Positions 1 through 64,000 of a stretch of 64,000 nucleotides of DNA are shown here, in pieces. The DNA lies in NCBI RefSeq assembly GCF_008274585.1, contig NZ_VTRT01000001.1, forward strand, positions 372,001 through 436,000, in the 5' to 3' direction. Every line of letters begins with the position of its first letter. Positions within the stretch are counted from its first letter, which is position 1. Origin of the DNA: Pedobacter sp. BS3. GTDB taxonomy: Bacteria; Bacteroidota; Bacteroidia; Sphingobacteriales; Sphingobacteriaceae. The notes under the pieces are model-generated. The model was not told the origin of the DNA, did not search any database, and worked only from the letters and a program-made list of their open reading frames with translations. The translations under genes and the position numbers were made by a program.

Positions 1-26
1 AAATCCTGGATGTGTTCTTTCGTCAT
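1..26 (-). CDS. N-terminal start of an unidentified protein, cut by window edge
   Basis: An ATG on the minus strand at 26 opens a frame that runs to the window edge (MTKEHIQD...). Only eight complete residues are visible, so no family can be assigned. About 83 bases separate this start from the stop of the small protein upstream on the same strand. Confidence 0.3.
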
Positions 27-109
27 AACGGCAAAGATAAAAAAAGCCTTCAAATAACATTTTCGGGAGCTTTTTGACGATTAATTTCCCTAATATATTA
101 ATCAGGATT

Positions 110-283
110 TTATCGTGAAATTACTGTCTTCTTTTGGGGTGAAGAAGTGATACGGTTTTTATGTATCGTCATTTTAGCTTTATAATCACGGATATACTGG
201 CTGATTTTTTCCCGTTCTTCCTGTGTTAAAGGCTTGGGATCAACATAAAAATCAACATCTAAAGGTTCTCTGATAAGTCCCAT
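110..283 (-). CDS. small hypothetical protein, 57 aa
   Basis: A short ORF starts with ATG at 283 and ends with TAA at 110. It is charged and lysine-rich, with no signal peptide or membrane segment (starts MGLIREPLDV, ends KKTVISR). It starts only three bases after the stop of the acetyltransferase-like frame upstream on the same strand, so the two are probably co-transcribed. I do not recognise the family. The tight spacing and protein-like composition are the only support. Confidence 0.5.
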   Translation of the reverse strand: MGLIREPLDVDFYVDPKPLTQEEREKISQYIRDYKAKMTIHKNRITSSPQKKTVISR

Positions 284-286
284 AAT

Positions 287-813
287 TTATGTTTTAAAAT
301 ACTTTTCAATTAATGCCTTTGCCGGTAGTGTATCAATAATCATTAAGTTCCCGCCAAAGTGATGGGCACCTAATGATTTCATGTAATGGTCAATCAATTT
401 TGTTTTTGAATGGAAGGAGATGAAACCATCGAAGCCTTTTTGAAACGAAAGACGGCAAGCGTAAGCAATTAAATTTCCCGGAACACCAACATAAATTTTT
501 GTCTTCCCCTTATTAAACGGAGCGCTTTCGATCAGGTGCATGTAAATATGATCTACATCAATACTCAAACTAACCAATCCTTGAATAACATTGGGGTTGC
601 CCTGAATTGTTAATTTATAAACTTCCCTGTCAGGTGCATCTAATTCTCTTTTCCAGTTAAAAAGCCAGCCGTTTTTCTTAGTTACTTGTTTAATGTCTGA
701 TTTCAATAAATGCGAAACATCCGTTTGAAAGCTATCACCTGTGGTAACGTTTTCAATTGAGCGGTTAGCTTGTCAATTTCAAAATCCAAAAAATTGAGCT
801 TCTCTTTCACCAC
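287..813 (-). pseudogene. acetyltransferase-like protein with N-terminal frameshift
   Basis: The open frame 287-706 begins at TTG and encodes a protein ending KALIEKYFKT, with a GNAT-like C-terminal half (VPGNLIAYACRLSFQKGF, then SLGAHHFGGNLMIID). The same frame reads upstream without interruption to a TGA at 773-775 and gives plausible protein (SIENVTTGDSFQTDVS). The overlapping frame from GTG at 813 gives KEKLNFLDFEIDKL. Joining the two frames near 763-775 restores one protein of about 175 residues, so a single-base indel appears to split the gene. From memory, related Bacteroidota proteins carry this N-terminal block. It could be a sequencing error or a recent mutation. Confidence 0.6.
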
Positions 814-1024
814 TACAAGATACAAAAAGTATTACCATTTCTCAAATCAGATAGGGCGCACTTCAAATTTTCCCCTATAGTGCAAATGAGGCACAAGGTA
901 AATCTTCCATAGGTCAATTGCTTGATCTTACACCAGGGGTGCAAGTTTTTAACGATTAATTTCTCTAACATTCTAACATCGTCTTTCTTTTTTTGTTGTT
1001 TTGTAGCAGTTCAATAATTCATAA

Positions 1025-2674
<1,650 letters not shown>

Positions 2675-2717
2675 CAGGAATTAAAGCGCTGAATTTCGCT
2701 GCCGATAATTATCACTT

Positions 2718-3533
2718 ATGAAAAATTATATAACGGTGAATAACCTGAAAATAGAATATCAGAAACTTGAGCATACGGATAAATCCATCATTTTTTTGCA
2801 CAACAGCTCTGGTTCTATGGCTGTATGGGAAGAGCAGTGGGCCGATGAACGTTTCGGGGATTATACCTTGATGCGTTTTGATCTGCCCGGGCATGGCAGC
2901 TCTTCCCGGAGTCTTCATCCTGAAAAGGATTATTCTCTTTCAGGTCTGGCCCACGTGATATTGCAGGTTATTGAGCAATTGCAAACAGAGCGTTACATTA
3001 TTTGCGCCGTATCGCTGGCTACTAACCTCGCCGGAGAAATTGCGCATCTGCTTCCTGGCTGCAAGGGATTTTTCATGGCAGGAGCCTCCGTTATTGGCAA
3101 TAACCTTACTCCGGCAGATATATTATTGCCTTTTCAATACGGAGATGCACTGTTTGCAGAAGATCCCCCGGATGAAACGTTGAAGAATTATATCAAAGGA
3201 TTAACTTTTCATCACAAGGAAAATATACAAGCGAAACTAATAAGTGATTACAGAAATACGGATTCACGCTTTCGTGCGGTAATAGGCCAATCCATTGCCA
3301 GCGGTGAATGGACAGATGAAATACAAAACCTGGTGAACAGTGGCCGCACGGCGGCATGGGTTTTCGGGAAAGATGAACAGATTATCAATGCAGATTATTT
3401 AGGTAAAATGCCGGTAAACCAGTGGAGAGATAAAATCCATTTTATAAACGATGCAGGGCATCTGGTAAATTTAGACCAACCAGCTACCTTTAATCAATTG
3501 TTGCTGGAATTTGCAGATGAAATGTTGGGATAA
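2718..3533 (+). CDS. alpha/beta hydrolase
   Basis: 271 residues with the alpha/beta hydrolase layout: an oxyanion-region FLHNSSGS near residue 27, then FDLPGHGSS near residue 55, and a C-terminal DAGHLVNLDQP supplying the likely catalytic His. The nucleophile elbow reads CAVSLATN instead of the usual GxSxG, so a Ser near residue 98 is present in a less canonical setting. No signal peptide is seen, so it is probably cytosolic. The substrate is unknown. It lies just after pgi on the same strand. Confidence 0.85.
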   Translation: MKNYITVNNLKIEYQKLEHTDKSIIFLHNSSGSMAVWEEQWADERFGDYTLMRFDLPGHGSSSRSLHPEKDYSLSGLAHVILQVIEQLQTERYIICAVSLATNLAGEIAHLLPGCKGFFMAGASVIGNNLTPADILLPFQYGDALFAEDPPDETLKNYIKGLTFHHKENIQAKLISDYRNTDSRFRAVIGQSIASGEWTDEIQNLVNSGRTAAWVFGKDEQIINADYLGKMPVNQWRDKIHFINDAGHLVNLDQPATFNQLLLEFADEMLG

Positions 3534-3547
3534 CGCTGGCTGATTTT

Positions 3548-3959
3548 TTAGCAAACAAATTCCAGGTAATTACCAGGGTTGATCACTGAAAAAGACGCTT
3601 GTGGGGGTAGTTCCTGGCAAAAAATGCCGGCACCTTCTTAGGTTTATTGCCTCATTTAAAATCGTATACCGCCATTTGAGAACCGCTGATCTCTATCAGG
3701 TCAATTTCCTGCTGGTCTGCCCATATTCTGACAGTGCCTGCAGCCGGAAATCGCCAATCATGGCGTTACGGATCCCATTATCAAAGAAGAAGTACCATTT
3801 GGATGATTTGGTAACTTCTTTGCGCAGATTTGAGCTGTATCCGCCCAGGCGAAAAACAATTTGTACTTTTTCTAATAGGTCCAAGTAGCGTTCCACCGTG
3901 TTTTTGCTCAGGCTTAGCTGCCGTGCCAGCTCATCGTACGATACTTCAATTGAGTTTCG
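3548..3959 (-). pseudogene. remnant of AAA/DUF4143-family ATPase
   Basis: Several minus-strand frames together recover pieces of the DUF4143 C-terminal half of this ATPase family. The piece from 3959 reads VSYDELARQLSLSKNTVERY and continues as LDLLEKVQIVFRLGG and WYFFFDNGIRNAMI. Another frame gives WADQQEIDLIEISG, another KKVPAFFARNYPHK, and the last ASFSVINPGNYLEFVC before the TAA at 3548. The ATP-binding N-terminal half and a central block are missing, and there are at least three frame changes, so this is a decayed gene rather than a working one. Confidence 0.75.
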
Positions 3960-4047
3960 TCAAAAAAAGATTTTGAACGGATTAGCGGGTTGGTATGTGT
4001 TAATCCGATAAAATAATCAGGATTAAGAAATCCCGGTAATTTAATTT

Positions 4048-4821
4048 CTAATCCGCCAGCTCGATCCATACCGGTGCATGATCGCTGGTTTTTTCCCAGC
4101 CGCGTACATGGCGGTCAACACCGGCAGCTTTAAGCCGGTTTTGCAGTTGCGGACTGAGCAAAAAATGATCAATGCGTAAACCGGCATCACGGCCATAAGC
4201 ATTCCTGAAATAATCCCAGAACGTATAAATTTTCTCTTCCGGGTACAGTTTCCGTATAGCGTCTGTCCATCCCTGATCCACCAGCTTTTTGAAGGCTGCC
4301 CGTGTCTCCGGACGGAATAAGGCATCGTCTACCCAACGCTCGGGTTTATAAACATCCAGCTCGGTGGGCATTACATTGTAGTCGCCCGTTAATATCACCG
4401 GTTGCCCGGATTTAATGAGCTCATTGGCGTGAATGGCTAAGCGTTCAAACCAACGAAGCTTATAATCGAATTTCGGTCCTGGCGCCGGATTACCGTTGGG
4501 CAGGTAAAGGCATCCGATCACAAGGTCATTGATCCTTGCCTCGATATAACGGCTATGACTGTCTTCCGGGTCGCCGGGAAGTACCCGCCTGATCTCGTAG
4601 ATGTCGGCATTACGGCTCAATATGGCAACGCCATTCCAGCTTTTTTGCCCATGCCATAAAGGATAATATCCGGCATCACGTATAGCCTGTTCCGGAAACT
4701 TTTCCTGTGGCGCTTTCAGTTCCTGTAAGCAGACAATATCGGGCGTTGTTTCGTTAAGCCAGCGAAGCAGCACCGGCAATCTTCCGTTAACTCCATTAAC
4801 GTTATAGGTGGCTATTTTCAT
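4048..4821 (-). CDS. xth: exodeoxyribonuclease III (AP endonuclease)
   Basis: From ATG at 4821 the protein is 257 residues and begins MKIATYNVNGVNGR, the standard start of the ExoIII family. The open frame reaches back to 5010, but that stretch overlaps the DoxX-like gene and is not homologous, so I reject it. Motifs include LQELKAP (metal-binding Glu), GDYNVMPTELD, LRIDHFLLS and a terminal SDHAPVWIEL with the catalytic Asp-His. It repairs abasic sites in DNA and acts as a 3'-5' exonuclease. It lies 29 bases downstream of the DoxX-like gene and probably shares its transcript. Confidence 0.95.
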   Translation of the reverse strand: MKIATYNVNGVNGRLPVLLRWLNETTPDIVCLQELKAPQEKFPEQAIRDAGYYPLWHGQKSWNGVAILSRNADIYEIRRVLPGDPEDSHSRYIEARINDLVIGCLYLPNGNPAPGPKFDYKLRWFERLAIHANELIKSGQPVILTGDYNVMPTELDVYKPERWVDDALFRPETRAAFKKLVDQGWTDAIRKLYPEEKIYTFWDYFRNAYGRDAGLRIDHFLLSPQLQNRLKAAGVDRHVRGWEKTSDHAPVWIELAD

Positions 4822-4850
4822 CGAAAAATGCGGGGTTAGGACTGCTGGAT

Positions 4851-5222
4851 TTATGATTCGGTTGCCAGGCGCCGGCGGTAATAGCTGTATGAGCCTGCCC
4901 AAAGTAAAAATGGAAGAAGCATGAACGCAATTTGCGGCATCCAGCCATCGGTGGCTATTTGTGAATAAGTTGCTCCTACTAAATCGAAGAAAAATCCGGC
5001 GTACGCCCATTCCTTTATACGGGGATAACCCGGTATTAGTATAGCAATTACACCTAAAACTTTAAGAATTCCAATAAATATGGTGAAATAGTCGGGATAG
5101 CCCAGGTGCTGCATAAACACTTTTGCCTCTTTTGCAAGCATAATATCCGGAATGGAGGAAAATAGCATAAAGGCTGCAAACAGCCCGGTGTAAATCCAGT
5201 AAATGGTGTTTGTTTTTTTCAT
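4851..5222 (-). CDS. DoxX-like membrane protein
   Basis: 123 residues with four predicted hydrophobic segments, in the layout of the small DoxX-like inner-membrane family (MKKTNTIYWIYTGLFAAFML at the start, a GILKVLGVIAILIPG segment in the middle). The family is loosely linked to redox or stress functions. The exact role is unknown. It precedes the exonuclease III gene on the same strand. Confidence 0.85.
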   Translation of the reverse strand: MKKTNTIYWIYTGLFAAFMLFSSIPDIMLAKEAKVFMQHLGYPDYFTIFIGILKVLGVIAILIPGYPRIKEWAYAGFFFDLVGATYSQIATDGWMPQIAFMLLPFLLWAGSYSYYRRRLATES

Positions 5223-5268
5223 GGGTTTAACGGTTAGTTATTTAAAGTTAAAAGTAATAAATCTGAAG

Positions 5269-5297
5269 GATAAAAGATAAAAGATAAAAGATAAAAG
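5269..5297. repeat. heptamer tandem repeat (GATAAAA)x4
   Basis: About four consecutive copies of GATAAAA lie 47 bases upstream of the DoxX-like start. The rest of 5223-5471 holds no gene that I can support. Confidence 0.8.
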
Positions 5298-5471
5298 AAA
5301 AAAGGCTTTTTCGCTTCTTTTAGTACATAGTCTACTTGATTAATTAGCAGGGATAGTTTCTCGACACGGTATTTTCTTTACCAATTACTACTGTTTGTTA
5401 CTACGATTTGCCCGTTCTTCAATTGTAGAATGTCGCCTTTAAACGCTGTATGCAGTATAAGGTTACTTTTT

Positions 5472-6347
5472 CTAATAATACGTGATCTTCCGTTTAGTCA
5501 CATGTATAGGCTTATCATCCATCATGTAACTTTTCATCAGCCAGTTACCTTGCTCGTCGAACATCTCGTATTTAAACGTTCTGGAATAGGTGTCTTTTCC
5601 TTCTTTTTTACGTGGAAGCCCGCCAATAATCCTTATATTAGAATCCAGTTCAAATGTAAGATTGCGCTTTTTATCATAGATATAAGTTATTTTACCTGTT
5701 TTAGTCCCGGTAGAATCGTAGCTGTGATCCGCTATTTTATTATTCTGAGCATCATAAACATAGTTATGTGTTAGCTCTAAGTTCCCGTTGGATTTATACC
5801 GGGTTTCTTTAATGCAATTCCCTTTTTTATCATAGCGATAAACCGTTTTAAAGTTTAATTTTTCACCACGGGTATAACTATACGTAGTATCTCTTTTACC
5901 CAACTTATTATAAATAATACGATGCGAAATGCGGCCTTCGCGATACAGCGTTTCTACAAGGTTCCGCTTATTGTTATGATTATATTTGTAACTGGAAATA
6001 TTCCTGGCTTTTCCGTTTTCAGCGGCGCTTTGTACTATTCGCCCTTTGCTGTTATAGCAGTTAACAGAATGATAATCCAGTTGGCCTGTGGTTTTGTATA
6101 TATACCATTCCGCTATATTGCCTGCTTGATTGTAGTTGTACACTAATTTGCTTGTCCAATTAGTGTACAAGGCTCCGGTTGTGTTGTTTACACCATAGTC
6201 ATAATAAGTAACGGATTGCACCTTGCCTTTAAGATTGTTGCTTTCCGCATCGTTTTGGTATTTACCGGATGATTCTACAATCTTATCCTGTGCCGTTACG
6301 TTCAGGCAGGTAATCATCATGAAAGCAAGTAACCGGATATACTTCAT
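5472..6347 (-). CDS. exported YD-repeat-like protein
   Basis: 291 residues with an N-terminal signal peptide (MKYIRLLAFMMITCLNVTAQ, cleavage likely after TAQ). The mature part has loosely repeated units of the type YxxxGxxxxxxxY (YNYNQAGNIAEWYIY, CYNSKGRIVQS, YRYDKKGNCIKETRY, YVYDAQNNKIADHSY), reminiscent of RHS/YD repeats and of MORN-like beta repeats. It is likely exported to the periplasm or surface. No enzyme motif is visible, so the function is unknown. A lipoprotein in the island at 27194 has a similar style. Confidence 0.8.
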   Translation of the reverse strand: MKYIRLLAFMMITCLNVTAQDKIVESSGKYQNDAESNNLKGKVQSVTYYDYGVNNTTGALYTNWTSKLVYNYNQAGNIAEWYIYKTTGQLDYHSVNCYNSKGRIVQSAAENGKARNISSYKYNHNNKRNLVETLYREGRISHRIIYNKLGKRDTTYSYTRGEKLNFKTVYRYDKKGNCIKETRYKSNGNLELTHNYVYDAQNNKIADHSYDSTGTKTGKITYIYDKKRNLTFELDSNIRIIGGLPRKKEGKDTYSRTFKYEMFDEQGNWLMKSYMMDDKPIHVTKRKITYY

Positions 6348-6480
6348 GTCATTTTAATTGGTATAATCTAAGATAGCAAGTTTATCCAGAAATAGCTTCT
6401 GATGTTTCGCACCGCAGACAGCGTTTTAAACACTGTTTGCGGTAAGGTCATTTCCACTCGTTTAAGAGTAAAAAACACAC

Positions 6481-6503
6481 TGACAAATTTTGATTTTTTG
6501 TCA
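6481..6503. promoter_or_regulatory. TetR operator (site 1)
   Basis: TGACAAA and TTTGTCA form perfect 7-bp inverted arms around a 9-base spacer, with the overall pattern TGACA-N13-TGTCA. It overlaps the -33 element of the predicted tetR promoter, as expected for autorepression. A second site of identical geometry precedes the MFS gene. Confidence 0.7.
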
Positions 6504-6519
6504 ATGTGCTGTATATTTG
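6488..6519 (+). promoter_or_regulatory. Bacteroidota-type promoter of tetR gene
   Basis: A -33 TTTTG at 6488-6492 is followed after 19 bases by a -7 TATATTTG at 6512-6519, which fits the TAnnTTTG consensus. The first ATG of the regulator is only 10 bases beyond, implying a very short leader. The alternative ATG at 6539 would give a more usual one. Confidence 0.6.
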
Positions 6520-6529
6520 CAGCAGAATA

Positions 6530-7156
6530 ATGCCGAGCATGTCTCCCGAGCCTTCCATACAAGAGGATATTCTTCCGGAACAAATCCTGCAAGCCGCTTT
6601 GCAGCTATACCTCAGGCACGGGCTGAAAAAGGTAACTATGGACGATGTGTCAAAAGTTATCGGCAAAAGCCGGAGCACACTCTATTATTATTATAAAAAC
6701 CGCGACGAAATATTCGAGGCGGTTATGGATGCGCTCATTCGTGAGGTGCTTGATGAAATTACCCGGACTGTAGATCAAGCCGATACGGTAGAAAATAAAA
6801 TACGAGCTTTTTGCCTCGCTAAGATCAAAACATCCGAAGACAGGAGGCCGGTTTTTACCGCGATGGAAGCCGGAATGGATGCCGATGAAATATCCAGGCA
6901 TGCTAAAACTATGAGCGGCGTGCACCGGCGATTGATGAAAGCCGAAGCTGAACTGCTCAAAAAGGTGCTGACAACCGGTGTAAAAAATAGTCAGATCCGC
7001 CCGTTGAGGCCAAAGGAGCAGGATATGCTGATTTTTATTCTTTTAAGTGGCATCCGTGGCATACGGCGTGAAATGCGGCACGAAAACAATTTCAGCAACT
7101 TAAAGCCGGCGGTTGATACCTTAACGGCAATGGCCATGAAATGGCTGGCTGAATAA
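6530..7156 (+). CDS. TetR/AcrR-family transcriptional regulator
   Basis: 208 residues from ATG at 6530 (a second ATG at 6539 is equally possible). The N-terminal helix-turn-helix is clear: ILQAALQLYLRHGLKKVTMD, then DVSKVIGKSRSTLYYYYKNRD. The C-terminal half is a helical ligand-binding domain. It is followed 66 bases later by an MFS transporter on the same strand. Matching palindromes lie in its own promoter and just before the transporter, so it probably represses both and is relieved by a transported compound. Confidence 0.92.
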   Translation: MPSMSPEPSIQEDILPEQILQAALQLYLRHGLKKVTMDDVSKVIGKSRSTLYYYYKNRDEIFEAVMDALIREVLDEITRTVDQADTVENKIRAFCLAKIKTSEDRRPVFTAMEAGMDADEISRHAKTMSGVHRRLMKAEAELLKKVLTTGVKNSQIRPLRPKEQDMLIFILLSGIRGIRREMRHENNFSNLKPAVDTLTAMAMKWLAE

Positions 7157-7172
7157 AAAATTTTGCATAACG

Positions 7173-7199
7173 TCTGACATTTTCACAAATAATGTCAGA
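7173..7199. promoter_or_regulatory. TetR operator (site 2)
   Basis: TCTGACATT and AATGTCAGA form perfect 9-bp inverted arms around a 9-base spacer. The inner pattern TGACA-N13-TGTCA at 7175-7197 matches the site in the tetR promoter in sequence and spacing. It lies 23 bases upstream of the MFS start. Confidence 0.75.
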
Positions 7200-7222
7200 T
7201 GGTGATATTGAGGAATAACGAG

Positions 7223-8461
7223 ATGAGGAGCTTGAGTAACGTAAATACATTCAGGGCATTTAGAAGTACAAATTATACACTATATTTTGTTGGACGGTCG
7301 GTTTCGCAGTTTGGTACATGGATGCAGCGGACGGCTGTTGTTTGGATGATCTACACCATGACACATTCTGCTTTTATGCTGGGCCTTACCATATTTGCAG
7401 AACAGTTTCCGTCGTTTTTGCTTTCCATATTCGGCGGTATCGCTGCCGACAGGTATGACCGTTATAAAATTATCAGGATAACGCAGATCGCGTCGATGGT
7501 ACAGGCAAGCCTTCTTGCCGTACTCATTATTACGGGGCACTATGTGGTTTGGGAAATACTTACGTTGAGTGTTATATTGGGTATGATCAATGCCTTCGAC
7601 GTACCGGCCCGGCAATCCATGATCCATGAAGTTTTGTATGATGATGCGGATCTCCCCAATGCGCTTTCGCTGAATTCGGCCATGGCAAGCCTGGCAAGTT
7701 TGCTTGGTCCGGCGTTATCCGGTATTATCCTTGAGCAATTCGGCGCCGGAATCTGCTTTTTATTAAATGCAGCAAGCTTTGGCGGAGTAATGCTCTCGTT
7801 AACGTTCATGAAACTACCGGTCTATAAGCCATCTGCCACGAAGAAGAAAATTGTATTGGAGCTTATCGAGGGATTCATTTATCTCAGGAAGACGCCGGCT
7901 ATCGGGTTAATTATCCTGATACTCGGCGTGGTAAGCTTGCTGGTACTGCCTTATAACACCCTGTTGCCGGTATATGCCAAAGAAATTTTTAAGGGTAACG
8001 CCGCAACCTTTGGATACATTACCAGCTTTATCGGTTTGGGCGCTGTTGGTGGAACTGTTTTACTGGCATCGTTAAAAAAAGGCGCCAGTCTTAAAATGCT
8101 GCTGCTCATTAGTACCGTTATCCTTGGCACCGGGCTTATTGCTTTTTCTTATACCAGTAACTTCCCCCTGGCCATGTTCTTTGCCCTGTTGGCCGGGTTT
8201 GGCACCGTGGCGCAAAATACCATCAGCAATATTATTGTACAGTCTGAAAGTGCGCCGCGTATGCGGGGAAGGGCTATCAGTATCATGATTATGGCGATGT
8301 ATGGCATGCTGCCACTGGGTAGTCTTCTTGTGGGGGCGGTATCGCAGCAGATAGGTGCACCCAACACTATTCTCTGCCAGGGCATCATTGGGTTGATCAT
8401 TGCAGCAGTTTTTTACCATCTTTTGCGCACACACCGGTTGGATAGCGAGACTACCACATAA
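7223..8461 (+). CDS. MFS transporter, probable drug/metabolite exporter
   Basis: 412 residues from ATG at 7223. The upstream ATG at 7199 lies inside the operator palindrome, and a GAGGAAT sits ahead of 7223. It has about twelve hydrophobic segments of the major facilitator superfamily, including the loop motif GGIAADRYDRYKI after the second segment and GRAISIMIMAMYGMLPLGS late in the protein. It looks like the group of putative exporters with an enterobactin/macrolide-efflux-like fold. It is an inner-membrane protein, and its substrate is unknown. It is controlled with the TetR gene ahead of it. Confidence 0.9.
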   Translation: MRSLSNVNTFRAFRSTNYTLYFVGRSVSQFGTWMQRTAVVWMIYTMTHSAFMLGLTIFAEQFPSFLLSIFGGIAADRYDRYKIIRITQIASMVQASLLAVLIITGHYVVWEILTLSVILGMINAFDVPARQSMIHEVLYDDADLPNALSLNSAMASLASLLGPALSGIILEQFGAGICFLLNAASFGGVMLSLTFMKLPVYKPSATKKKIVLELIEGFIYLRKTPAIGLIILILGVVSLLVLPYNTLLPVYAKEIFKGNAATFGYITSFIGLGAVGGTVLLASLKKGASLKMLLLISTVILGTGLIAFSYTSNFPLAMFFALLAGFGTVAQNTISNIIVQSESAPRMRGRAISIMIMAMYGMLPLGSLLVGAVSQQIGAPNTILCQGIIGLIIAAVFYHLLRTHRLDSETTT

Positions 8462-8510
8462 AAAGCACCACCGAATTTGCTTTTCAAAAACAGTGTATAG
8501 TTTAATTTCA

Positions 8511-8518
8511 TACCTTTG
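8511..8518 (+). promoter_or_regulatory. -7 promoter element for riboswitch-metE transcript
   Basis: TACCTTTG matches TAnnTTTG and lies about 35 bases upstream of the first riboswitch stem. A convincing -33 element was not found. Confidence 0.4.
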
Positions 8519-8552
8519 TGCCGATAAGTTCTTTACTCTATTTCTTCATCAA

Positions 8553-8723
8553 CCGGTAATGGTTTTGCTTAGCTGCAAATTAAAAGGGAATCGTGTGTAA
8601 ATCGCGAACTGTCCCGCAACTGTAAGTAACCAACAGGTTTTTACCGATCATGTCCACTGTTTGCCCGCCGGCGGATGGGAAGGATGGTAAAAATGTTACA
8701 AGTCAGGAGACCTGCCTTTACCG
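8553..8723 (+). ncRNA. cobalamin (B12) riboswitch
   Basis: The conserved landmarks are in order: an outer stem CGGTAA (8554) pairing with TTACCG (8718), an AAAGGGAATCGTGTG block, the invariant CTGTCCCGCAACTGTAA, a CCACTG...TGGGAAGG segment and the B12-box-like AGTCAGGAGACCTGCC. It lies 180 bases upstream of metE. In many bacteria B12 binding to this RNA shuts off the B12-independent methionine synthase, which is only needed when B12 is short. Whether it acts on transcription or translation is not clear. I saw no strong terminator before metE. Confidence 0.95.
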
Positions 8724-8902
8724 CAATTGACAATGCTTTCGTGGATTGAAGCAAAGGTTATGTTTTGATGTATGCGCCGCAGCTTTGTATGAGCTATTGG
8801 TTCGTTGCGCATACGCGTTTCATCACACATTTTCGTCCACGGATTTATTGCGAAGTTTGGAAAGAACTTTTAACAGTTAATCATTTAAACAAGTTAAAAG
8901 TA

Positions 8903-11227
8903 ATGCAAACACACAATTTAGGCTATCCGCGGATTGGTAGCCGGAGAGAGCTCAAAAAGATCAGCGAAGAGTACTGGTCGGGGAAAACAGGTTACAAAAA
9001 TGTATTGCAGGTGGGTAAGAACATCCGCCGCGAAAACTGGCTGCTGCAAAAAAATGCCGGTATTGATGGTATTCCTTCCAATGATTTTTCGTTTTACGAC
9101 CAGGTTCTGGATATGTCGCTAACGGTTGGTGCCATTCCCGAACGCTATCACCCGGTTATACTGAACAAGGACAATACCGAGCTTGACCTGTATTTTGCCA
9201 TGGCCCGTGGTTGCCAGAAAGACGGATTGGACATTACAGCCATGGAAATGACCAAATGGTTCGACACGAACTACCATTACATTGTGCCCGAATTTCGTAA
9301 AAACCAGCAGTTCAAGCTGTTCTCCACCAAAATTATTGATGAATATTATGAAGCCCGGCAACTGGGCATTACTACCAAACCGGTAATTATCGGGCCGCTT
9401 ACTTATTTACTGCTGGGCAAGGAAAAGGAAGCTGGATTTCACCGGCTTGAGCTGCTTGATAACCTGCTGCCGGTGTATACAGAGGTTTTGAAACGGCTGG
9501 AAGCCTTGCACGTAGAGTGGGTTCAGTTGGATGAGCCTTTCCTGGCGCTGGATCTTTCTGAAAAAGAGAAAGCCGCTTACGCTTCGGTATATAAAAAGCT
9601 GCGGCAGCAATTTCCCCGGTTAAAAATTATCCTGGCTACTTATTTTGAGGGCTTACGCGATAATACCTCACTGGCCGCCTCATTACCGGTTAATGTGCTG
9701 CATATTGATTTGGTTCGTTCTCCGCAGCAACTGGATGCGGTTCTGGATGCGTTACCGGAAAAGATGAGTTTGTCGCTGGGAATTGTTGATGGACGGAACA
9801 TCTGGAAAAATGATTTTGACCAATCGCTTACGCTGATTAAAAAAGCCACCGGCAGCATTGGCAGCGAACGTATCTGGATAGCGCCGTCGTGCTCGTTGCT
9901 TCACTCGCCCTGCGATTTGGAGCTGGAAACCAACGAAACGATTTTAAAGCCAGAAATCAAGCAATGGATGGCGTTTGCCAAACAGAAGCTGCACGAAGTG
10001 TTCCTGCTTAAGCAATTGTCAGGTGATGAACCTGCGGCTTCCTGCCTCAGGGAACTGGAAGCCAACCGGCAGGCGGTTCAAAGCCGTAAAACATCAAAGC
10101 TGATACACAACCAGGAAGTAAAGCAGCGTTTAGCTACGCTTACCGATAGCGATGCGGAACGCGAAAGTCCGTTTGCTGTACGCCGGCAACTACAGCATAA
10201 AGCGCTGGGCTTACCTTTATTTCCAACAACTACCATCGGTTCGTTTCCGCAAACTCCCGAAGTACGCCGCCGGCGTGCCCAGCTTAAAAAAGGCGAAATA
10301 ACCTTGCCGGAATACAATCATTTTATTGAGCAGGAAACGCAACAAGCTATCCGCTGGCAGGAAGAAATTGGCCTGGATGTTTTAGTTCACGGCGAATTTG
10401 AACGCAACGATATGGTGGAATACTTCGGCGAACAACTCGATGGTTTCACCTTTACCCAAAACGGTTGGGTACAAAGCTATGGCAGTCGTTGTGTAAAACC
10501 GCCGGTTATTTATGGCGATGTTTCGCGTACCGATGCCATGACCGTAGCGTGGGCCAGATACGCTCAATCTTTAACATCAAAATGGGTAAAAGGCATGCTC
10601 ACCGGCCCGGTTACTATTTTGCAATGGTCTTTTGTGCGCAATGATCAGCCTCGTTCTGAAACCTGTAACCAAATTGCCCTGGCTATTCGTGATGAAGTTT
10701 GTGACCTGGAGAAAGCCGGTATCCGGATCATCCAGATCGATGAACCAGCCATTCGCGAAGGTTTGCCGTTGCGCCAGGCCGATCGTGAAGCATACCTGAA
10801 CTGGGCAGTAAAAGCCTTCCGCATTTCGGCAAGCGGTGTGCAGGATGATACGCAGATCCATACACACATGTGCTATTCTGAGTTTAACGATATTATGGAG
10901 CACATAGCGGCTATGGATGCCGACGTGATCACCATAGAATGCTCACGCTCGCAAATGGAATTGCTGGATACTTTCGCGGATTTTAAATATCCCAATGAGA
11001 TTGGCCCGGGAGTGTACGATATCCACTCGCCGCGTGTGCCATCAAAAGAGGAGATGGTTGTTTTGCTCGAAAAGGCATCGGCTGTTATTCCGGCAGAGCA
11101 GCTTTGGGTAAACCCGGACTGCGGCTTGAAAACCCGTGGATGGAATGAAACCCAACAAGCCCTGGCTGCTATGGTTGAGGCTGCCCGCGATATGCGGAAA
11201 GCAGTAACAACGCAGGTAGTTGGTTAA
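8903..11227 (+). CDS. metE: cobalamin-independent methionine synthase
   Basis: 774 residues from ATG at 8903, where the family N-terminus begins (MQTHNLGYPRIGSRRELKK). The open frame continues upstream to 8765, but that stretch is leader. It transfers the methyl group of 5-methyltetrahydrofolate-triglutamate to homocysteine in the cytosol. The zinc ligands are visible: HTHMC (about residues 652-656), ECSRSQ, and NPDCGLKTR (about 739). The second-barrel entry motif TTIGSFPQTPEVRRRRA is also present. It is regulated by the B12 riboswitch upstream, implying the genome also has B12-dependent MetH. Confidence 0.97.
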   Translation: MQTHNLGYPRIGSRRELKKISEEYWSGKTGYKNVLQVGKNIRRENWLLQKNAGIDGIPSNDFSFYDQVLDMSLTVGAIPERYHPVILNKDNTELDLYFAMARGCQKDGLDITAMEMTKWFDTNYHYIVPEFRKNQQFKLFSTKIIDEYYEARQLGITTKPVIIGPLTYLLLGKEKEAGFHRLELLDNLLPVYTEVLKRLEALHVEWVQLDEPFLALDLSEKEKAAYASVYKKLRQQFPRLKIILATYFEGLRDNTSLAASLPVNVLHIDLVRSPQQLDAVLDALPEKMSLSLGIVDGRNIWKNDFDQSLTLIKKATGSIGSERIWIAPSCSLLHSPCDLELETNETILKPEIKQWMAFAKQKLHEVFLLKQLSGDEPAASCLRELEANRQAVQSRKTSKLIHNQEVKQRLATLTDSDAERESPFAVRRQLQHKALGLPLFPTTTIGSFPQTPEVRRRRAQLKKGEITLPEYNHFIEQETQQAIRWQEEIGLDVLVHGEFERNDMVEYFGEQLDGFTFTQNGWVQSYGSRCVKPPVIYGDVSRTDAMTVAWARYAQSLTSKWVKGMLTGPVTILQWSFVRNDQPRSETCNQIALAIRDEVCDLEKAGIRIIQIDEPAIREGLPLRQADREAYLNWAVKAFRISASGVQDDTQIHTHMCYSEFNDIMEHIAAMDADVITIECSRSQMELLDTFADFKYPNEIGPGVYDIHSPRVPSKEEMVVLLEKASAVIPAEQLWVNPDCGLKTRGWNETQQALAAMVEAARDMRKAVTTQVVG

Positions 11228-11229
11228 TA

Positions 11230-11278
11230 CAGTTAGTCAGGCTTCCGAAGTATTTCACTCTGGAAGCCTGACTAACTG
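11230..11278. terminator. bidirectional terminator hairpin between metE and lacI-type gene
   Basis: Perfect 17-bp arms (11230-11246 and 11262-11278) around a 15-base loop lie three bases after the metE stop and between two convergent genes. The base of the stem is followed by a short T-rich stretch on the plus strand. Confidence 0.85.
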
Positions 11279-11337
11279 TTTGAAATTGCACAGAAAAAAG
11301 TTCTGCTAAATGAATTAACTCCGACCAGCTTTTCAGG

Positions 11338-12390
11338 TTAGCTTACATTACGCATGGAAGATTGCCTGGCAATCAGTACGGGGTCGAGAATAACTTTTTT
11401 CATGGCCTTTGTGCCCGAAGTTTTTTGCCGCCACTCCAGCAAAATTTTTGCAGCTTCCTCACCCATAGCTATAGTTTGCTGGTCGATGGTAGAAAGCGAT
11501 GGCGTGATGTAGGCGCTGAAGGCCTCATTGGCAAAGCCAATAACACCAACCTCTTCCGGTATGTTAATATTACGGGCCTTAAGTTCCTGGATAGCGCCCA
11601 GGGCAGTAAAATCTTCTACGGCAACAATGGCGTCAGGAGGCTTAGGTAATGCAAGCAATTGCTTTATGCACCGTCTGCCCGATTCAATAGATACATCACC
11701 AAAAACAACCAGTTCCTCGCTTACGGGCAAACCATATTGCCTCAATGCTTCATAATGACCGTTCAGGCGCTTTTTAAATATCCCTACATTCTGCCGGGCG
11801 GCAATATAAGCTATACGTTTATATCCCTGTTGTATCAGGTGCTCGGTAGCCATAAAACCACCTTTATGGTCGTCTATAAATACCGATGGTACATTTACCT
11901 TATCTGTTACACGGTCAAAAAATACCAGTGGTGTACCCTGGTCAATGGCATCCTGGAAATGTGTATAATCTTCTGTTTCAAACGATGCGGAGGCGATAAT
12001 GCCATCCACCCGCGACTGCAGCAATGTTTTTACCCCTTTCACCTCATGGGCGTACGATTCGCCTGATTGATACAGCAGTACTGTGTATCCGTTTTTATTC
12101 ATCACTTTTTCAATGCCATGAATAACCGATGCAAAAAAGCTTAATTGTGCATCAGGAACAATAACACCTATAATATGGGTACGTCCCGAACGCAACGATG
12201 ATGCAATTTTATTCTGACTGTAATTCAGCTCTTTAGCAACGCGTCGTACGTTCTTTTTCATGGCATCGCTGATACCGGGATGCCCGCTTAATGCCCTCGA
12301 AACCGTAGAAACCGTTGTATTTAATGCCTGTGCAATATCCTGGATGGTTGTTTTCTTGCTCAATGATTTGCAGATAAAATATTTATACAA
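11338..12390 (-). CDS. xylR: LacI-family transcriptional regulator of the xylose genes
   Basis: 350 residues with an N-terminal LacI helix-turn-helix (TTIQDIAQALNTTVSTVSRA, hinge helix near NKIASSLRSGRTH) and a periplasmic-binding-like sensor domain (IIGVIVPDAQLSFFASVIHG onward). The only ATG is at 12390. A TTG nine codons downstream could be the real start. It is divergent from xylB, and a perfect 16-bp LacI-type palindrome lies between the two. By analogy with Bacteroidota sugar operons it is inferred to repress xylBA and the symporter until xylose or a derivative binds. The gene symbol is functional, not phylogenetic. Confidence 0.85.
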   Translation of the reverse strand: MYKYFICKSLSKKTTIQDIAQALNTTVSTVSRALSGHPGISDAMKKNVRRVAKELNYSQNKIASSLRSGRTHIIGVIVPDAQLSFFASVIHGIEKVMNKNGYTVLLYQSGESYAHEVKGVKTLLQSRVDGIIASASFETEDYTHFQDAIDQGTPLVFFDRVTDKVNVPSVFIDDHKGGFMATEHLIQQGYKRIAYIAARQNVGIFKKRLNGHYEALRQYGLPVSEELVVFGDVSIESGRRCIKQLLALPKPPDAIVAVEDFTALGAIQELKARNINIPEEVGVIGFANEAFSAYITPSLSTIDQQTIAMGEEAAKILLEWRQKTSGTKAMKKVILDPVLIARQSSMRNVS

Positions 12391-12434
12391 TTTTTTAATA
12401 AAAATTTGACATTAACAAATTTACTTCTACTTTT

Positions 12435-12450
12435 ATGCAAACGTTTGCAT
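12435..12450. promoter_or_regulatory. LacI-family operator
   Basis: ATGCAAACGTTTGCAT is a perfect 16-bp palindrome with the central CG typical of LacI/GalR operators. It lies in the divergent xylR-xylB intergenic region, 44 bases from the regulator start and about 140 from xylB. Confidence 0.85.
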
Positions 12451-12592
12451 TGATTATTGCAAAATACAGTGGTAAGATATGCGTTATACCAATTATAAGC
12501 GAGATATAACCTTATGCAATTGTTTCTTAACTTTTGGATTTTTAATAAGGCACTATCCAGTTTTGACTTTTTAATTTTGACTTCTGTCAGGC

Positions 12593-14074
12593 ATGTATTT
12601 ATTAGGTATTGATATTGGAACATCTTCGGTGAAAGTTGCTGTAGTAGAAGCAGCAACACAGCGCTGTATCATCTCAGCCAGCTATCCCGAACAGGAAGCA
12701 GAAATAAAATCAGTAAAAACCGGTTGGGCCGAGCAATCGCCCGAAGATTGGTGGCACAGTGCACAACAGGCCATCATGAAAGTTAATGCATCCCGAAAAT
12801 CCAATCCTAAGGATATTAAGGCCATCGGCATTGCTTACCAGATGCACGGGCTGGTAGTAATTGATAAAAATGGCAAAGCATTGCGTGATAGCATTATCTG
12901 GTGCGACAGCCGGGCGGTAGCTATTGGCAACGAAGCATTTAACGCCATTGGCCAGACCAAAAGCCTGGAACATTTACTGAACTCGCCGGGCAATTTTACC
13001 GCATCAAAGCTGGCCTGGGTCAAAGCTAACGAGCCGGAAATATTTGAACAGATTGATAAAATAATGCTGCCGGGCGATTTTATTGCCATGAAGCTGACGG
13101 GTGAGATCACTACCAGCATACCGGCATTGTCGGAAGGGATTTTCTGGGATTTTAAAACCAGCAGCCTTTCGGCGGATGTGATGAATTACTACGGGTTAAA
13201 CCCGGATTTAATTCCTGAGATAAGACCTTTATTTTCAGAGCATGGCCATCTGAAACATGCCGTGGCTGATGCATTGGGATTAACAGCGGGTATTCCCGTA
13301 TCCTATAAAGCCGGCGACCAGCCTAACAATGCACTTTCGCTCAACGTGCTCAAGCCCGGCGAAGTAGCTGCCACAGCAGGAACTTCGGGAGTAATTTATG
13401 GCGTGAGCGACCAGCTAACCTACGATCCGCAATCAAGGGTGAATACCTTTGCCCATGTTAATTACACCGGTGATAAACCTTATACTGGCGTACTGCTGTG
13501 TATTAACGGCACAGGCAGCATGAATCGCTGGGCAAAAAACGTATTCAACCCTGCTTTGTCCTATCATGAGATGAATACGCTGGCGCAACAAGCGCCCGAA
13601 GGAAGCGCCGGATTACGTGTGCTTCCTTTTGGCAACGGTGCAGAACGGATGCTTAACAATCGCTTTACCGGGGCAGTACTGGCCGGCATCGACCTGAATA
13701 TTCATACACAAGCGCACATTTTCAGGGCAACGCAGGAAGGCATTGCCTTTGCTTTCAGGTATGGGCTGGACATTATGCGTGAAAACGGCATGTTGCCTTC
13801 CCTGATCCGTGCCGGCCGGGCCAATATGTTCCTTAGCGATCTGTTTGCCCGCATTTTTGTGGATGTAACCGGAGTGCCGCTTGAACTGTATGAGAATGAC
13901 GGCAGCGTAGGCGCCGCCCTGGGAGCAGGCATCGGTGCGGGTATCTTTAGCACACCCGAAGACGCTTTTAAAGATCAGCAGCTGATGCAATCCATTGAGC
14001 CCAACAAAGACAGCACATATCCATCTGTTTACCAGCACTGGAAAAGCATCCTTTTAAAAACATTAGAAAACTAA
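12593..14074 (+). CDS. xylB: xylulokinase
   Basis: 493 residues of the FGGY kinase family, which phosphorylates D-xylulose to xylulose-5-phosphate. The N-terminal ATPase signature GIDIGTSSVKVAVVE and a C-terminal EGIAFAFRYGLDIMRENG region are present, as is the substrate-side YQMHGLVVID segment. Xylose isomerase begins 27 bases downstream, and the two clearly form one operon with the symporter. A TAATTTTG -7-like box lies 14 bases upstream, but no matching -33 was found. Confidence 0.95.
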   Translation: MYLLGIDIGTSSVKVAVVEAATQRCIISASYPEQEAEIKSVKTGWAEQSPEDWWHSAQQAIMKVNASRKSNPKDIKAIGIAYQMHGLVVIDKNGKALRDSIIWCDSRAVAIGNEAFNAIGQTKSLEHLLNSPGNFTASKLAWVKANEPEIFEQIDKIMLPGDFIAMKLTGEITTSIPALSEGIFWDFKTSSLSADVMNYYGLNPDLIPEIRPLFSEHGHLKHAVADALGLTAGIPVSYKAGDQPNNALSLNVLKPGEVAATAGTSGVIYGVSDQLTYDPQSRVNTFAHVNYTGDKPYTGVLLCINGTGSMNRWAKNVFNPALSYHEMNTLAQQAPEGSAGLRVLPFGNGAERMLNNRFTGAVLAGIDLNIHTQAHIFRATQEGIAFAFRYGLDIMRENGMLPSLIRAGRANMFLSDLFARIFVDVTGVPLELYENDGSVGAALGAGIGAGIFSTPEDAFKDQQLMQSIEPNKDSTYPSVYQHWKSILLKTLEN

Positions 14075-14101
14075 ATTAATCATCATTATAACATAAAAAT
14101 C

Positions 14102-15430
14102 ATGTCAGTAGTAACAGGAGAGAAAGAATTTTTTAAGGGCATTGACCAGATAACATACGAAGGCCGGGACAGCGATAATCCATTAGCATTCAGATGGTAT
14201 AATGCCAAACAGGTAGTTGCCGGGAAAACCATGGAAGAACATTTCAGGTTTGCCTGTGCTTATTGGCACTCATTCTGCGGCAGTGGTGCCGACCCGTTCG
14301 GTGAGCCTACCCATATTTTCCCGTGGGATGCTAAATCAGACCCAGTTGAGCGAGCGAAAGATAAAATGGATGCCGCCTTTGAATTCATCACCAAAATGGG
14401 TATGCCTTACTATTGTTTCCACGATGTAGACCTGGTAGATTATGGTAACGATATTACCGAAAATGAATGCAGATTGCAGGCACTGGTAGAATATGCCAAA
14501 CAGAAACAGGCTGCAAGCGGTGTAAAGTTGCTTTGGGGAACGGCTAATCTATTTTCAAACCGGCGGTACATGAACGGGGCTGCAACCAATCCGGATTTCC
14601 ATGTACTAAGTCACGCCGCAGCGCAGGTAAAGGCCGCTTTAGACGCTACTATAGCGCTTGGCGGAGAGAACTATGTATTCTGGGGAGGTCGTGAGGGATA
14701 TATGAGCCTGCTGAACACCAACATGAAGCGTGAGCAGGAGCATTTAGCACAGTTTCTGCATACCGCTAAAAATTATGCCCGTAAACAGGGCTTCAAAGGA
14801 ACATTTTTTATTGAGCCTAAACCCTGCGAGCCTACTAAACATCAGTATGATTATGATGCCGCTACTGTTATTGGATTTTTAAGAAAATATGACCTGTTGA
14901 ATGATTTCAAGCTCAACCTGGAAGTAAATCATGCTACGCTGGCCGGGCACACTTTTCAGCATGAGCTGCAGGTAGCTGCCGATGCAGGCCTGCTTGGGTC
15001 TATTGATGCCAACCGCGGCGATTACCAGAACGGCTGGGACACCGACCAGTTCCCCAACGACATTAACGAAGTTACCGAGGCCATGCTTATTATTTTACAG
15101 GCAGGCGGTCTGCAAGGCGGAGGCGTAAATTTCGATGCCAAAATACGGCGTAACTCCACCGATGCCGAAGATCTGTTTTATGCTCATATTGGTGGTATGG
15201 ATACTTTTGCCCGAGCACTGATCGCAGCTGATGCCATTTTGCAGCGTTCAGATTATACCAAGATCCGTCAAGAACGCTATGCCTCATTTGATACCGCCGA
15301 AGGTAAAGCGTTTGAAGAAGGCAGATCAACTTTGGAAGACCTGCGGACCTACGCCATGGCTCACGGAGAACCTGCTGTGCGAAGCGGTAAACAGGAATTA
15401 TTAGAAAATATTATCAACCGGTTTATTTAA
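14102..15430 (+). CDS. xylA: xylose isomerase
   Basis: 442 residues, typical of class II xylose isomerases, which convert D-xylose to D-xylulose using divalent metals. Visible signatures include the catalytic-His region [13 protein letters not shown], the metal-ligand [17 protein letters not shown] and the [16 protein letters not shown] and [17 protein letters not shown] segments. It acts between the symporter and xylulokinase in the xylose pathway. It is cytosolic, probably a tetramer from family knowledge. Confidence 0.97.
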
Positions 15431-15493
15431 TTCGGATAATTAATTACTTTTAGCCCCGTTAAAAGCCAATAGTACGTAACCTAAATCTGTAAA

Positions 15494-17170
15494 ATGAATA
15501 CACAAACGCTTGGATTAAAGGATTATATCGTTTTTCTGATCTACTTTGTCATTGTTGCATCGTATGGTCTGTGGATTTACCGGAAAAAGAAATCTGCTCA
15601 CAGCGACTCAAAAGATTACTTTCTGGCCGAAGGTTCGCTGACCTGGTGGGCTATCGGGGCATCGCTCATTGCATCTAACATCTCTGCCGAGCAGTTTATC
15701 GGTATGAGCGGCTCAGGCTTTAAAATGGGTCTGGCTATAGCCACTTATGAGTGGATGGCAGCTGCTACGTTGATCATCGTAGCCGTGTTTTTTATCCCGG
15801 TATATCTTAAAAACAAGATATTTACCATGCCGCAGTTCCTTAATCACCGGTACAATGGTACGGTGGCCATGATCATGGCGGTATTCTGGTTGTTGCTCTA
15901 CGTGGTAGTAAATCTTACTTCCATCCTGTACCTGGGCGCATTGGCCGTAAGCAGCATATCAGGCTTTGATCTGGGGCTGTGTATGTATGCCATAGCTATT
16001 TTCGCTATTATTATTACCCTTGGCGGGATGAAAGTAATTGGTTATACCGACGTAATACAGGTTTTCTTTTTGATACTGGGCGGATTAGCTACTACTTATC
16101 TTGCCCTGAGCCTGGTTTCGGATCATTATGGCACTACTGGCATCCTGAAAGGATACGGGCTAATGACCCAAAAGGCGTCCGAGCATTTCCACATGATCTT
16201 TAAACCCGAGAACCCGAATTACATCGATTTACCGGGACTTTCTGTGCTGATTGGCGGTATGTGGATAGTGAACCTGAACTACTGGGGTTGTAACCAGTAC
16301 ATTACCCAGCGTGCATTAGGGGCCGATTTAAAAACTGCCCGTGGCGGGATATTATTTGCTGCCTTTTTGAAGCTGCTGATGCCGATCATTGTTGTGTTAC
16401 CTGGTATTGCAGCTTATGTGCTATATAAGGACGGGGCTTTCCAGACAGAAATGCTTCAGGGCGGCGAAGTAAACCCCGACCGTGCTTACCCCGTGTTATT
16501 GAACCTTCTGCCTGCGGGCTTAAAAGGATTATCGTTTGCTGCATTAACAGCTGCCGTAGTAGCTTCGTTAGCGGGTAAGGCAAATAGTATTGCTACCATC
16601 TTTACACTGGACATTTATAAGAAGGTAATTAATCCGGGCTCCAATGAAAAAAATCTCGTGGTGGTAGGTAAAGCTACGGTAATTATTGCCATGATCATAG
16701 GTGTAATTATAGCCCCGCATTTAGGCATTGATAAAAAAGGCGGATTCCAGTACATCCAGGAATATACCGGCTTCGTATCCCCTGGTATTTTCGCCATGTT
16801 TATTTTAGGCTTCTTCTGGAAGAGAACAACCTCTAACGCGGCACTTTTTGCTACCATTGGCGGATTTTTACTATCTGTTATCCTGAAGTTCCTGCCGATG
16901 TGGACAGACCTTTCATTCCTGGCATCTTCCGGATTTTCTATACCTAATGCCGCAGGTGTGTATGAAATACCATTTATTGACCGGATGGGCTTTGTTTTCA
17001 TTATCTGCGTAATTGGTATGTATATTATCAGTATGATAGAAAACAGCAAAGGGGCCCGCGATCATGCACTTGAGGTTGACGCCAAAATGTTTAAAACAAC
17101 GCCCGGCTTTGCCATTGGCTCGTTAATTATTGTGGCTTTACTTACTGCGTTATATACTATCTATTGGTAG
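15494..17170 (+). CDS. sodium/solute symporter, probable xylose transporter
   Basis: 558 residues of the SSS family (SGLT-like), with about fourteen hydrophobic segments. The hallmark stretch LTWWAIGASLIASNISAEQF follows the first membrane segment, and NYWGCNQYITQRALGADLKT lies in the middle. Its position directly after xylBA and the shared terminator point to sodium-coupled xylose uptake, an inference from context. It is closely similar along its whole length to the second symporter at 52108. Confidence 0.92.
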   Translation: MNTQTLGLKDYIVFLIYFVIVASYGLWIYRKKKSAHSDSKDYFLAEGSLTWWAIGASLIASNISAEQFIGMSGSGFKMGLAIATYEWMAAATLIIVAVFFIPVYLKNKIFTMPQFLNHRYNGTVAMIMAVFWLLLYVVVNLTSILYLGALAVSSISGFDLGLCMYAIAIFAIIITLGGMKVIGYTDVIQVFFLILGGLATTYLALSLVSDHYGTTGILKGYGLMTQKASEHFHMIFKPENPNYIDLPGLSVLIGGMWIVNLNYWGCNQYITQRALGADLKTARGGILFAAFLKLLMPIIVVLPGIAAYVLYKDGAFQTEMLQGGEVNPDRAYPVLLNLLPAGLKGLSFAALTAAVVASLAGKANSIATIFTLDIYKKVINPGSNEKNLVVVGKATVIIAMIIGVIIAPHLGIDKKGGFQYIQEYTGFVSPGIFAMFILGFFWKRTTSNAALFATIGGFLLSVILKFLPMWTDLSFLASSGFSIPNAAGVYEIPFIDRMGFVFIICVIGMYIISMIENSKGARDHALEVDAKMFKTTPGFAIGSLIIVALLTALYTIYW

Positions 17171-17190
17171 GATATTAAACTCCAATGAAT

Positions 17191-17229
17191 AAAAAGCGGC
17201 TGCATGTATTGTTCATGCAGCCGCTTTTT
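17191..17229 (+). terminator. intrinsic terminator of the xylose operon
   Basis: Perfect 16-bp arms (17191-17206 and 17214-17229) with a 7-base loop end in a T-run, 21 bases after the symporter stop. Confidence 0.92.
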
Positions 17230-17311
17230 TATAATATGTTATGTCCATTGGCATAATAATCTGTCCGCGATAATCTTGTAAACATGAGAACTTTTTGGTC
17301 AGCCCCGTTAA

Positions 17312-17340
17312 CTTTGACAACTTTCTAAAAGTTGTCAAAG
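17312..17340. repeat. 13-bp perfect inverted repeat
   Basis: CTTTGACAACTTT and its exact complement are separated by three bases. It lies in a gene-free stretch (17230-17643), upstream of the conserved-looking element that follows. Confidence 0.8.
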
Positions 17341-17370
17341 TCTCAGAGTAGCACTGCCTTAACCAAGCTA

Positions 17371-17470
17371 AACCTGATTGCAGTGGATACCGGCCCTTGT
17401 GGCTAATGCTGTGCGAGAGGGGATAAGCGGGCGAGTGTGCCGTATGAACGGAAAGCAGGGCTACCGGAAC
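17371..17470. repeat. putative Bacteroidota structured intergenic element
   Basis: The stretch opens with AACCTGATTGCAGTGGATAC and closes with GAACGGAAAGCAGGGCTACC, with a GC-rich middle. From memory, intergenic elements with the frame CTGATTG-AGCGGA...GGAAAGCAGG are scattered through Bacteroidota genomes. I cannot confirm copy number from one window. No ORF is credible here. Confidence 0.4.
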
Positions 17471-17643
17471 CGAAGCGATAGGGTATTGCTTTTCTGCTAA
17501 GAAAACATTGTAGCCGGGGATTAGTTTATAGTATAAGGTTGGCTGAAGGTTAAAGGTAGAAGGTGTGAGTATTCGGGATTAATTTAAGCTGGTTTGTTAT
17601 TAATCTGACGCTAAAAGGTTGTACTTTTACAGTAGCAATTATC

Positions 17644-17898
17644 ATGATAAACAAGTATACTAAACGGGGTATCCTGCTGATTATTTCGGGGATTTTGCTG
17701 TATTACGTTGGTGTTTATATCCGTAATAACGAGCTGGGTTTGTATGGCTGGGCCATGATCATCGGGGTTTTGCTGGTTGGCGTGGGCCTGTTGTATGTGT
17801 TTTACCGTATCCTGCGTCGTTTTGAGCGCCGGGCCATCCTGGAGGAACGGGCTGAGGAGCAGGAGCCTGCCGGAGAATCGGCAGAACAACAATCCTAA
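17644..17898 (+). CDS. small two-helix membrane protein, 84 aa
   Basis: Two hydrophobic segments (about residues 9-25 and 34-55) are followed by a basic stretch (YRILRRFERR) and an acidic, glutamate-rich tail ending EQQS. It is probably an inner-membrane protein with a cytoplasmic tail. It sits 41 bases upstream of recO on the same strand. I do not recognise the family. Confidence 0.75.
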   Translation: MINKYTKRGILLIISGILLYYVGVYIRNNELGLYGWAMIIGVLLVGVGLLYVFYRILRRFERRAILEERAEEQEPAGESAEQQS

Positions 17899-17939
17899 GT
17901 TGCCTGTTAATTGCCTAAATTGCGCCTGATTTACGGCTC

Positions 17940-18665
17940 ATGTTGCACAAAACCCGCGGTATTGTTTTTAAAACCATTCCTTACGCTGAAAGCAGCGTGA
18001 TTGCGCATATTTATACGGAAAAGTTCGGCATGCAGGCTTACCTGATCAATGGGGTGAAGAAGCCTAAGGCTAAGATTAGCGGTAACATGCTGCAGGCGCT
18101 TCATTTGCTGGATATGGTGGTTTACCATAAGCCTCATGGTAATTTGCAGCGGATAGCGGAGCTGAAGAATGCGCCCGTGCTGCAACATATTCCGTACCAT
18201 ATTGTGAAAAGCGCTATCGCGTTGTTTTTGAACGAGGTGCTGTATAAGGCGGTGAAGCATCCTGCGCCGGACGAGCCTTTGTTTGAATATTTATTCCGCT
18301 CGGTTGAGCTGCTGGATACGATGACTGCCGGGCTGGGGAATTTTCACCTGTATTTTTTGATCCGGCTAACGCGATACCTGGGCTTTTACCCGGACACCGG
18401 ACTGGCGGCTTCGGCCCCGTTCTTTGATCTTAAAAATGGCATTTATACGGCAATACTGCCCAATCATAGCTGGATATTACAGCGGCCGCACACGGAATAC
18501 CTGAACCAGCTGCTGCAATGCTCGGCCGAAACCCTGGAAAGGGTACATATTCCTTTGGCAGAGAAGCGCTTCCTGCTTAGCCGGCTGCTGGATTATTACC
18601 GCCTGCACATTGATGATCTGGGCGAAATTAAATCGCACCGCATCCTGGAGGAGTTGCTAAGCTGA
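17940..18665 (+). CDS. recO: DNA repair protein RecO
   Basis: 241 residues starting MLHKTRGIVFKTIPYAESSVIAHIYTEKFG, the typical RecO oligonucleotide-binding N-terminus, followed by the helical C-terminal domain (LLSRLLDYYRLHIDDLGEIKSHRIL at the end). RecO loads RecA onto SSB-coated gaps in the RecFOR pathway. The zinc-finger cysteines found in some RecO proteins are absent. Its 3' end overlaps the convergent response regulator gene by nine bases. Confidence 0.93.
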   Translation: MLHKTRGIVFKTIPYAESSVIAHIYTEKFGMQAYLINGVKKPKAKISGNMLQALHLLDMVVYHKPHGNLQRIAELKNAPVLQHIPYHIVKSAIALFLNEVLYKAVKHPAPDEPLFEYLFRSVELLDTMTAGLGNFHLYFLIRLTRYLGFYPDTGLAASAPFFDLKNGIYTAILPNHSWILQRPHTEYLNQLLQCSAETLERVHIPLAEKRFLLSRLLDYYRLHIDDLGEIKSHRILEELLS

Positions 18666-19031
18666 TTTTGCCCCGGAAACAACGGTGCTGATGACTTCTT
18701 CTAAATCGGTAATGTTAAAGGGCTTGGATAAGAAGGTATCGGCGCCGGCCTGCCTGGCCAGGGTATGAATGTCGTTATTGGCCGAAAAGTAAATGATGGG
18801 GATATGTTTGAGGTCGGCCTCGTTTTTGAGCGACTGTGTGGCTACAATACCGCCGGTATCGGGTATCCAGTTGTCCATTAAAATTGCCTGGGGCGCAATC
18901 TGGCGCACACGCTCTACAATGTTATTACAGTTAGTAGAGGTAAAAACTTCCCAGCCTTGCTCTTCGAGTATATAAGTGCATATCGCCAGAATGTCGGTAT
19001 CGTCGTCTAATATAAGTATACGGTTAGCCAT
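18657..19031 (-). CDS. single-domain response regulator
   Basis: 124 residues, a lone receiver domain with no output domain. The acidic pocket LDDDTD, the phospho-acceptor Asp at residue 53 (ILMDNWIPD) and the conserved Lys in FLSKPF are all visible. No histidine kinase is adjacent. It may act as a phosphate relay, or on a partner encoded elsewhere. Confidence 0.9.
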   Translation of the reverse strand: MANRILILDDDTDILAICTYILEEQGWEVFTSTNCNNIVERVRQIAPQAILMDNWIPDTGGIVATQSLKNEADLKHIPIIYFSANNDIHTLARQAGADTFLSKPFNITDLEEVISTVVSGAKSA

Positions 19032-19266
19032 TGTCTGAATGAGTTATGTCACAGCGTTATTCGGAAATAATAATTTAATAATTCAAGGTTATGCATCATT
19101 GCGCCCGAGCATTTAATTGTTTACCGTAAATTGCCGAAGGCGAATTTTCCCCTAAAGAACTTATTATTTTCGAATGCAACAACTTACGGGTAACAATTGT
19201 TTCAATTTGTTGTGATATTTTATTTTTATTACCGATGTCCGGATGCTGAAATAATTTTTAAATTTA

Positions 19267-19299
19267 TTTTGCACACTCAAAAACAAGATTCTATATTTG
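19267..19299 (+). promoter_or_regulatory. promoter of tRNA-Val
   Basis: A -33 TTTTG (19267-19271), a 20-base spacer and a -7 TATATTTG (19292-19299) lie 16 bases ahead of the tRNA. This is a good match to the Bacteroidota sigma factor consensus. Confidence 0.7.
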
Positions 19300-19315
19300 C
19301 AGTCCCAAACGGGAA

Positions 19316-19390
19316 GGGAGCATAGCTCAGCTGGTTCAGAGCATCTGCCTTACAAGCAGAGGGTCACAGGTTCGAATCCTGTTGCTCCCA
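19316..19390 (+). tRNA. tRNA-Val (anticodon TAC)
   Basis: 75 bases fold as a standard tRNA: acceptor GGGAGCA/TGCTCCC, D-arm GCTC...GAGC, anticodon stem TCTGC/GCAGA with CTTACAA loop (anticodon TAC), T-arm ACAGG-TTCGAAT-CCTGT and discriminator A. CCA is not encoded. Its 3' part from the anticodon loop onward is repeated at 34232, marking the attachment site of the island that follows. Confidence 0.97.
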
Positions 19391-19410
19391 CTACAAAAAG
19401 CCTTCAGATT
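19348..19410 (+). repeat. left attachment site (attL) within tRNA-Val
   Basis: 63 bases, identical to 34232-34294. They run from the anticodon stem of tRNA-Val through its 3' end into the terminator. After one mismatch a further 21 bases match. The distance between the copies is 14,884 bp. Confidence 0.9.
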
Positions 19411-19428
19411 GATCTCTGAGGGCTTTTT
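19395..19428 (+). terminator. terminator of tRNA-Val
   Basis: A 14-bp stem (one G-U pair) with a 6-base loop ends in a T-run, immediately after the tRNA. The same terminator is copied at 34279-34312. Confidence 0.85.
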
Positions 19429-19525
19429 TGTTGGGAAGCCTCTGACCAGCTAGCTATAAATATCCTTTGATTTACTGAAATGTTTGTGCATAGTTTGTGC
19501 CGCAAGTAGCCATAATTTAAAACCT

Positions 19526-20752
19526 ATGGTCTATTTAAAGCTAATTCTAGATGAAAGAAAATTCAAACAAAATGATATATATTCTATTGTTGTAAGAATT
19601 GTTTACAACAGAAAGGTAACAACCCTAACTACAGGAGTTAGGATAGAAAGAAAGTATTGGGACTATGCAAGTGGCCAGATTATAAATACCCATCCCAATT
19701 ATATGCTACTCAATACTAAACTCTCTGAGTTCTATTTAAAAGTTCAGAAAGCTGTTTTAAGTCTGGAAAACATAGGATCATTTTCTATAGAAGAACTTAG
19801 ACAAGAACTAAGTAATAATAAGCCAACCAATAAAATTACTAGCTCAACAACTTTTAATGAGTTTTCTCAAAAGCTTATACAAGACCTGATTGCTATTAAC
19901 AAATCTGGTAATGCTATTATCTATCGTACAGCCAGTAACCGTTTAATTGCCTATGCAGATAACCAGAAACTCAAGTTCAGAGATATAGATTATAACTTGT
20001 TAGAAGGCTTTAAAAATACTTTATTACAGGATGGCGTTAAACCCAATAGCGTACACAACTACTTCAGGACTATCCGGGCTATATATAATAAAGCTATTAA
20101 AGCTAAGCTGATAGACCGTTCCTATTATCCTTTTCATGATGTTAAAGTCAAATTGGAAAGGACTGCTAAACGTGCTGTACCTGTAGATTGTATCAAGAAG
20201 CTATACAAGTTAGAGCTTAAACCTGATTCCAGGCAATGGCATGCAAGGAACTACTTTATATTGAGCTTCTCACTAATAGGTATGTCCTTCACGGATATGG
20301 CTTACTTAATCCCTAAAAGCATAGTAAGGGGCAGGCTAATCTACAACCGCAGAAAGACCCATAAAACTTATGATATCAAGTTAACTACTGTAGCTATCCA
20401 GATATTGAAATTGTATGAGGGCAGGAATACCAAATATCTGTTACCGATACTTCCACCATCTGTAGTAGAAGATTCTATGGAAGCTAAGAAGATTATATCC
20501 CAATGGATTAAAACTACTAATAAATGGCTGAGGAAGTTAGCAGAAAGTCATAAACTGGAGGAAGACTTAACAACGTATGTTACCCGTCATAGTTGGGCCA
20601 CCTCTGCAAAACGTTTAGGATATTCCATTGAGTTAATAGCTGAAGCGATGGGACATGAGCATGGTAACCGGATAACTAATATCTACTTGGATACCTTTGA
20701 CCAAGAGGTTATTGATGAAGTGAATGAGCGGGTGGTGAATACAATAGTATAA
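19526..20752 (+). CDS. int: tyrosine recombinase / integrase of the tRNA-Val island
   Basis: 408 residues from ATG at 19526. The frame opens at 19484, but the earlier start falls in the att-proximal repeat, and homology with the second copy suggests MVYLKLIL as the N-terminus. It has an arm-binding N-terminal domain, a SAM-like core-binding domain (about 110-200) and a catalytic domain. The box-II motif TRHSW includes Arg354. His377 (GHEHG) and the nucleophile Tyr387 (NIYLD) follow. At the usual first catalytic Arg position the sequence reads FSLIGM, with Ile251, as in some divergent Bacteroidota integrases. It inserts the element into tRNA-Val. Confidence 0.93.
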   Translation: MVYLKLILDERKFKQNDIYSIVVRIVYNRKVTTLTTGVRIERKYWDYASGQIINTHPNYMLLNTKLSEFYLKVQKAVLSLENIGSFSIEELRQELSNNKPTNKITSSTTFNEFSQKLIQDLIAINKSGNAIIYRTASNRLIAYADNQKLKFRDIDYNLLEGFKNTLLQDGVKPNSVHNYFRTIRAIYNKAIKAKLIDRSYYPFHDVKVKLERTAKRAVPVDCIKKLYKLELKPDSRQWHARNYFILSFSLIGMSFTDMAYLIPKSIVRGRLIYNRRKTHKTYDIKLTTVAIQILKLYEGRNTKYLLPILPPSVVEDSMEAKKIISQWIKTTNKWLRKLAESHKLEEDLTTYVTRHSWATSAKRLGYSIELIAEAMGHEHGNRITNIYLDTFDQEVIDEVNERVVNTIV

Positions 20753-20843
20753 TTATTTAGATTTGAATAGGGGATATTAATATTTGATTAATGTTCCCTA
20801 TTTACAAAGAGTTAAATTGTAATATTGTTCATTACAATACTTT

Positions 20844-20911
20844 AACCTACCTTTAGGTTTAGTCAGTAGTATGAGTTTCTGCTGGCTAAACTTAAAACAC
20901 GGTAGGTTTTT
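20844..20911 (+). terminator. nested hairpin downstream of integrase
   Basis: Outer arms AACCTACC (20844-20851) and GGTAGGTT (20901-20908) enclose inner arms GTTTAGTCAG (20857-20866) and CTGGCTAAAC (20882-20891), followed by a T-run. It could be an integrase terminator or a small structured RNA. The remaining 20753-21114 shows no ORF. Confidence 0.55.
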
Positions 20912-21114
20912 ATATGAATAGCGACTCAATTCCTTAATGAGATACGGCTACCCTAAAGAATCTGATTGAATATGAATAAACGGCTGTATAAACAGGAATT
21001 TTGTTCATCCTAGAAGAGAATTAAAAGATAAGTTCGATAAGCCGAAGGGTGATTTGTACTTTATAGTACAACCGAGATATTGAGAAAAGTTTTGTAATTA
21101 ACAAATATTGATTA

Positions 21115-21891
21115 ATGAAAATTTCAGATTCTCTGATTAGAATTAACAGAATCTTAACTAGCCTCAATGATGGGGATGAAGTAAGTGACTTAAAATATGA
21201 GTATGCTAATATCTTAGATAATCCAAATGGGCTCTATGATGGTGAAGTTGTAAGCTGTATTTGGAATAGCGAAAGTTGTTGTTGGAATCTGGAAATTGTT
21301 AAAAATGGTTATGATTTTATTTCAATAACTGAAACTTTCTCTTCCTATGTTAGCAGAATAGTTAAATGCCATCTAAATAGTATAACCAGTTTGTTGATAA
21401 TATTTCACCTCAATTATGAACCACAGAAATTCAAAAATTTGATAAGAGGTATAATCACAGAAATGAATTTTCTTGTTTTACAATGTGGTGAATTGCCGGA
21501 ACTCAAGGCGGAATTTTCAAAATTTATAGTATATATTAAAGAAAAGTATAATAAAACAGGAGAAAGTTCTCCAATGAAGCCTATCTCTACCAAAATCAAA
21601 TTATTACGTTCAATTAACCTTTTTACAACATTCCTTTTGGATTATTCTGATAGTAAAAATACTTTAGGAAAACCTGTATTCGAAAGAGATATACCAGCTT
21701 TTAAAGAGTTAGTCATAAATAATTTCATAGATAAAGACGATCGTTCCATTTCTAAAGAAACAATAAACACTTATTTTGACACCAACAAGCAAGATGAGAA
21801 GCGTGCTAAGAAAAAACCTATTGAACTCCCCGATACTTATAATGAATTAGATGATACAGAGGTTGAAGAAACCGAAGAATCAAATTCTTAA
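21115..21891 (+). CDS. hypothetical island protein, 258 aa
   Basis: 258 residues, with no signal peptide. Its centre is moderately hydrophobic and helical. The C-terminal part reads DKDDRSISKETINTYFDTNK and then DEKRAKKKP, which faintly resembles the C-terminus of RteC-like regulators of Bacteroides mobile elements. The last 25 residues are strongly acidic. It is AT-rich like its neighbours. The function is unknown, and a regulatory role is only a guess. Confidence 0.75.
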   Translation: MKISDSLIRINRILTSLNDGDEVSDLKYEYANILDNPNGLYDGEVVSCIWNSESCCWNLEIVKNGYDFISITETFSSYVSRIVKCHLNSITSLLIIFHLNYEPQKFKNLIRGIITEMNFLVLQCGELPELKAEFSKFIVYIKEKYNKTGESSPMKPISTKIKLLRSINLFTTFLLDYSDSKNTLGKPVFERDIPAFKELVINNFIDKDDRSISKETINTYFDTNKQDEKRAKKKPIELPDTYNELDDTEVEETEESNS

Positions 21892-22033
21892 TTCCTTCAC
21901 AAAAAGTCAGCTGACCATTTTTTGACTGACTGACCTTATTTTTTTAGGCACTTTTGCATTATCGTATCAAAAAAGCCGGTTTGGTACGTGCGTGCAATAG
22001 TGCACAAAAGTAACCGGCAGGAGGAAATAGAAT

Positions 22034-23905
22034 TTGGTAAAAATTCAAAACCCCATAGTAAATATTACAGTCTCCATGTTCAGGAACTGTATAAGTAACG
22101 GGCCTCGTCAAGCTAAATTAGAAACATTGCTTGAGGCAATTAAGAACGGTAGATATGCCGCAAAAATTAATGAAATAAGAATGGCAAATGATAAAGCCAT
22201 AAAAAACAAGTTAAAAACAAATGGGTTACCCGCCTTTACCCCAAGTGGAGTATTTAACGGTGGCCGGACAATTAAAAATCTGGTTAATTATAACCCATTA
22301 GTTGTATTGGATTTTGATAATATCCCTTTAGAAAGGTATCAGGAGATATTTTATAAAATTACAGCATCACCATATACCTTAAGTGCTTTTAAAAGCCCAA
22401 AAGGAAACGGAATTAAGGTTTTGATATTAACATCCAATAATGATGCAGAGAACCATAGCATGGTGTTTTACCAGGTGGTTGATTATTACCAGGAACTGGT
22501 AAAATTTGATGTAGACCAATCAGGGAAAGATGTATCCAGATTATGTATTGTTTCTTATGATGAGCATACCTATATCAGTGATAACCCTGAAGTATTTAAA
22601 GTTAGGCCGATAGAAGAGCAGAAAGGAGAATTAGAAGTGGATAACTTAAATGTAGATTTCAATAGTGGCTATGCAATGGCATTGTCATGGACAAAAAAGA
22701 GAGAACAATTTGAAGAAGGGAGCAGGAATAATTTTATTTATTATCTGGCCTGCTGTTGTAATAGAATAGGATTAAAGCAAGATAAAGTGAGAGAGAAAAT
22801 AATAATGGAATACGGAAAAAGTGAGGATTTAATAAATGAATTTACTAAATCAGTAGACAGTGCATATGAACACCACAGAGAAGAGTTTGGTAAATTTAGG
22901 CACATAGAAGAAACAGATATAATAGAAGAAGCTGTTGCGGAAGTTGCGCAACAACCAAATGCAACAGTCAATGGAAAGGTATTGAGGGGAAGCTTAAAAA
23001 CCTTTAGAGAACTGGCTGATGAGGGCAAGAACCTAAAACCTTTAAAAAAGATTTTTGGGAATTATATTCTGGAAAAAAACACAGTCCTGTTCCCATCAGA
23101 ACGTGGAGTTGGTAAATCACTTTTAGCTATGCAGTTAGCATTAGTAGTTGCAAATGGGGATACAGAGTTTCTTGGGGAACCGATAGAACTTCATGGAAAC
23201 GTATTATATGTCAATCTTGAGTTAGGAGAATCTGTATTAGCTAGGAGAATGGCTACATTGACAAAAAATATAGAAAGCAAATCCACCACTTTTAATGCCC
23301 TCGCACTTACTTCAAGAGAGGGGCTTAAAGCGATTATAGATGATATAAAAAAGGAATGTGAAGCCTATAGCCCTGTTTTAATCATTATTGATAATCTTAG
23401 AACAGCTTTTTCCGGTGCGGATAATGAGAAGAATAAAGAAATGACTTCTGCTATTTCAATGATTAATAAATTAAAAGATGAAGTTGGAGCAGCCTTCCTC
23501 ATTGTCCATCATACTAAAAAAGGAACGCATAATCAATTAACCAATAGCGATATGCAATCAGGAGCAGGAGCGTTAACAGATTTGGTAGATGCTGATTTCT
23601 TTTTGAGAAGAAGCAATAAAGGTCGTAACCTTAGAATATTGAAAAGAATAAAATCCCGTGAATGCGAAGAGCAGGATGGCGCTAAATTAATAACCCTGAA
23701 CCCTGAAACGTTATGGTTTGAGCATCTTGAAGATAATGTGGATGAGCGTTCCCATGTATTATATGCCCCTTCAAAAGAGGATTCAGAAGAAATAAATAAG
23801 AGAATACTTGAAATGCATAAACAAGGAATATCTAATGCTGAAATAAGTCGTCAGATTGGAATAGACCGTTCAAATGTAGGAAGGAGGTTAAAGCAACTGT
23901 CATAA
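22034..23905 (+). CDS. primase-helicase-like protein (BT4734-type N-terminus plus AAA ATPase)
   Basis: 623 residues. A TTG start at 22034 follows a strong AGGAGG ten bases upstream. The N-terminus (FRNCISNGPRQAKLETLLEA, then NPLVVLDFDNI) matches the BT4734/BF3469 family. A primase C-terminal-like segment lies around 215-290, and a RepA/DnaB-like ATPase has Walker A SERGVGKS (about 354-361) and Walker B VLIIIDNL (about 446-453). The last 30 residues form a helix-turn-helix (GISNAEISRQIGIDRSNVGR). It most likely starts replication of the excised element. Confidence 0.85.
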   Translation: MVKIQNPIVNITVSMFRNCISNGPRQAKLETLLEAIKNGRYAAKINEIRMANDKAIKNKLKTNGLPAFTPSGVFNGGRTIKNLVNYNPLVVLDFDNIPLERYQEIFYKITASPYTLSAFKSPKGNGIKVLILTSNNDAENHSMVFYQVVDYYQELVKFDVDQSGKDVSRLCIVSYDEHTYISDNPEVFKVRPIEEQKGELEVDNLNVDFNSGYAMALSWTKKREQFEEGSRNNFIYYLACCCNRIGLKQDKVREKIIMEYGKSEDLINEFTKSVDSAYEHHREEFGKFRHIEETDIIEEAVAEVAQQPNATVNGKVLRGSLKTFRELADEGKNLKPLKKIFGNYILEKNTVLFPSERGVGKSLLAMQLALVVANGDTEFLGEPIELHGNVLYVNLELGESVLARRMATLTKNIESKSTTFNALALTSREGLKAIIDDIKKECEAYSPVLIIIDNLRTAFSGADNEKNKEMTSAISMINKLKDEVGAAFLIVHHTKKGTHNQLTNSDMQSGAGALTDLVDADFFLRRSNKGRNLRILKRIKSRECEEQDGAKLITLNPETLWFEHLEDNVDERSHVLYAPSKEDSEEINKRILEMHKQGISNAEISRQIGIDRSNVGRRLKQLS

Positions 23906-23906
23906 A

Positions 23907-23934
23907 TTGTTGCGTTGCAATTTAACCGCAACAA
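23907..23934. repeat. inverted repeat after primase gene
   Basis: TTGTTGCG and CGCAACAA are separated by 12 bases, directly after the primase stop codon. Confidence 0.6.
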
Positions 23935-23955
23935 ATAGCAACACTGCAACATCAG

Positions 23956-23995
23956 AGGTCGGTAGAAATACCGGCCTTTGTTATTTTAAATTTTT
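23956..23995 (+). terminator. terminator of primase-helicase gene
   Basis: An 8-bp stem GGTCGGTA/TACCGGCC with a GAAA tetraloop is followed by a T-rich tail. Confidence 0.75.
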
Positions 23996-24125
23996 TTCCA
24001 ATTTTTTCAGCGCAATTATTCTCGCAACCCTCCCCATAAACAACTCCCCTACCTGATTTTGGAATTGCCGGATACCCGGTAAACTCCAGGAGTTATAAAT
24101 CAAATTTTTCAAAAAACACATTATT

Positions 24126-24452
24126 ATGGTAACAATTACAGGTTATGAAAAAAGACAGGGAGAGCAGCAAGAGTTCTTCCTGTTGCAATTACAGGGAGAT
24201 ATTGAAATAGTCTATTCCCAAACTACAGGACAACCCTATGCCACTGTCAGAAAAACCCTGATGTCAACAACATTTAATGAAGCAACATGTCAGGCGTTAA
24301 TAGGAAAGCAATTGCCCGGAAATATTACTAAAGTAAGTACAGAACCCTATGAATACACCATTCCGGAGACAGGTGAAGTCAAAACACTGGATTACAGGTA
24401 TCAATATGCTCCAGAAGAAACCCAGACAGTAGAAGAAGCAGTATTTGCTTAG
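24126..24452 (+). CDS. hypothetical protein upstream of Sak4-like ATPase, 108 aa
   Basis: 108 residues, beta-rich by composition, with an acidic C-terminus (APEETQTVEEAVFA). The size, the acidic tail and the position just before a recombination ATPase recall a single-stranded-DNA-binding protein, but I see no firm OB-fold signature. It may bind DNA in the same recombination module. It has no membrane segment or signal peptide. Confidence 0.75.
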   Translation: MVTITGYEKRQGEQQEFFLLQLQGDIEIVYSQTTGQPYATVRKTLMSTTFNEATCQALIGKQLPGNITKVSTEPYEYTIPETGEVKTLDYRYQYAPEETQTVEEAVFA

Positions 24453-24534
24453 TCTATAATACCCACACTTTATTCATGATAAGGGATTACAACAGTAGTC
24501 CCTTTTTTATTTCATCACCATTTATAACAAGAAT

Positions 24535-25449
24535 ATGCAGATTAGAAAAGCAGAAAGAAAGTATGCCAAAATTAAAATGGCAGTACAAGGAGCAGCAGGC
24601 TCCGGTAAAACCTATAGCTCACTATTAATAGCCTATGGACTATGTGCAGACTGGACAAAGATTGTCATTATAGATACCGAAAATAACAGCGCAGATTTAT
24701 ATGCCGATTTAGGTAACTATAATGTATTACCCATACAAGAACCCTTCACACCAGAAAAGTACATCCAGGCCATAACCCTATGTGTACAATCCGATATGGC
24801 AGTTATCATCATCGATAGTTTAAGCCATGCATGGGAATACCTTTTAGACCAACATGCAAATATGGCCGGGAACAGCTTTACCAATTGGGCAAAAATTACA
24901 CCACGACAGAACGCATTAGTAAATGCCATCCTGCAAAGTAACACCCATATCATAGCCACCATGCGGGTAAAGCAAGATTATGTATTAAACCAGAAAGATG
25001 GCAAATACATACCAGAGAAAGTAGGCTTAAGAGCCATACAACGAGATGGGTTAGATTATGAATTCACCATTGTACTGGATATAGATATCAAACATTATGC
25101 AACAGCATCCAAAGACAGGACAGGCTTATTTATGGATAAACCAGCATCAAAAATATCCAGTGAAACCGGGGAACATATCCTCAACTGGTGTATCTCCTCC
25201 TTTAGAAGAGAAGATAGCCCCGAACCTATCCTTCCAGACAATACCATAGATACCATTAAACAAGCCATTAATCAGGCAACAACTATAGAAGAACTCAGGA
25301 AGATATTTAATGACAATCCCCAATACCAGCAATCACTTGCCGAAGAATTCTCAAAAAAGAAAACGGCCTTAACCACCATCAATCAGTTAACCCAATCATT
25401 AAACACCAAATTCAATCCCAATGGAAGCATTACCATTAACCGTACCTGA
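24535..25449 (+). CDS. Sak4-like RecA-fold ATPase (phage recombination type)
   Basis: 304 residues. The N-terminus carries Walker A GAAGSGKT (about residues 19-26) and Walker B AVIIIDSL (about 90-97), with NTHIIATMRVKQDYV after it, as in the AAA_24/Sak4 group of phage single-strand annealing ATPases. The C-terminal 80 residues are a helical tail. It likely helps recombination or replication of the element. Its 3' end overlaps the DUF3871 gene by 29 bases, so they are co-translated. Confidence 0.85.
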   Translation: MQIRKAERKYAKIKMAVQGAAGSGKTYSSLLIAYGLCADWTKIVIIDTENNSADLYADLGNYNVLPIQEPFTPEKYIQAITLCVQSDMAVIIIDSLSHAWEYLLDQHANMAGNSFTNWAKITPRQNALVNAILQSNTHIIATMRVKQDYVLNQKDGKYIPEKVGLRAIQRDGLDYEFTIVLDIDIKHYATASKDRTGLFMDKPASKISSETGEHILNWCISSFRREDSPEPILPDNTIDTIKQAINQATTIEELRKIFNDNPQYQQSLAEEFSKKKTALTTINQLTQSLNTKFNPNGSITINRT

Positions 25450-26395
25450 TACAGCCATGAATGTATCATCAGAAAAAGCCTTTATACAAGCCAATACCAG
25501 CCCCATTACCTTACAGGAAATCAGACAAAAACATATCATCCCCGTTTTTGTAAAAGATAATGAACCGGTTATTAGCCATGCAGACTTCATAGAAACAACA
25601 ATAGATGTGGTACAACACCTGTTCCAGCATGAAACCATATTATCCCCCGCAATACGCATCAGCCATCCCATAAAAGGAAGAATACCCGAAGCAAAAGAAA
25701 AACCAGCCAGTCAGTTACTGGAATCAGAAAAGACCGTGTATTATGAACGTATGGCCTTTATTGTAGAAATACCAAGCATAAGCGATGATATATCAGGCAA
25801 CAAGCTGTCACTAACAATAGGAGGCGTAAAATCCCATCACCAGGATAACCTGTCCGGTAAAAAAGGTTCAGATGAACACTTCAAGCTATTTATAGGATTC
25901 CAGAATAAAGTATGTACCAATCTATGCATCTGGTCAGACGGATTTATAGCCGATTTAAAAGTAAAAACCAGCCACCAGTTAATGGATGGTATCATACACC
26001 TGCTGGTCAGTTATAATGCAAAACAACATATAGATAACATGCGCCAGTTAAGCAATTACTACCTGTCAGAATATGAATTTGCCCAGTTAGTAGGCCGGTG
26101 CAGAATGTACCATTATCTACCCAATGAATTTAAAAAGAAGCTGCCGGTATTCCAATTTGGAGACACCCAATTAGGTATCTTAACCAGAGATTACTATAAA
26201 GATGAAGCATTTCGTCAATATGAAGATGGAAGTATAGACCTGTGGCGGTTATATAACCTGCTTACAGGAGTAAATAAATCCAGCTATATCGATACCTTTC
26301 TGGATAGAGGAGCAAATGCCTTCGACTTCACCAATAAGTTATACCAGGCTGTAAGTAACAAAGAATACAATTGGTTTCTACATGGCAGAAAGTAA
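25421..26395 (+). CDS. DUF3871-family protein
   Basis: 324 residues matching what I know of DUF3871, a Bacteroidota family found in prophages and integrative elements. Recognisable segments are SHADFIETTIDVVQHLF, PAIRISHPIKGR, SLTIGGVKSHHQDN and NLCIWSDGF, ending with AVSNKEYNWFLHGRK. The biochemical role is unknown. The family has been compared with DUF932 plasmid and phage proteins. It overlaps the Sak4-like gene upstream, and its stop overlaps the next start (TAATG). Confidence 0.85.
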   Translation: MEALPLTVPDTAMNVSSEKAFIQANTSPITLQEIRQKHIIPVFVKDNEPVISHADFIETTIDVVQHLFQHETILSPAIRISHPIKGRIPEAKEKPASQLLESEKTVYYERMAFIVEIPSISDDISGNKLSLTIGGVKSHHQDNLSGKKGSDEHFKLFIGFQNKVCTNLCIWSDGFIADLKVKTSHQLMDGIIHLLVSYNAKQHIDNMRQLSNYYLSEYEFAQLVGRCRMYHYLPNEFKKKLPVFQFGDTQLGILTRDYYKDEAFRQYEDGSIDLWRLYNLLTGVNKSSYIDTFLDRGANAFDFTNKLYQAVSNKEYNWFLHGRK

Positions 26396-26634
26396 TGATG
26401 GATGCGCCCCAATTCTATCAATACCTGAACTATAAAAGCATATTAATAGTTACCCAAAAGAATAAGCTGGAACGCTTATATTGTCCATTCAGGGTATGTA
26501 AAAAATCCCCTACCGGAAGAACAATAATCTATATAGTAGAGCAAGTTAAAGCCGGGGAACATAACCATATTTATTATAAAATAAACGGCAGATATGAAGC
26601 CTATTCCGGTTACCAGATATTATGTAATAGCTGA
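26395..26634 (+). CDS. small hypothetical protein, 79 aa
   Basis: It starts at ATG 26395, overlapping the DUF3871 stop as TAATG, which indicates translational coupling. It has the sequence style of a small phage protein (MMDAPQFYQYLNYKSIL at the start) with two Cys spaced five residues apart (YCPFRVCK). The function is unknown. Confidence 0.65.
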   Translation: MMDAPQFYQYLNYKSILIVTQKNKLERLYCPFRVCKKSPTGRTIIYIVEQVKAGEHNHIYYKINGRYEAYSGYQILCNS

Positions 26635-26989
26635 TTTAGCAAGATATTCAATCTCGCTGCAATTATTGATTATTTTAAATAATACTATCGGCAGGACATT
26701 ACTATTAATATAGCTAATATAGTTAACACAGCTAAAGAGGTTATGCTGGATTTTCTTTAAAAGTATTCTTATGAGACGGTTTCCTCTATAATAAAAACCC
26801 CTGAAAAGAACACCAAATGCAACTTATCATTATCACTTAGTTAAACCAGATAGCTAAAATGAAAATACCAAGTGAGAAGTTAAGACATATTTTATAAATT
26901 AGCCTTACCATTAAAGCGGAGGTAAACAACCAGAAAAGTAGATTGTAAACAATTTATTTATAAAAATATAAGCGTTAGCTATCAGTTCT

Positions 26990-27117
26990 TGCATCTCAGG
27001 AATCCTAGGAAAATTTCAGAAACATTGCAACAAGAACAGGTACGACAACGCCTACGTAAAAGCGTAGGTGCTTGTCTATCTGTTGCAATAGGTCTCTCCT
27101 AGGAACCTCTGAGTGCA
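26990..27117 (+). ncRNA. putative structured RNA or hairpin-rod DNA element
   Basis: Four nested stems form one long rod. Stem A pairs TGCA-CTCAG (26990-26999) with CTGAG-TGCA (to 27117). Stem B is TCCTAGGA (27003-27010) with TCCTAGGA (27097-27104). Stem C is ATTGCAACA (27024-27032) with TGTTGCAAT (27081-27089). Stem D is GACAA plus CGCCTACG with CGTAGGTG plus TTGTC (27044-27076), and the loop is TAAAAG. About 39 pairs lie in 128 bases of a gene-free region (26635-27193). The strand is unknown. A further stem AGTTCC/GGAACT (27127/27166) follows. It could be an RNA, a packaging site or a replication site. Confidence 0.6.
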
Positions 27118-27193
27118 GATAAGATGAGTTCCCTACGCTTTCTCATTTATTAACCCACCGTGTTCGGAACTGCCCGGTATAAATTAATTTTTT

Positions 27194-28045
27194 ATGAAAA
27201 AATATGTATTGGTATTATGCGCAGTAACAACACTATTGTCCTGTTCAAAGAGCAAAAAGAGGGACGACTCACCAACGTCACAGTCTTCATTATTATCTAA
27301 GATTATTGAGGTCGAATCCACCGGAAAAGAGCTAATCAAAACAGAATTTAATTATTCTGAGAACAACCAGCTTAAAGAAATGATAGAGCATCATTATGAT
27401 GAAGGTATTGAGGGAAACCGATATGTTTTTAATTACAATAACGATGTGATTCAATCAATAGATGCCTATTCTTTAGGTACTGGCAGGCATTATGCAACTA
27501 TTAACCAGTTTAAATTTAATAATAATCACCCTACTCATTTTGTGTATAATTTTTTAGGGTTCAGTGATGCCGATCAATATGCACAATACTATATGATTAA
27601 TGATTTAAGTTATGCTAATAACAGGTTAACTACTATAGTAGCAAAGAGTTATGAAACTTATAGTAATGAATTAAATCAGACTGAAATATCAACATATAAC
27701 TATGATAATAATGGGAAATTAATCAATATACACAAAGCGACAGAATTTCCTTTATCTGGAGTATCCAGAGATACAATCACATTTAAATCCTATGATGGTA
27801 AGAAGAGTATATTAAGTCCATTTCCAGAGTGGTTTATGGTGACTATGTATTCACCTCCAACAGAATTAACGTCAAGTCCATTTGGCAATATATTGGAAGA
27901 AGAAGAAAACGGCGATGGATATTATTACAAATATCAATATGAATATGGATATAATGAACAAGGTTACCCAATAACAAGCACTTCGGTGTTGTATACTAAC
28001 AACCAGTTGAATCTATCGATTTCATATAGATATGAGTATAAATAA
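27194..28045 (+). CDS. exported lipoprotein with YD-like beta repeats
   Basis: 283 residues. The signal peptide ends in a lipobox (TLLSCSKS, Cys17), so it is a lipoprotein. The mature part is rich in YxYxxNGxL units (FNYSENNQLKEM, YNYDNNGKLINIH, YEYGYNEQGYPI), typical of small Bacteroidota surface lipoproteins of the DUF4595-like kind. It opens a run of six genes for exported proteins. The function is unknown. Confidence 0.8.
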   Translation: MKKYVLVLCAVTTLLSCSKSKKRDDSPTSQSSLLSKIIEVESTGKELIKTEFNYSENNQLKEMIEHHYDEGIEGNRYVFNYNNDVIQSIDAYSLGTGRHYATINQFKFNNNHPTHFVYNFLGFSDADQYAQYYMINDLSYANNRLTTIVAKSYETYSNELNQTEISTYNYDNNGKLINIHKATEFPLSGVSRDTITFKSYDGKKSILSPFPEWFMVTMYSPPTELTSSPFGNILEEEENGDGYYYKYQYEYGYNEQGYPITSTSVLYTNNQLNLSISYRYEYK

Positions 28046-28134
28046 TTCAAATGCCTTGAAAAATCATTAGATGATGGAGGGGGATAGTGACAAATATTAG
28101 CCATATCTACCCTCTCTTTTAAATAAAAGTTGTT

Positions 28135-28566
28135 ATGAAAAAATATATTCTAGAAGTAAATCTCTTGCTCATTATCATAGTTGCGAGCTTAAATGCCTAT
28201 TCTCAAGCAGGACTAAATAAATCAAAGGAGGATTTGTTAAACTTTATTAAAAGACCAGCCTACGCAGATTTATACCCAGAAGTCACAATTGCAGATACGT
28301 CTATTGTAACATTCTCAAGTGATTTTAAAAAGGCAGAACACTATCATTTAAATGCCTATAAGAGATGCGTTATGGAGGTTATGTCAGAAAAAATTGAATA
28401 TAATAACTATGAATCGATAATGTCATTTTTTGTAAGATATCTAAAGGCGTGCAATTATGAACCTAGTCTAGAAATTGATAATAAATATGTGAATAGCTCT
28501 AAAAGAATAATTGCTTACATAGAAAAGAATGACGAATGGTTAAACATTGTGTTTAAAAAGTATTAG
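28135..28566 (+). CDS. exported hypothetical protein, 143 aa
   Basis: An N-terminal signal peptide (MKKYILEVNLLLIIIVASLN, cleavage likely after AYSQ) precedes a soluble domain of about 120 residues with no known motif. The next gene starts two bases after its stop, so the two are coupled. Confidence 0.75.
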   Translation: MKKYILEVNLLLIIIVASLNAYSQAGLNKSKEDLLNFIKRPAYADLYPEVTIADTSIVTFSSDFKKAEHYHLNAYKRCVMEVMSEKIEYNNYESIMSFFVRYLKACNYEPSLEIDNKYVNSSKRIIAYIEKNDEWLNIVFKKY

Positions 28567-28568
28567 AT

Positions 28569-29144
28569 ATGCCAAAGTATATTTTTTCAACTATAATTTC
28601 TCTATTAATAGGATTAAATTCTCTAAATGCCCAAATAATAGAGATTAAGAAAAAAATAAGTGAGATTTTCTTTGATTTTAATCTTAGCCCTGAAAAGTTT
28701 GATATAAAAAGAAACTATGATAGAAGCGATAATTTTTATGACTATGATGAGATTAAATTTGGTGATCAAGATGATGTAACGTTCAAATTTGAGGAGCATC
28801 CTCTGTTAAATTTCTTAGGTAAGAAAAATGAAATAACGATTATTTTCAAACCAAGTGGAGCTTTTGATCAATTAATAATTTTGAGTCATTATCCAGCGTC
28901 TGAAATCGGAAAATGTGAGGCTCAAATACAACAGATATTATCTTACTTTAACAAGTTATGTTATAAGGTAAAAAGTAGCATATCCCAAAATGGTCAAAAG
29001 AAACTGGTAGGTAGGGGTTATTTCTTTTATTCATCCCTTAATCAAAGTAAAACATTCAAGCCTTTTCTGAATATCTCATGTGATATAGATCGCTATGGAG
29101 GCTATGTGCTAGATATTCATTATTTCCCATCTTTTTTAAAGTAA
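28569..29144 (+). CDS. exported hypothetical protein, 191 aa
   Basis: A signal peptide (about residues 1-21, ending LNAQ) is followed by a charged soluble domain. No motif is recognised. It starts two bases after the preceding stop and ends 33 bases before the repeat protein. Confidence 0.75.
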   Translation: MPKYIFSTIISLLIGLNSLNAQIIEIKKKISEIFFDFNLSPEKFDIKRNYDRSDNFYDYDEIKFGDQDDVTFKFEEHPLLNFLGKKNEITIIFKPSGAFDQLIILSHYPASEIGKCEAQIQQILSYFNKLCYKVKSSISQNGQKKLVGRGYFFYSSLNQSKTFKPFLNISCDIDRYGGYVLDIHYFPSFLK

Positions 29145-29177
29145 TTCTGAACGTTAAATCTCTATAATGCATATACA

Positions 29178-29603
29178 ATGAAACAATTTTTAATGACAAT
29201 AGCATTAAGCTTAATAACAGCTCTCTGCTACAGCCAGGTAACTTATTCAAAAGATTACGCTGGAAACACGGTGGCAAAAGACCAATATGGAAATATTATA
29301 GCTATTGGTTCTACAGATTATTCCGGCAAGTTTGTTTGGAAAGATAAATATGGAAATATAATTAATACCGAATCAACAGATTATTTAGGAAATACCGTAA
29401 AGAAAGACCAGTATGGAAATACAGAAAGCATACAATCAAATGATTTCCTGGGAAATACTGTTGAGAAGGATAAATATGGCAATATCCTATATATCTATTC
29501 AAAAGACTTTGCGGGTAATATCTTAAAGAAAGATAAATATGGTAACCTTATTGGCACTTACAAAAAGGACTATTCCGGGAATTGGGTATTCTACCCTAGG
29601 TAA
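29178..29603 (+). CDS. exported 21-residue-repeat protein
   Basis: 141 residues. A signal peptide ending in CYSQ is followed by about five and a half tandem units of 21 residues with the pattern DYxGNTVxKDxYGN and a variable tail (for example TDYLGNTVKKDQYGNTESIQ). Such a short regular beta-repeat suggests a beta-solenoid or ladder, perhaps surface-exposed. Copy number could vary by slippage of the 63-bp DNA repeat. The function is unknown. Confidence 0.8.
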   Translation: MKQFLMTIALSLITALCYSQVTYSKDYAGNTVAKDQYGNIIAIGSTDYSGKFVWKDKYGNIINTESTDYLGNTVKKDQYGNTESIQSNDFLGNTVEKDKYGNILYIYSKDFAGNILKKDKYGNLIGTYKKDYSGNWVFYPR

Positions 29604-29638
29604 TGTTACAATAACTCATTTACTTAATTCAGCACAAG

Positions 29639-30265
29639 ATGAAGAACTTATTATTAATTACAGTTTTTACTATCTATGGGCAAATAACTAGTGCCCAATC
29701 AACAAAATATCTACTTCCTAACATTGGCTTTATCACTGTTTCAGATAAGATGGAAATCCAAGGCGGTAGTTACAAAGCTGAGGTTAATGACTACTTAGTA
29801 GCCAATGGGGTATCCACAAGTAATAGATATGTATTTCAGCAAAAAGGAATTAATTCTGGAAATGGCTATGATACCTATGCGAGGATTATTATAAAAAAGA
29901 ATGATGAGGCCCCAAGTATCTATTTATACAAGCTAAAATCAAATGGTATCTATACAAAATCTGAATTAAACAGCCTGAATACACGGTTGAAAAAGGAAAT
30001 ACAAGATGCTATTTCTGCTTATGTAAATGCCTCTATTACATATTGGAAAGGTGTTGAACAGGTTAAAATCAATGGACAAAATGCCTTACAGTGTGTATAT
30101 AAAAGAAAATCAGCTATGAGTCCATCCGTTACCTGTGTCAAAAGACTTTTATTAGTCAGAGGGAATAGCCTTTATCTAGTCAATCTGGAATATTGGGAAA
30201 AAGATGCATCCTTATGGAAATCTATTCTGGATAATAGCATTGCTTCATTTAAAATCAAGGCATAA
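29639..30265 (+). CDS. exported hypothetical protein, 208 aa
   Basis: A signal peptide (about residues 1-19, ITSAQ) precedes a soluble domain with the general look of PsbP/DUF1795-like proteins: an early beta segment, WKGVEQVKINGQNALQCVYK in the middle and a C-terminal SLWKSILDNSIASFKI. That fold likeness is inferred by eye only. Confidence 0.75.
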   Translation: MKNLLLITVFTIYGQITSAQSTKYLLPNIGFITVSDKMEIQGGSYKAEVNDYLVANGVSTSNRYVFQQKGINSGNGYDTYARIIIKKNDEAPSIYLYKLKSNGIYTKSELNSLNTRLKKEIQDAISAYVNASITYWKGVEQVKINGQNALQCVYKRKSAMSPSVTCVKRLLLVRGNSLYLVNLEYWEKDASLWKSILDNSIASFKIKA

Positions 30266-30290
30266 AACCAATACTAAACAATAAAAATTA

Positions 30291-30821
30291 ATGAAAATGA
30301 AAAAAATCGTATTTATCACATTGACTATATTTATGAGTAGATCACTCTTTGCTCAAGATAAGATTATTACTCATGTAGGAGATACTATTAACTGTAAAGT
30401 TATAGAGGTGCTGGACAATAGTATCAAATATAGATATCCCGATGAGGATATAGTTTCATCAATAAATAAAACCCAGGTAGAAAAGATAAATTTTGCTAGT
30501 GGAAGAAGCCAACAGATAACTGAAAAAATAGTTGTGAATGGGGAAGAAGATTGGCAAAAGGTTATTATAACAAATGTTGCTGACGATGTAAAAGGGTTAA
30601 AGCGAAAGGGTGAAGTATATGGTAAAGCCTTAGGTGGCTGGGGAGCAGCCTCAAATGCTAAAAAAGTTTATATGAAAGCAGAAGAGAGACTAAAAAAAGA
30701 AGCTGCTAAATTGGGTGCACATATCATTTATGCAAAAGATTTAGTAGTAAAGAATGGAGAAATTACAAGTGGTCAGTGGGCCCGGTCAATGCTTTCTGGT
30801 GTAGCTTATGGCTATAAATAA
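30291..30821 (+). CDS. exported hypothetical protein, 176 aa
   Basis: After a signal peptide (ending SLFAQ) comes a small beta domain (DTINCKVIEVLDNSIKYRYP). The second half, RLKKEAAKLGAHIIYAKDLV, resembles heavy-metal-binding or YdgH-like alpha-beta domains. I recall relatives in Bacteroidota genomes, all of unknown function. It is the last of six exported cargo proteins. Confidence 0.75.
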   Translation: MKMKKIVFITLTIFMSRSLFAQDKIITHVGDTINCKVIEVLDNSIKYRYPDEDIVSSINKTQVEKINFASGRSQQITEKIVVNGEEDWQKVIITNVADDVKGLKRKGEVYGKALGGWGAASNAKKVYMKAEERLKKEAAKLGAHIIYAKDLVVKNGEITSGQWARSMLSGVAYGYK

Positions 30822-30977
30822 GTATAATTTTATATGCAAAAGGTACTGCTGGTTTAATCTTTCTTAGCAGTCTGGATTATACTGAATACTCAAATCCAGC
30901 GGCAGTTATTCTGAATATATGAGATTATTCCGGTCAATTAGGCATACATTGCTTTTACTCTTGCTTATCCCTGTTAT

Positions 30978-31328
30978 ATGCTCAAAATATCTTCGCATGT
31001 AAGTGCTATATTTAAATATGTTTGTCGTGAATGCAAATATGAAGTAGTGCTCAAAACAGGTAACAATGCTTTTGGTTTGCAGCCAGGAAACCCAACTCAC
31101 AGATTGGGCACTTGCTTAAATTGTCATAAATTAGTTTCAACACCTAATAATTGTTGCCCCTTCTGCGGTACTAAAGAATATAAGAATAAATGGTATCGAT
31201 TTAGAAAGAAGCAAAGCCTGTTTAAATTGGTTGAGGCTGAATTTGGTGTAAATACTGGGATACCTTGTCCTAATTGCAATTATCAGAGCTTAATATGTAT
31301 ACGCAAGCTGGTTGTAGAGACTAATTAA
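30978..31328 (+). CDS. zinc-ribbon protein, 116 aa
   Basis: Four CxxC knuckles (CRECKY, CLNCHK, CPFCGT and CPNCNY) indicate two zinc ribbons. There is no signal peptide or enzyme domain. It could be a nucleic-acid- or protein-binding adaptor. The start is not firmly fixed. Confidence 0.75.
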   Translation: MLKISSHVSAIFKYVCRECKYEVVLKTGNNAFGLQPGNPTHRLGTCLNCHKLVSTPNNCCPFCGTKEYKNKWYRFRKKQSLFKLVEAEFGVNTGIPCPNCNYQSLICIRKLVVETN

Positions 31329-31364
31329 CACTTATGAAACCTAATGCAATAAAGGTATTAGCAA

Positions 31365-31395
31365 CTGACAGTTTTTTAGAACCCCTGACTGTCAG
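31365..31395. terminator. inverted repeat / possible terminator
   Basis: CTGACAGT (31365) pairs with ACTGTCAG (31388), with a T-run inside the loop, between the zinc-ribbon gene and the convergent membrane-protein gene. Confidence 0.4.
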
Positions 31396-31534
31396 ATCAA
31401 GTAGTGGCTATTACAATTAATTTTATTGTGTGGCAGCTCTGAGAATTCCTGAACTCGGTGTAGTATAGTCGGAGTACACGGTCTAAGTTTGCACGTCAGC
31501 CCACCTGATAGAAAACCAGTGTTGGCTGTCGTTT

Positions 31535-32485
31535 TTATTGGAATAGCTTCATCTGTTTGTCGTTTTCGTTCTTATCTCTTCGGTATTTTTTCCCTTGGTC
31601 TGTTTCAATAATGTTGTTACTTTCTACAATTTCTAATACTGTCAAAACTTGTGAACTTATAGTTTGTATAACTCCGATTTCATCAATTTTTCTATTTTGA
31701 TGCAAAACACATTTTATTGCAATTCCATTTACAAACTCTACTTGTTTGTTTAGAACTGAATTTTTAAAGTCTTTGTCTTTCATTTCAAAGCTTAAAACTT
31801 GTCCCTTGTAAATACCCTTCCATTGAAAGCCTCCTTTTGTCAAAACTGGTGAAACAATAACAATTACTGCTTCATCATCAATTAATGGCGAAAATTTGTC
31901 TGAATGGACAATTAATAAAGGAAATTGATTTCTAAAAACGGTGCGTTCTGGATTTGTCGGCTTGTTGTTATTGCCTAAAAGTTGTGTTGAGATTTTGTTA
32001 ACCTTTGGATAGAAACTAAGTTTTTTGTAAAAATTTGATTTGTGCCATATGATTTTGTAGTCATTGTCAAGTTTCTCAATGACTTTTTCAACAATTTCGT
32101 CAGTCACATCTTCATCGGTTTTTACTTCTTGCTTAATCTTCTTTAACTCGTTCTGCTTAATTTCATTATCAAGCTTTAAGTTTTCAATTTGAAGTTTAAC
32201 GAGTTCCTTGTTTTCGACTGGAATTCTTGAAATTATGACTGTAAATAATGCAAGAATTAATGTGATTTGTGCACTGTTTTTCCCTAATGCCTTCCAGCAA
32301 TTTTTAAGTCCGCCTTCTAAAAAAGCTTCACTGTCAATTTCAATTTCAACATTTAATGAAACAATTAGTTCTTTTATGATTAATAGAAGTTCTCTTTCAC
32401 ATTCATTTCTCACTGTAGCATTCATAGAGTGAGAATTGTCAGTAAAGTAATAGTGAAGTTCGAACTTGTCTGAAGGTCTAATCAT
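31535..32485 (-). CDS. membrane and coiled-coil protein paired with TIR gene
   Basis: 316 residues. An N-terminal soluble part of about 70 residues is followed by one membrane segment (about 72-87, ITLILALFTVIIS). Next comes a charged coiled coil (about 92-145), then a C-terminal beta-rich domain of about 150 residues (IIWHKSNFYKKLSFYP onward). I do not recognise the family. It lies downstream of the TIR-domain gene on the same strand, separated by an attC-like palindrome. A membrane-anchored partner or target of the TIR protein is possible. Confidence 0.8.
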   Translation of the reverse strand: MIRPSDKFELHYYFTDNSHSMNATVRNECERELLLIIKELIVSLNVEIEIDSEAFLEGGLKNCWKALGKNSAQITLILALFTVIISRIPVENKELVKLQIENLKLDNEIKQNELKKIKQEVKTDEDVTDEIVEKVIEKLDNDYKIIWHKSNFYKKLSFYPKVNKISTQLLGNNNKPTNPERTVFRNQFPLLIVHSDKFSPLIDDEAVIVIVSPVLTKGGFQWKGIYKGQVLSFEMKDKDFKNSVLNKQVEFVNGIAIKCVLHQNRKIDEIGVIQTISSQVLTVLEIVESNNIIETDQGKKYRRDKNENDKQMKLFQ

Positions 32486-32513
32486 TTGAGATGTAATGTG
32501 TCACTAAAATAGC

Positions 32514-32631
32514 AGCCAACGTTTCGGGTATTGCCGTCAGGTGGGGGGTAGCACTGCCGCTTGATAGAAATACTAGCAAAAATGTTCATTATCGTTCCGT
32601 CATCCTCGCTTGTGGCAATACCTTGTTAGGC
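32514..32631 (-). other. attC-like imperfect palindrome between the TIR and membrane genes
   Basis: Read on the minus strand, GCCTAAC (32631-32625) begins 6 bases after the TIR stop codon and pairs, with one bulged base, with GTTGGCT (32520-32514). Just inside, GGTATTGCC and GGCAATACC (32614-32622, 32527-32535) are a perfect 9-bp pair. The total is 118 bases. The R''/R' boxes, inner arms, length and tight fit between genes all resemble an integron attC. One base departs from the GTTRRRY consensus, and no integron integrase is in the window. Confidence 0.5.
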
Positions 32632-32637
32632 ACACAG

Positions 32638-33450
32638 TTATTTGTCTTTTCTACTTTCAATAAGTGATTTTCCTCTTTCCATTTCTCGCCGAATTATACT
32701 TCTAGGATATGTGCCTTTTTCTGAAAGAATACTCAAAATTAATTCTTCTGGTAATTCTTGTTCTAGATAGTTTTGAATTTGCATTTTTAGTTCTCCTAAA
32801 TTAAGTCTTTCAGGTTCTCTTCTTATAATTTCATTTTCTGAAAATATGATTTGCCTCTCATTATTGGATTCTATGTTACGTAGTCGTTTGTCAAGAATCC
32901 GAACTGTTGATAAAACATCTAACATAATATCGTTGTCCTTTCTCTTTGTTACAACTTCCGTTTCAGGTGTGGAAACAATTATTTCCTGAAAATCTATTTC
33001 AAATTGAGACCAATAAGTGTCAAACACTTTAGATAATATCGATTCTTTTAAAGCATTTTCTTTTAAGGACAAATTAATAGTTCTTACTAACTCCCAAACA
33101 CTATCTCTAGTCGGAAAGGTATGATTGAATTGTGCTAATGGATTCTCTAAATCTGTGGGTGCCAAGTCAATTAAAAAAGTACAAACTCTGTTTGAAGTAA
33201 GCCCTTTTGCTAGAGCTCCCGATTCAAATAAAATCCAAGGTTTATTTTTATTTTCTTTGGTTAAACAAACTATACCAATACTGGTATTTGCTAATTGGTC
33301 GGTTATTTCAGTGAACCATAATGCACCTCGGTCAATGTCTTTTGAAGACATCCAAGGATTAACTGCTTGCAAAACACATTGAATCCAGCCGTCTAGTAAT
33401 TCAGCTACTCTTTTGCTTCGGTCACCTGACCAACTAATAAATACCTTCAT
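32638..33450 (-). CDS. TIR-domain protein, probable NAD-cleaving defence effector
   Basis: 270 residues. The N-terminal TIR domain (about 1-135) starts MKVFISWSGDRSKRVAELL and has the motif PWILFESGAL with the likely catalytic Glu76. The remaining half is helical, ending with a charged segment (RREMERGKSLIESRKDK). Bacterial TIR proteins usually cleave NAD or make signalling nucleotides in antiphage defence. That function is inferred here. It sits in the cargo end of the mobile element, with the membrane protein downstream. Confidence 0.88.
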   Translation of the reverse strand: MKVFISWSGDRSKRVAELLDGWIQCVLQAVNPWMSSKDIDRGALWFTEITDQLANTSIGIVCLTKENKNKPWILFESGALAKGLTSNRVCTFLIDLAPTDLENPLAQFNHTFPTRDSVWELVRTINLSLKENALKESILSKVFDTYWSQFEIDFQEIIVSTPETEVVTKRKDNDIMLDVLSTVRILDKRLRNIESNNERQIIFSENEIIRREPERLNLGELKMQIQNYLEQELPEELILSILSEKGTYPRSIIRREMERGKSLIESRKDK

Positions 33451-33594
33451 TTTGTTTTTGTGTTAATGATTATGGGCTATATATATATTGAGCCTAGCTA
33501 GTTAGTTTATACCCGAACCAAAAGTTCGGCAATCATGTCAAAACTAGGTAGATATACGAACCCTTTGGTGGATGATATATTGATTTAAAACTCA

Positions 33595-33951
33595 TCATTT
33601 AACCAAAATCTGCTTCACCTCTTTAACCACAATCTCAGGCTTACCTTTATATTCAATCACTTCACCAGTTACACAGATACGTTTACGGAAGTAAGTAGTT
33701 TCAGGAGCAGAACTGAATAGCTCCCTTGCCTCCTTAGGTATCATAACTGTTAAGGGACTGTCCGGATAACGAGCGCCCAAGTTTAATAAGGTGATACCCG
33801 ATTTATCAAAATACTTAGTCCCATATACACTATCACATACAGTAACTGTTTCCCCTTTATGCTTATACGCCTCTGATGTAGGGATAGTCTGGCTATATAA
33901 TGATAACGCAGTGGTTACTAATAATAAAGTGGGTAAGAGCAATTTATACAT
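33595..33951 (-). CDS. exported OB-fold-like protein, 118 aa
   Basis: A signal peptide (about residues 1-20, ALSLYSQ) is followed by a compact domain with KGETVTVCDSVYG, LLNLGARYPDSPLTVMI and KRICVTGEVIEYKGKPEIVV. This is the pattern of exported OB-fold proteins common in Bacteroidota and often seen next to nucleases. The role is unknown. It is the last intact gene before the right end of the island. Confidence 0.8.
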   Translation of the reverse strand: MYKLLLPTLLLVTTALSLYSQTIPTSEAYKHKGETVTVCDSVYGTKYFDKSGITLLNLGARYPDSPLTVMIPKEARELFSSAPETTYFRKRICVTGEVIEYKGKPEIVVKEVKQILVK

Positions 33952-34150
33952 TGTGATTTAGGTTGATAGCTAAGGTACGAAAATGAAATTAATTAATGCA
34001 ATGATTAAATTCATTTTGTTGGTAAACTAATTTTTAAATTTCAATAAATGACGTGATATACTGACTGACTCACCCAATGAGTAAAATAAGGCTGAAATAT
34101 TAGCTGATATATTTATTACAATAATTAACTATTATTAAAACCGGTTATTT

Positions 34151-34176
34151 GTATGTGCATAGTATGTGCCAGCATT
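34151..34176. promoter_or_regulatory. putative integrase arm-type site, right end
   Basis: A TATGTGC-ATAG-TATGTGCC motif resembles TTTGTGC-ATAG-TTTGTGCC found 5' of the integrase at about 19481-19501 and again at about 34365-34386. Directly repeated heptamers at both ends of an element are what arm-type integrase sites look like. Confidence 0.45.
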
Positions 34177-34231
34177 TTGAGTTACCCTTAAATTGGGCTT
34201 AACAGTTATAATAGAGATATTAAAAGCTACC

Positions 34232-34294
34232 CCTTACAAGCAGAGGGTCACAGGTTCGAATCCTGTTGCTCCCACTACAAAAAGCCTTCAGATT
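34232..34294 (+). repeat. right attachment site (attR), partial tRNA-Val copy
   Basis: 63 bases identical to 19348-19410. It holds the anticodon loop to the 3' end of tRNA-Val, without the 5' half, so it is not a working tRNA. It is followed by the copied terminator. Confidence 0.9.
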
Positions 34295-34411
34295 AATCTC
34301 TGAGGGCTTTTTTGTTTTGGGAAGCCTCTGACCAGCCCGCTATAAATATCCTTTGATTTACTGAAATGTTTGTGCATAGTTTGTGCCGCAAGTGGCCATA
34401 ATTCAAAACTT

Positions 34412-34737
34412 ATGGTCTATTTAAAGCTAATTCTATATGACAGAAAGTTCAAACAAGATGATATCTATCCTATTTCTGTTAGAATTATTTATAACAGAAA
34501 AACAACAACTATTAGTTCAGGAGTTAGAATAGAAGGAAAGTATTGGGATTATGCAAGTGGTAGTATTATAAATACTCATCCCAATTATATGCTACTCAAT
34601 ACTAAGCTCTCTGAGTTCTATTTAAAAGTTCAGAAAGCTATCCTAAATCTGGAAAATACAGCTTCATTTTCTATAGAAGAACTTAGACAGGAGCTAAGTA
34701 ATAATAAACCAGTCAATAAGATTAATAGCTCAACAAG
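34412..34737 (+). pseudogene. 5' fragment of a second integrase
   Basis: About 109 codons from MVYLKLIL match the N-terminal domain of the integrase at 19526 closely, with many conservative differences. Similarity stops abruptly after the codons for SST near 34736, where chromosomal sequence begins. The core-binding and catalytic domains are missing, so it is inactive. The upstream 120 bases are also shared, including the copied tRNA terminator. It is best explained as the left end of a second related element whose body was deleted. Confidence 0.88.
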
Positions 34738-34764
34738 CGGGGAACAGCACTTAGCACGATCAGG

Positions 34765-35442
34765 CTACAACTCAAGGCTGCCACCAATTTCGGGTAATTC
34801 AAGCCTTAAACCGGCATCAGTAAATTTCTGTAAAACCGCCTGTTTATCAAGTTTTATCGGTGGAAATGTATCATAATGCACACCGATAATATTTTTGCAG
34901 TTTATAAACCCGGCTGCCTTTATAGCATCATCGGGGCCCATAGTAAAATTATCGCCGATAGGTAAAATGGCCCAGTCCAGGTTTTCATTGGCCAGCAGCT
35001 TCATATCGTATGTTAATGCTGTATCGCCGGCAAAATAGATCTTTTTGCCCGCGGCATAAATAACATAGCCTGCCGGGTTGCCTCCATACGAGCCATCGGG
35101 TAACCCGCTTGAGTGAATGGCAACTACCATCTTAACACGTCCGAAATCAAAGTTATAGCCGCCGCCAATATTCATGGCATGAAATTTTTCTATCCCGTTA
35201 CGGTTAAGCCAGCCCTGTATATCGGCTATACCGATAACGGTAGCATTGCTGTTCTTTTGTATTTGCACCACATCGGCTACGTGGTCGCCATGCCCGTGCG
35301 ATAGCAGAATGTAATCGGGTTTCAGGGCATTCACATCAATGTGCTTCGCCAGCGGGTTGGGTGTAATAAAGGGATCAAACAACAGTGTTTTGCCGCCGGC
35401 TTCCAGCTGAAATGCGGCGTGACCATAAAATGTAAATTTCAT
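34765..35442 (-). CDS. metal-dependent hydrolase, UPF0173 / metallo-beta-lactamase fold
   Basis: 225 residues starting MKFTFYGHAAFQLEAGGK, with the metal-binding LLSHGHGDHVADV (HxHxDH) near residue 50 and a second GDTALTYDMKLL. This is the UPF0173 group of small MBL-fold hydrolases, with unknown substrate. YbaB lies 12 bases upstream on the same strand. Its 3' end is close to the deletion junction of the islands but is complete. Confidence 0.9.
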   Translation of the reverse strand: MKFTFYGHAAFQLEAGGKTLLFDPFITPNPLAKHIDVNALKPDYILLSHGHGDHVADVVQIQKNSNATVIGIADIQGWLNRNGIEKFHAMNIGGGYNFDFGRVKMVVAIHSSGLPDGSYGGNPAGYVIYAAGKKIYFAGDTALTYDMKLLANENLDWAILPIGDNFTMGPDDAIKAAGFINCKNIIGVHYDTFPPIKLDKQAVLQKFTDAGLRLELPEIGGSLEL

Positions 35443-35454
35443 TGCTGTACGTTT

Positions 35455-35760
35455 TTATTGTCCAAACATATTTCCAAATCCACCAAGCATATCGCGGGTA
35501 GCAGCCTGCATTTCGGCCTGACTGATCTTTTCGGCTTGTTCTAATGCTTTGTTAACAGCTACGGCAATTAACTCTTCGAGCTCTTCTTTGTTTTCGACCC
35601 GGATCAGTTCGGTATCGATACTTATCGATTCAATGTGTTTATTGGCTGTGGCCGAAACCCTGATCCTGCCACCTTCGGCTTCGCCTGATACCGAGATCGT
35701 ATCCAGACGTTTTTTTATTTCTTCTGCTTTTTGTTGTGCTTCAAACAGTTTATCAAACAT
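35455..35760 (-). CDS. ybaB: YbaB/EbfC-family nucleoid-associated protein
   Basis: 101 residues starting MFDKLFEAQQKAEEIKKRL. The middle has the conserved GEAEGGRIRVSATANKHIESI, and the C-terminus is helical (LEQAEKISQAEMQAATRD). It binds DNA as a dimer. It is followed directly by the MBL-fold hydrolase, a common arrangement in this group as far as I recall. Confidence 0.9.
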   Translation of the reverse strand: MFDKLFEAQQKAEEIKKRLDTISVSGEAEGGRIRVSATANKHIESISIDTELIRVENKEELEELIAVAVNKALEQAEKISQAEMQAATRDMLGGFGNMFGQ

Positions 35761-35890
35761 GACTATTAAGTAAAAAGTTAAAAGTCCGAAAGGCTTATTG
35801 ACGTCTCAATAAAAGATAAAAGCACATCAATAAGTAAAAAATTTCACATCAGGCCCCAGCAAAAGAATAACATCTTATTTCTGCAAAAGT

Positions 35891-36271
35891 TTACAGGGTG
35901 CTGCGTATAATATCCGGCGATAGGGGTTTTGAAATAAACCCGCTTACATAAGTATATTTTTGAGAACGTAACTTGTCTTTTTCATCTACCGAAGAAGTAA
36001 CAATATAAATTTTAACAGCCTTTTTCATTTTTTCGGCTATCATTTCATATTGATCTAAAAAGGCCCAGCCATCAATTACGGGCATGTTCAGATCCAATAA
36101 GATTACATCGGGTAAGTTGTGCGCTAAATGGGCATTTTTTTCTAAAAACTCCAGTGCCTGGCTTGCATCAGTATAACTGGCATAGCTGTCAAATAACTGA
36201 TATTTATCTATCATGATCTGAGCTATACGCTGATGTATCGGATCGTCATCTATAATAAAAACTCTACTCAT
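35891..36271 (-). CDS. single-domain response regulator
   Basis: 126 residues, a lone receiver domain with acidic pocket IDDDP, phospho-acceptor Asp60 (VILLDLNMPVIDG) and Lys in FISKPLS. No kinase lies nearby. Confidence 0.9.
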   Translation of the reverse strand: MSRVFIIDDDPIHQRIAQIMIDKYQLFDSYASYTDASQALEFLEKNAHLAHNLPDVILLDLNMPVIDGWAFLDQYEMIAEKMKKAVKIYIVTSSVDEKDKLRSQKYTYVSGFISKPLSPDIIRSTL

Positions 36272-36453
36272 TTCGAGGGGTGCTGTACTGATGGTATAAT
36301 AGTTTTAAACAAATATAATCTGCAAAGCCAAGCTTTTAATCAAAAAATTAGTTTTTTTAATAAATTTTATATTTTACCTTAAATGATTTAAAGAGCATAC
36401 GGACAAATAGTTAAAACATCAAAAACAACTTATATGTTTTTCTTTCTTAATTG

Positions 36454-37665
36454 TTAATCGTCTGTAGCATCACCATTACCGGTATAAGCGCTTTTACGTA
36501 CTATCGGCATACCGGTTATCCGGAACAACTCATCAAGTTTTAACAAACTGCCGTTGGTAAGATTTGTTAAAAGCACAATTGTTATATCGTTTTTTAAATC
36601 TCGTAAATAAATATGCCTGAAACCATGCCACCAGCCGGTATGGTAAACTACTTTCTGCCCCGGGGCTTCAAAAATACGCCAGCCGTAACCGTAGTTAAAA
36701 TGCCCCCGTACCATTGGATTATGACCCGTGTAGGCCGAATCAAGCGTTTGTTGCTTTAACAGCCGGTGCGTACGTAAAGCATGGTCAAACAAATACAAAT
36801 CGCCCACGGTGCTATATATCCCCTTATCGCCTACCGGTCCATCTAAAAAATTCTGAACAACCGAGTAGCGCCATTGCCCGCGATCATGCCCCACTACGTC
36901 TACCGGTATCTTATCATATACGGCTTTAGAGTACACAGCGGTATGTTTCATCCCGGCGGGCTCAAAAATATTCTCTTTCATGAATTCTGCATACGATTTT
37001 CCTGTAACTTTTTCGATAATCGCCGCCAGTACCATGAAATTAGAGTTATTGTAATGAAAAACCCGGTCTGGCTTGGTATAAGGTGCAGGCTTATATTCGG
37101 CAATGAGATTCATTACATCCATATTGGTAATGCCTTTACGCTCATCGCGATGCTCCTTTTTCCAGATATTATCCACAAAGTACACGTAGTTCATCATCCC
37201 CGAACGGTGGGTTAGCAATAGCTTAATGGTGATACCATCGTATGGAAAATCGGGGAAAAATTCTTTTACATTTTGATCCAGCTTTAGCTTGCCCTGCTCC
37301 ATCAGCATCAGGATGGCGGTGCCCGTCATGGTCTTGGATATGGATGCCAGCTCAAACTGCGAGCTGATTTTCAGGCTGTCGCGATGCAGGTAATCTGCCC
37401 ATCCGATAGCATTTTCGTATAAAATCTTACCTTTTTTGGCTACCAGCACATTTCCGTTAAAACCACGGGTACGATGCAGCTCTTTCATAAAGGCATCTAT
37501 GCGTTTATCGGCATTTTCGGGATGATACACCAGCAGCAGGCTGTCGGCTTTGTCATCGTCAATGGTTCGGGCTACCGGTTTATCTTTTGAAGGATTAGAA
37601 CTACAGGAAAATAGTGTGGTAATTAATGAAGAAACTATGATAAGGTTTCTCAGGAACGGGATCAT
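36454..37665 (-). CDS. class C beta-lactamase-like serine hydrolase, lipoprotein
   Basis: 403 residues. The signal peptide ends in a lipobox (TLFSCSSN, Cys21). The beta-lactamase/penicillin-binding signatures are the catalytic SISK (Ser108-Lys111), a YNN (HYNNSNFMVLAAI) as the second motif, and HTGWWHGF as the KTG-like third motif. Such enzymes act as peptidases or esterases on the cell envelope, and resistance activity should not be assumed. The 304 bases upstream (37666-37969) hold no gene. Confidence 0.9.
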   Translation of the reverse strand: MIPFLRNLIIVSSLITTLFSCSSNPSKDKPVARTIDDDKADSLLLVYHPENADKRIDAFMKELHRTRGFNGNVLVAKKGKILYENAIGWADYLHRDSLKISSQFELASISKTMTGTAILMLMEQGKLKLDQNVKEFFPDFPYDGITIKLLLTHRSGMMNYVYFVDNIWKKEHRDERKGITNMDVMNLIAEYKPAPYTKPDRVFHYNNSNFMVLAAIIEKVTGKSYAEFMKENIFEPAGMKHTAVYSKAVYDKIPVDVVGHDRGQWRYSVVQNFLDGPVGDKGIYSTVGDLYLFDHALRTHRLLKQQTLDSAYTGHNPMVRGHFNYGYGWRIFEAPGQKVVYHTGWWHGFRHIYLRDLKNDITIVLLTNLTNGSLLKLDELFRITGMPIVRKSAYTGNGDATDD

Positions 37666-37969
37666 GTTTTTAACTCAGCGCTTTGATTCTATAGTTGATA
37701 ATGGTTGAAAGTTAAAAATTATTATAGCAATGGTAACAAAGAGTTTTTAACATTTTGTTATTTGGCTGGCTTATTGGGTGTTAAAATTTAATAAGACAGG
37801 CCTGTGCGACCAAAAGTGGTTAAAAACTCAGGTGAGATAGGTGGGAGAAGCGATTTTTGGGGCATTTTGGAAAAAGCACGATGTCATTACCCGGGAACAG
37901 AGCTCTTTCGGTCAGGTGCCGGCAGCTTACTTTATCGAGCTGCCGGAAGATCTGTGAATCCCGGTATCT

Positions 37970-39988
37970 TCAGTCATTCGTGCGACCGTGCCGCAGGTAA
38001 TATCCTGCCAGCTTGATGGCAATAATACCATGATTAAGCAGGTTGGGAATAAACCCGTAATGTTTTGAGAAGATATTAAAGCGTTCCATAAGGCTTTGCC
38101 GGTGCTTCTTCTTGGACATGCCGCCAACCAGGTATTTGGCTACATACATGCGGGTATTCACAATAAGCGATGCTTTTTTTACAGCTTTGAGTATCCAGTC
38201 GATATCGGCGCTTAAGCGGTAATTTTCATCGTAAGGCTCAGTTAATGACCGTTTGATATAAATAGCCTGATGGCTCACGCTCATGCCATAGCGAAAGCTC
38301 TTATACGTAAATTGCTCCGGCGCCTGATGCCGCCGCCGGCCCAAGCTGTTCCGGTTACTGTCCAGCATCTCGGTCTCACCGTAATAGATGTCGGCATTAT
38401 CGGCCGATGCAAATACTTTTTCTACGGTGTCAGGTGCATAAAATTCGTCTCCCGAATTCATAAAAATCACATAATCGCCGGTTGCCAGGGCCAAACCTTT
38501 ATTCATGGCATCATAAATGCCATTATCTTTTTGCGATACCCATTTGGCCAGACGACTGTCGTATTTTTTTATAATATCAACTGTACCATCGGTAGAGCCT
38601 CCATCAATAACAATGTATTGGATATGCGGATAGGTTTGATTAATAACCGAAAGCACGGTTCGCTCAATGTCGGTAACATTGTTATAAACTACGGTGATGA
38701 CTGAAAGAGTGGGATTAACGTTAATTCTATTTGAAATAAGCTCCTGGTAAAGTTCCTGGTGCCTGCCGGCGATCACCTGTTCAGAGAATTTCTTCAATAC
38801 ACTGTTACGGGCATTTTCGGCAATGATCATCCTGTCGGGATGGGTATATAGCCAATAAAGTCCTTCACTTAAATCTGATGCATCGCGATAAGCAGCTAAA
38901 TAACCATTATATAAATGCTCAACCATATCAGGGATACCTCCGGTGGTAAATGCCACTACGGGTGTGGCACAGGCCAAACTTTCCATAACGGTATTAGGAA
39001 GATTGTCTTCAAGCGAAGGTGTAACAAATGCATCGGCAGCGCTATAGCATAACGCCAGTTGGTCTTCGCGGGCAATGGTTCCCAGAAAGCGTGTTTTTAC
39101 GGGAAAATCGGGCACATTCTTTTCATCCCGGTTTCCGAAAACAACTAATTCAACCGCATGGTGATTCACTGCCGGGTTGGCAGCAAAAAGTTCCAGCGCC
39201 TGTAGCAAATACGGGGTTCCTTTATGTAAATCATTCCGTGAGGGCATAAATCCACTCAGAATTACAAAAGTATCCGGACTGATATTCAGTGCTTCTTTAG
39301 CCTTAGATTTTTCTGTTGGCTTAAAAATAGCTGTATCGAGCGTGTTGGGAATTACAAAAACATCGCGTTGGCCTAATAAGCTGCTATTCTTTACAGATTG
39401 CTTCATCCAGTTGCTGGGGGCAATAATGGTAAGCTGAAGCTTTCGGTATGCTTTTTCTTTTTTTAGCCAGATCGCATGCGAAAGATCATTGGGCCCTGAT
39501 TGTTTTAGAATTGGACAAGATCCGCATACTTTTTCATAATGATTGCAGGTGTAGCGTACATGACAGCCGCCGGTAAACGTATTGCTATCATGTAATGTCC
39601 AAACAATGGGCTTATTTAATTCCTGCAATTTTTCAATATCACGCGGACGTAAAAAGCCATGATTTATCCAGTGGATATGAATAATGTCAGCTTGTTTGAG
39701 CAACGGATGTTTTGATAGGTCAATACCCCAAAGCGCTGGTGAAAATGGGATCTTTAACGGCTTACTTAACCTGGATGATACGAACCGCTCTGATAAAATG
39801 CGAAGTGCGGCAATATATTTTTTCGGGCGGGTATCAGCAAATGTATGGATCTCCGGATCGCTCCCAAACTTATAGCTTACCCAAACCTCAGATTGAATGC
39901 CTTGCTGCTTAAGTGCCTTATTTAATCGCAAACACGCTTTTCCGGCACCGCCGTTCCCATCGTATGTATTAATATGTATTATTTTCAC
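37970..39988 (-). CDS. fused glycosyltransferase (GT4 plus GT2)
   Basis: 672 residues if read from GTG at 39988 (KIIHINTYDGNGGAGKACLR), which fits the GT4 N-terminus. An ATG at 40048 would overlap the divergent gene. Residues about 1-390 are a GT4/GT-B domain (nucleotide-sugar region with PSLEDNLPNTVMESLACATP). Residues about 415-660 are a GT2/GT-A domain (SVITVVYNNVTDIERTVLSV, then GGSTDGTVDIIK). Two transferases on one chain suggest sequential addition of two sugars to a cell-surface glycan in the cytoplasm. Confidence 0.85.
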   Translation of the reverse strand: MKIIHINTYDGNGGAGKACLRLNKALKQQGIQSEVWVSYKFGSDPEIHTFADTRPKKYIAALRILSERFVSSRLSKPLKIPFSPALWGIDLSKHPLLKQADIIHIHWINHGFLRPRDIEKLQELNKPIVWTLHDSNTFTGGCHVRYTCNHYEKVCGSCPILKQSGPNDLSHAIWLKKEKAYRKLQLTIIAPSNWMKQSVKNSSLLGQRDVFVIPNTLDTAIFKPTEKSKAKEALNISPDTFVILSGFMPSRNDLHKGTPYLLQALELFAANPAVNHHAVELVVFGNRDEKNVPDFPVKTRFLGTIAREDQLALCYSAADAFVTPSLEDNLPNTVMESLACATPVVAFTTGGIPDMVEHLYNGYLAAYRDASDLSEGLYWLYTHPDRMIIAENARNSVLKKFSEQVIAGRHQELYQELISNRINVNPTLSVITVVYNNVTDIERTVLSVINQTYPHIQYIVIDGGSTDGTVDIIKKYDSRLAKWVSQKDNGIYDAMNKGLALATGDYVIFMNSGDEFYAPDTVEKVFASADNADIYYGETEMLDSNRNSLGRRRHQAPEQFTYKSFRYGMSVSHQAIYIKRSLTEPYDENYRLSADIDWILKAVKKASLIVNTRMYVAKYLVGGMSKKKHRQSLMERFNIFSKHYGFIPNLLNHGIIAIKLAGYYLRHGRTND

Positions 39989-40041
39989 CGTTCTCAAAAA
40001 TACAAGCCTTGTTTGATTTCTTTTTATTTTCTTTGTGTTAC

Positions 40042-40788
40042 ATGTCAAATCTATTAACAGACCGCCAATTCTGGACTAAATATTGGGAGTCGAAAACAGA
40101 CCTTGTTTATAAAGTTCCCTTCAATTATCCGTTCCATGAACAGCTTACTTCTATTGTTAAACATAATGCTATTCAAACGGCAATTGAACTGGGCGGTTTT
40201 CCTGGTTACTATGCGATCTTTCTTAAAAAATACCTGCAGGTAAATGCTTCTTTATTAGATTATTTTGTTCATCATGGTATTCTGAATAAACTTTTGGAAC
40301 AAAATGGATTGCATCGTGAAGACATTCAGGTAATAGAAGCAGATCTATTTACATATAAATCCCATTCACAATACGATCTGGTGCTCTCCTGTGGTTTAAT
40401 TGAGCATTTTACCGATACTAAAGACATCATTTCCAGACATCTTTCTTTTTTAAAACCGGGCGGTACGCTCTTTATAACGCTGCCTAATTTTAGGGGTGTG
40501 AATGGCTGGGTGCAAAAAACTTTTGACCCTGAAAATTATGCCAAACATAATATTGATTGTATGGATATCAATTTGCTGAAGCGTACGGCTGCAGAGCTTG
40601 GCCTGCATCATGTTAACGTCAGGTACTATGGCGGTTACAGCATCTGGCTTGAGAATAAGGAAAAGAAATCTGCGCTTACCCGCTTATTTATAAAATCACT
40701 TTGGTTTGCCGGTAAAATCCCTGCCAAACTGTTAGGATTTGAATCCAGGCTGTTATCACCTTATATTGTGCTGGAAGCTAAATACTAA
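40042..40788 (+). CDS. class I SAM-dependent methyltransferase
   Basis: 248 residues from ATG at 40042 (MSNLLTDRQFWTKYW). The SAM-binding motif is AIELGGFPGYYAIF, followed by YDLVLSCGLIEHFTD and PGGTLFITLPNFRGVNG. It likely methylates a sugar or glycan terminus, judged from the surrounding genes. It is divergent from the fused glycosyltransferase by 53 bases, and its 3' end overlaps the convergent transferase by 11 bases. Confidence 0.85.
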   Translation: MSNLLTDRQFWTKYWESKTDLVYKVPFNYPFHEQLTSIVKHNAIQTAIELGGFPGYYAIFLKKYLQVNASLLDYFVHHGILNKLLEQNGLHREDIQVIEADLFTYKSHSQYDLVLSCGLIEHFTDTKDIISRHLSFLKPGGTLFITLPNFRGVNGWVQKTFDPENYAKHNIDCMDINLLKRTAAELGLHHVNVRYYGGYSIWLENKEKKSALTRLFIKSLWFAGKIPAKLLGFESRLLSPYIVLEAKY

Positions 40789-41683
40789 GTTTCCGTTTCA
40801 GATAACGTACCAACCGTTGACCGAATGTACCTTTACGTTTGGCCAGGAAATTTTTAATGATTAAGTAAGCCTTAGGATCTTCACATACTGTTTCAGGAAA
40901 TATATTCACCGGTTTCCGGCTAACATTTACATCATACATATTTTCTATATTAGAATGTATTCCGCTGCCATCATGCCCGATGTTATGCGTTAGTGATTGC
41001 GCCGGATTTAGCGTTAATCCTCCCCGCAAAAATATAGAAGCATACCAGCGTATGGCCCACGAATTATTTTTCCCTTTTTTAAATTCCTGCATCTGTTTCC
41101 AGAAGTTCATTTTGCCTTCAATGGAAAACTGTCTTATTTTTTCCCGGTTAAACCGTGCCATCAGCTTATCAATATCCGGTTCGAAGTGATTCCATGCACG
41201 TTGCCAGGTTGCCCATCCCCAACTGGTAGCAGCCCGGTAAAAAAAAGTCTCAGGCAGCTCTTTTGCTTCTTTTAGCGGGTACATGTAAGCACCAATATGC
41301 ATCACTTTTTCTTCATGCTGATACCGGGTCAATGCGTCATTAAAATATTGCAGGGTATAGGGCGATGATATCAAATCGTCTTCAAAAACAATAACTTTAC
41401 CATATTGATTGACCAAACGGCTAACACCGTTGATAATAGCATTAGCCAGCCCCTTGTTTTCTTTAGCTTCTATAATTTCTACCGAACGGAATCCTTCAGC
41501 TTGAGCAATAAGCTGGCGTACTTCTCCTACTTTCTCTTCATCATTTACAGTTTTAGGCCCATCTGAAAAAATAAATAACCGCGATTCATCCGCAAGCCGG
41601 TTTTGTTTCAGGTAATTCAATGTCCGGCGGGTATGGTCGGGACGATTGTAGACGAATAAAGCAATGGGAGCGAGGTTTTGCAT
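40778..41683 (-). CDS. GT2-like glycosyltransferase
   Basis: 301 residues starting MQNLAPIALFVYNRPDHTRRTLNYLKQN, with the metal-binding VIVFEDDLISSPYTLQYFN and a later RAATSWGWATWQRAWNHF. This is a recognisable GT-A family of Bacteroidota surface-glycan clusters. The acceptor is unknown. Confidence 0.85.
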   Translation of the reverse strand: MQNLAPIALFVYNRPDHTRRTLNYLKQNRLADESRLFIFSDGPKTVNDEEKVGEVRQLIAQAEGFRSVEIIEAKENKGLANAIINGVSRLVNQYGKVIVFEDDLISSPYTLQYFNDALTRYQHEEKVMHIGAYMYPLKEAKELPETFFYRAATSWGWATWQRAWNHFEPDIDKLMARFNREKIRQFSIEGKMNFWKQMQEFKKGKNNSWAIRWYASIFLRGGLTLNPAQSLTHNIGHDGSGIHSNIENMYDVNVSRKPVNIFPETVCEDPKAYLIIKNFLAKRKGTFGQRLVRYLKRKLSI

Positions 41684-41736
41684 GGTATGAAGGCTCAGGT
41701 AAACACAGCGTTAATATTCATATACATACATATCGC

Positions 41737-42381
41737 CTAAATGTTCAGACAATTATGCTCACGATAAAAAACAGAAGTAGCTTTGCGATAAAAAAAGCCA
41801 GGTGAAATACCGCTGAATGAAATATGCTTAAATCCATTCTGTTGCAAATAGGCAATGGCTTCTGAATAATATTCCCGCTCAGAATCATCCAGAATAATTA
41901 CACCACTATCGGTTAACGCCTCCACAGCATGTTTACAACAATTCACCCGGTCACGGCCATCAACAATAATGATATCAAACTTTTCATCCAGGTTAAGCGG
42001 CATTTTCGCATAGTCGCCATCTTTTTCAAGATTGCAAAAAATCATTCTGGCATTTTCGGGCGAACTGCTTGTAATTTTATCGTGCCAATTTTTATCATGC
42101 TCTACCGAAACTACGCCAGCTACGCGGCTTGCATAAAAAAAGGTTGAATTTCCGGAACCAAATTCAAAAACCCGCATATCTTTCGTCAAGCGAGGCTCTA
42201 TAAAATCGATAAATGAGTAAGTTACCCAGGGAATAGGTCTGTTATTACTATCCACGGGGCTTTTTGTAGTAAAGGCGTTAAACCAGCCAATTTCCGCCAA
42301 ATAACCTTTTATACCAAAAGATAGCAAAGCCCGGAGTTTACGTATATTCAGCAGGCTTGAAACGGGATAATATTTTTTCAC
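41737..42381 (-). CDS. SAM-dependent methyltransferase-like protein
   Basis: 214 residues with a Rossmann SAM motif VFEFGSGNSTFFYASRV and SVEHDKNWHDKI, then FDIIIVDGRDRVNC and GVIILDDSEREYY. It may be an O-methyltransferase acting on glycan building blocks. It starts two bases after the flippase stop, so the two are co-transcribed. Confidence 0.8.
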   Translation of the reverse strand: MKKYYPVSSLLNIRKLRALLSFGIKGYLAEIGWFNAFTTKSPVDSNNRPIPWVTYSFIDFIEPRLTKDMRVFEFGSGNSTFFYASRVAGVVSVEHDKNWHDKITSSSPENARMIFCNLEKDGDYAKMPLNLDEKFDIIIVDGRDRVNCCKHAVEALTDSGVIILDDSEREYYSEAIAYLQQNGFKHISFSGISPGFFYRKATSVFYREHNCLNI

Positions 42382-42383
42382 TT

Positions 42384-43706
42384 TTATTGTTTATGATATA
42401 GCTTTCTAAAAATCGAAATTAAAAATAAAGATTCAAGCATAAGCAAGCCCTGCTTACGCGTAGAAGATAGCGTTAAGATAAAAAAGGTTGCCACGGCATA
42501 AGCAACAAGCGTTGCCGCTGATGCGCCAACTCCTCCGTATAATGGTATGAGCCACAAATTAAGTAATACATTAATAGCTGCCCCGACAGTTGTGCGAACA
42601 AATGCTATGGTAGTATATCCCTCTACCAGTAAATATTGCGTACTGGCGCTGCCTAAGAACACAAATATACCCGACCAAATGTGTATGGATAACATCAAGC
42701 CGGCACCTTCGTACCTGTTTCCGTATAGCAGGTGAATAATGTCGTTGGCAAATAGGCTGATAATGATAGCTGTTGGTAGGCTGATACCTACCAATAGGTC
42801 GTACAGGTTTTGCAAGCGCTTGTTATAACGGTTTAAATCAGTTTTGCGGGCATTGATAATTGCAGGGAAAACAGAAGTAACAATAGCTACCGGGATAAAA
42901 TACCAGGATTCGCTGATTTTTGCCGCGGCACTGTAAATCCCGACTTCGCGACTTCCGGCGGTTTTAAGCATAACCTGGTCTATCTTCATGTAAATGGAAA
43001 CCATTACGGCAGACAGTATGAGCGGAAACGATTGCCTGATAAGCGACCGGGCCCTTTCGCGGTTAAACGTCCAAGTAGTTAGCTGTAAACCCCGATGCTG
43101 ATAAACAATGCATAAGCCGGCAGCCAAAATGAATCCGTCAAATACCAGCGCTAAGGCAAAATAGACCAAAGGCATGTTGAAGATAACCAACACGACTTTT
43201 ACCATAGCAGAAAGCACCACGCACACATTTTGTACGTGTACCACATACTTAGATTGTACCTGCGATTGAAAATAGGAATCAATTACATTAAACGATTTGA
43301 AAAATGAAGCAAAGGCAAGCAAGGCCACAATGATGGTCAGAGGTCTTCCCGGAGTTGTCGAATAATGGTGATATATCACATAAATAAGCACCGAAACAGG
43401 AACAAGCAGCAGGTTTACACCAACCCGCATCCAGAATGAAGTTCCCAGAATCTCATCCCGTTTTTCCGGCTCATTGATAATTTCGCGAATAATAAAGCTG
43501 TCCAGCCCCAGGGTTCCAACGGCAGCGATGATAGCCGTCATGGCATCGGCAAAGTTTAAATCGCCAAATAAAACCGGCCCCAGGTAGCGGGCTACTACGA
43601 AGCCTACCAGCATGCTGAGTATTTTACCAAACATCAGCCAGCCAGTATTTTTCAGGTATTTTTCAAATGCCTGCGGGTCGAAACCTTTTAATGCCGGTAA
43701 TTTCAT
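42384..43706 (-). CDS. oligosaccharide flippase (Wzx-type, MATE/MOP superfamily)
   Basis: 440 residues with about 12-14 hydrophobic segments. The N-terminal NTGWLMFGKILSMLVGFVVARYLGPVLFG is the classic polysaccharide-export motif. It probably flips lipid-linked glycans across the inner membrane and works with the transferases that surround it. Confidence 0.9.
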   Translation of the reverse strand: MKLPALKGFDPQAFEKYLKNTGWLMFGKILSMLVGFVVARYLGPVLFGDLNFADAMTAIIAAVGTLGLDSFIIREIINEPEKRDEILGTSFWMRVGVNLLLVPVSVLIYVIYHHYSTTPGRPLTIIVALLAFASFFKSFNVIDSYFQSQVQSKYVVHVQNVCVVLSAMVKVVLVIFNMPLVYFALALVFDGFILAAGLCIVYQHRGLQLTTWTFNRERARSLIRQSFPLILSAVMVSIYMKIDQVMLKTAGSREVGIYSAAAKISESWYFIPVAIVTSVFPAIINARKTDLNRYNKRLQNLYDLLVGISLPTAIIISLFANDIIHLLYGNRYEGAGLMLSIHIWSGIFVFLGSASTQYLLVEGYTTIAFVRTTVGAAINVLLNLWLIPLYGGVGASAATLVAYAVATFFILTLSSTRKQGLLMLESLFLISIFRKLYHKQ

Positions 43707-43760
43707 GAATGGGCAAAGGTAACAAAAGGTTGCCGGTACTCAATCCTCAAAGGCGAGGAC

Positions 43761-44243
43761 TTATCCTGCCGTTTCCTTTTCTCTCCGGATAGCCTGCTCC
43801 AGTTCGCCGGGATGCTCAGTACCCAGGATATAAATCAACCCGTCACGGTCAGTTAACCAGATAGCTTCCTTACCACCGGCATAAAACCGTATCTTCCCTT
43901 TCTGATGCAGGTTATAAACCGGGTTATTGATAAAATATGAGCTGTAAGGCTTCCGCTCAATTTTCACAATGCTGTTCAGGTCAATTTTCACCCGTTTAGT
44001 CGTCCACAAGCCATCCAGCGTAACGCTGTTGTTTTTCACGGTAGTTTTAAAATGCAGTAAAAACATCATGATAACCGATACAATCAGGATACCGCAGCCC
44101 ACAACCAGAAATAAATTGGCATTCTTATCCCGCTGTTCGCTGATAAAATAAGCGCCAAAGCAAAATAGCACCATGACCAGCCGGATGCTGATACGCGGAT
44201 AATCCCGTCCGAGGTACTGTTTTTCTATAAATTCTGTTACCAT
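43761..44243 (-). CDS. small membrane protein with PH-like domain, 160 aa
   Basis: Two hydrophobic segments (about 22-38 and 45-65) are followed by a beta-rich soluble part (VTLDGLWTTKRVKIDLNSIV, GKIRFYAGGKEAIWLTD), a layout of small bacterial PH-like membrane proteins. It starts before the tilS stop (7-base overlap), so it is in the same transcript. The role is unknown. Confidence 0.75.
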   Translation of the reverse strand: MVTEFIEKQYLGRDYPRISIRLVMVLFCFGAYFISEQRDKNANLFLVVGCGILIVSVIMMFLLHFKTTVKNNSVTLDGLWTTKRVKIDLNSIVKIERKPYSSYFINNPVYNLHQKGKIRFYAGGKEAIWLTDRDGLIYILGTEHPGELEQAIRREKETAG

Positions 44244-45592
44244 GCTGATGTCTGTTTCTGCACTTCGAAGATAGTAACTTTTTTAGTGTGCGGCATAACT
44301 TTATACCTGTCGTCAGCTTTGAGGCCCGGAATACCGATAATATCGCTATTGCCATTTACCAGTACGGGGTATAATAATTTTTCCGTCAACGGGATTTTGG
44401 CGCCGGTAAACACATCACTTAACTTTTTCATTCCGCTTTTCATCCCGAAAGGACGCAGCCTATCGCCTTGTAGCCATGAGCGTACCGTTAACGGATATTG
44501 TAATAACCCGGCATCCACATACAATCTGTCAGGCGAAGGAATTATCGTAACCTCTTCCGCATCTTTGGCATCCATTGTAATTTGCAGATTATGCCAGTGC
44601 ACATGCGTATCATTTTCAATGATGTTTACACTTTCCGGTAGCGCTTCTGCTCTTTTTTGTAGCAGCAACTTTCCCCTGTCAAGCAGGATAAAATGTGTTG
44701 GCGATTCAAATATTTTACCCGCTTGTCCCGGTAAGCTGCGGATTAAATCATTGATTACCGCTTCGCTAAATCCAAACGGTTTAAATAATTCAAACAGTGT
44801 AAAATGCAGTGGTTTTAATACGTTTAGTTCGCTTATCGCGATGCGAAAACTATCTTCACCGGTTTCAATGAATAATTGGCTGCGAAGTTTTTCTATCTCA
44901 GCCGATATAAATGCTTCGGCATCTGTTAGCCTGCGGACATTCTCTTCGAATGTTTGCTCCAATTGTGGATTAAGTTGCTTTAATACCGGGACAACCAGGT
45001 GCCGGATTTTGTTACGTGCATACTTAACCGATGCATTCGAGCTATCTTCGCGGTAGCTTATTTTTTCCGACTCAATAATCGCATCAATTTCATCACGGCC
45101 AATAAATAACAAAGGCCGGATTTTTATATCCCGCTTCGGGAAAATACCATGCAAACCCGCGATGCCTGTTCCACGGGTAAGATTTAGCAGTACGGTTTCA
45201 ATCACATCATTCTGGTGATGAGCCAGCGCCAGGTAACTATACCCATTTTCTTTACGGACACTTTCCAGCCAATTGTAACGCAACTCACGGGCAGCCATTT
45301 GTATAGAAATACGGTTGATTTTGGCGTACGTTTCGGTATTAAAGGCGGTACTGTAAAACGGAACGTCGAAGGTATCCGCCAAAGCGGCAACAAACTTTTC
45401 ATCATCATCTGCATCTTTACCCCGCAGTTTGAAATTACAGTGTGCAATACCAAACTTATAACTCGCTGCGTTAAAGAGATATGCCATCAACACAGAATCT
45501 TTACCTCCGCTTACAGCCAGCAAAATCCTGTCATTATCAAGAAATAAATGGTGCTGGTTTATAAATTGTTTAAAGGCTTGCAGCGGTAACAT
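44237..45592 (-). CDS. tilS: tRNA(Ile)-lysidine synthase
   Basis: 451 residues from Met at 45592. The frame opens at ATG 45628, 12 codons earlier, and that start cannot be excluded. The PP-loop SGGKDS (about residue 30), the LALAHHQNDVIETVL segment and the C-terminal TilS domain (LTVRSWLQGDRLRPFGM, then KLSDVFTGAKIP) are clear. It converts the wobble C of the CAU anticodon in tRNA-Ile to lysidine using ATP and lysine. It is an essential function, divergent from the OstA-like gene. Confidence 0.93.
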   Translation of the reverse strand: MLPLQAFKQFINQHHLFLDNDRILLAVSGGKDSVLMAYLFNAASYKFGIAHCNFKLRGKDADDDEKFVAALADTFDVPFYSTAFNTETYAKINRISIQMAARELRYNWLESVRKENGYSYLALAHHQNDVIETVLLNLTRGTGIAGLHGIFPKRDIKIRPLLFIGRDEIDAIIESEKISYREDSSNASVKYARNKIRHLVVPVLKQLNPQLEQTFEENVRRLTDAEAFISAEIEKLRSQLFIETGEDSFRIAISELNVLKPLHFTLFELFKPFGFSEAVINDLIRSLPGQAGKIFESPTHFILLDRGKLLLQKRAEALPESVNIIENDTHVHWHNLQITMDAKDAEEVTIIPSPDRLYVDAGLLQYPLTVRSWLQGDRLRPFGMKSGMKKLSDVFTGAKIPLTEKLLYPVLVNGNSDIIGIPGLKADDRYKVMPHTKKVTIFEVQKQTSAW

Positions 45593-45645
45593 CTGCCCAA
45601 AATTATTTAATTTAATATCCTTAGCCAAAAAACTACTTTTGCAAG

Positions 45646-47625
45646 GTGAAAAAATTATTTTTCCTGATAGTACTAAATACCTGCCTGCTCAGCGCTTTTT
45701 CGCAAAATGTCAAGCAGATACAAATACTTAGCTCAAAAGAACTGAGAGGTATAAAAACAGCTCAAAAATCTTATCAACGTATTATAAGCCCGGTTTTTTT
45801 ACACGAAGGAACTACACTTGCCTCTGACAGCGCAGACTATTACGCTGCCGAAAAACGGTTTAATGCTTTTGGCCATATTGTTATTACTCAACCCGACGGC
45901 ACGGTAATCTATTCTGATTTACTGGATTATGACGGAAATACGCGGGTTGCCGTACTCACCAATAATGTACGCATGGTAGATAAGCAGGGTGCGACCTTAA
46001 CTACCGATTGGCTTAACTATAATATGAACACCCGTATTGGCACGTATGTAAACGGCGGTAAAATTGTTAACGGCGACGACGTGCTTACCAGTAAGAATGG
46101 CTATTATTTTTCCAATACCCGCGATGCCTACTTCCGTTATAATGTAGTAATTACCAATAAAGACGCCATTACCAAGGCCGATACCATGCGTTATAATTCG
46201 GATACCAAGACAGCTTATTTTTACGGCCCTACCCATATTTATGGTAAGCAGGATACCTTGTACACCGAAAACGGAAATTACAACACCATTACACGGCAGG
46301 CCAACGGCGTTAAAAACAATTTATATACGCAGGGCACAAAATTCCTGAAAGGCGATACCATTTTTTACGATGACATCAAGGGTTTTGGCCGGGCAACCCG
46401 CAATGTGGTATTTGTAGATACTGGCTCACAGAAGATTGCCATGTTCGGACAGCTGGGCACCTACCTGCGGGCAGATTCAAGCATACTGATGACCCGCTAT
46501 CCGTATGTCATCATGGAAACCAAAGATTCGGCCAGCGTTGATTCCATTTACATGACAGCCGATACGCTCTTTTCAAAATTGATAGAGCGGCGGCATTTTA
46601 AACCGGCCAAACGTTCTATTTTTAAAAGCAATGCCGAATTGGAGGAAGAAGATGCAGGTAATGAAGCCGATTCTACGGCAGCAACTCCTGCCCCTGCCGC
46701 AACCAATATCCCCAAACCCCCGGAAGTGAAACAGGAGAAACCGGTAGAAAAGCCCAAAAAGGAAAAACGAAAGCGCCGCCGTGACCGTAAGAAAGAAGAG
46801 TTGGAAAATGCTTTGGCAAAAACCGACAGTGTGGCTGCGCCGCCATTGCTTACCTCATTACCCGATTCCATTGTAATAGAGCAAAAGCCCCGTCCCAAAA
46901 CAGCCGCCGAACTACGTGCCGAGGCCCGTTTAGACAGCATCCGTAAAGATTCTATCCGTTTTTCGCAGGATACCACTAAAATGCGGATTGTGCTGGCTTA
47001 TCATCACGTAAAGGTTTTCAAATCTGATTTGCAGGCAAAAGCCGATTCTGCCTTTTACAGCTACCAGGATTCTACCATCCGTACATATATCAATCCCATT
47101 GTCTGGGCGCAAGGTTCGCAAATGTCTGCCGATACCATTTACATGCAGATAAAAAACCAAAAGCTCGATAATATGCTGCTACAGCATAACGGTTTTATTG
47201 TCAATGTAGAAACCGATTCCACCAAGTTTAACCAGGTAAAAGGCAAGGTGCTTACCGGCTTTTTCAAAAATAACCAGTTAGAAAGCATGTTTGTTGACGG
47301 CAATGCCGAAAGCATTTACTACGTTCGCGATAGTACGGGATACACGGGCATGAACCGTTCTATAAGCAGTCGGATGCGTATAAACTTTGCCGAGAAGCAA
47401 TTACAGGATATTCTTTTCATCCGCAAACCCGACCTGGTATTTTATCCTATTGAGAAGCTCCCCAAGGATAAAGACATTCTCGAAGGATTTATCTGGAAAC
47501 CCAAAGAACGACCAAAATCAAAAGAAGAAATCATCCCGTCGCTGGCAAAGCAGAAGAAACCGGTAAAACCGGCTGCCAAATCAGCTCCCAAACAACCGGC
47601 TGCGGGCAAATCCGGGCCGCAATAA
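45646..47625 (+). CDS. OstA-like / LptA-type outer-membrane biogenesis protein
   Basis: 659 residues with a GTG start at 45646 and a signal peptide (KKLFFLIVLNTCLLSAFSQ). The N-terminal half has repeated beta strands of the OstA type (YYAAEKRFNAFGHIVITQPD, YNMNTRIGTYVNGGKIVNG, then repeated similar units). A charged linker of about 50 residues (EKPKKEKRKRRRDRKKEELE) follows, then another OstA-like segment and a lysine/proline-rich tail. It probably handles lipopolysaccharide transport in the periplasm. The long basic linker is unusual. Confidence 0.85.
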   Translation: MKKLFFLIVLNTCLLSAFSQNVKQIQILSSKELRGIKTAQKSYQRIISPVFLHEGTTLASDSADYYAAEKRFNAFGHIVITQPDGTVIYSDLLDYDGNTRVAVLTNNVRMVDKQGATLTTDWLNYNMNTRIGTYVNGGKIVNGDDVLTSKNGYYFSNTRDAYFRYNVVITNKDAITKADTMRYNSDTKTAYFYGPTHIYGKQDTLYTENGNYNTITRQANGVKNNLYTQGTKFLKGDTIFYDDIKGFGRATRNVVFVDTGSQKIAMFGQLGTYLRADSSILMTRYPYVIMETKDSASVDSIYMTADTLFSKLIERRHFKPAKRSIFKSNAELEEEDAGNEADSTAATPAPAATNIPKPPEVKQEKPVEKPKKEKRKRRRDRKKEELENALAKTDSVAAPPLLTSLPDSIVIEQKPRPKTAAELRAEARLDSIRKDSIRFSQDTTKMRIVLAYHHVKVFKSDLQAKADSAFYSYQDSTIRTYINPIVWAQGSQMSADTIYMQIKNQKLDNMLLQHNGFIVNVETDSTKFNQVKGKVLTGFFKNNQLESMFVDGNAESIYYVRDSTGYTGMNRSISSRMRINFAEKQLQDILFIRKPDLVFYPIEKLPKDKDILEGFIWKPKERPKSKEEIIPSLAKQKKPVKPAAKSAPKQPAAGKSGPQ

Positions 47626-47880
47626 TTAACCTGATCAGACCTAATGTCACATAATTGCCGTATGGGCTCTGTAACCGACAACATTTTGTATACCGGTATG
47701 TAAAGCTGGAGAGAAGCATGTCTGCAAGCCGTGGAGCGGAAATCAATTTTTGTGACCTTGCCTTAAATCGCTCAAGAAAACCGATTTGGGAATTATTTTT
47801 AAACATGTTACCCTGTTTTTACTTTTTACTTTTGAACCGGGCCTTGAGCAAGCTCATTGAATATAACTTTACTTAACATT

Positions 47881-48456
47881 ATGATCAATCTTAAAATCAT
47901 CACCTCAACTACCCGGCCCGGACGGAAGGGCATTGCAATAGCAAAGTGGATCACAGATTTAGCGGTAAGCGATCCCGGTTACCAGGCAGAGCTTCTTGAT
48001 CTGGGAGCAATCAATCTTCCACTGATGGATGAGCCCAATCATCCCCGGCTTCAGCAATATCAGCACGAGCATACCAAACGGTGGAGCGCAAAGATCAATG
48101 AGGCCGATGCCTTTATTATTGTGCTGGCAGAATATAATTTTAGCTTTCCGGCACCCATTAAAAATGCCTTAGACTATTTATACCATGAGTGGAAATACAA
48201 GCCGGTTAGTTTTGTGAGCTACGGTGGCGTTTCCGGCGGATTGCGCTCTGTCCAGATGTTAAAGCAGGTGGTGACTACGTTAAATATGGTTCCGGTGCTT
48301 GAATCTGTAACCATACCCATGTTCTCTAATTTTCTGGACGATCAGGACACATTTAACCCTAACGAGCTGATAAGCAAATCGGCACAGGTAATGTTACAGG
48401 AACTGAAAACCTGGAGCGACAGCTTAAAGCAACTGAGGGAAAAGAAAAAATCATAG
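47881..48456 (+). CDS. NADPH-dependent FMN reductase
   Basis: 191 residues from ATG at 47881. The flavodoxin-like fold starts MINLKIITSTTRPGRKGIAIA. The FMN-binding AEYNFSFPAPIKNALDYLYHEW and the conserved YGGVSGGLRSVQMLK are present. It is a likely quinone or azo-type reductase in the cytosol. It stands alone. Confidence 0.92.
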   Translation: MINLKIITSTTRPGRKGIAIAKWITDLAVSDPGYQAELLDLGAINLPLMDEPNHPRLQQYQHEHTKRWSAKINEADAFIIVLAEYNFSFPAPIKNALDYLYHEWKYKPVSFVSYGGVSGGLRSVQMLKQVVTTLNMVPVLESVTIPMFSNFLDDQDTFNPNELISKSAQVMLQELKTWSDSLKQLREKKKS

Positions 48457-48499
48457 TGATGAGGGTGTCTGAAAACCCATATCGAACCTGATCCTGGTT

Positions 48500-48530
48500 C
48501 CCGGCCTGTCCCCTCCCCCGGCAGGCCGGG
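48500..48530. repeat. GC-rich 9-bp hairpin
   Basis: CCCGGCCTG and CAGGCCGGG with a 13-base loop, 44 bases after the reductase stop. Confidence 0.7.
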
Positions 48531-48554
48531 TAACGGGCAACCGTTCATTTAGGG

Positions 48555-48579
48555 TCAGCTTCCCGGCTGATGCTTTTTT
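48555..48579 (+). terminator. intrinsic terminator
   Basis: TCAGC/GCTGA with a six-base loop runs into a T-run ending at 48579. Confidence 0.6.
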
Positions 48580-48743
48580 AAGACCACATATAGCGGATCT
48601 CTTTGGTGTTAACCACACATGGTGCTTGTTTTTGCATTAAAATCACAGGCGATAATTTTCTTGCAAAGTATAATGTAATATTAACAATAATAGCGCCTCC
48701 ATTGCAATCCTTTTGGTAAAATAATATCATTATAAGGCAAAAT

Positions 48744-48780
48744 AATTGTAAGATATACTCTGGCAACCAGATACCTTTGA
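48744..48780 (+). promoter_or_regulatory. promoter module shared with RraA gene
   Basis: An AATTG box and TACCTTTGAAT are separated by the same distance as in the module at 55574-55610. The last 12 bases are identical and 31 of 42 positions agree in the aligned region. TACCTTTG fits TAnnTTTG. Confidence 0.55.
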
Positions 48781-48849
48781 ATAAGCTGGGTAATTATAAT
48801 TAAACGATACCTGTTCTGATTCGGACACCACTAAAACAAGATCACTTAA

Positions 48850-51191
48850 ATGAATAAGAAAAAAAACAGGCATTACAGGTCAGGCCTGTCACTGTTCACA
48901 TTAGTTGCGTTAATTGGATTCACCTCAACACTGCATGCACAATCCGGCAATTCGCAGACTAACGCTGTGCAAATAACCAGCGACAAAGGCAAAGTGCATG
49001 TTAAAGCCTTAAAGTACACCTGGGACTGGCAATCGTCTAACGATCAGTTCAGTTTTTATGACAGCGTGGGCAGGCGCATGGCAACAGGTACATTGCAGCC
49101 TGCGGTAGTGGTAAACAAGGGACGGGGTACAACCCCGTATTGCTCGGCAGGCACTGTAGCTAATGTTGAAGTTAAGGATAACGGTGTATACATCAGCTAT
49201 AAGGATGTTAATGGTAAATCGGCAATCAATATGGTATGGCGCTTTGATGACCGTGGCGTATGGCAGGAGCCGGTTGAATATCGCGGGCAGGCGGGCGAAG
49301 ACGTTGTCAGCTTATATTATTTTTCCAGGACCGCAAATAATCAGGCAAATCCGGGCCTGTACTTTTCCTGGCTGGTTGAGCCGGGCCTAAGCTGTTCGGC
49401 ATCGGTGGGGCCGGTTCAGCCCATGTGGTCAAGAATAAACCTGGATAGCTGGCTGGGACGTGGGGTAACCGGCGATAATACCCGGATGTTGCAGCAATGG
49501 GCGCTCCCCGTGCACTTTTTTGCGGTATGAGCGCATCATCAGACCATACGCATAAAAAAGCCGGCGTATATAAATATATGAGCGATGCCTTTTGCCTGGG
49601 GCTCGCCGATCTGCCTGCTGGCGACCTGAGACTTGAGGCACGGTTGGGGTACGCGTCGCCGGTAATTGATATCCGGAGTGACTTGTGGGGACAGGCACGT
49701 GGTGCCGGGCCGCATAAGCTGGGCGCAACTTTCTATTGGGCAATAGGCGATGATTACCGTGACGCTATTGGCAACTATTACGCAGGTTTGAAAGATGGCG
49801 GAATAATCAGGGTAAAACAAAATTCGCCGGAAAAGAATGCCGTTATTGCCCTGCCCGAATTTAATACCTGGGGAGCACAGGTCGCCATTAAAAAAACAAT
49901 GGATTCCTTTGACGAGGAAAGCCTGAATAATATCTACGACGACCTTAAGAGATCGCGAATGAAGGCATCGGTATTTGTGGTTGATGCCAAGTGGCAGGCA
50001 GAGTATGGCCCCTTGCAGCACGATAAAAAGAGATTTCCGCATTTTACACAATTCCTGGACCGGGTGCGTGCCGATGGCAATAAAGTGGGCTTATGGGGAG
50101 CGCTTTTCAGATGTTATGATCCTGCCGATATGGGTTTAACGCTTAAAAACATGCTGCACGATCCCGATGGCAAGCCCATAACCAAGCAGGAAGGCAAAAA
50201 ATCGTTTTATTTCATGGATTTATCCCAACCCATTGTCCAGGAAGCTTTCCGTAAGCAGATCAAACAGTTTATGCACGATTATCATCCCGATATCGTGAAA
50301 TACGATTTTGGATATGAGCTGCCGCCAATGTCTATGAGCATTCCTGAAAATAAAGATTGGGCCGGCGAAAAAATGCTGAAAAAATTTATTGAAGTAACCG
50401 TTGATGCGTTACGCCGGGAAAATCCCAATGTGGTGGTGATGTATTACGCATTATCGCCGTTTTTCTTAGATGAATTTGATATTCACAGCACCGACGATCT
50501 GTTTATGAATGAGGAAGAGTATGCGGTTGAGGCTAACCGGAGGCTATACTTTAGCAGCCTGATGGGGACGCTTGGCATACCAAGCTATGGCTCTGGAGGG
50601 TATAGCTGGATACACATGGACGATATATGGTTTGATACCATTGTTTCAGGCGCATTGGGCTCGCTGGGAAGTTTCAGGGGAGATAATACCGATTCCAAAG
50701 CGTCAGATGAGCTTATGGCAAAATTTAATGGCCGGGCCGCATTGCGGCGCACCAGTAATGTGTTTGATGTTAAGCCGCTGCAAACCACGCAGATAGGCGC
50801 CAATGGCGGGCGGGCCTCATCCTGGATAAGGTTTGAGCATGATGTGCCGGTTTTAATGGCGCTGCGCACACAACATATCATGACCGGCGACCCTATTCCG
50901 GCCGCCTGCCAGGACCAGGTAAAAAGCACGGCAAAAGTAGTTATTGCTTCGGCCGATGAGCAGGAGATCGCCAAAACAACAAAATTAAATGTGGTGCCGT
51001 TCGCCGATGGAACGTTAACCATCCATCATAACGGTAAAGAGAAAACTGCGACCGTTATTACCCATACCTTTAATAACCCTGCCACCGTTGCTGTAAAATA
51101 TGATTTAAAGCAGGGAGTGCTGAATTTGCCGTTGACCGAAAGACTTAAAAACGGGATGCTGGTTGAACGGATGGAGGTTGTTTTTAAATAG
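48850..51191 (+). pseudogene. glycoside hydrolase (GH-D/GH31-like TIM barrel), frameshifted
   Basis: Two frames make one protein of about 780 residues. The first (48850-49530) has a signal peptide and a beta-sandwich domain, ending LPVHFFAV. The second (from about 49497 to 51191) continues FCGMSASSDHTHKKAG and contains the catalytic barrel (HPDIVKYDFGYELPP, ADGNKVGLWGALFRCYDP). They meet at a run of six T at 49517-49522, and one extra T would restore the frame. The substrate is unknown. The Asp in KYDFG is the likely nucleophile. It may be a sequencing error, a true mutation or slippage. Confidence 0.85.
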
Positions 51192-51207
51192 AGTTAAAGA
51201 TAGAACT

Positions 51208-52062
51208 ATGAAAAGATTGTTTATTACCGGTATGGTTGTATGCCTGCATCTGGTGAGTAGCGCCCAGCAATTCAAATTTTCGCACCGGGGCGGGCGGGGC
51301 TTAATGCCCGAAAATACCGTTATCGCCATGGAAAATGCCCTGGATTTTGATACGGCATTGGAAATGGATCTTTACCTGAGCAGGGATAACCAGGTTTTTG
51401 TTTATCATGATGGCGTAATTTCGCCGGTTTACGCCACCAATCCTGATGGAAGCTACGTAACCAAAGAGCAGGCAAACAAAAAAAGGATAATTGAGTACAC
51501 TTATCCTGAACTGAGAAGTTTTGACATTGGTACCCGGCCCAATCCTGAGTTTCCACGAAAGAAGAATGTAAAAGCTTATATTCCGCTTTTTGCCGAACTG
51601 GTAGACTCTGTTGAAAGATATGCTCAAAAAGGAGGGCTTGAAAAACCCTCCTATTCGGTTGAAATAAAAGTTCCTTCCGGAAAGCTGCCTGAGCTCTACA
51701 AGCAACACCTGGTTGATGCCGCCATGAAGATCATCGCAGAAAAAAACATAACCGACCGTGTGATTATCCAATCGTTTGATGTCGAGGCCCTGGAATACCT
51801 GCACAAAAAATATCCCGGTACAAAAACAGCATACCTTGTTTTTATTGGCAGGGATGATTTTAAAGCCAACCTGCAAAAGTTGTCATTTAAACCCACGGGC
51901 TATAGTCCGTACTATAAACAGGTAACCAGGGAAATGATTGATTATTGCCATAAAAATAATATCCAGGTTATTACCTGGACCGTGGATGACAAAAGTGAGA
52001 TTGAACGGCTCAGGCAAATGGGTGTGGATGTAGTTATTTCAGATTATCCCGATTATTTTTAA
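51208..52062 (+). CDS. exported glycerophosphodiester phosphodiesterase-family protein
   Basis: 284 residues from ATG at 51208, with a signal peptide (ending VSSAQ). The GDPD signature HRGGRGLMPENTVIAMENAL and the metal ligands EMDLYLSRDNQVFVYHDG are at the N-terminus, and ITWTVDDKSEIERLRQMGVD at the C-terminus. It would cleave glycerophosphodiesters in the periplasm. It begins 16 bases after the glycoside hydrolase stop, in one operon. Confidence 0.92.
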   Translation: MKRLFITGMVVCLHLVSSAQQFKFSHRGGRGLMPENTVIAMENALDFDTALEMDLYLSRDNQVFVYHDGVISPVYATNPDGSYVTKEQANKKRIIEYTYPELRSFDIGTRPNPEFPRKKNVKAYIPLFAELVDSVERYAQKGGLEKPSYSVEIKVPSGKLPELYKQHLVDAAMKIIAEKNITDRVIIQSFDVEALEYLHKKYPGTKTAYLVFIGRDDFKANLQKLSFKPTGYSPYYKQVTREMIDYCHKNNIQVITWTVDDKSEIERLRQMGVDVVISDYPDYF

Positions 52063-52107
52063 CCCAGGGTACCCAATAAATTAGTCGCTCAATACCACCA
52101 CCATATT

Positions 52108-53814
52108 ATGTTTCGCAATCTCCAACCGCCGGATCATATTGTATTTATCGGCTATTTCCTGTTAGTTGCCTGTTACGGCTATTACATCTACAACAAAAAG
52201 AAAAGCAGGCAGGCCAGCTCAACCGATTTTTTCCTGGCAGAAGGATCGCTCACGTGGTGGGCTATCGGGGCATCCATCATAGCCTCTAACATTTCTGCCG
52301 AGCAGTTTGTCGGGATGTCCGGCAACGGATTTCGCCTTGGTCTGGCCATTTCAGTTTATGAATGGTCGGGAGCTGTAGGATTGATCCTGGTAGCCGTATT
52401 TTTTATTCCCATTTTTCTGAAAAATGAGATTTATACCATGCCCCAGTTTCTCCAGAAACGGTATAATGAACCAGTGGGCCTGATTATGGCGGTTTTCTGG
52501 CTCTTTCTGTATGTGTTTGTCAACCTTACATCTATCCTGTTTTTGGGAACCATAGCGTTGAGTAACCTGGTTGGCGACGGCTATTTTCATATCGTGATGA
52601 TTTGCCTTGCAGCGGCGGCGTTCATAATTACTATTGGCGGTATGAAAGTAATTGGTTATACCGATGTTATCCAGGTGTTTTTCCTGATTCTTGGCGGACT
52701 TGCCACTACGTATCTTGCCCTTACCCTGGTATCTGAAAAGTTTGGCATGGGCAGCAACGTTTTTGCCGGGTTCAATCAGTTGTTAAAACAGGCGCCGGAA
52801 CACTTTAAAATGATTTTTGATAAACCCTCCGCAACCTCGTCTCCCGAAGAAATTAACCGGTACATAAGTCTGCCGGGACTGGCCATGATGGCTGCCGGGA
52901 TGTGGGTTGCCAACCTCAATTACTGGGGCTGTAACCAGTACATCACACAACGGGCTTTAGGCGCAGATTTAAAAACAGCCCGGAACGGTATCCTCTTTTC
53001 GGCATTTTTAAAATTGTTAATGCCCCTGATTGTAGTGCTGCCCGGCATTGCCGCTTATGTTTTATACCAGCATGGCGAATTACAGCAGCAAATGCTTACC
53101 GGGGGCGAGTTCAGGGAAGATAATGCCTATGCGGCTATCCTGAATTTTTTGCCCGTTGGTCTTAAAGGATTAAGTCTTGCAGCGCTTACTGCCGCTATAG
53201 TAGCCTCGCTTGCGGGCAAGGCAAACAGTATATCCACCATTTTTACCCTGGATATTTATAAAAAGTATTTGAATAAAAATTCGGATGAAAAAAAGTTAAT
53301 CTGGATAGGTCGCCTTACCATTATACTCGCAATTGTAATAGCTATTGCCGTAAACTGGAATGATGCCATAGGAATTGGCAGCAGGGGAGGCTTTGAGTTT
53401 ATTCAAAAGTACACAGGTTTTGTTTCGCCGGGTATTCTGGCAGTTTTTCTATTGGGCTTTTTCTGGAAAAGAACTACTTCGGCCGCAGCCTTTACCGGTA
53501 TCATCGGTTCGCTTGTTTTATCGGTAATTTTTGACCGGTTTATAGTTAACTGGCTGGGAACAGAAACCCTGTGGTATACCGCTTATCCCGATGCTAATGG
53601 AACCTGTATCATCCCGTTCATGGTAAGCATGGGTTGGGTTTTCGTATTTACCGTTGTATTGATGATTGCTATCAGCCTGTTATTTCCTGGTGGCCCAAAA
53701 GAAGGCGCTAAGATCGAGGTAGATGGTAATATGTTTCGTCTTTCGTCATCCACCTGGGTTTTAATAGCCATTATTCTGAGCATTTTAACGGCGCTTTATA
53801 TCAGGTTTTGGTAA
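52108..53814 (+). CDS. sodium/solute symporter (second paralogue)
   Basis: 568 residues of the SSS family with about fourteen hydrophobic segments. It shares long identical stretches with the xylose-operon symporter (LTWWAIGAS, IASNISAEQF, NYWGCNQYITQRALGADLKT). It lies 45 bases after the GDPD gene. It probably takes up a sugar or sugar acid released by the adjacent hydrolases, but the substrate is not shown. Confidence 0.92.
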   Translation: MFRNLQPPDHIVFIGYFLLVACYGYYIYNKKKSRQASSTDFFLAEGSLTWWAIGASIIASNISAEQFVGMSGNGFRLGLAISVYEWSGAVGLILVAVFFIPIFLKNEIYTMPQFLQKRYNEPVGLIMAVFWLFLYVFVNLTSILFLGTIALSNLVGDGYFHIVMICLAAAAFIITIGGMKVIGYTDVIQVFFLILGGLATTYLALTLVSEKFGMGSNVFAGFNQLLKQAPEHFKMIFDKPSATSSPEEINRYISLPGLAMMAAGMWVANLNYWGCNQYITQRALGADLKTARNGILFSAFLKLLMPLIVVLPGIAAYVLYQHGELQQQMLTGGEFREDNAYAAILNFLPVGLKGLSLAALTAAIVASLAGKANSISTIFTLDIYKKYLNKNSDEKKLIWIGRLTIILAIVIAIAVNWNDAIGIGSRGGFEFIQKYTGFVSPGILAVFLLGFFWKRTTSAAAFTGIIGSLVLSVIFDRFIVNWLGTETLWYTAYPDANGTCIIPFMVSMGWVFVFTVVLMIAISLLFPGGPKEGAKIEVDGNMFRLSSSTWVLIAIILSILTALYIRFW

Positions 53815-53897
53815 AATGGGGAAATCATTCAATTACTATTCTGGCAGCCAGATAACTAAAATTTGCCTTTTGTTATCCAAACCGGTAACTTTGACAT

Positions 53898-54254
53898 GTG
53901 TCAGAAAAATTCCTACGAGATACTTATGTGTATGGAACCGAGTTTTGGGATTTCTATAATTCTCAAAAGAAAGAAGTTCAGGATAAGATTGATTGGGTAA
54001 TTGGACTTGTAAGGACACTTAAAATTATTCCTGAGAAGTTTTTCAAACATCTGGCAGGAGCAAATGGACTTTATGAGATACGGATAAAGGTCGGTAGCAA
54101 TATATTTCGCATATTTTGTTTCTTTGACAAAGGGAATTTAATAATCCTGTTGAGTGGGTTTCAAAAAAAGACCGATAAAACTCCGAAACAAGAGATTGAA
54201 AAAGCGGAACGTTTAAAACAAAGATATTATGAAGAACAAGCCAAACATAAATAA
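53898..54254 (+). CDS. higB: RelE/HigB-family toxin
   Basis: 118 residues from GTG at 53898. It has the RelE-like core (YNSQKKEVQDKIDWVIGLV, then GLYEIRIKVGSNIFRIFCF and IILLSGFQKK). It is likely an mRNA-cleaving toxin of a type II system. Its 3' end overlaps the antitoxin by 26 bases, with the toxin first as in higBA. Confidence 0.9.
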   Translation: MSEKFLRDTYVYGTEFWDFYNSQKKEVQDKIDWVIGLVRTLKIIPEKFFKHLAGANGLYEIRIKVGSNIFRIFCFFDKGNLIILLSGFQKKTDKTPKQEIEKAERLKQRYYEEQAKHK

Positions 54255-54540
54255 TCTGGTTTCCTGGGACGAGCACTTAGATAAAAAATATGGGAAAGCA
54301 GGCACTGCTTCCCGTGAAAAGTATGAGGAAGAGTTTGAGGCGTTTAAAATCGGCATTTTAATTCAGGAAGCACGAAAACAAAAGAATCTTACGCAGGAAG
54401 AATTAGCTTTAAAAGTTGGAACAACTAAAAATTATATTTCCCGGATAGAGAATAATGCAAGTGACATCAGGCTCTCAACACTGATGCGAATTATACGGGA
54501 AGGATTAGGAGGCCATTTAAAGCTTACACTCGATTTGTAA
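54229..54540 (+). CDS. higA: HigA-type antitoxin, XRE-family helix-turn-helix
   Basis: 103 residues. The C-terminal half is an XRE helix-turn-helix (LTQEELALKVGTTKNYISRI), preceded by a helical segment that probably binds the toxin. It starts within the toxin gene and neutralises it, likely repressing the pair as well. Confidence 0.9.
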   Translation: MKNKPNINNLVSWDEHLDKKYGKAGTASREKYEEEFEAFKIGILIQEARKQKNLTQEELALKVGTTKNYISRIENNASDIRLSTLMRIIREGLGGHLKLTLDL

Positions 54541-54590
54541 AAAAGCATTAAGGTTATTTTCTGAATTGGTTAGCTGCATTTTCATGCCCT

Positions 54591-55457
54591 CTACACATTA
54601 ATCTGCTTCCGGTATTCCGAAGGATTTTTATGCGTGATCAGCTTAAAGAATTTATTAAAATTAGCCAGGTTATTATAGCCGCTTTCGTAGCAGGCATCGG
54701 CAATAGAATAGTCCTTATTTTGTAAGAGCTTGCAGGCGTGCCCTATTCTGAGCTCGTTTAAAAACTGGATAAACGATTTTTGGGTATGGCTTTTAAAAAA
54801 ACGGCAAAAGGCCGTGGGAGACATGTTGCCTACCGCCGAAATCTCTTCCAGGGTGATGTTTCGATGGAAATTCTGCATCAGAAACTGGTAGATCACATTA
54901 ATACGCTTTGCATCCCGCTCATCCTGTAAATTTTTGTACGATACCGTTGCCAGGTATTCGTATTCCCTGGAATGTGTTAACAGGTTAATAACCCGCAAAA
55001 AAGTCAGTATTTTCTCAAAGCCCTCCATCCTGGATAGTTCAGAAAGCAGCCTGGTAACGCTTTTGTAAGCAGCGCCATAAAATTTTAAGCCCCGTGCAGC
55101 CTTCTTTATTAGTTCCTGTATGGGTTGAATAACGGAAACTTCATCAGAGAGATTTACATAAAAATCCTGGGGAAAATAAACGACGGTCGCTTTAGCCCTG
55201 AAGCTCTTTTTCTTAAGCGAAAAAACCGGGTCGTTTTGCCAGATATGCGGCAGGTAAGGGCCCATCAATACCAGGTCACCCGCCTCAAAATTAGCAATAT
55301 TATCACCCACAATCCGTTTTCCATAACTTTCTTCGATCCAAACCAGCTCACAGAGGTGGTGAAAATGGAATGGACTTTCTAAAAAAAATGTATCAACTTT
55401 TTTTATCTGTATCGTATTTTTTCCGGATGAGGGTGTATCAATTAACTGGGGTCTCAT
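54591..55457 (-). CDS. AraC-family transcriptional regulator
   Basis: 288 residues. An N-terminal cupin-like sensor (GDLVLMGPYLPHIWQND) precedes two C-terminal AraC helix-turn-helices (NITLEEISAVGNMSPTAFCR, then SIADACYESGYNNLANFNK). It is divergent from the RraA gene. The shared promoter module at 48744 and 55574 is a candidate target for it. Confidence 0.92.
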   Translation of the reverse strand: MRPQLIDTPSSGKNTIQIKKVDTFFLESPFHFHHLCELVWIEESYGKRIVGDNIANFEAGDLVLMGPYLPHIWQNDPVFSLKKKSFRAKATVVYFPQDFYVNLSDEVSVIQPIQELIKKAARGLKFYGAAYKSVTRLLSELSRMEGFEKILTFLRVINLLTHSREYEYLATVSYKNLQDERDAKRINVIYQFLMQNFHRNITLEEISAVGNMSPTAFCRFFKSHTQKSFIQFLNELRIGHACKLLQNKDYSIADACYESGYNNLANFNKFFKLITHKNPSEYRKQINV

Positions 55458-55573
55458 GCCTATTCTGATTTGCCGGTATAACTATTGCTGGATATGATAT
55501 TAATCCAATATTAACTGTAAAAAATGATAATTTGAAAATATCCGCTAAAATAACATTAATATATTGATAATAT

Positions 55574-55610
55574 AATTGAAGGATATTCATGCTAAGCCAG
55601 ATACCTTTGA
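55574..55610 (+). promoter_or_regulatory. promoter module upstream of the RraA-family gene
   Basis: This is the second copy of the AATTG-N23-TACCTTTG module, 62 bases ahead of the start and in the divergent region with the AraC gene. Confidence 0.55.
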
Positions 55611-55671
55611 ATGAAAGCTATTAAAATCAGATTTCTGTTTTTTAGCAGGCATTAACATATTAACCAACATA

Positions 55672-56400
55672 ATGAAGATTCCTGAAAACATTGCTGAAGT
55701 ATTCCATATAAAGGAAGAAAAGTGGAAAGATGATGATGAATTGTTCACTATTGCCAGGAATGAGCTTTATACGGCAGTTGTAGGCGATATCATGGATAAA
55801 ATAGGCCTTATGCATCAATTCTTATCCCCTGAAATAAGGCCCTTACGAAACGACATGTTTGTAGTTGGCCGGGCTATGACGGTGCTGGAAGCTGATGTTA
55901 CAAGTAATGAGAGTAGTCATAACGCTGTTTTAAACAAGCCGTTTGGCCTCATGCTGGAAGCGTTAGACGATTTGAAGCAAAATGAAGTATATGTTTGTGC
56001 CGGAGCTTCGCCAACTTATGCCCTGTGGGGCGAATTAATGGCCGCCCGGGCTCAAACATTAGGTGCCGCAGGCGCCGTGGTAGACGGTTATTTAAGAGAT
56101 ACCAGGGGAATACTGGCTTTAAATTTTCCTTCATTTTCGTATGGAAGCTATGCCCAGGATCAGGCCCCCCGTGGAAAAGTTATTGGTTTTCGTACGCCTA
56201 TACAGATGAACGGCGTGTTGATCCACCCCGGGGATATTGTTATGGGCGATATTGACGGTGTATGCGTGGTGCCGCAGCATGCGGTGACCGAGGTTTTCCG
56301 TTTGGCGATTGAGAAAGCCAGGGGCGAAAAAATGGTGCACAAAAAAATACAGGAAGGGATGAGTGCAGCAGAAGCCTTTAAAAAGTACGGCATTATGTAG
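55672..56400 (+). CDS. RraA / HMG-aldolase-family protein
   Basis: 242 residues. It has the family motif (GAAGAVVDGYLRDTRGIL) and a preceding GAS motif (VYVCAGASPTYALWGELMA). Enzymes of this fold cleave 4-hydroxy-2-oxo acids. It opens the second half of the catabolic region. In this setting it could act as an aldolase on a 2-keto-3-deoxy sugar acid. The fold is also used by the RNase E regulator RraA, so the role is inferred from context. Confidence 0.85.
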   Translation: MKIPENIAEVFHIKEEKWKDDDELFTIARNELYTAVVGDIMDKIGLMHQFLSPEIRPLRNDMFVVGRAMTVLEADVTSNESSHNAVLNKPFGLMLEALDDLKQNEVYVCAGASPTYALWGELMAARAQTLGAAGAVVDGYLRDTRGILALNFPSFSYGSYAQDQAPRGKVIGFRTPIQMNGVLIHPGDIVMGDIDGVCVVPQHAVTEVFRLAIEKARGEKMVHKKIQEGMSAAEAFKKYGIM

Positions 56401-56490
56401 CTTTCAGATAAGAGGAGAAAGGAGCTTATAATCCGGGAGCTAAGAGAGAAGTAAGAATATAGAAGTAAAAAAACAAGACAGAGAGCAGAA

Positions 56491-56530
56491 ACTAAGCTCC
56501 CTCCCTTTGGGAGGGTTGGGGGTGGGCTTT
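56491..56530. repeat. G/C-rich motif of the kind scattered in Bacteroidota intergenic regions
   Basis: CTCCCTCCCTTTGGGAGGG forms a short near-perfect inverted repeat followed by TTGGGGGTGGGCTTT. This type of motif is common near gene ends in this phylum as I recall it. The whole gene-free span 56401-56706 otherwise shows no ORF. Confidence 0.4.
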
Positions 56531-56706
56531 CTGCTTGCGCTCGCTTGTAACGAGTGCATAATTATCCGGCGTTTGTAACGCCGTAAACGCTATAAGACTT
56601 TAGGCCCTTTCTGTATTAAAGAAGGGAATAACGAAAGGTAAATCAAATTATAATTAAACAATTTGTACTGTTCCAATTAAAAACGAAGCTCTAAAAATTT
56701 ACGTCC

Positions 56707-59631
56707 ATGAGATTTCTTAAGATTAGTTTTTTTATCCTGTCCATAAGCTTATCCTTATATGCTGATGCCCGGAACAGCATAGTCAATGCAGAGGCATTTA
56801 AAGCCAATATTCCCCGGCTTTCGCCCTTACCGCAGGAGGTTGCTGGTACTAAAAACGCTCAGTTAACCCTTAATGGCAAATGGCAATTTACGGTGGGCGC
56901 CGGTAATAAAACCGCGGCTATAGAAGTGCCCGGCGAATGGGAAATGCAGGGCTTTACGGTACATGAGGGTGAAACGGCGCTATATAGCCGGCCATTGAAT
57001 ATCCCTGCAGAATGGAATGGAAAAAGAATTAAAATTCGCTTTGATGGTGTCAGTTCGCATGCCGTAGTAAAGGTTAACGGCAAACAGGTAGCGTCGCACG
57101 AAGGCGGTTTTGTTCCATTTGAGGTAGATATAACCAGTGCGTTAAAAAGCAGTGATAATATACTGCAGGTTGAGGTACAGGCTTTAACAATCAGCGACAG
57201 GCTGGCCTGCGTTTCGCAATATGCGGCGCATACGGTTGGCGGTATTCTCCGGAAAGTGACTTTGTTCGCCCTGCCCGGTATCAACATTGCGGATATGGCT
57301 GTAACTACTACATTCGACAGCCGGTTTAAAAATGCCAGCCTGAACATTCAGTATTCAGCAGCTAACGAGGCAAATCGCTCCGGGAATGCGACCTTGAAAT
57401 TCCGCCTGTCTGATAAAGAAGGAAAAATAGTAACAGAATCCGCCTCTGATATTTCCGTTAACGCGAATGCGACATCTTCAAAATCGGTTACGTTAAAAGT
57501 AAATTCCCCAAAGAAATGGGATGCCGAGCACCCGTATCTGTATACCTTAACAACCGAGTTGTATGAAAATGGCAAGCTACTACAGCGTAACACGCAACGG
57601 GTCGGGTTCAGGCAAATAGACATAAAAAATGGCCAGTTGCTGGTGAACGGGATGCCTGTAAAGCTGCGTGGGGTGAACCGGCACGATATCTACCCGTTAA
57701 CCGGACGAAGCATTACGCCTGACTTGTGCAGAAAAGATGCCGAATTGTTCCGGGCAGGAAATTGCAATTATATCCGCACTTCACATTATCCACCCTCAAC
57801 GGAGTTTTTAGAAGCGGCAGATGAGCTGGGGTTATTTGTAGAATCTGAGGCTGCATTGTGCTGGGTTGGTCATGGTGCTGCGCCTGTCTGGAGGAAATGG
57901 GATTATAGCGATACCCGGTTTTTACCGTTCATGGTTGCCGCGAATGTTGAGAAAATGATAGCGCAGCGAAATCATCCCTCCATTATAATCTGGTCATTAG
58001 GCAATGAATCGAGGTGGAGCCCATTGTGGAGCAAAGTAAATGAAATTGTAAAGCAGCTTGACCCGTCGCGTCCAACGTCATTTCATGACCAGGCCTGGGG
58101 TAAGGGTAACCACTACGGAAGCCAGGCCGATATCGCGGTATATCATTATCCGAACCTCAGATTCGAGGCATTTTTAGATACCATTAAGCGGCCCGTATTG
58201 TTTGGAGAGTATGCGCACGTTTCATGTTACAACAGGAGAGAGCTGGTAACAGACCCGGGCATTCGCGACGGGTATGGCGCACCACTGGCGCAAATGTATA
58301 CCGCCATGTATAAATATAAATCCTGTTTGGGCGGCGCTATTTGGAGTGGAATTGATGATACCTTCCACCTGCCAGACGGGCGTATTATTGGGTACGGCCC
58401 CTGGGGTGTAATTGACGGTTGGCGCAGGCTGAAACCGGAATATTTCGGGATGAAAAAAGCCTACTCGCCGGTAGTGATTACCAATATCAGTCACCCGGTT
58501 GTTGAAAAAAATAACCTGAAACTATCTGTTGAAAACCGCTACGATTTTACCAACCTGAAAGAGCTTAAAATTTCGTGTACGGTAGATGGTAAATCTCAGA
58601 CAATCCATGCTGATATTCCTCCTCACGGGCAGGGCGTTGTGAATATTCCCGTTAATGGCACCTCAAAAGAAGTGCTGATATCATTCACTGACCCACGGGG
58701 CTTCATTGCCAATGAGGAGAAAATCATACTCAAAGAAAGCCCGGTAAATGAAAACTATGATAAGGTTAACGTTTCCTATGCGGAGAATGATGCATCAATC
58801 ACTGTTCAGCAGGGGAAAATTACCTACCTGATTAGTAAAACAACCGGTATGATTCTATCCGTAAAAAAAGAAAGTAAGGAAATAGTGAGGCAAGGGCCGG
58901 TTTTTGGCATTGTACCCCTGAACAAAGACGACGGCGGCAAACCGGGAGTCGCTAACCAGACGTACCAGAATGATATTTATCCTTTCAAAAATTACCCGCT
59001 ATCTGTCAGGTTTACAGACAGCCTCTCGGTGCAAAAGCAGGCTGATGGCATTAAAATTTCTATGAACGTAACTTATACCAACGCGGAGGGGAAACAATCG
59101 TATCATTTTTTGAATAACGGTACGGTAACGGCTGGTTACCAGGTGCAGTATAAAGGAGTTGATTCGCTGCCCCGGCAGTATGGAATGATGATGCAGTTGC
59201 CCGTAAATTTTGATAGATTAAGCTGGAAACGAAAAGGAGATTTCAGCATGTATCCGGATAATAATATCGGGAGAAATGAAGGTGAGGCTTACCTGAATGC
59301 GGTTCACCTGCGTTCTGTTGAGAAGCCACGGGAAATGCCTGCCGGCGATTGGCGGGATGATGCCAATGATTTAGGTTCAAACGATTTCCGGTCAACTAAA
59401 CGGTATATTTACCGGGCATCGTTAACAGATAAATCGGGTAACGGGATTGAAATTATTTCGGACGGTACGCAGGCGGTCAGGGCCTGGTTGCAGGATGAGC
59501 GTATGCAATTGCTGGTAGCCGATTACAACAATAATGGTTCTGAACCCTTTTACCGGCCACCGGCCAGCGATGGAAAAATCAATATAGCCCGCAAAACGGT
59601 AAGCGGCCAGGTAACATTCCGTATAAAATAA
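56707..59631 (+). CDS. glycoside hydrolase family 2 enzyme (beta-galactosidase-like)
   Basis: 974 residues with a signal peptide (ending SLYADA), so it is exported. Domain order is a sugar-binding beta-sandwich (about 30-190), an immunoglobulin-like domain, a TIM barrel and a C-terminal beta domain. The acid/base Glu lies in WSLGNESRWS (about 434) and the nucleophile in VLFGEYAHVS (about 500). NRHDIYPLTGRSI and RTSHYPPSTEFLEAAD are further family motifs. It hydrolyses a beta-linked glycoside. The exact sugar is not determined. Confidence 0.9.
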   Translation: MRFLKISFFILSISLSLYADARNSIVNAEAFKANIPRLSPLPQEVAGTKNAQLTLNGKWQFTVGAGNKTAAIEVPGEWEMQGFTVHEGETALYSRPLNIPAEWNGKRIKIRFDGVSSHAVVKVNGKQVASHEGGFVPFEVDITSALKSSDNILQVEVQALTISDRLACVSQYAAHTVGGILRKVTLFALPGINIADMAVTTTFDSRFKNASLNIQYSAANEANRSGNATLKFRLSDKEGKIVTESASDISVNANATSSKSVTLKVNSPKKWDAEHPYLYTLTTELYENGKLLQRNTQRVGFRQIDIKNGQLLVNGMPVKLRGVNRHDIYPLTGRSITPDLCRKDAELFRAGNCNYIRTSHYPPSTEFLEAADELGLFVESEAALCWVGHGAAPVWRKWDYSDTRFLPFMVAANVEKMIAQRNHPSIIIWSLGNESRWSPLWSKVNEIVKQLDPSRPTSFHDQAWGKGNHYGSQADIAVYHYPNLRFEAFLDTIKRPVLFGEYAHVSCYNRRELVTDPGIRDGYGAPLAQMYTAMYKYKSCLGGAIWSGIDDTFHLPDGRIIGYGPWGVIDGWRRLKPEYFGMKKAYSPVVITNISHPVVEKNNLKLSVENRYDFTNLKELKISCTVDGKSQTIHADIPPHGQGVVNIPVNGTSKEVLISFTDPRGFIANEEKIILKESPVNENYDKVNVSYAENDASITVQQGKITYLISKTTGMILSVKKESKEIVRQGPVFGIVPLNKDDGGKPGVANQTYQNDIYPFKNYPLSVRFTDSLSVQKQADGIKISMNVTYTNAEGKQSYHFLNNGTVTAGYQVQYKGVDSLPRQYGMMMQLPVNFDRLSWKRKGDFSMYPDNNIGRNEGEAYLNAVHLRSVEKPREMPAGDWRDDANDLGSNDFRSTKRYIYRASLTDKSGNGIEIISDGTQAVRAWLQDERMQLLVADYNNNGSEPFYRPPASDGKINIARKTVSGQVTFRIK

Positions 59632-59733
59632 GCTCATGAAACCTGATTTGAATTTAAAGTGTCATCTTATTTATATATCCTGACGATATCAGGCTAAGCC
59701 CATTGAGTCGTTTTTGATGTGTAAGCTAATAAT

Positions 59734-59808
59734 AACTGTCAACTGTCAACTGTCAACTGTCAATTATCAATTATCAATTATCAACTGTCAACTGTCAACT
59801 GAACTGTC
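59734..59808. repeat. heptamer tandem repeats (AACTGTC/AATTATC)
   Basis: Four AACTGTC, three AATTATC, two AACTGTC and one broken copy stand in a row, ending nine bases before the dehydratase start. Slippage could change spacing to the gene. Confidence 0.9.
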
Positions 59809-59817
59809 AATTAAACT

Positions 59818-60984
59818 ATGAAAATTACCGATGTCAAAGTCTGGTTAGTTGAAGGTGTAAAATACAACTGGACCTTATTGAAAATCTATACCGATACCGG
59901 GCATACCGGTGTGGGCGAAGCTACCAACTGGCCCGGAAGCCCCATTGTTTACCATGCTGCCAAGCATGTTGGCGAACGGATTATCGGCCTCGACCCGATG
60001 CGGACGGATTTTATCTGGACAAAATTATATCGCGACCTGAACTGGATAGGCCCTTTTGGCGCCAGCATGTGTGCTATCAGCGGTATTGACATGGCCCTGC
60101 TCGACCTGAAAGCAAAAATAATGCAGGTGCCTTGTTATGAGCTATTGGGCGGCGCTTTCCGCAAGGAGATTTTGCTGTACGCGAATTACTGGTTCACCGG
60201 TGGCGGACATAACGAAAGCGATTATGCCGAACAGGCGAAAAAAGTAAAGGATGCCGGATTTACCGGCCTGAAGTTCGACCCCTTTGCGCATGCCAACTAC
60301 CTGTATGGCGAAGATTTGTCGTCTAATCTTACGCTAACGGCAAAACAGCAGGATTTGGCATTTAATGTAAGCAAAGCCGTGCGTGATGCGGTTGGCCCTG
60401 AATTCGATATCATGATTGAAACCCATGCCATGCTAAACTACCAGGTAGCGGTAAAAATGGCACAGCGCCTGGCCGAGCTTAACATCACCTGGTATGAGGA
60501 ACCTGCCGGTCCCGAAAGCGCCGATACGTTGCGGGCCATGAGAGACCGTATTCCTTCCAATGTATCTATCTGCGTTGGCGAAAGGCATTATACCCGTTAC
60601 GGTATTCGCCCGGTATTAGAAAAAAACGTTTGTGATGTGATGATGCCCGATATTACCCGCTGCGGTGGCCCTTCTGAAATGAAACGCATGGCCACCATGA
60701 TGGAGGCTTACAACGTTTTATTGGCTCCCCATAATCCCAATGGGCCACTTTCCACGTTATCCAGCGCCCATGTATGTGCCTCTGTGCCCAATTTTTTCAG
60801 GCAGGAATTCATGTTCACCGATGTAGCCTGGCGGGATACGGTTATTACGCATCCTATAAAAGATATGATTAAAAACGGTCACCTGCAATTATCAGACCGG
60901 CCGGGTTTAGGAGTTGATTTAGTAGAAGAAGAAATGAAGAAACACCCCGGCATATTGAAGCCCAGGACAGGTTTTTACGTGTAA
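59818..60984 (+). CDS. enolase-superfamily sugar-acid dehydratase
   Basis: 388 residues of the mandelate racemase/muconate lactonizing group. The N-terminal capping domain is followed by a barrel with GFTGLKFDPFAHANYL, DIMIETHAMLNYQ, WYEEPAGPES and CVGERHYTRYG as metal-ligand positions. MPDITRCGG and the catalytic-His APHNPNGPLSTL resemble galactonate-dehydratase-type enzymes. It removes water from a sugar acid to give a 2-keto-3-deoxy acid. The substrate is unproven. Confidence 0.88.
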   Translation: MKITDVKVWLVEGVKYNWTLLKIYTDTGHTGVGEATNWPGSPIVYHAAKHVGERIIGLDPMRTDFIWTKLYRDLNWIGPFGASMCAISGIDMALLDLKAKIMQVPCYELLGGAFRKEILLYANYWFTGGGHNESDYAEQAKKVKDAGFTGLKFDPFAHANYLYGEDLSSNLTLTAKQQDLAFNVSKAVRDAVGPEFDIMIETHAMLNYQVAVKMAQRLAELNITWYEEPAGPESADTLRAMRDRIPSNVSICVGERHYTRYGIRPVLEKNVCDVMMPDITRCGGPSEMKRMATMMEAYNVLLAPHNPNGPLSTLSSAHVCASVPNFFRQEFMFTDVAWRDTVITHPIKDMIKNGHLQLSDRPGLGVDLVEEEMKKHPGILKPRTGFYV

Positions 60985-61035
60985 CCCTGCTTATTATTAC
61001 AGGGAGATGAAATACTTTTATGAAGAACGGGAACT

Positions 61036-61821
61036 ATGGCGTTAGAAATTAATCTGAAAAACAAAACGGTACTTATTACCGGAGTTACTTCGGGTATAGG
61101 TGCGGGTATAGCAAAAATGTTTGCCCGTGCAGGTGCAGACATTGCCGGGTGCGGACGCCACAGTCGTGATAGTGACGTTGCAAAACGCTTTACCGAATCT
61201 GTAGAGGAATGTAGAGCTAAAGCCCTGTATGTACAAACCAATGTAACCAAGGCAGAGCAATTGCAGCAACTGGTAGATGAAACCATATCCCGCTTTGGGA
61301 AAATAGATATACTGGTTTCTAACGCGGGTATAAATTTTTTTGAGGGCGCAGCAGATTGTACAGAAGAAGAATGGATGAAAAATCATGATTTGAACCTGGC
61401 TGCCCATTGGCGGCTTGCAAAGCTCTGCAAACCTTACCTTCAAAAGCAGCAGGGCGTTATCATTATCATGACCTCTAACCACGCCTTTGCTACTATTCCC
61501 GGCTGTTTTCCTTATAATGTAACAAAAACGGCCTTAACGGGACTTGTACGAAGCCTTGCAATTGAATGGGGGCCTGAAATCCGGACGGTTGGCCTGGCGC
61601 CGGGATTTATTGATACGCCGGGAAATCAAACCTGGTTTAATTCATTTGCCGATGCTGCCGGAGAACGCCAGCGAACCATCGCCTTACACCCGGTTAAAAA
61701 AATCGGAACAACGGAAGAGGTGGGCGCCTGGTGCGTTTTCTTAGCCAGCGAATATGCTTCATTTGCCAGTGGCACTACCTATTTATTAGATGGCGGAAGA
61801 AGTGCGTTATTACAGGATTAA
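61036..61821 (+). CDS. short-chain dehydrogenase/reductase
   Basis: 261 residues. The NAD(P)-binding motif TGVTSGIGAGIAKMF, NAGIN, and the catalytic YNVTK are in order, as in classical SDR enzymes. It is placed next to the sugar-acid dehydratase, so it likely oxidises a sugar or an intermediate. The cofactor is undecided: NAD is suggested by the absence of an obvious basic patch, but not proven. Confidence 0.9.
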   Translation: MALEINLKNKTVLITGVTSGIGAGIAKMFARAGADIAGCGRHSRDSDVAKRFTESVEECRAKALYVQTNVTKAEQLQQLVDETISRFGKIDILVSNAGINFFEGAADCTEEEWMKNHDLNLAAHWRLAKLCKPYLQKQQGVIIIMTSNHAFATIPGCFPYNVTKTALTGLVRSLAIEWGPEIRTVGLAPGFIDTPGNQTWFNSFADAAGERQRTIALHPVKKIGTTEEVGAWCVFLASEYASFASGTTYLLDGGRSALLQD

Positions 61822-61996
61822 GCGTATGCCTTTAGTGCGGGTAAGAACACTGGACAACTTAAGCCTTGAATAGTGGAAAAGTTTTGAAACCTGCCGTAAA
61901 GGAAAGTAGGTTTGAGTATTTTATTTTAGCCAGAGGCTTATAAGTAGCTGAACGAAGCCGGAGCTTCGCTCAATCTGACTTTTCGGAATATTCTAT

Positions 61997-64000
61997 TTAT
62001 TCCTTATTTAACAGCCCAAGCAGCTCACTTTTTGTAAAAGATTTTGCCATACCAGCATCAGATAGAATCAGGTTATTGAACAGGTCTTTTTTACTTTCCT
62101 GCATATTCAGGATTTTCTCTTCAACGGTATCAGGACAAATCAGGCGCACCGCAACAATATTCTTTTTCTGCCCGATGCGGTAAATGCGGTCTATGGCCTG
62201 GTTTTCTACTGCCGGATTCCACCACGGGTCAACCAGGTACACATAATCAGCCTGGGTTAAATTCAAACCCGTTCCACCAGCTTTCAGGCTTATCAGGAAA
62301 ACACGCTTAGTAACATCGTCCTGAAATTCCTTTACCACTTCGCTCCTGTTTTTTGTGCTTCCGGTAAGGTAACAGAATGGGATTTCCTCTTCCGTCAACG
62401 CTTTCTTTATCAGTTCAAGCATAGAAACAAATTGTGAAAATACCAGGATTTTATGCTGCGGCGATTTTGTTCTGATCTGCTCAAGAAGCGTAGCTATTTT
62501 ACCGGATGCCTTTTCGTTTATTTCATCATCATGAAGCAGCAGAGGCGAATTGCAAATCTGCCTTAACCGTGTCAGCCCTTTTAAAACATGCATGGAGCTT
62601 TTAGGAATCTCTTCTTCCGTTTTGCTGCAAATAAATTCCCGGAATTCTTTTTCAAAAGCATCGTAAATGCCGCGTTGTGCGGCATCCATCGCACAATGAA
62701 TAACCATCTCGGTTTTTTCCGGAAGCTCTTTTAATACCTCAGCCTTGGTTCTTCGCAGGATAAACGGCTGTATTTTTTGCTGCAATTCCAGCGCCCGTTT
62801 GCTGTCGCTGAAGGTATCAATCGGGTTAGAATAGATATCCTTAAAGTATTGTTTGCTGCCCAAAAGTCCGGGACAGGCAAACGAAAGCTGCGCATACAGG
62901 TCGAAGGTGTTATTCTCTACCGGGGTTCCCGTAATGGCTATCTTATTTCTCGATTTTAATAAACAGGCGGCCTTATACCGTTGCGAATCGGGATTTTTAA
63001 TATTCTGCGATTCATCGAGAAAGACATAATTGAACGTGTAATTCTTCAAAAAACGAATGTCGGAGAGCAATGTTCCGTACGAAGTCAGTATCAGTTCATA
63101 TTGACCGAACTGCTTCGTATCCAAAGAACGGCCGGTTCCATACAACGTATGCAGCTTTAACGACGGCGCAAACTTTCTCACTTCCGCCTGCCAGTTAAAA
63201 ATAAGCGAAGTAGGCACAACCAGCAGGTTTGTATTATCCGCCCGCTTACCGCGTTGCGATAAAATAAAGGCAAGGATTTGAACAGATTTACCCAAACCCA
63301 TATCATCGGCCAGGCAGCCGCCTAAATTAAAATCATCCAGAAAATTCAGCCAGTTGAGTCCCTGCTTCTGATAATCTCGCAATTCAGCTTTTAAATCCGG
63401 TGGTACAGGCGTATCTTCAATAGCTTCGAAATGAAGCAGCTTTTTGTTGAAAAGGGCGAGCTCGGCTTTGACCTGCCGGTCAATCTGTTCATCGTCAAAC
63501 AGTGCTGTAATGACACTGAAATTGCTTTTCGCGATTTTCAGCGTATCATCCTCAATATCTCCAGAACTGAAATAAGCGGTAAACTTTTCCAGCCATTCCT
63601 GCGGCAATATCCCCAAAGTGCCATCATCCAGCGGGATATATTTGCTTTTATTACGTATCGCCCTGCTGATGGCGACCAGCCCGGCTTTTTTCTTCCCGTA
63701 ACGTACATCAATATCGGCGTTGAACCAATCCGTTCCGCTCAATAAGCGGATGGTTATCTTCACCGGGTTCGGATTGAGCTTATTTCCCTTTAACGTATTG
63801 AATCCAAGAATACGGATAGCCTGGCTTTGCCACTTTTCAAACACCCGGAGAAACCAGTCCTCGTTTAAAAAATGCTTTTTATGCAGGTAGAAAAACGGAA
63901 GCACGTCTTCCATCTGCTCTTCAAAATAAGGATGCTGGTGAGTAATTTGCCTGATAAAATCAAATTCAGCCGCTTTATCCCGCTGGATAATAAAACCCGT
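61997..64000 (-). CDS. SNF2-family helicase, 5' end outside the window
   Basis: About 667 residues, open at the right edge. The frame is continuous through 63913 to 64000 (ending upstream with GFIIQRDKAAEFDF), so the apparent ATG at 63913 is internal. It has helicase motifs I (DDMGLGKSVQIL), II (FLDESQNIKNP), III (AITGTPVENNT) and the C-terminal NRSEVVKEFQDDVTKR and TGLNLTQADYVYLVDPWWNP (motifs V-VI). It is a DNA translocase remodelling nucleoprotein. Its role in this organism is unknown. Confidence 0.92.
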   Translation of the reverse strand, partial: TGFIIQRDKAAEFDFIRQITHQHPYFEEQMEDVLPFFYLHKKHFLNEDWFLRVFEKWQSQAIRILGFNTLKGNKLNPNPVKITIRLLSGTDWFNADIDVRYGKKKAGLVAISRAIRNKSKYIPLDDGTLGILPQEWLEKFTAYFSSGDIEDDTLKIAKSNFSVITALFDDEQIDRQVKAELALFNKKLLHFEAIEDTPVPPDLKAELRDYQKQGLNWLNFLDDFNLGGCLADDMGLGKSVQILAFILSQRGKRADNTNLLVVPTSLIFNWQAEVRKFAPSLKLHTLYGTGRSLDTKQFGQYELILTSYGTLLSDIRFLKNYTFNYVFLDESQNIKNPDSQRYKAACLLKSRNKIAITGTPVENNTFDLYAQLSFACPGLLGSKQYFKDIYSNPIDTFSDSKRALELQQKIQPFILRRTKAEVLKELPEKTEMVIHCAMDAAQRGIYDAFEKEFREFICSKTEEEIPKSSMHVLKGLTRLRQICNSPLLLHDDEINEKASGKIATLLEQIRTKSPQHKILVFSQFVSMLELIKKALTEEEIPFCYLTGSTKNRSEVVKEFQDDVTKRVFLISLKAGGTGLNLTQADYVYLVDPWWNPAVENQAIDRIYRIGQKKNIVAVRLICPDTVEEKILNMQESKKDLFNNLILSDAGMAKSFTKSELLGLLNKE

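Follow-up and report, generated by a model that had tools for sequence, protein, structure and literature searches.

A conserved leader RNA with alternating pairings ahead of integrative-element cargo and unrelated genes in Bacteroidia

Related leader RNAs and the setting of the window copy

Attenuators of the trp type have four successive RNA strands that pair either as 1:2 and 3:4 or as 2:3, with a U-rich tract 3' of strand 4. The leader RNA described here shares this plan. It differs in having no conserved leader peptide, in carrying an additional long helix between strands and a fifth strand before the start codon, and in that one RNA family serves unrelated genes. With riboswitches built on terminator platforms it has in common a structured leader and conserved internal loops (5' AAA opposite CCU), putative sites of ligand binding; unlike them, it has no common downstream metabolic theme, which would be unusual for a metabolite riboswitch. 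The EAR and put antiterminator RNAs are promoter-proximal structured RNAs that precede varied or long operons and act on RNA polymerase, letting it pass later terminators, whereas in the leader studied here the terminator-like hairpin belongs to the same switch.

Structured RNA candidates from the Bacteroidetes include Pedo-repair and Flavo-1 (PMC2864571), which come from the same phylum and are Rfam families; neither matches the leader. HMP2_4078, also from this phylum, is a 109-bp palindromic candidate near integrases (PMC8040213), and 64 structured 5' regions are reported from Flavobacterium psychrophilum (PMC9723704). These two sets were compared by description, and the leader family may overlap some of their members.

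The window, a 64,000-nucleotide stretch of the Pedobacter sp. BS3 genome, contains an integrative element whose tRNA-Val(tac) 3'-end repeats lie at 19348-19432 and 34232-34316. Its core encodes a BT4734-like/AAA primase-helicase, a Sak4-like AAA protein, and a DUF3871 protein. The leader divides this core from the cargo, in agreement with an earlier sequence-only reading that placed a rod-like structure between replication genes and cargo. The main features of the element are as follows.

19348..34316, plus strand: integrative element at tRNA-Val(tac), bounded by an 85-nt repeat that includes the tRNA 3' end
19484-20752: integrase, with integrase domains
25421-26395: DUF3871 protein, followed by a small ORF ending at 26634
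27194..28045, plus strand: first cargo gene, a predicted lipoprotein, 54 nt 3' of strand 4
31535..33450, minus strand: defence-like cargo, a PDC-S42 protein and a TIR-TM protein (PADLOC E values of 2.1e-117 and 1.4e-59)

Because the PDC-S42 and TIR-TM genes are on the opposite strand, they fall outside the leader's transcript, and the leader would control only the plus-strand cargo from 27194 onward. A further cargo gene (29178-29603) encodes a secreted protein of repeated DYxGN / KDxYGN motifs without a confident family. Just past the right tRNA-Val repeat lies a second, truncated copy of the integrase 5' end (34310-34609), which shares 88% identity with 19424-19723 over 300 nt; it is taken as a remnant left at this site by another element. 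Searches of plasmid and phage collections returned no close DNA relatives, and both the exact pattern and DUF3871 relatives were absent from viral contigs. A retron was also considered; none of the element genes examined was identified as a reverse transcriptase.

Architecture of the leader

The sequence-only reading described a nested rod on the plus strand at 26990-27117 with a TAAAAG loop and the palindromic arms TGCA and TCCTAGGA, and we find its stems, loop, and arms as described. The rod has a minimum free energy (MFE) of -55.7 kcal/mol compared with -27.3 +/- 3.4 for 200 dinucleotide shuffles (z of -8.3), none of which is as good; its reverse strand reaches -53.2 (z of -6.8). The same reading considered the location gene-free. 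Indeed, long ORFs are absent from the surrounding gap (26635-27193), but the larger conserved unit described below lies about 50 nt 5' of the cargo start codon and so does not occupy empty spacer. The downstream CCTACGC (27133), put forward as a possible competitor for GCGTAGG, is real and forms the end of strand 4 (27116-27139), which is among the best supported parts of the RNA. The rod forms the central part of a longer conserved RNA that extends from 26971 to about 27180-27193 and has the following parts.

26900..26907, plus strand: weak promoter-like site, TAGCCTTA, with one mismatch to TAnnTTTR
26971..26991, plus strand: strand 1, AGCGTTAGCTATCAGTTCTTG, partner of strand 2 in the alternative state
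26990..27117, plus strand: rod, made of the outer helices and strand 2:strand 3, the proposed antiterminator state
27031..27056, plus strand: strand 2, CAAGAACAGGTACGACAACGCCTACG, whose 1:2 pairs co-vary
27058..27082, plus strand: strand 3, the apical loop and 3' arm, AAAAGCGTAGGTGCTTGTCTATCTG
27116..27139, plus strand: strand 4, CAGATAAGATGAGTTCCCTACGCT, which makes the 3:4 terminator-like hairpin
27140..27151, plus strand: T-rich tract, directly 3' of strand 4
27157..27178, plus strand: P5 hairpin, whose loop carries strand 5 (GGAACT, 27166-27171)

AGCG and TTCTTG in strand 1 are nearly invariant, as are GTCC and CGCT in strand 4 across the leader family. Strand 5 is complementary to AGTTCC (27127-27132) of strand 4, and its motif lies a median of 22 nt upstream of the ATG. 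Only about one nucleotide links strand 1 to the outer helix, a geometry that suggests that 1:2 and the full rod should be mutually exclusive. A closing stem between 5' AGCG and 3' CGCT was also considered and set aside as weakly supported (strand 1 with strand 4, 76/100).

The T-rich tract is a property of the family: 92 of 100 copies have at least 5 T in 9 nt, and the T fraction after strand 4 falls from about 0.6 to 0.15 past 12 nt. Copies in the home family have a T-rich stretch here and not a clean T run; runs of at least 5 T follow strand 4 in 14/20 copies from outside that family, and runs of 5-8 occur elsewhere in the class.

Folded alone, the 3:4 region (27057-27142) reaches -36.1 kcal/mol, with a mean of -38.9 kcal/mol over 100 copies, and the 1:2 region (26969-27052) reaches -18.0 kcal/mol. 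The loop of the 3:4 hairpin is long (about 30 nt in the window), longer than is usual for a terminator. The whole leader folds at -69.0, compared with about -57.5 for the two hairpins 1:2 and 3:4 together. The rod is thus thermodynamically favored, and the alternative state would need kinetic or bound-factor control.

Distribution, covariation, and alternating pairings

BLAST found about 28 homologues of the leader at 67-84% identity. A covariance model built on 26 of these homologues matched 223/401 genomes of the leader's own family, Sphingobacteriaceae, at E <= 0.01, the E-values of the covariance models coming from short calibrations. A second model, refined on 100 copies, matched 195/301 genomes in a sample of the order, with 1-8 copies each and with all of the matches listed belonging to the leader's own family. 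In a sample of the class it matched 98/395 genomes across about 36 other families; in a sample of the phylum, nearly every match was within the same class, with four weak matches outside it. The family is therefore class-wide: about two in three Sphingobacteriaceae genomes carry the leader, as does one in four of the Bacteroidia genomes sampled. Relatives that carry it include Pedobacter, Sphingobacterium, Mucilaginibacter, Daejeonella, and Desertivirga. As the sequence-only reading suspected, it fits no known RNA family: the Rfam 15 covariance models match neither the window RNA nor copies from the wider family or class. The genome of the window has six copies by the first model. One 1.9-Mb genome has seven, before different genes, and the strand 1 region is nearly identical in the six that were read.

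A covariance check on homologues had been proposed as the way to challenge the rod, which would fall if compensatory changes were missing; covariation proved to be very strong. In an alignment of 100 copies, fitted to the model structure, 91.6% of rod cells are paired, double-sided changes occur in 30/33 pairs, and the rod covariation score is 0.587, compared with 0.214 for shuffled controls, which are inflated by related copies, and at most 0.094 for slid partners. Near-identical copies are a small share of this alignment (effective number about 90/100). In a plain MAFFT alignment of 26 homologues, not fitted to the structure, covariation is lower yet still above shuffles. Further, an unbiased mutual-information scan that included the flanks recovers the rod, 1:2 pairs that join the 5' flank to the inner 5' arm, and 3:4 pairs; the apical-loop letters of strand 3 co-vary with bases past the last CGCT, the end of strand 4. 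RNAalifold, given the MAFFT alignment, did not return the rod but found the 1:2 and 3:4 pairs instead, which points to an alternative state. A candidate P0 hairpin did not rise above shuffles on aligned columns, probably owing to misalignment.

The plus strand is the working strand. Rod pairs include 285 G-U against 45 A-C, an excess that favors the plus strand as the working RNA, and full-length copies at fetched loci score 80-136 bits on the sense strand versus at most 23 on the reverse.

In a test that requires no alignment, the duplex within each copy was set against duplexes formed with partners from other copies. The three successive pairings alternate in the manner of an attenuator: across 100 copies, a copy's own duplex beats the cross-copy duplexes in 92/100 for 1:2, 99/100 for 2:3, and 99/100 for 3:4, compared with 41 and 44 of 100 for the control pairings 2:4 and 1:3. 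Similarly, among 20 copies from outside the family in the rest of the class, 1:2, 2:3, and 3:4 each win in 20/20 and the controls in 10/20. The result for 3:4 lends support to the earlier suggestion that CCTACGC competes for GCGTAGG and may allow switching. The 4:5 pairing is the weakest, with the own duplex ahead in 84/100 copies and in 16/20 outside the family.

Place in the transcript and likely mode of action

Copies of the family occupy 5' leaders, between promoter and first gene. Sites of the type TAnnTTTR, which resemble the known Bacteroidota -7 promoter element, occur at -95..-45 in 28 of 36 homologues compared with 5.6 expected; the window copy has no exact match upstream, only the weak site listed above. 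The starts of downstream ORFs peak 45-60 nt past strand 4 (65 in this bin, 0-8 in any other), a fixed spot before the start codon, and a few copies have no nearby downstream ORF. The genes behind the leader are mutually unrelated and share no downstream pathway. They encode secreted proteins, lipoproteins, ECF sigma/anti-sigma/SusC operons, TerD, a response regulator, an SH3 protein, and a DnaK-like protein; in the genome of the window, the genes found behind the remaining copies include dnaK-like, terD, response-regulator, and SH3 genes. Together with covariation and the alternating pairings, the fixed distance to start codons supports the earlier proposal of a regulatory RNA.

We consider it fairly likely that this 5' leader RNA acts in cis as a transcription attenuator, that the rod is one of its conformations, and that 2:3 serves as the antiterminator. 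As in attenuators, successive pairings exclude one another, the 3:4 hairpin is followed by a U tract, and the RNA lies between promoter and first gene. The leader probably controls transcription of the genes that follow it, here the element cargo. RNA polymerase would start at a promoter about 60-85 nt 5' of strand 1, so that strands 1, 2, 3, and 4 emerge in order. Should strand 1 pair with strand 2, strand 3 would be left free for strand 4, and the resulting GC-rich hairpin and U-rich tract would end transcription prematurely, before the genes. Should strands 2 and 3 pair and the long outer helix zip up, the rod would act as the ON state: 3:4 would be blocked, transcription would proceed, and strand 4 may engage strand 5 within a hairpin immediately 5' of the start codon. 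Some signal, be it a protein, a small molecule, temperature, or polymerase speed, would shift the balance.

A ribosome-mediated attenuator would have a short ORF overlapping strand 1. ATG frames of at least 5 codons reach strand 1 only 7 times in 100 copies, and no leader peptide is conserved; a translated one is unlikely, and a bound factor, polymerase speed, or temperature is the more probable trigger.

The conservation of strand 5 and its narrow spacing to the start codon raise an alternative in which the strands control access to that codon: the rod would permit 4:5 and alter initiation, 3:4 would leave strand 5 free, and premature termination would not be needed. The 4:5 counts within and outside the family and the median distance of 22 nt to the ATG agree with such a translational switch. 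We nevertheless judge it unlikely, since no pairing is weaker than 4:5 and the T-rich tract, with T runs of 5-8 in the class, is best explained by termination. Still less probable is a free-standing small RNA, in which transcription would normally stop after strand 4, the released rod would act in trans on a protein or RNAs, and the downstream gene would be read by leakage only. Its own promoter, terminator-like end, and very stable rod would suit such an RNA, as would the few copies without a close downstream ORF; against it, most copies have a start codon at a fixed distance, the genes there are unrelated, and strand 5, past the terminator, is conserved.

The sequence-only reading also proposed looking for the same rod in related elements. 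About twenty homologous elements of the family indeed carry it, in the order integrase, core genes, leader, and variable cargo. A RadC gene is often present, the replication modules are unlike that of the window, and the cargo includes TIR, FRG, OLD-like, and RelA/SpoT-type proteins with PADLOC matches. This recurrence at the core-cargo border, together with the ability of both DNA strands to fold, would suit a DNA site of the mobile element, with hairpin DNA serving as a single-strand origin or as a transfer, packaging, or recombination site. Such a site (an origin, oriT, or attC-like) should be bound to mobile elements and indifferent to wobble pairs. The leader is not specific to mobile elements, with many copies outside them before dnaK-like, terD, sigma-factor, or SusC-type operons, and G-U is kept far above A-C on one strand. 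Nor do similar 3' hairpins recur between cargo genes as in integron-like cassettes. With the fixed start-codon distance added, these observations speak against the earlier suggestion of a packaging or single-strand replication or transfer site, and we regard a DNA site as very improbable.

If the leader is an attenuator, it adds a widespread form of post-initiation control to a phylum in which little of this kind has been charted, and it illustrates a possible way for mobile elements to keep cargo in check. A broader proposal, to which we give an even chance, is that undescribed, Bacteroidia-wide five-strand leader switches sense one common signal and gate unrelated genes, and that integrative elements took them over for cargo control.

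Three sets of loci have additional features around the leader. At 11 loci, small proteins of roughly 75 aa encoded directly behind it resemble the RNA polymerase alpha C-terminal domain (best PDB profile E of 0.0012), with a weaker likeness to NusA acidic repeats. Their genes often stand alone or ahead of sigma-factor operons, and the proteins could themselves act on transcription termination. At five others, a divergent gene upstream of the leader has, by eye, the look of an XRE-type regulator, and small proteins are encoded downstream, in some cases with SusC or TlpA-like genes; these copies possibly form a separate subtype. At two loci, a second short module lies after the leader and ahead of the first cargo gene. 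It consists of the promoter-like TATCTTTG, AGTCCC, and a hairpin with a GGGAC loop, and resembles a 4:5 unit without the rod.
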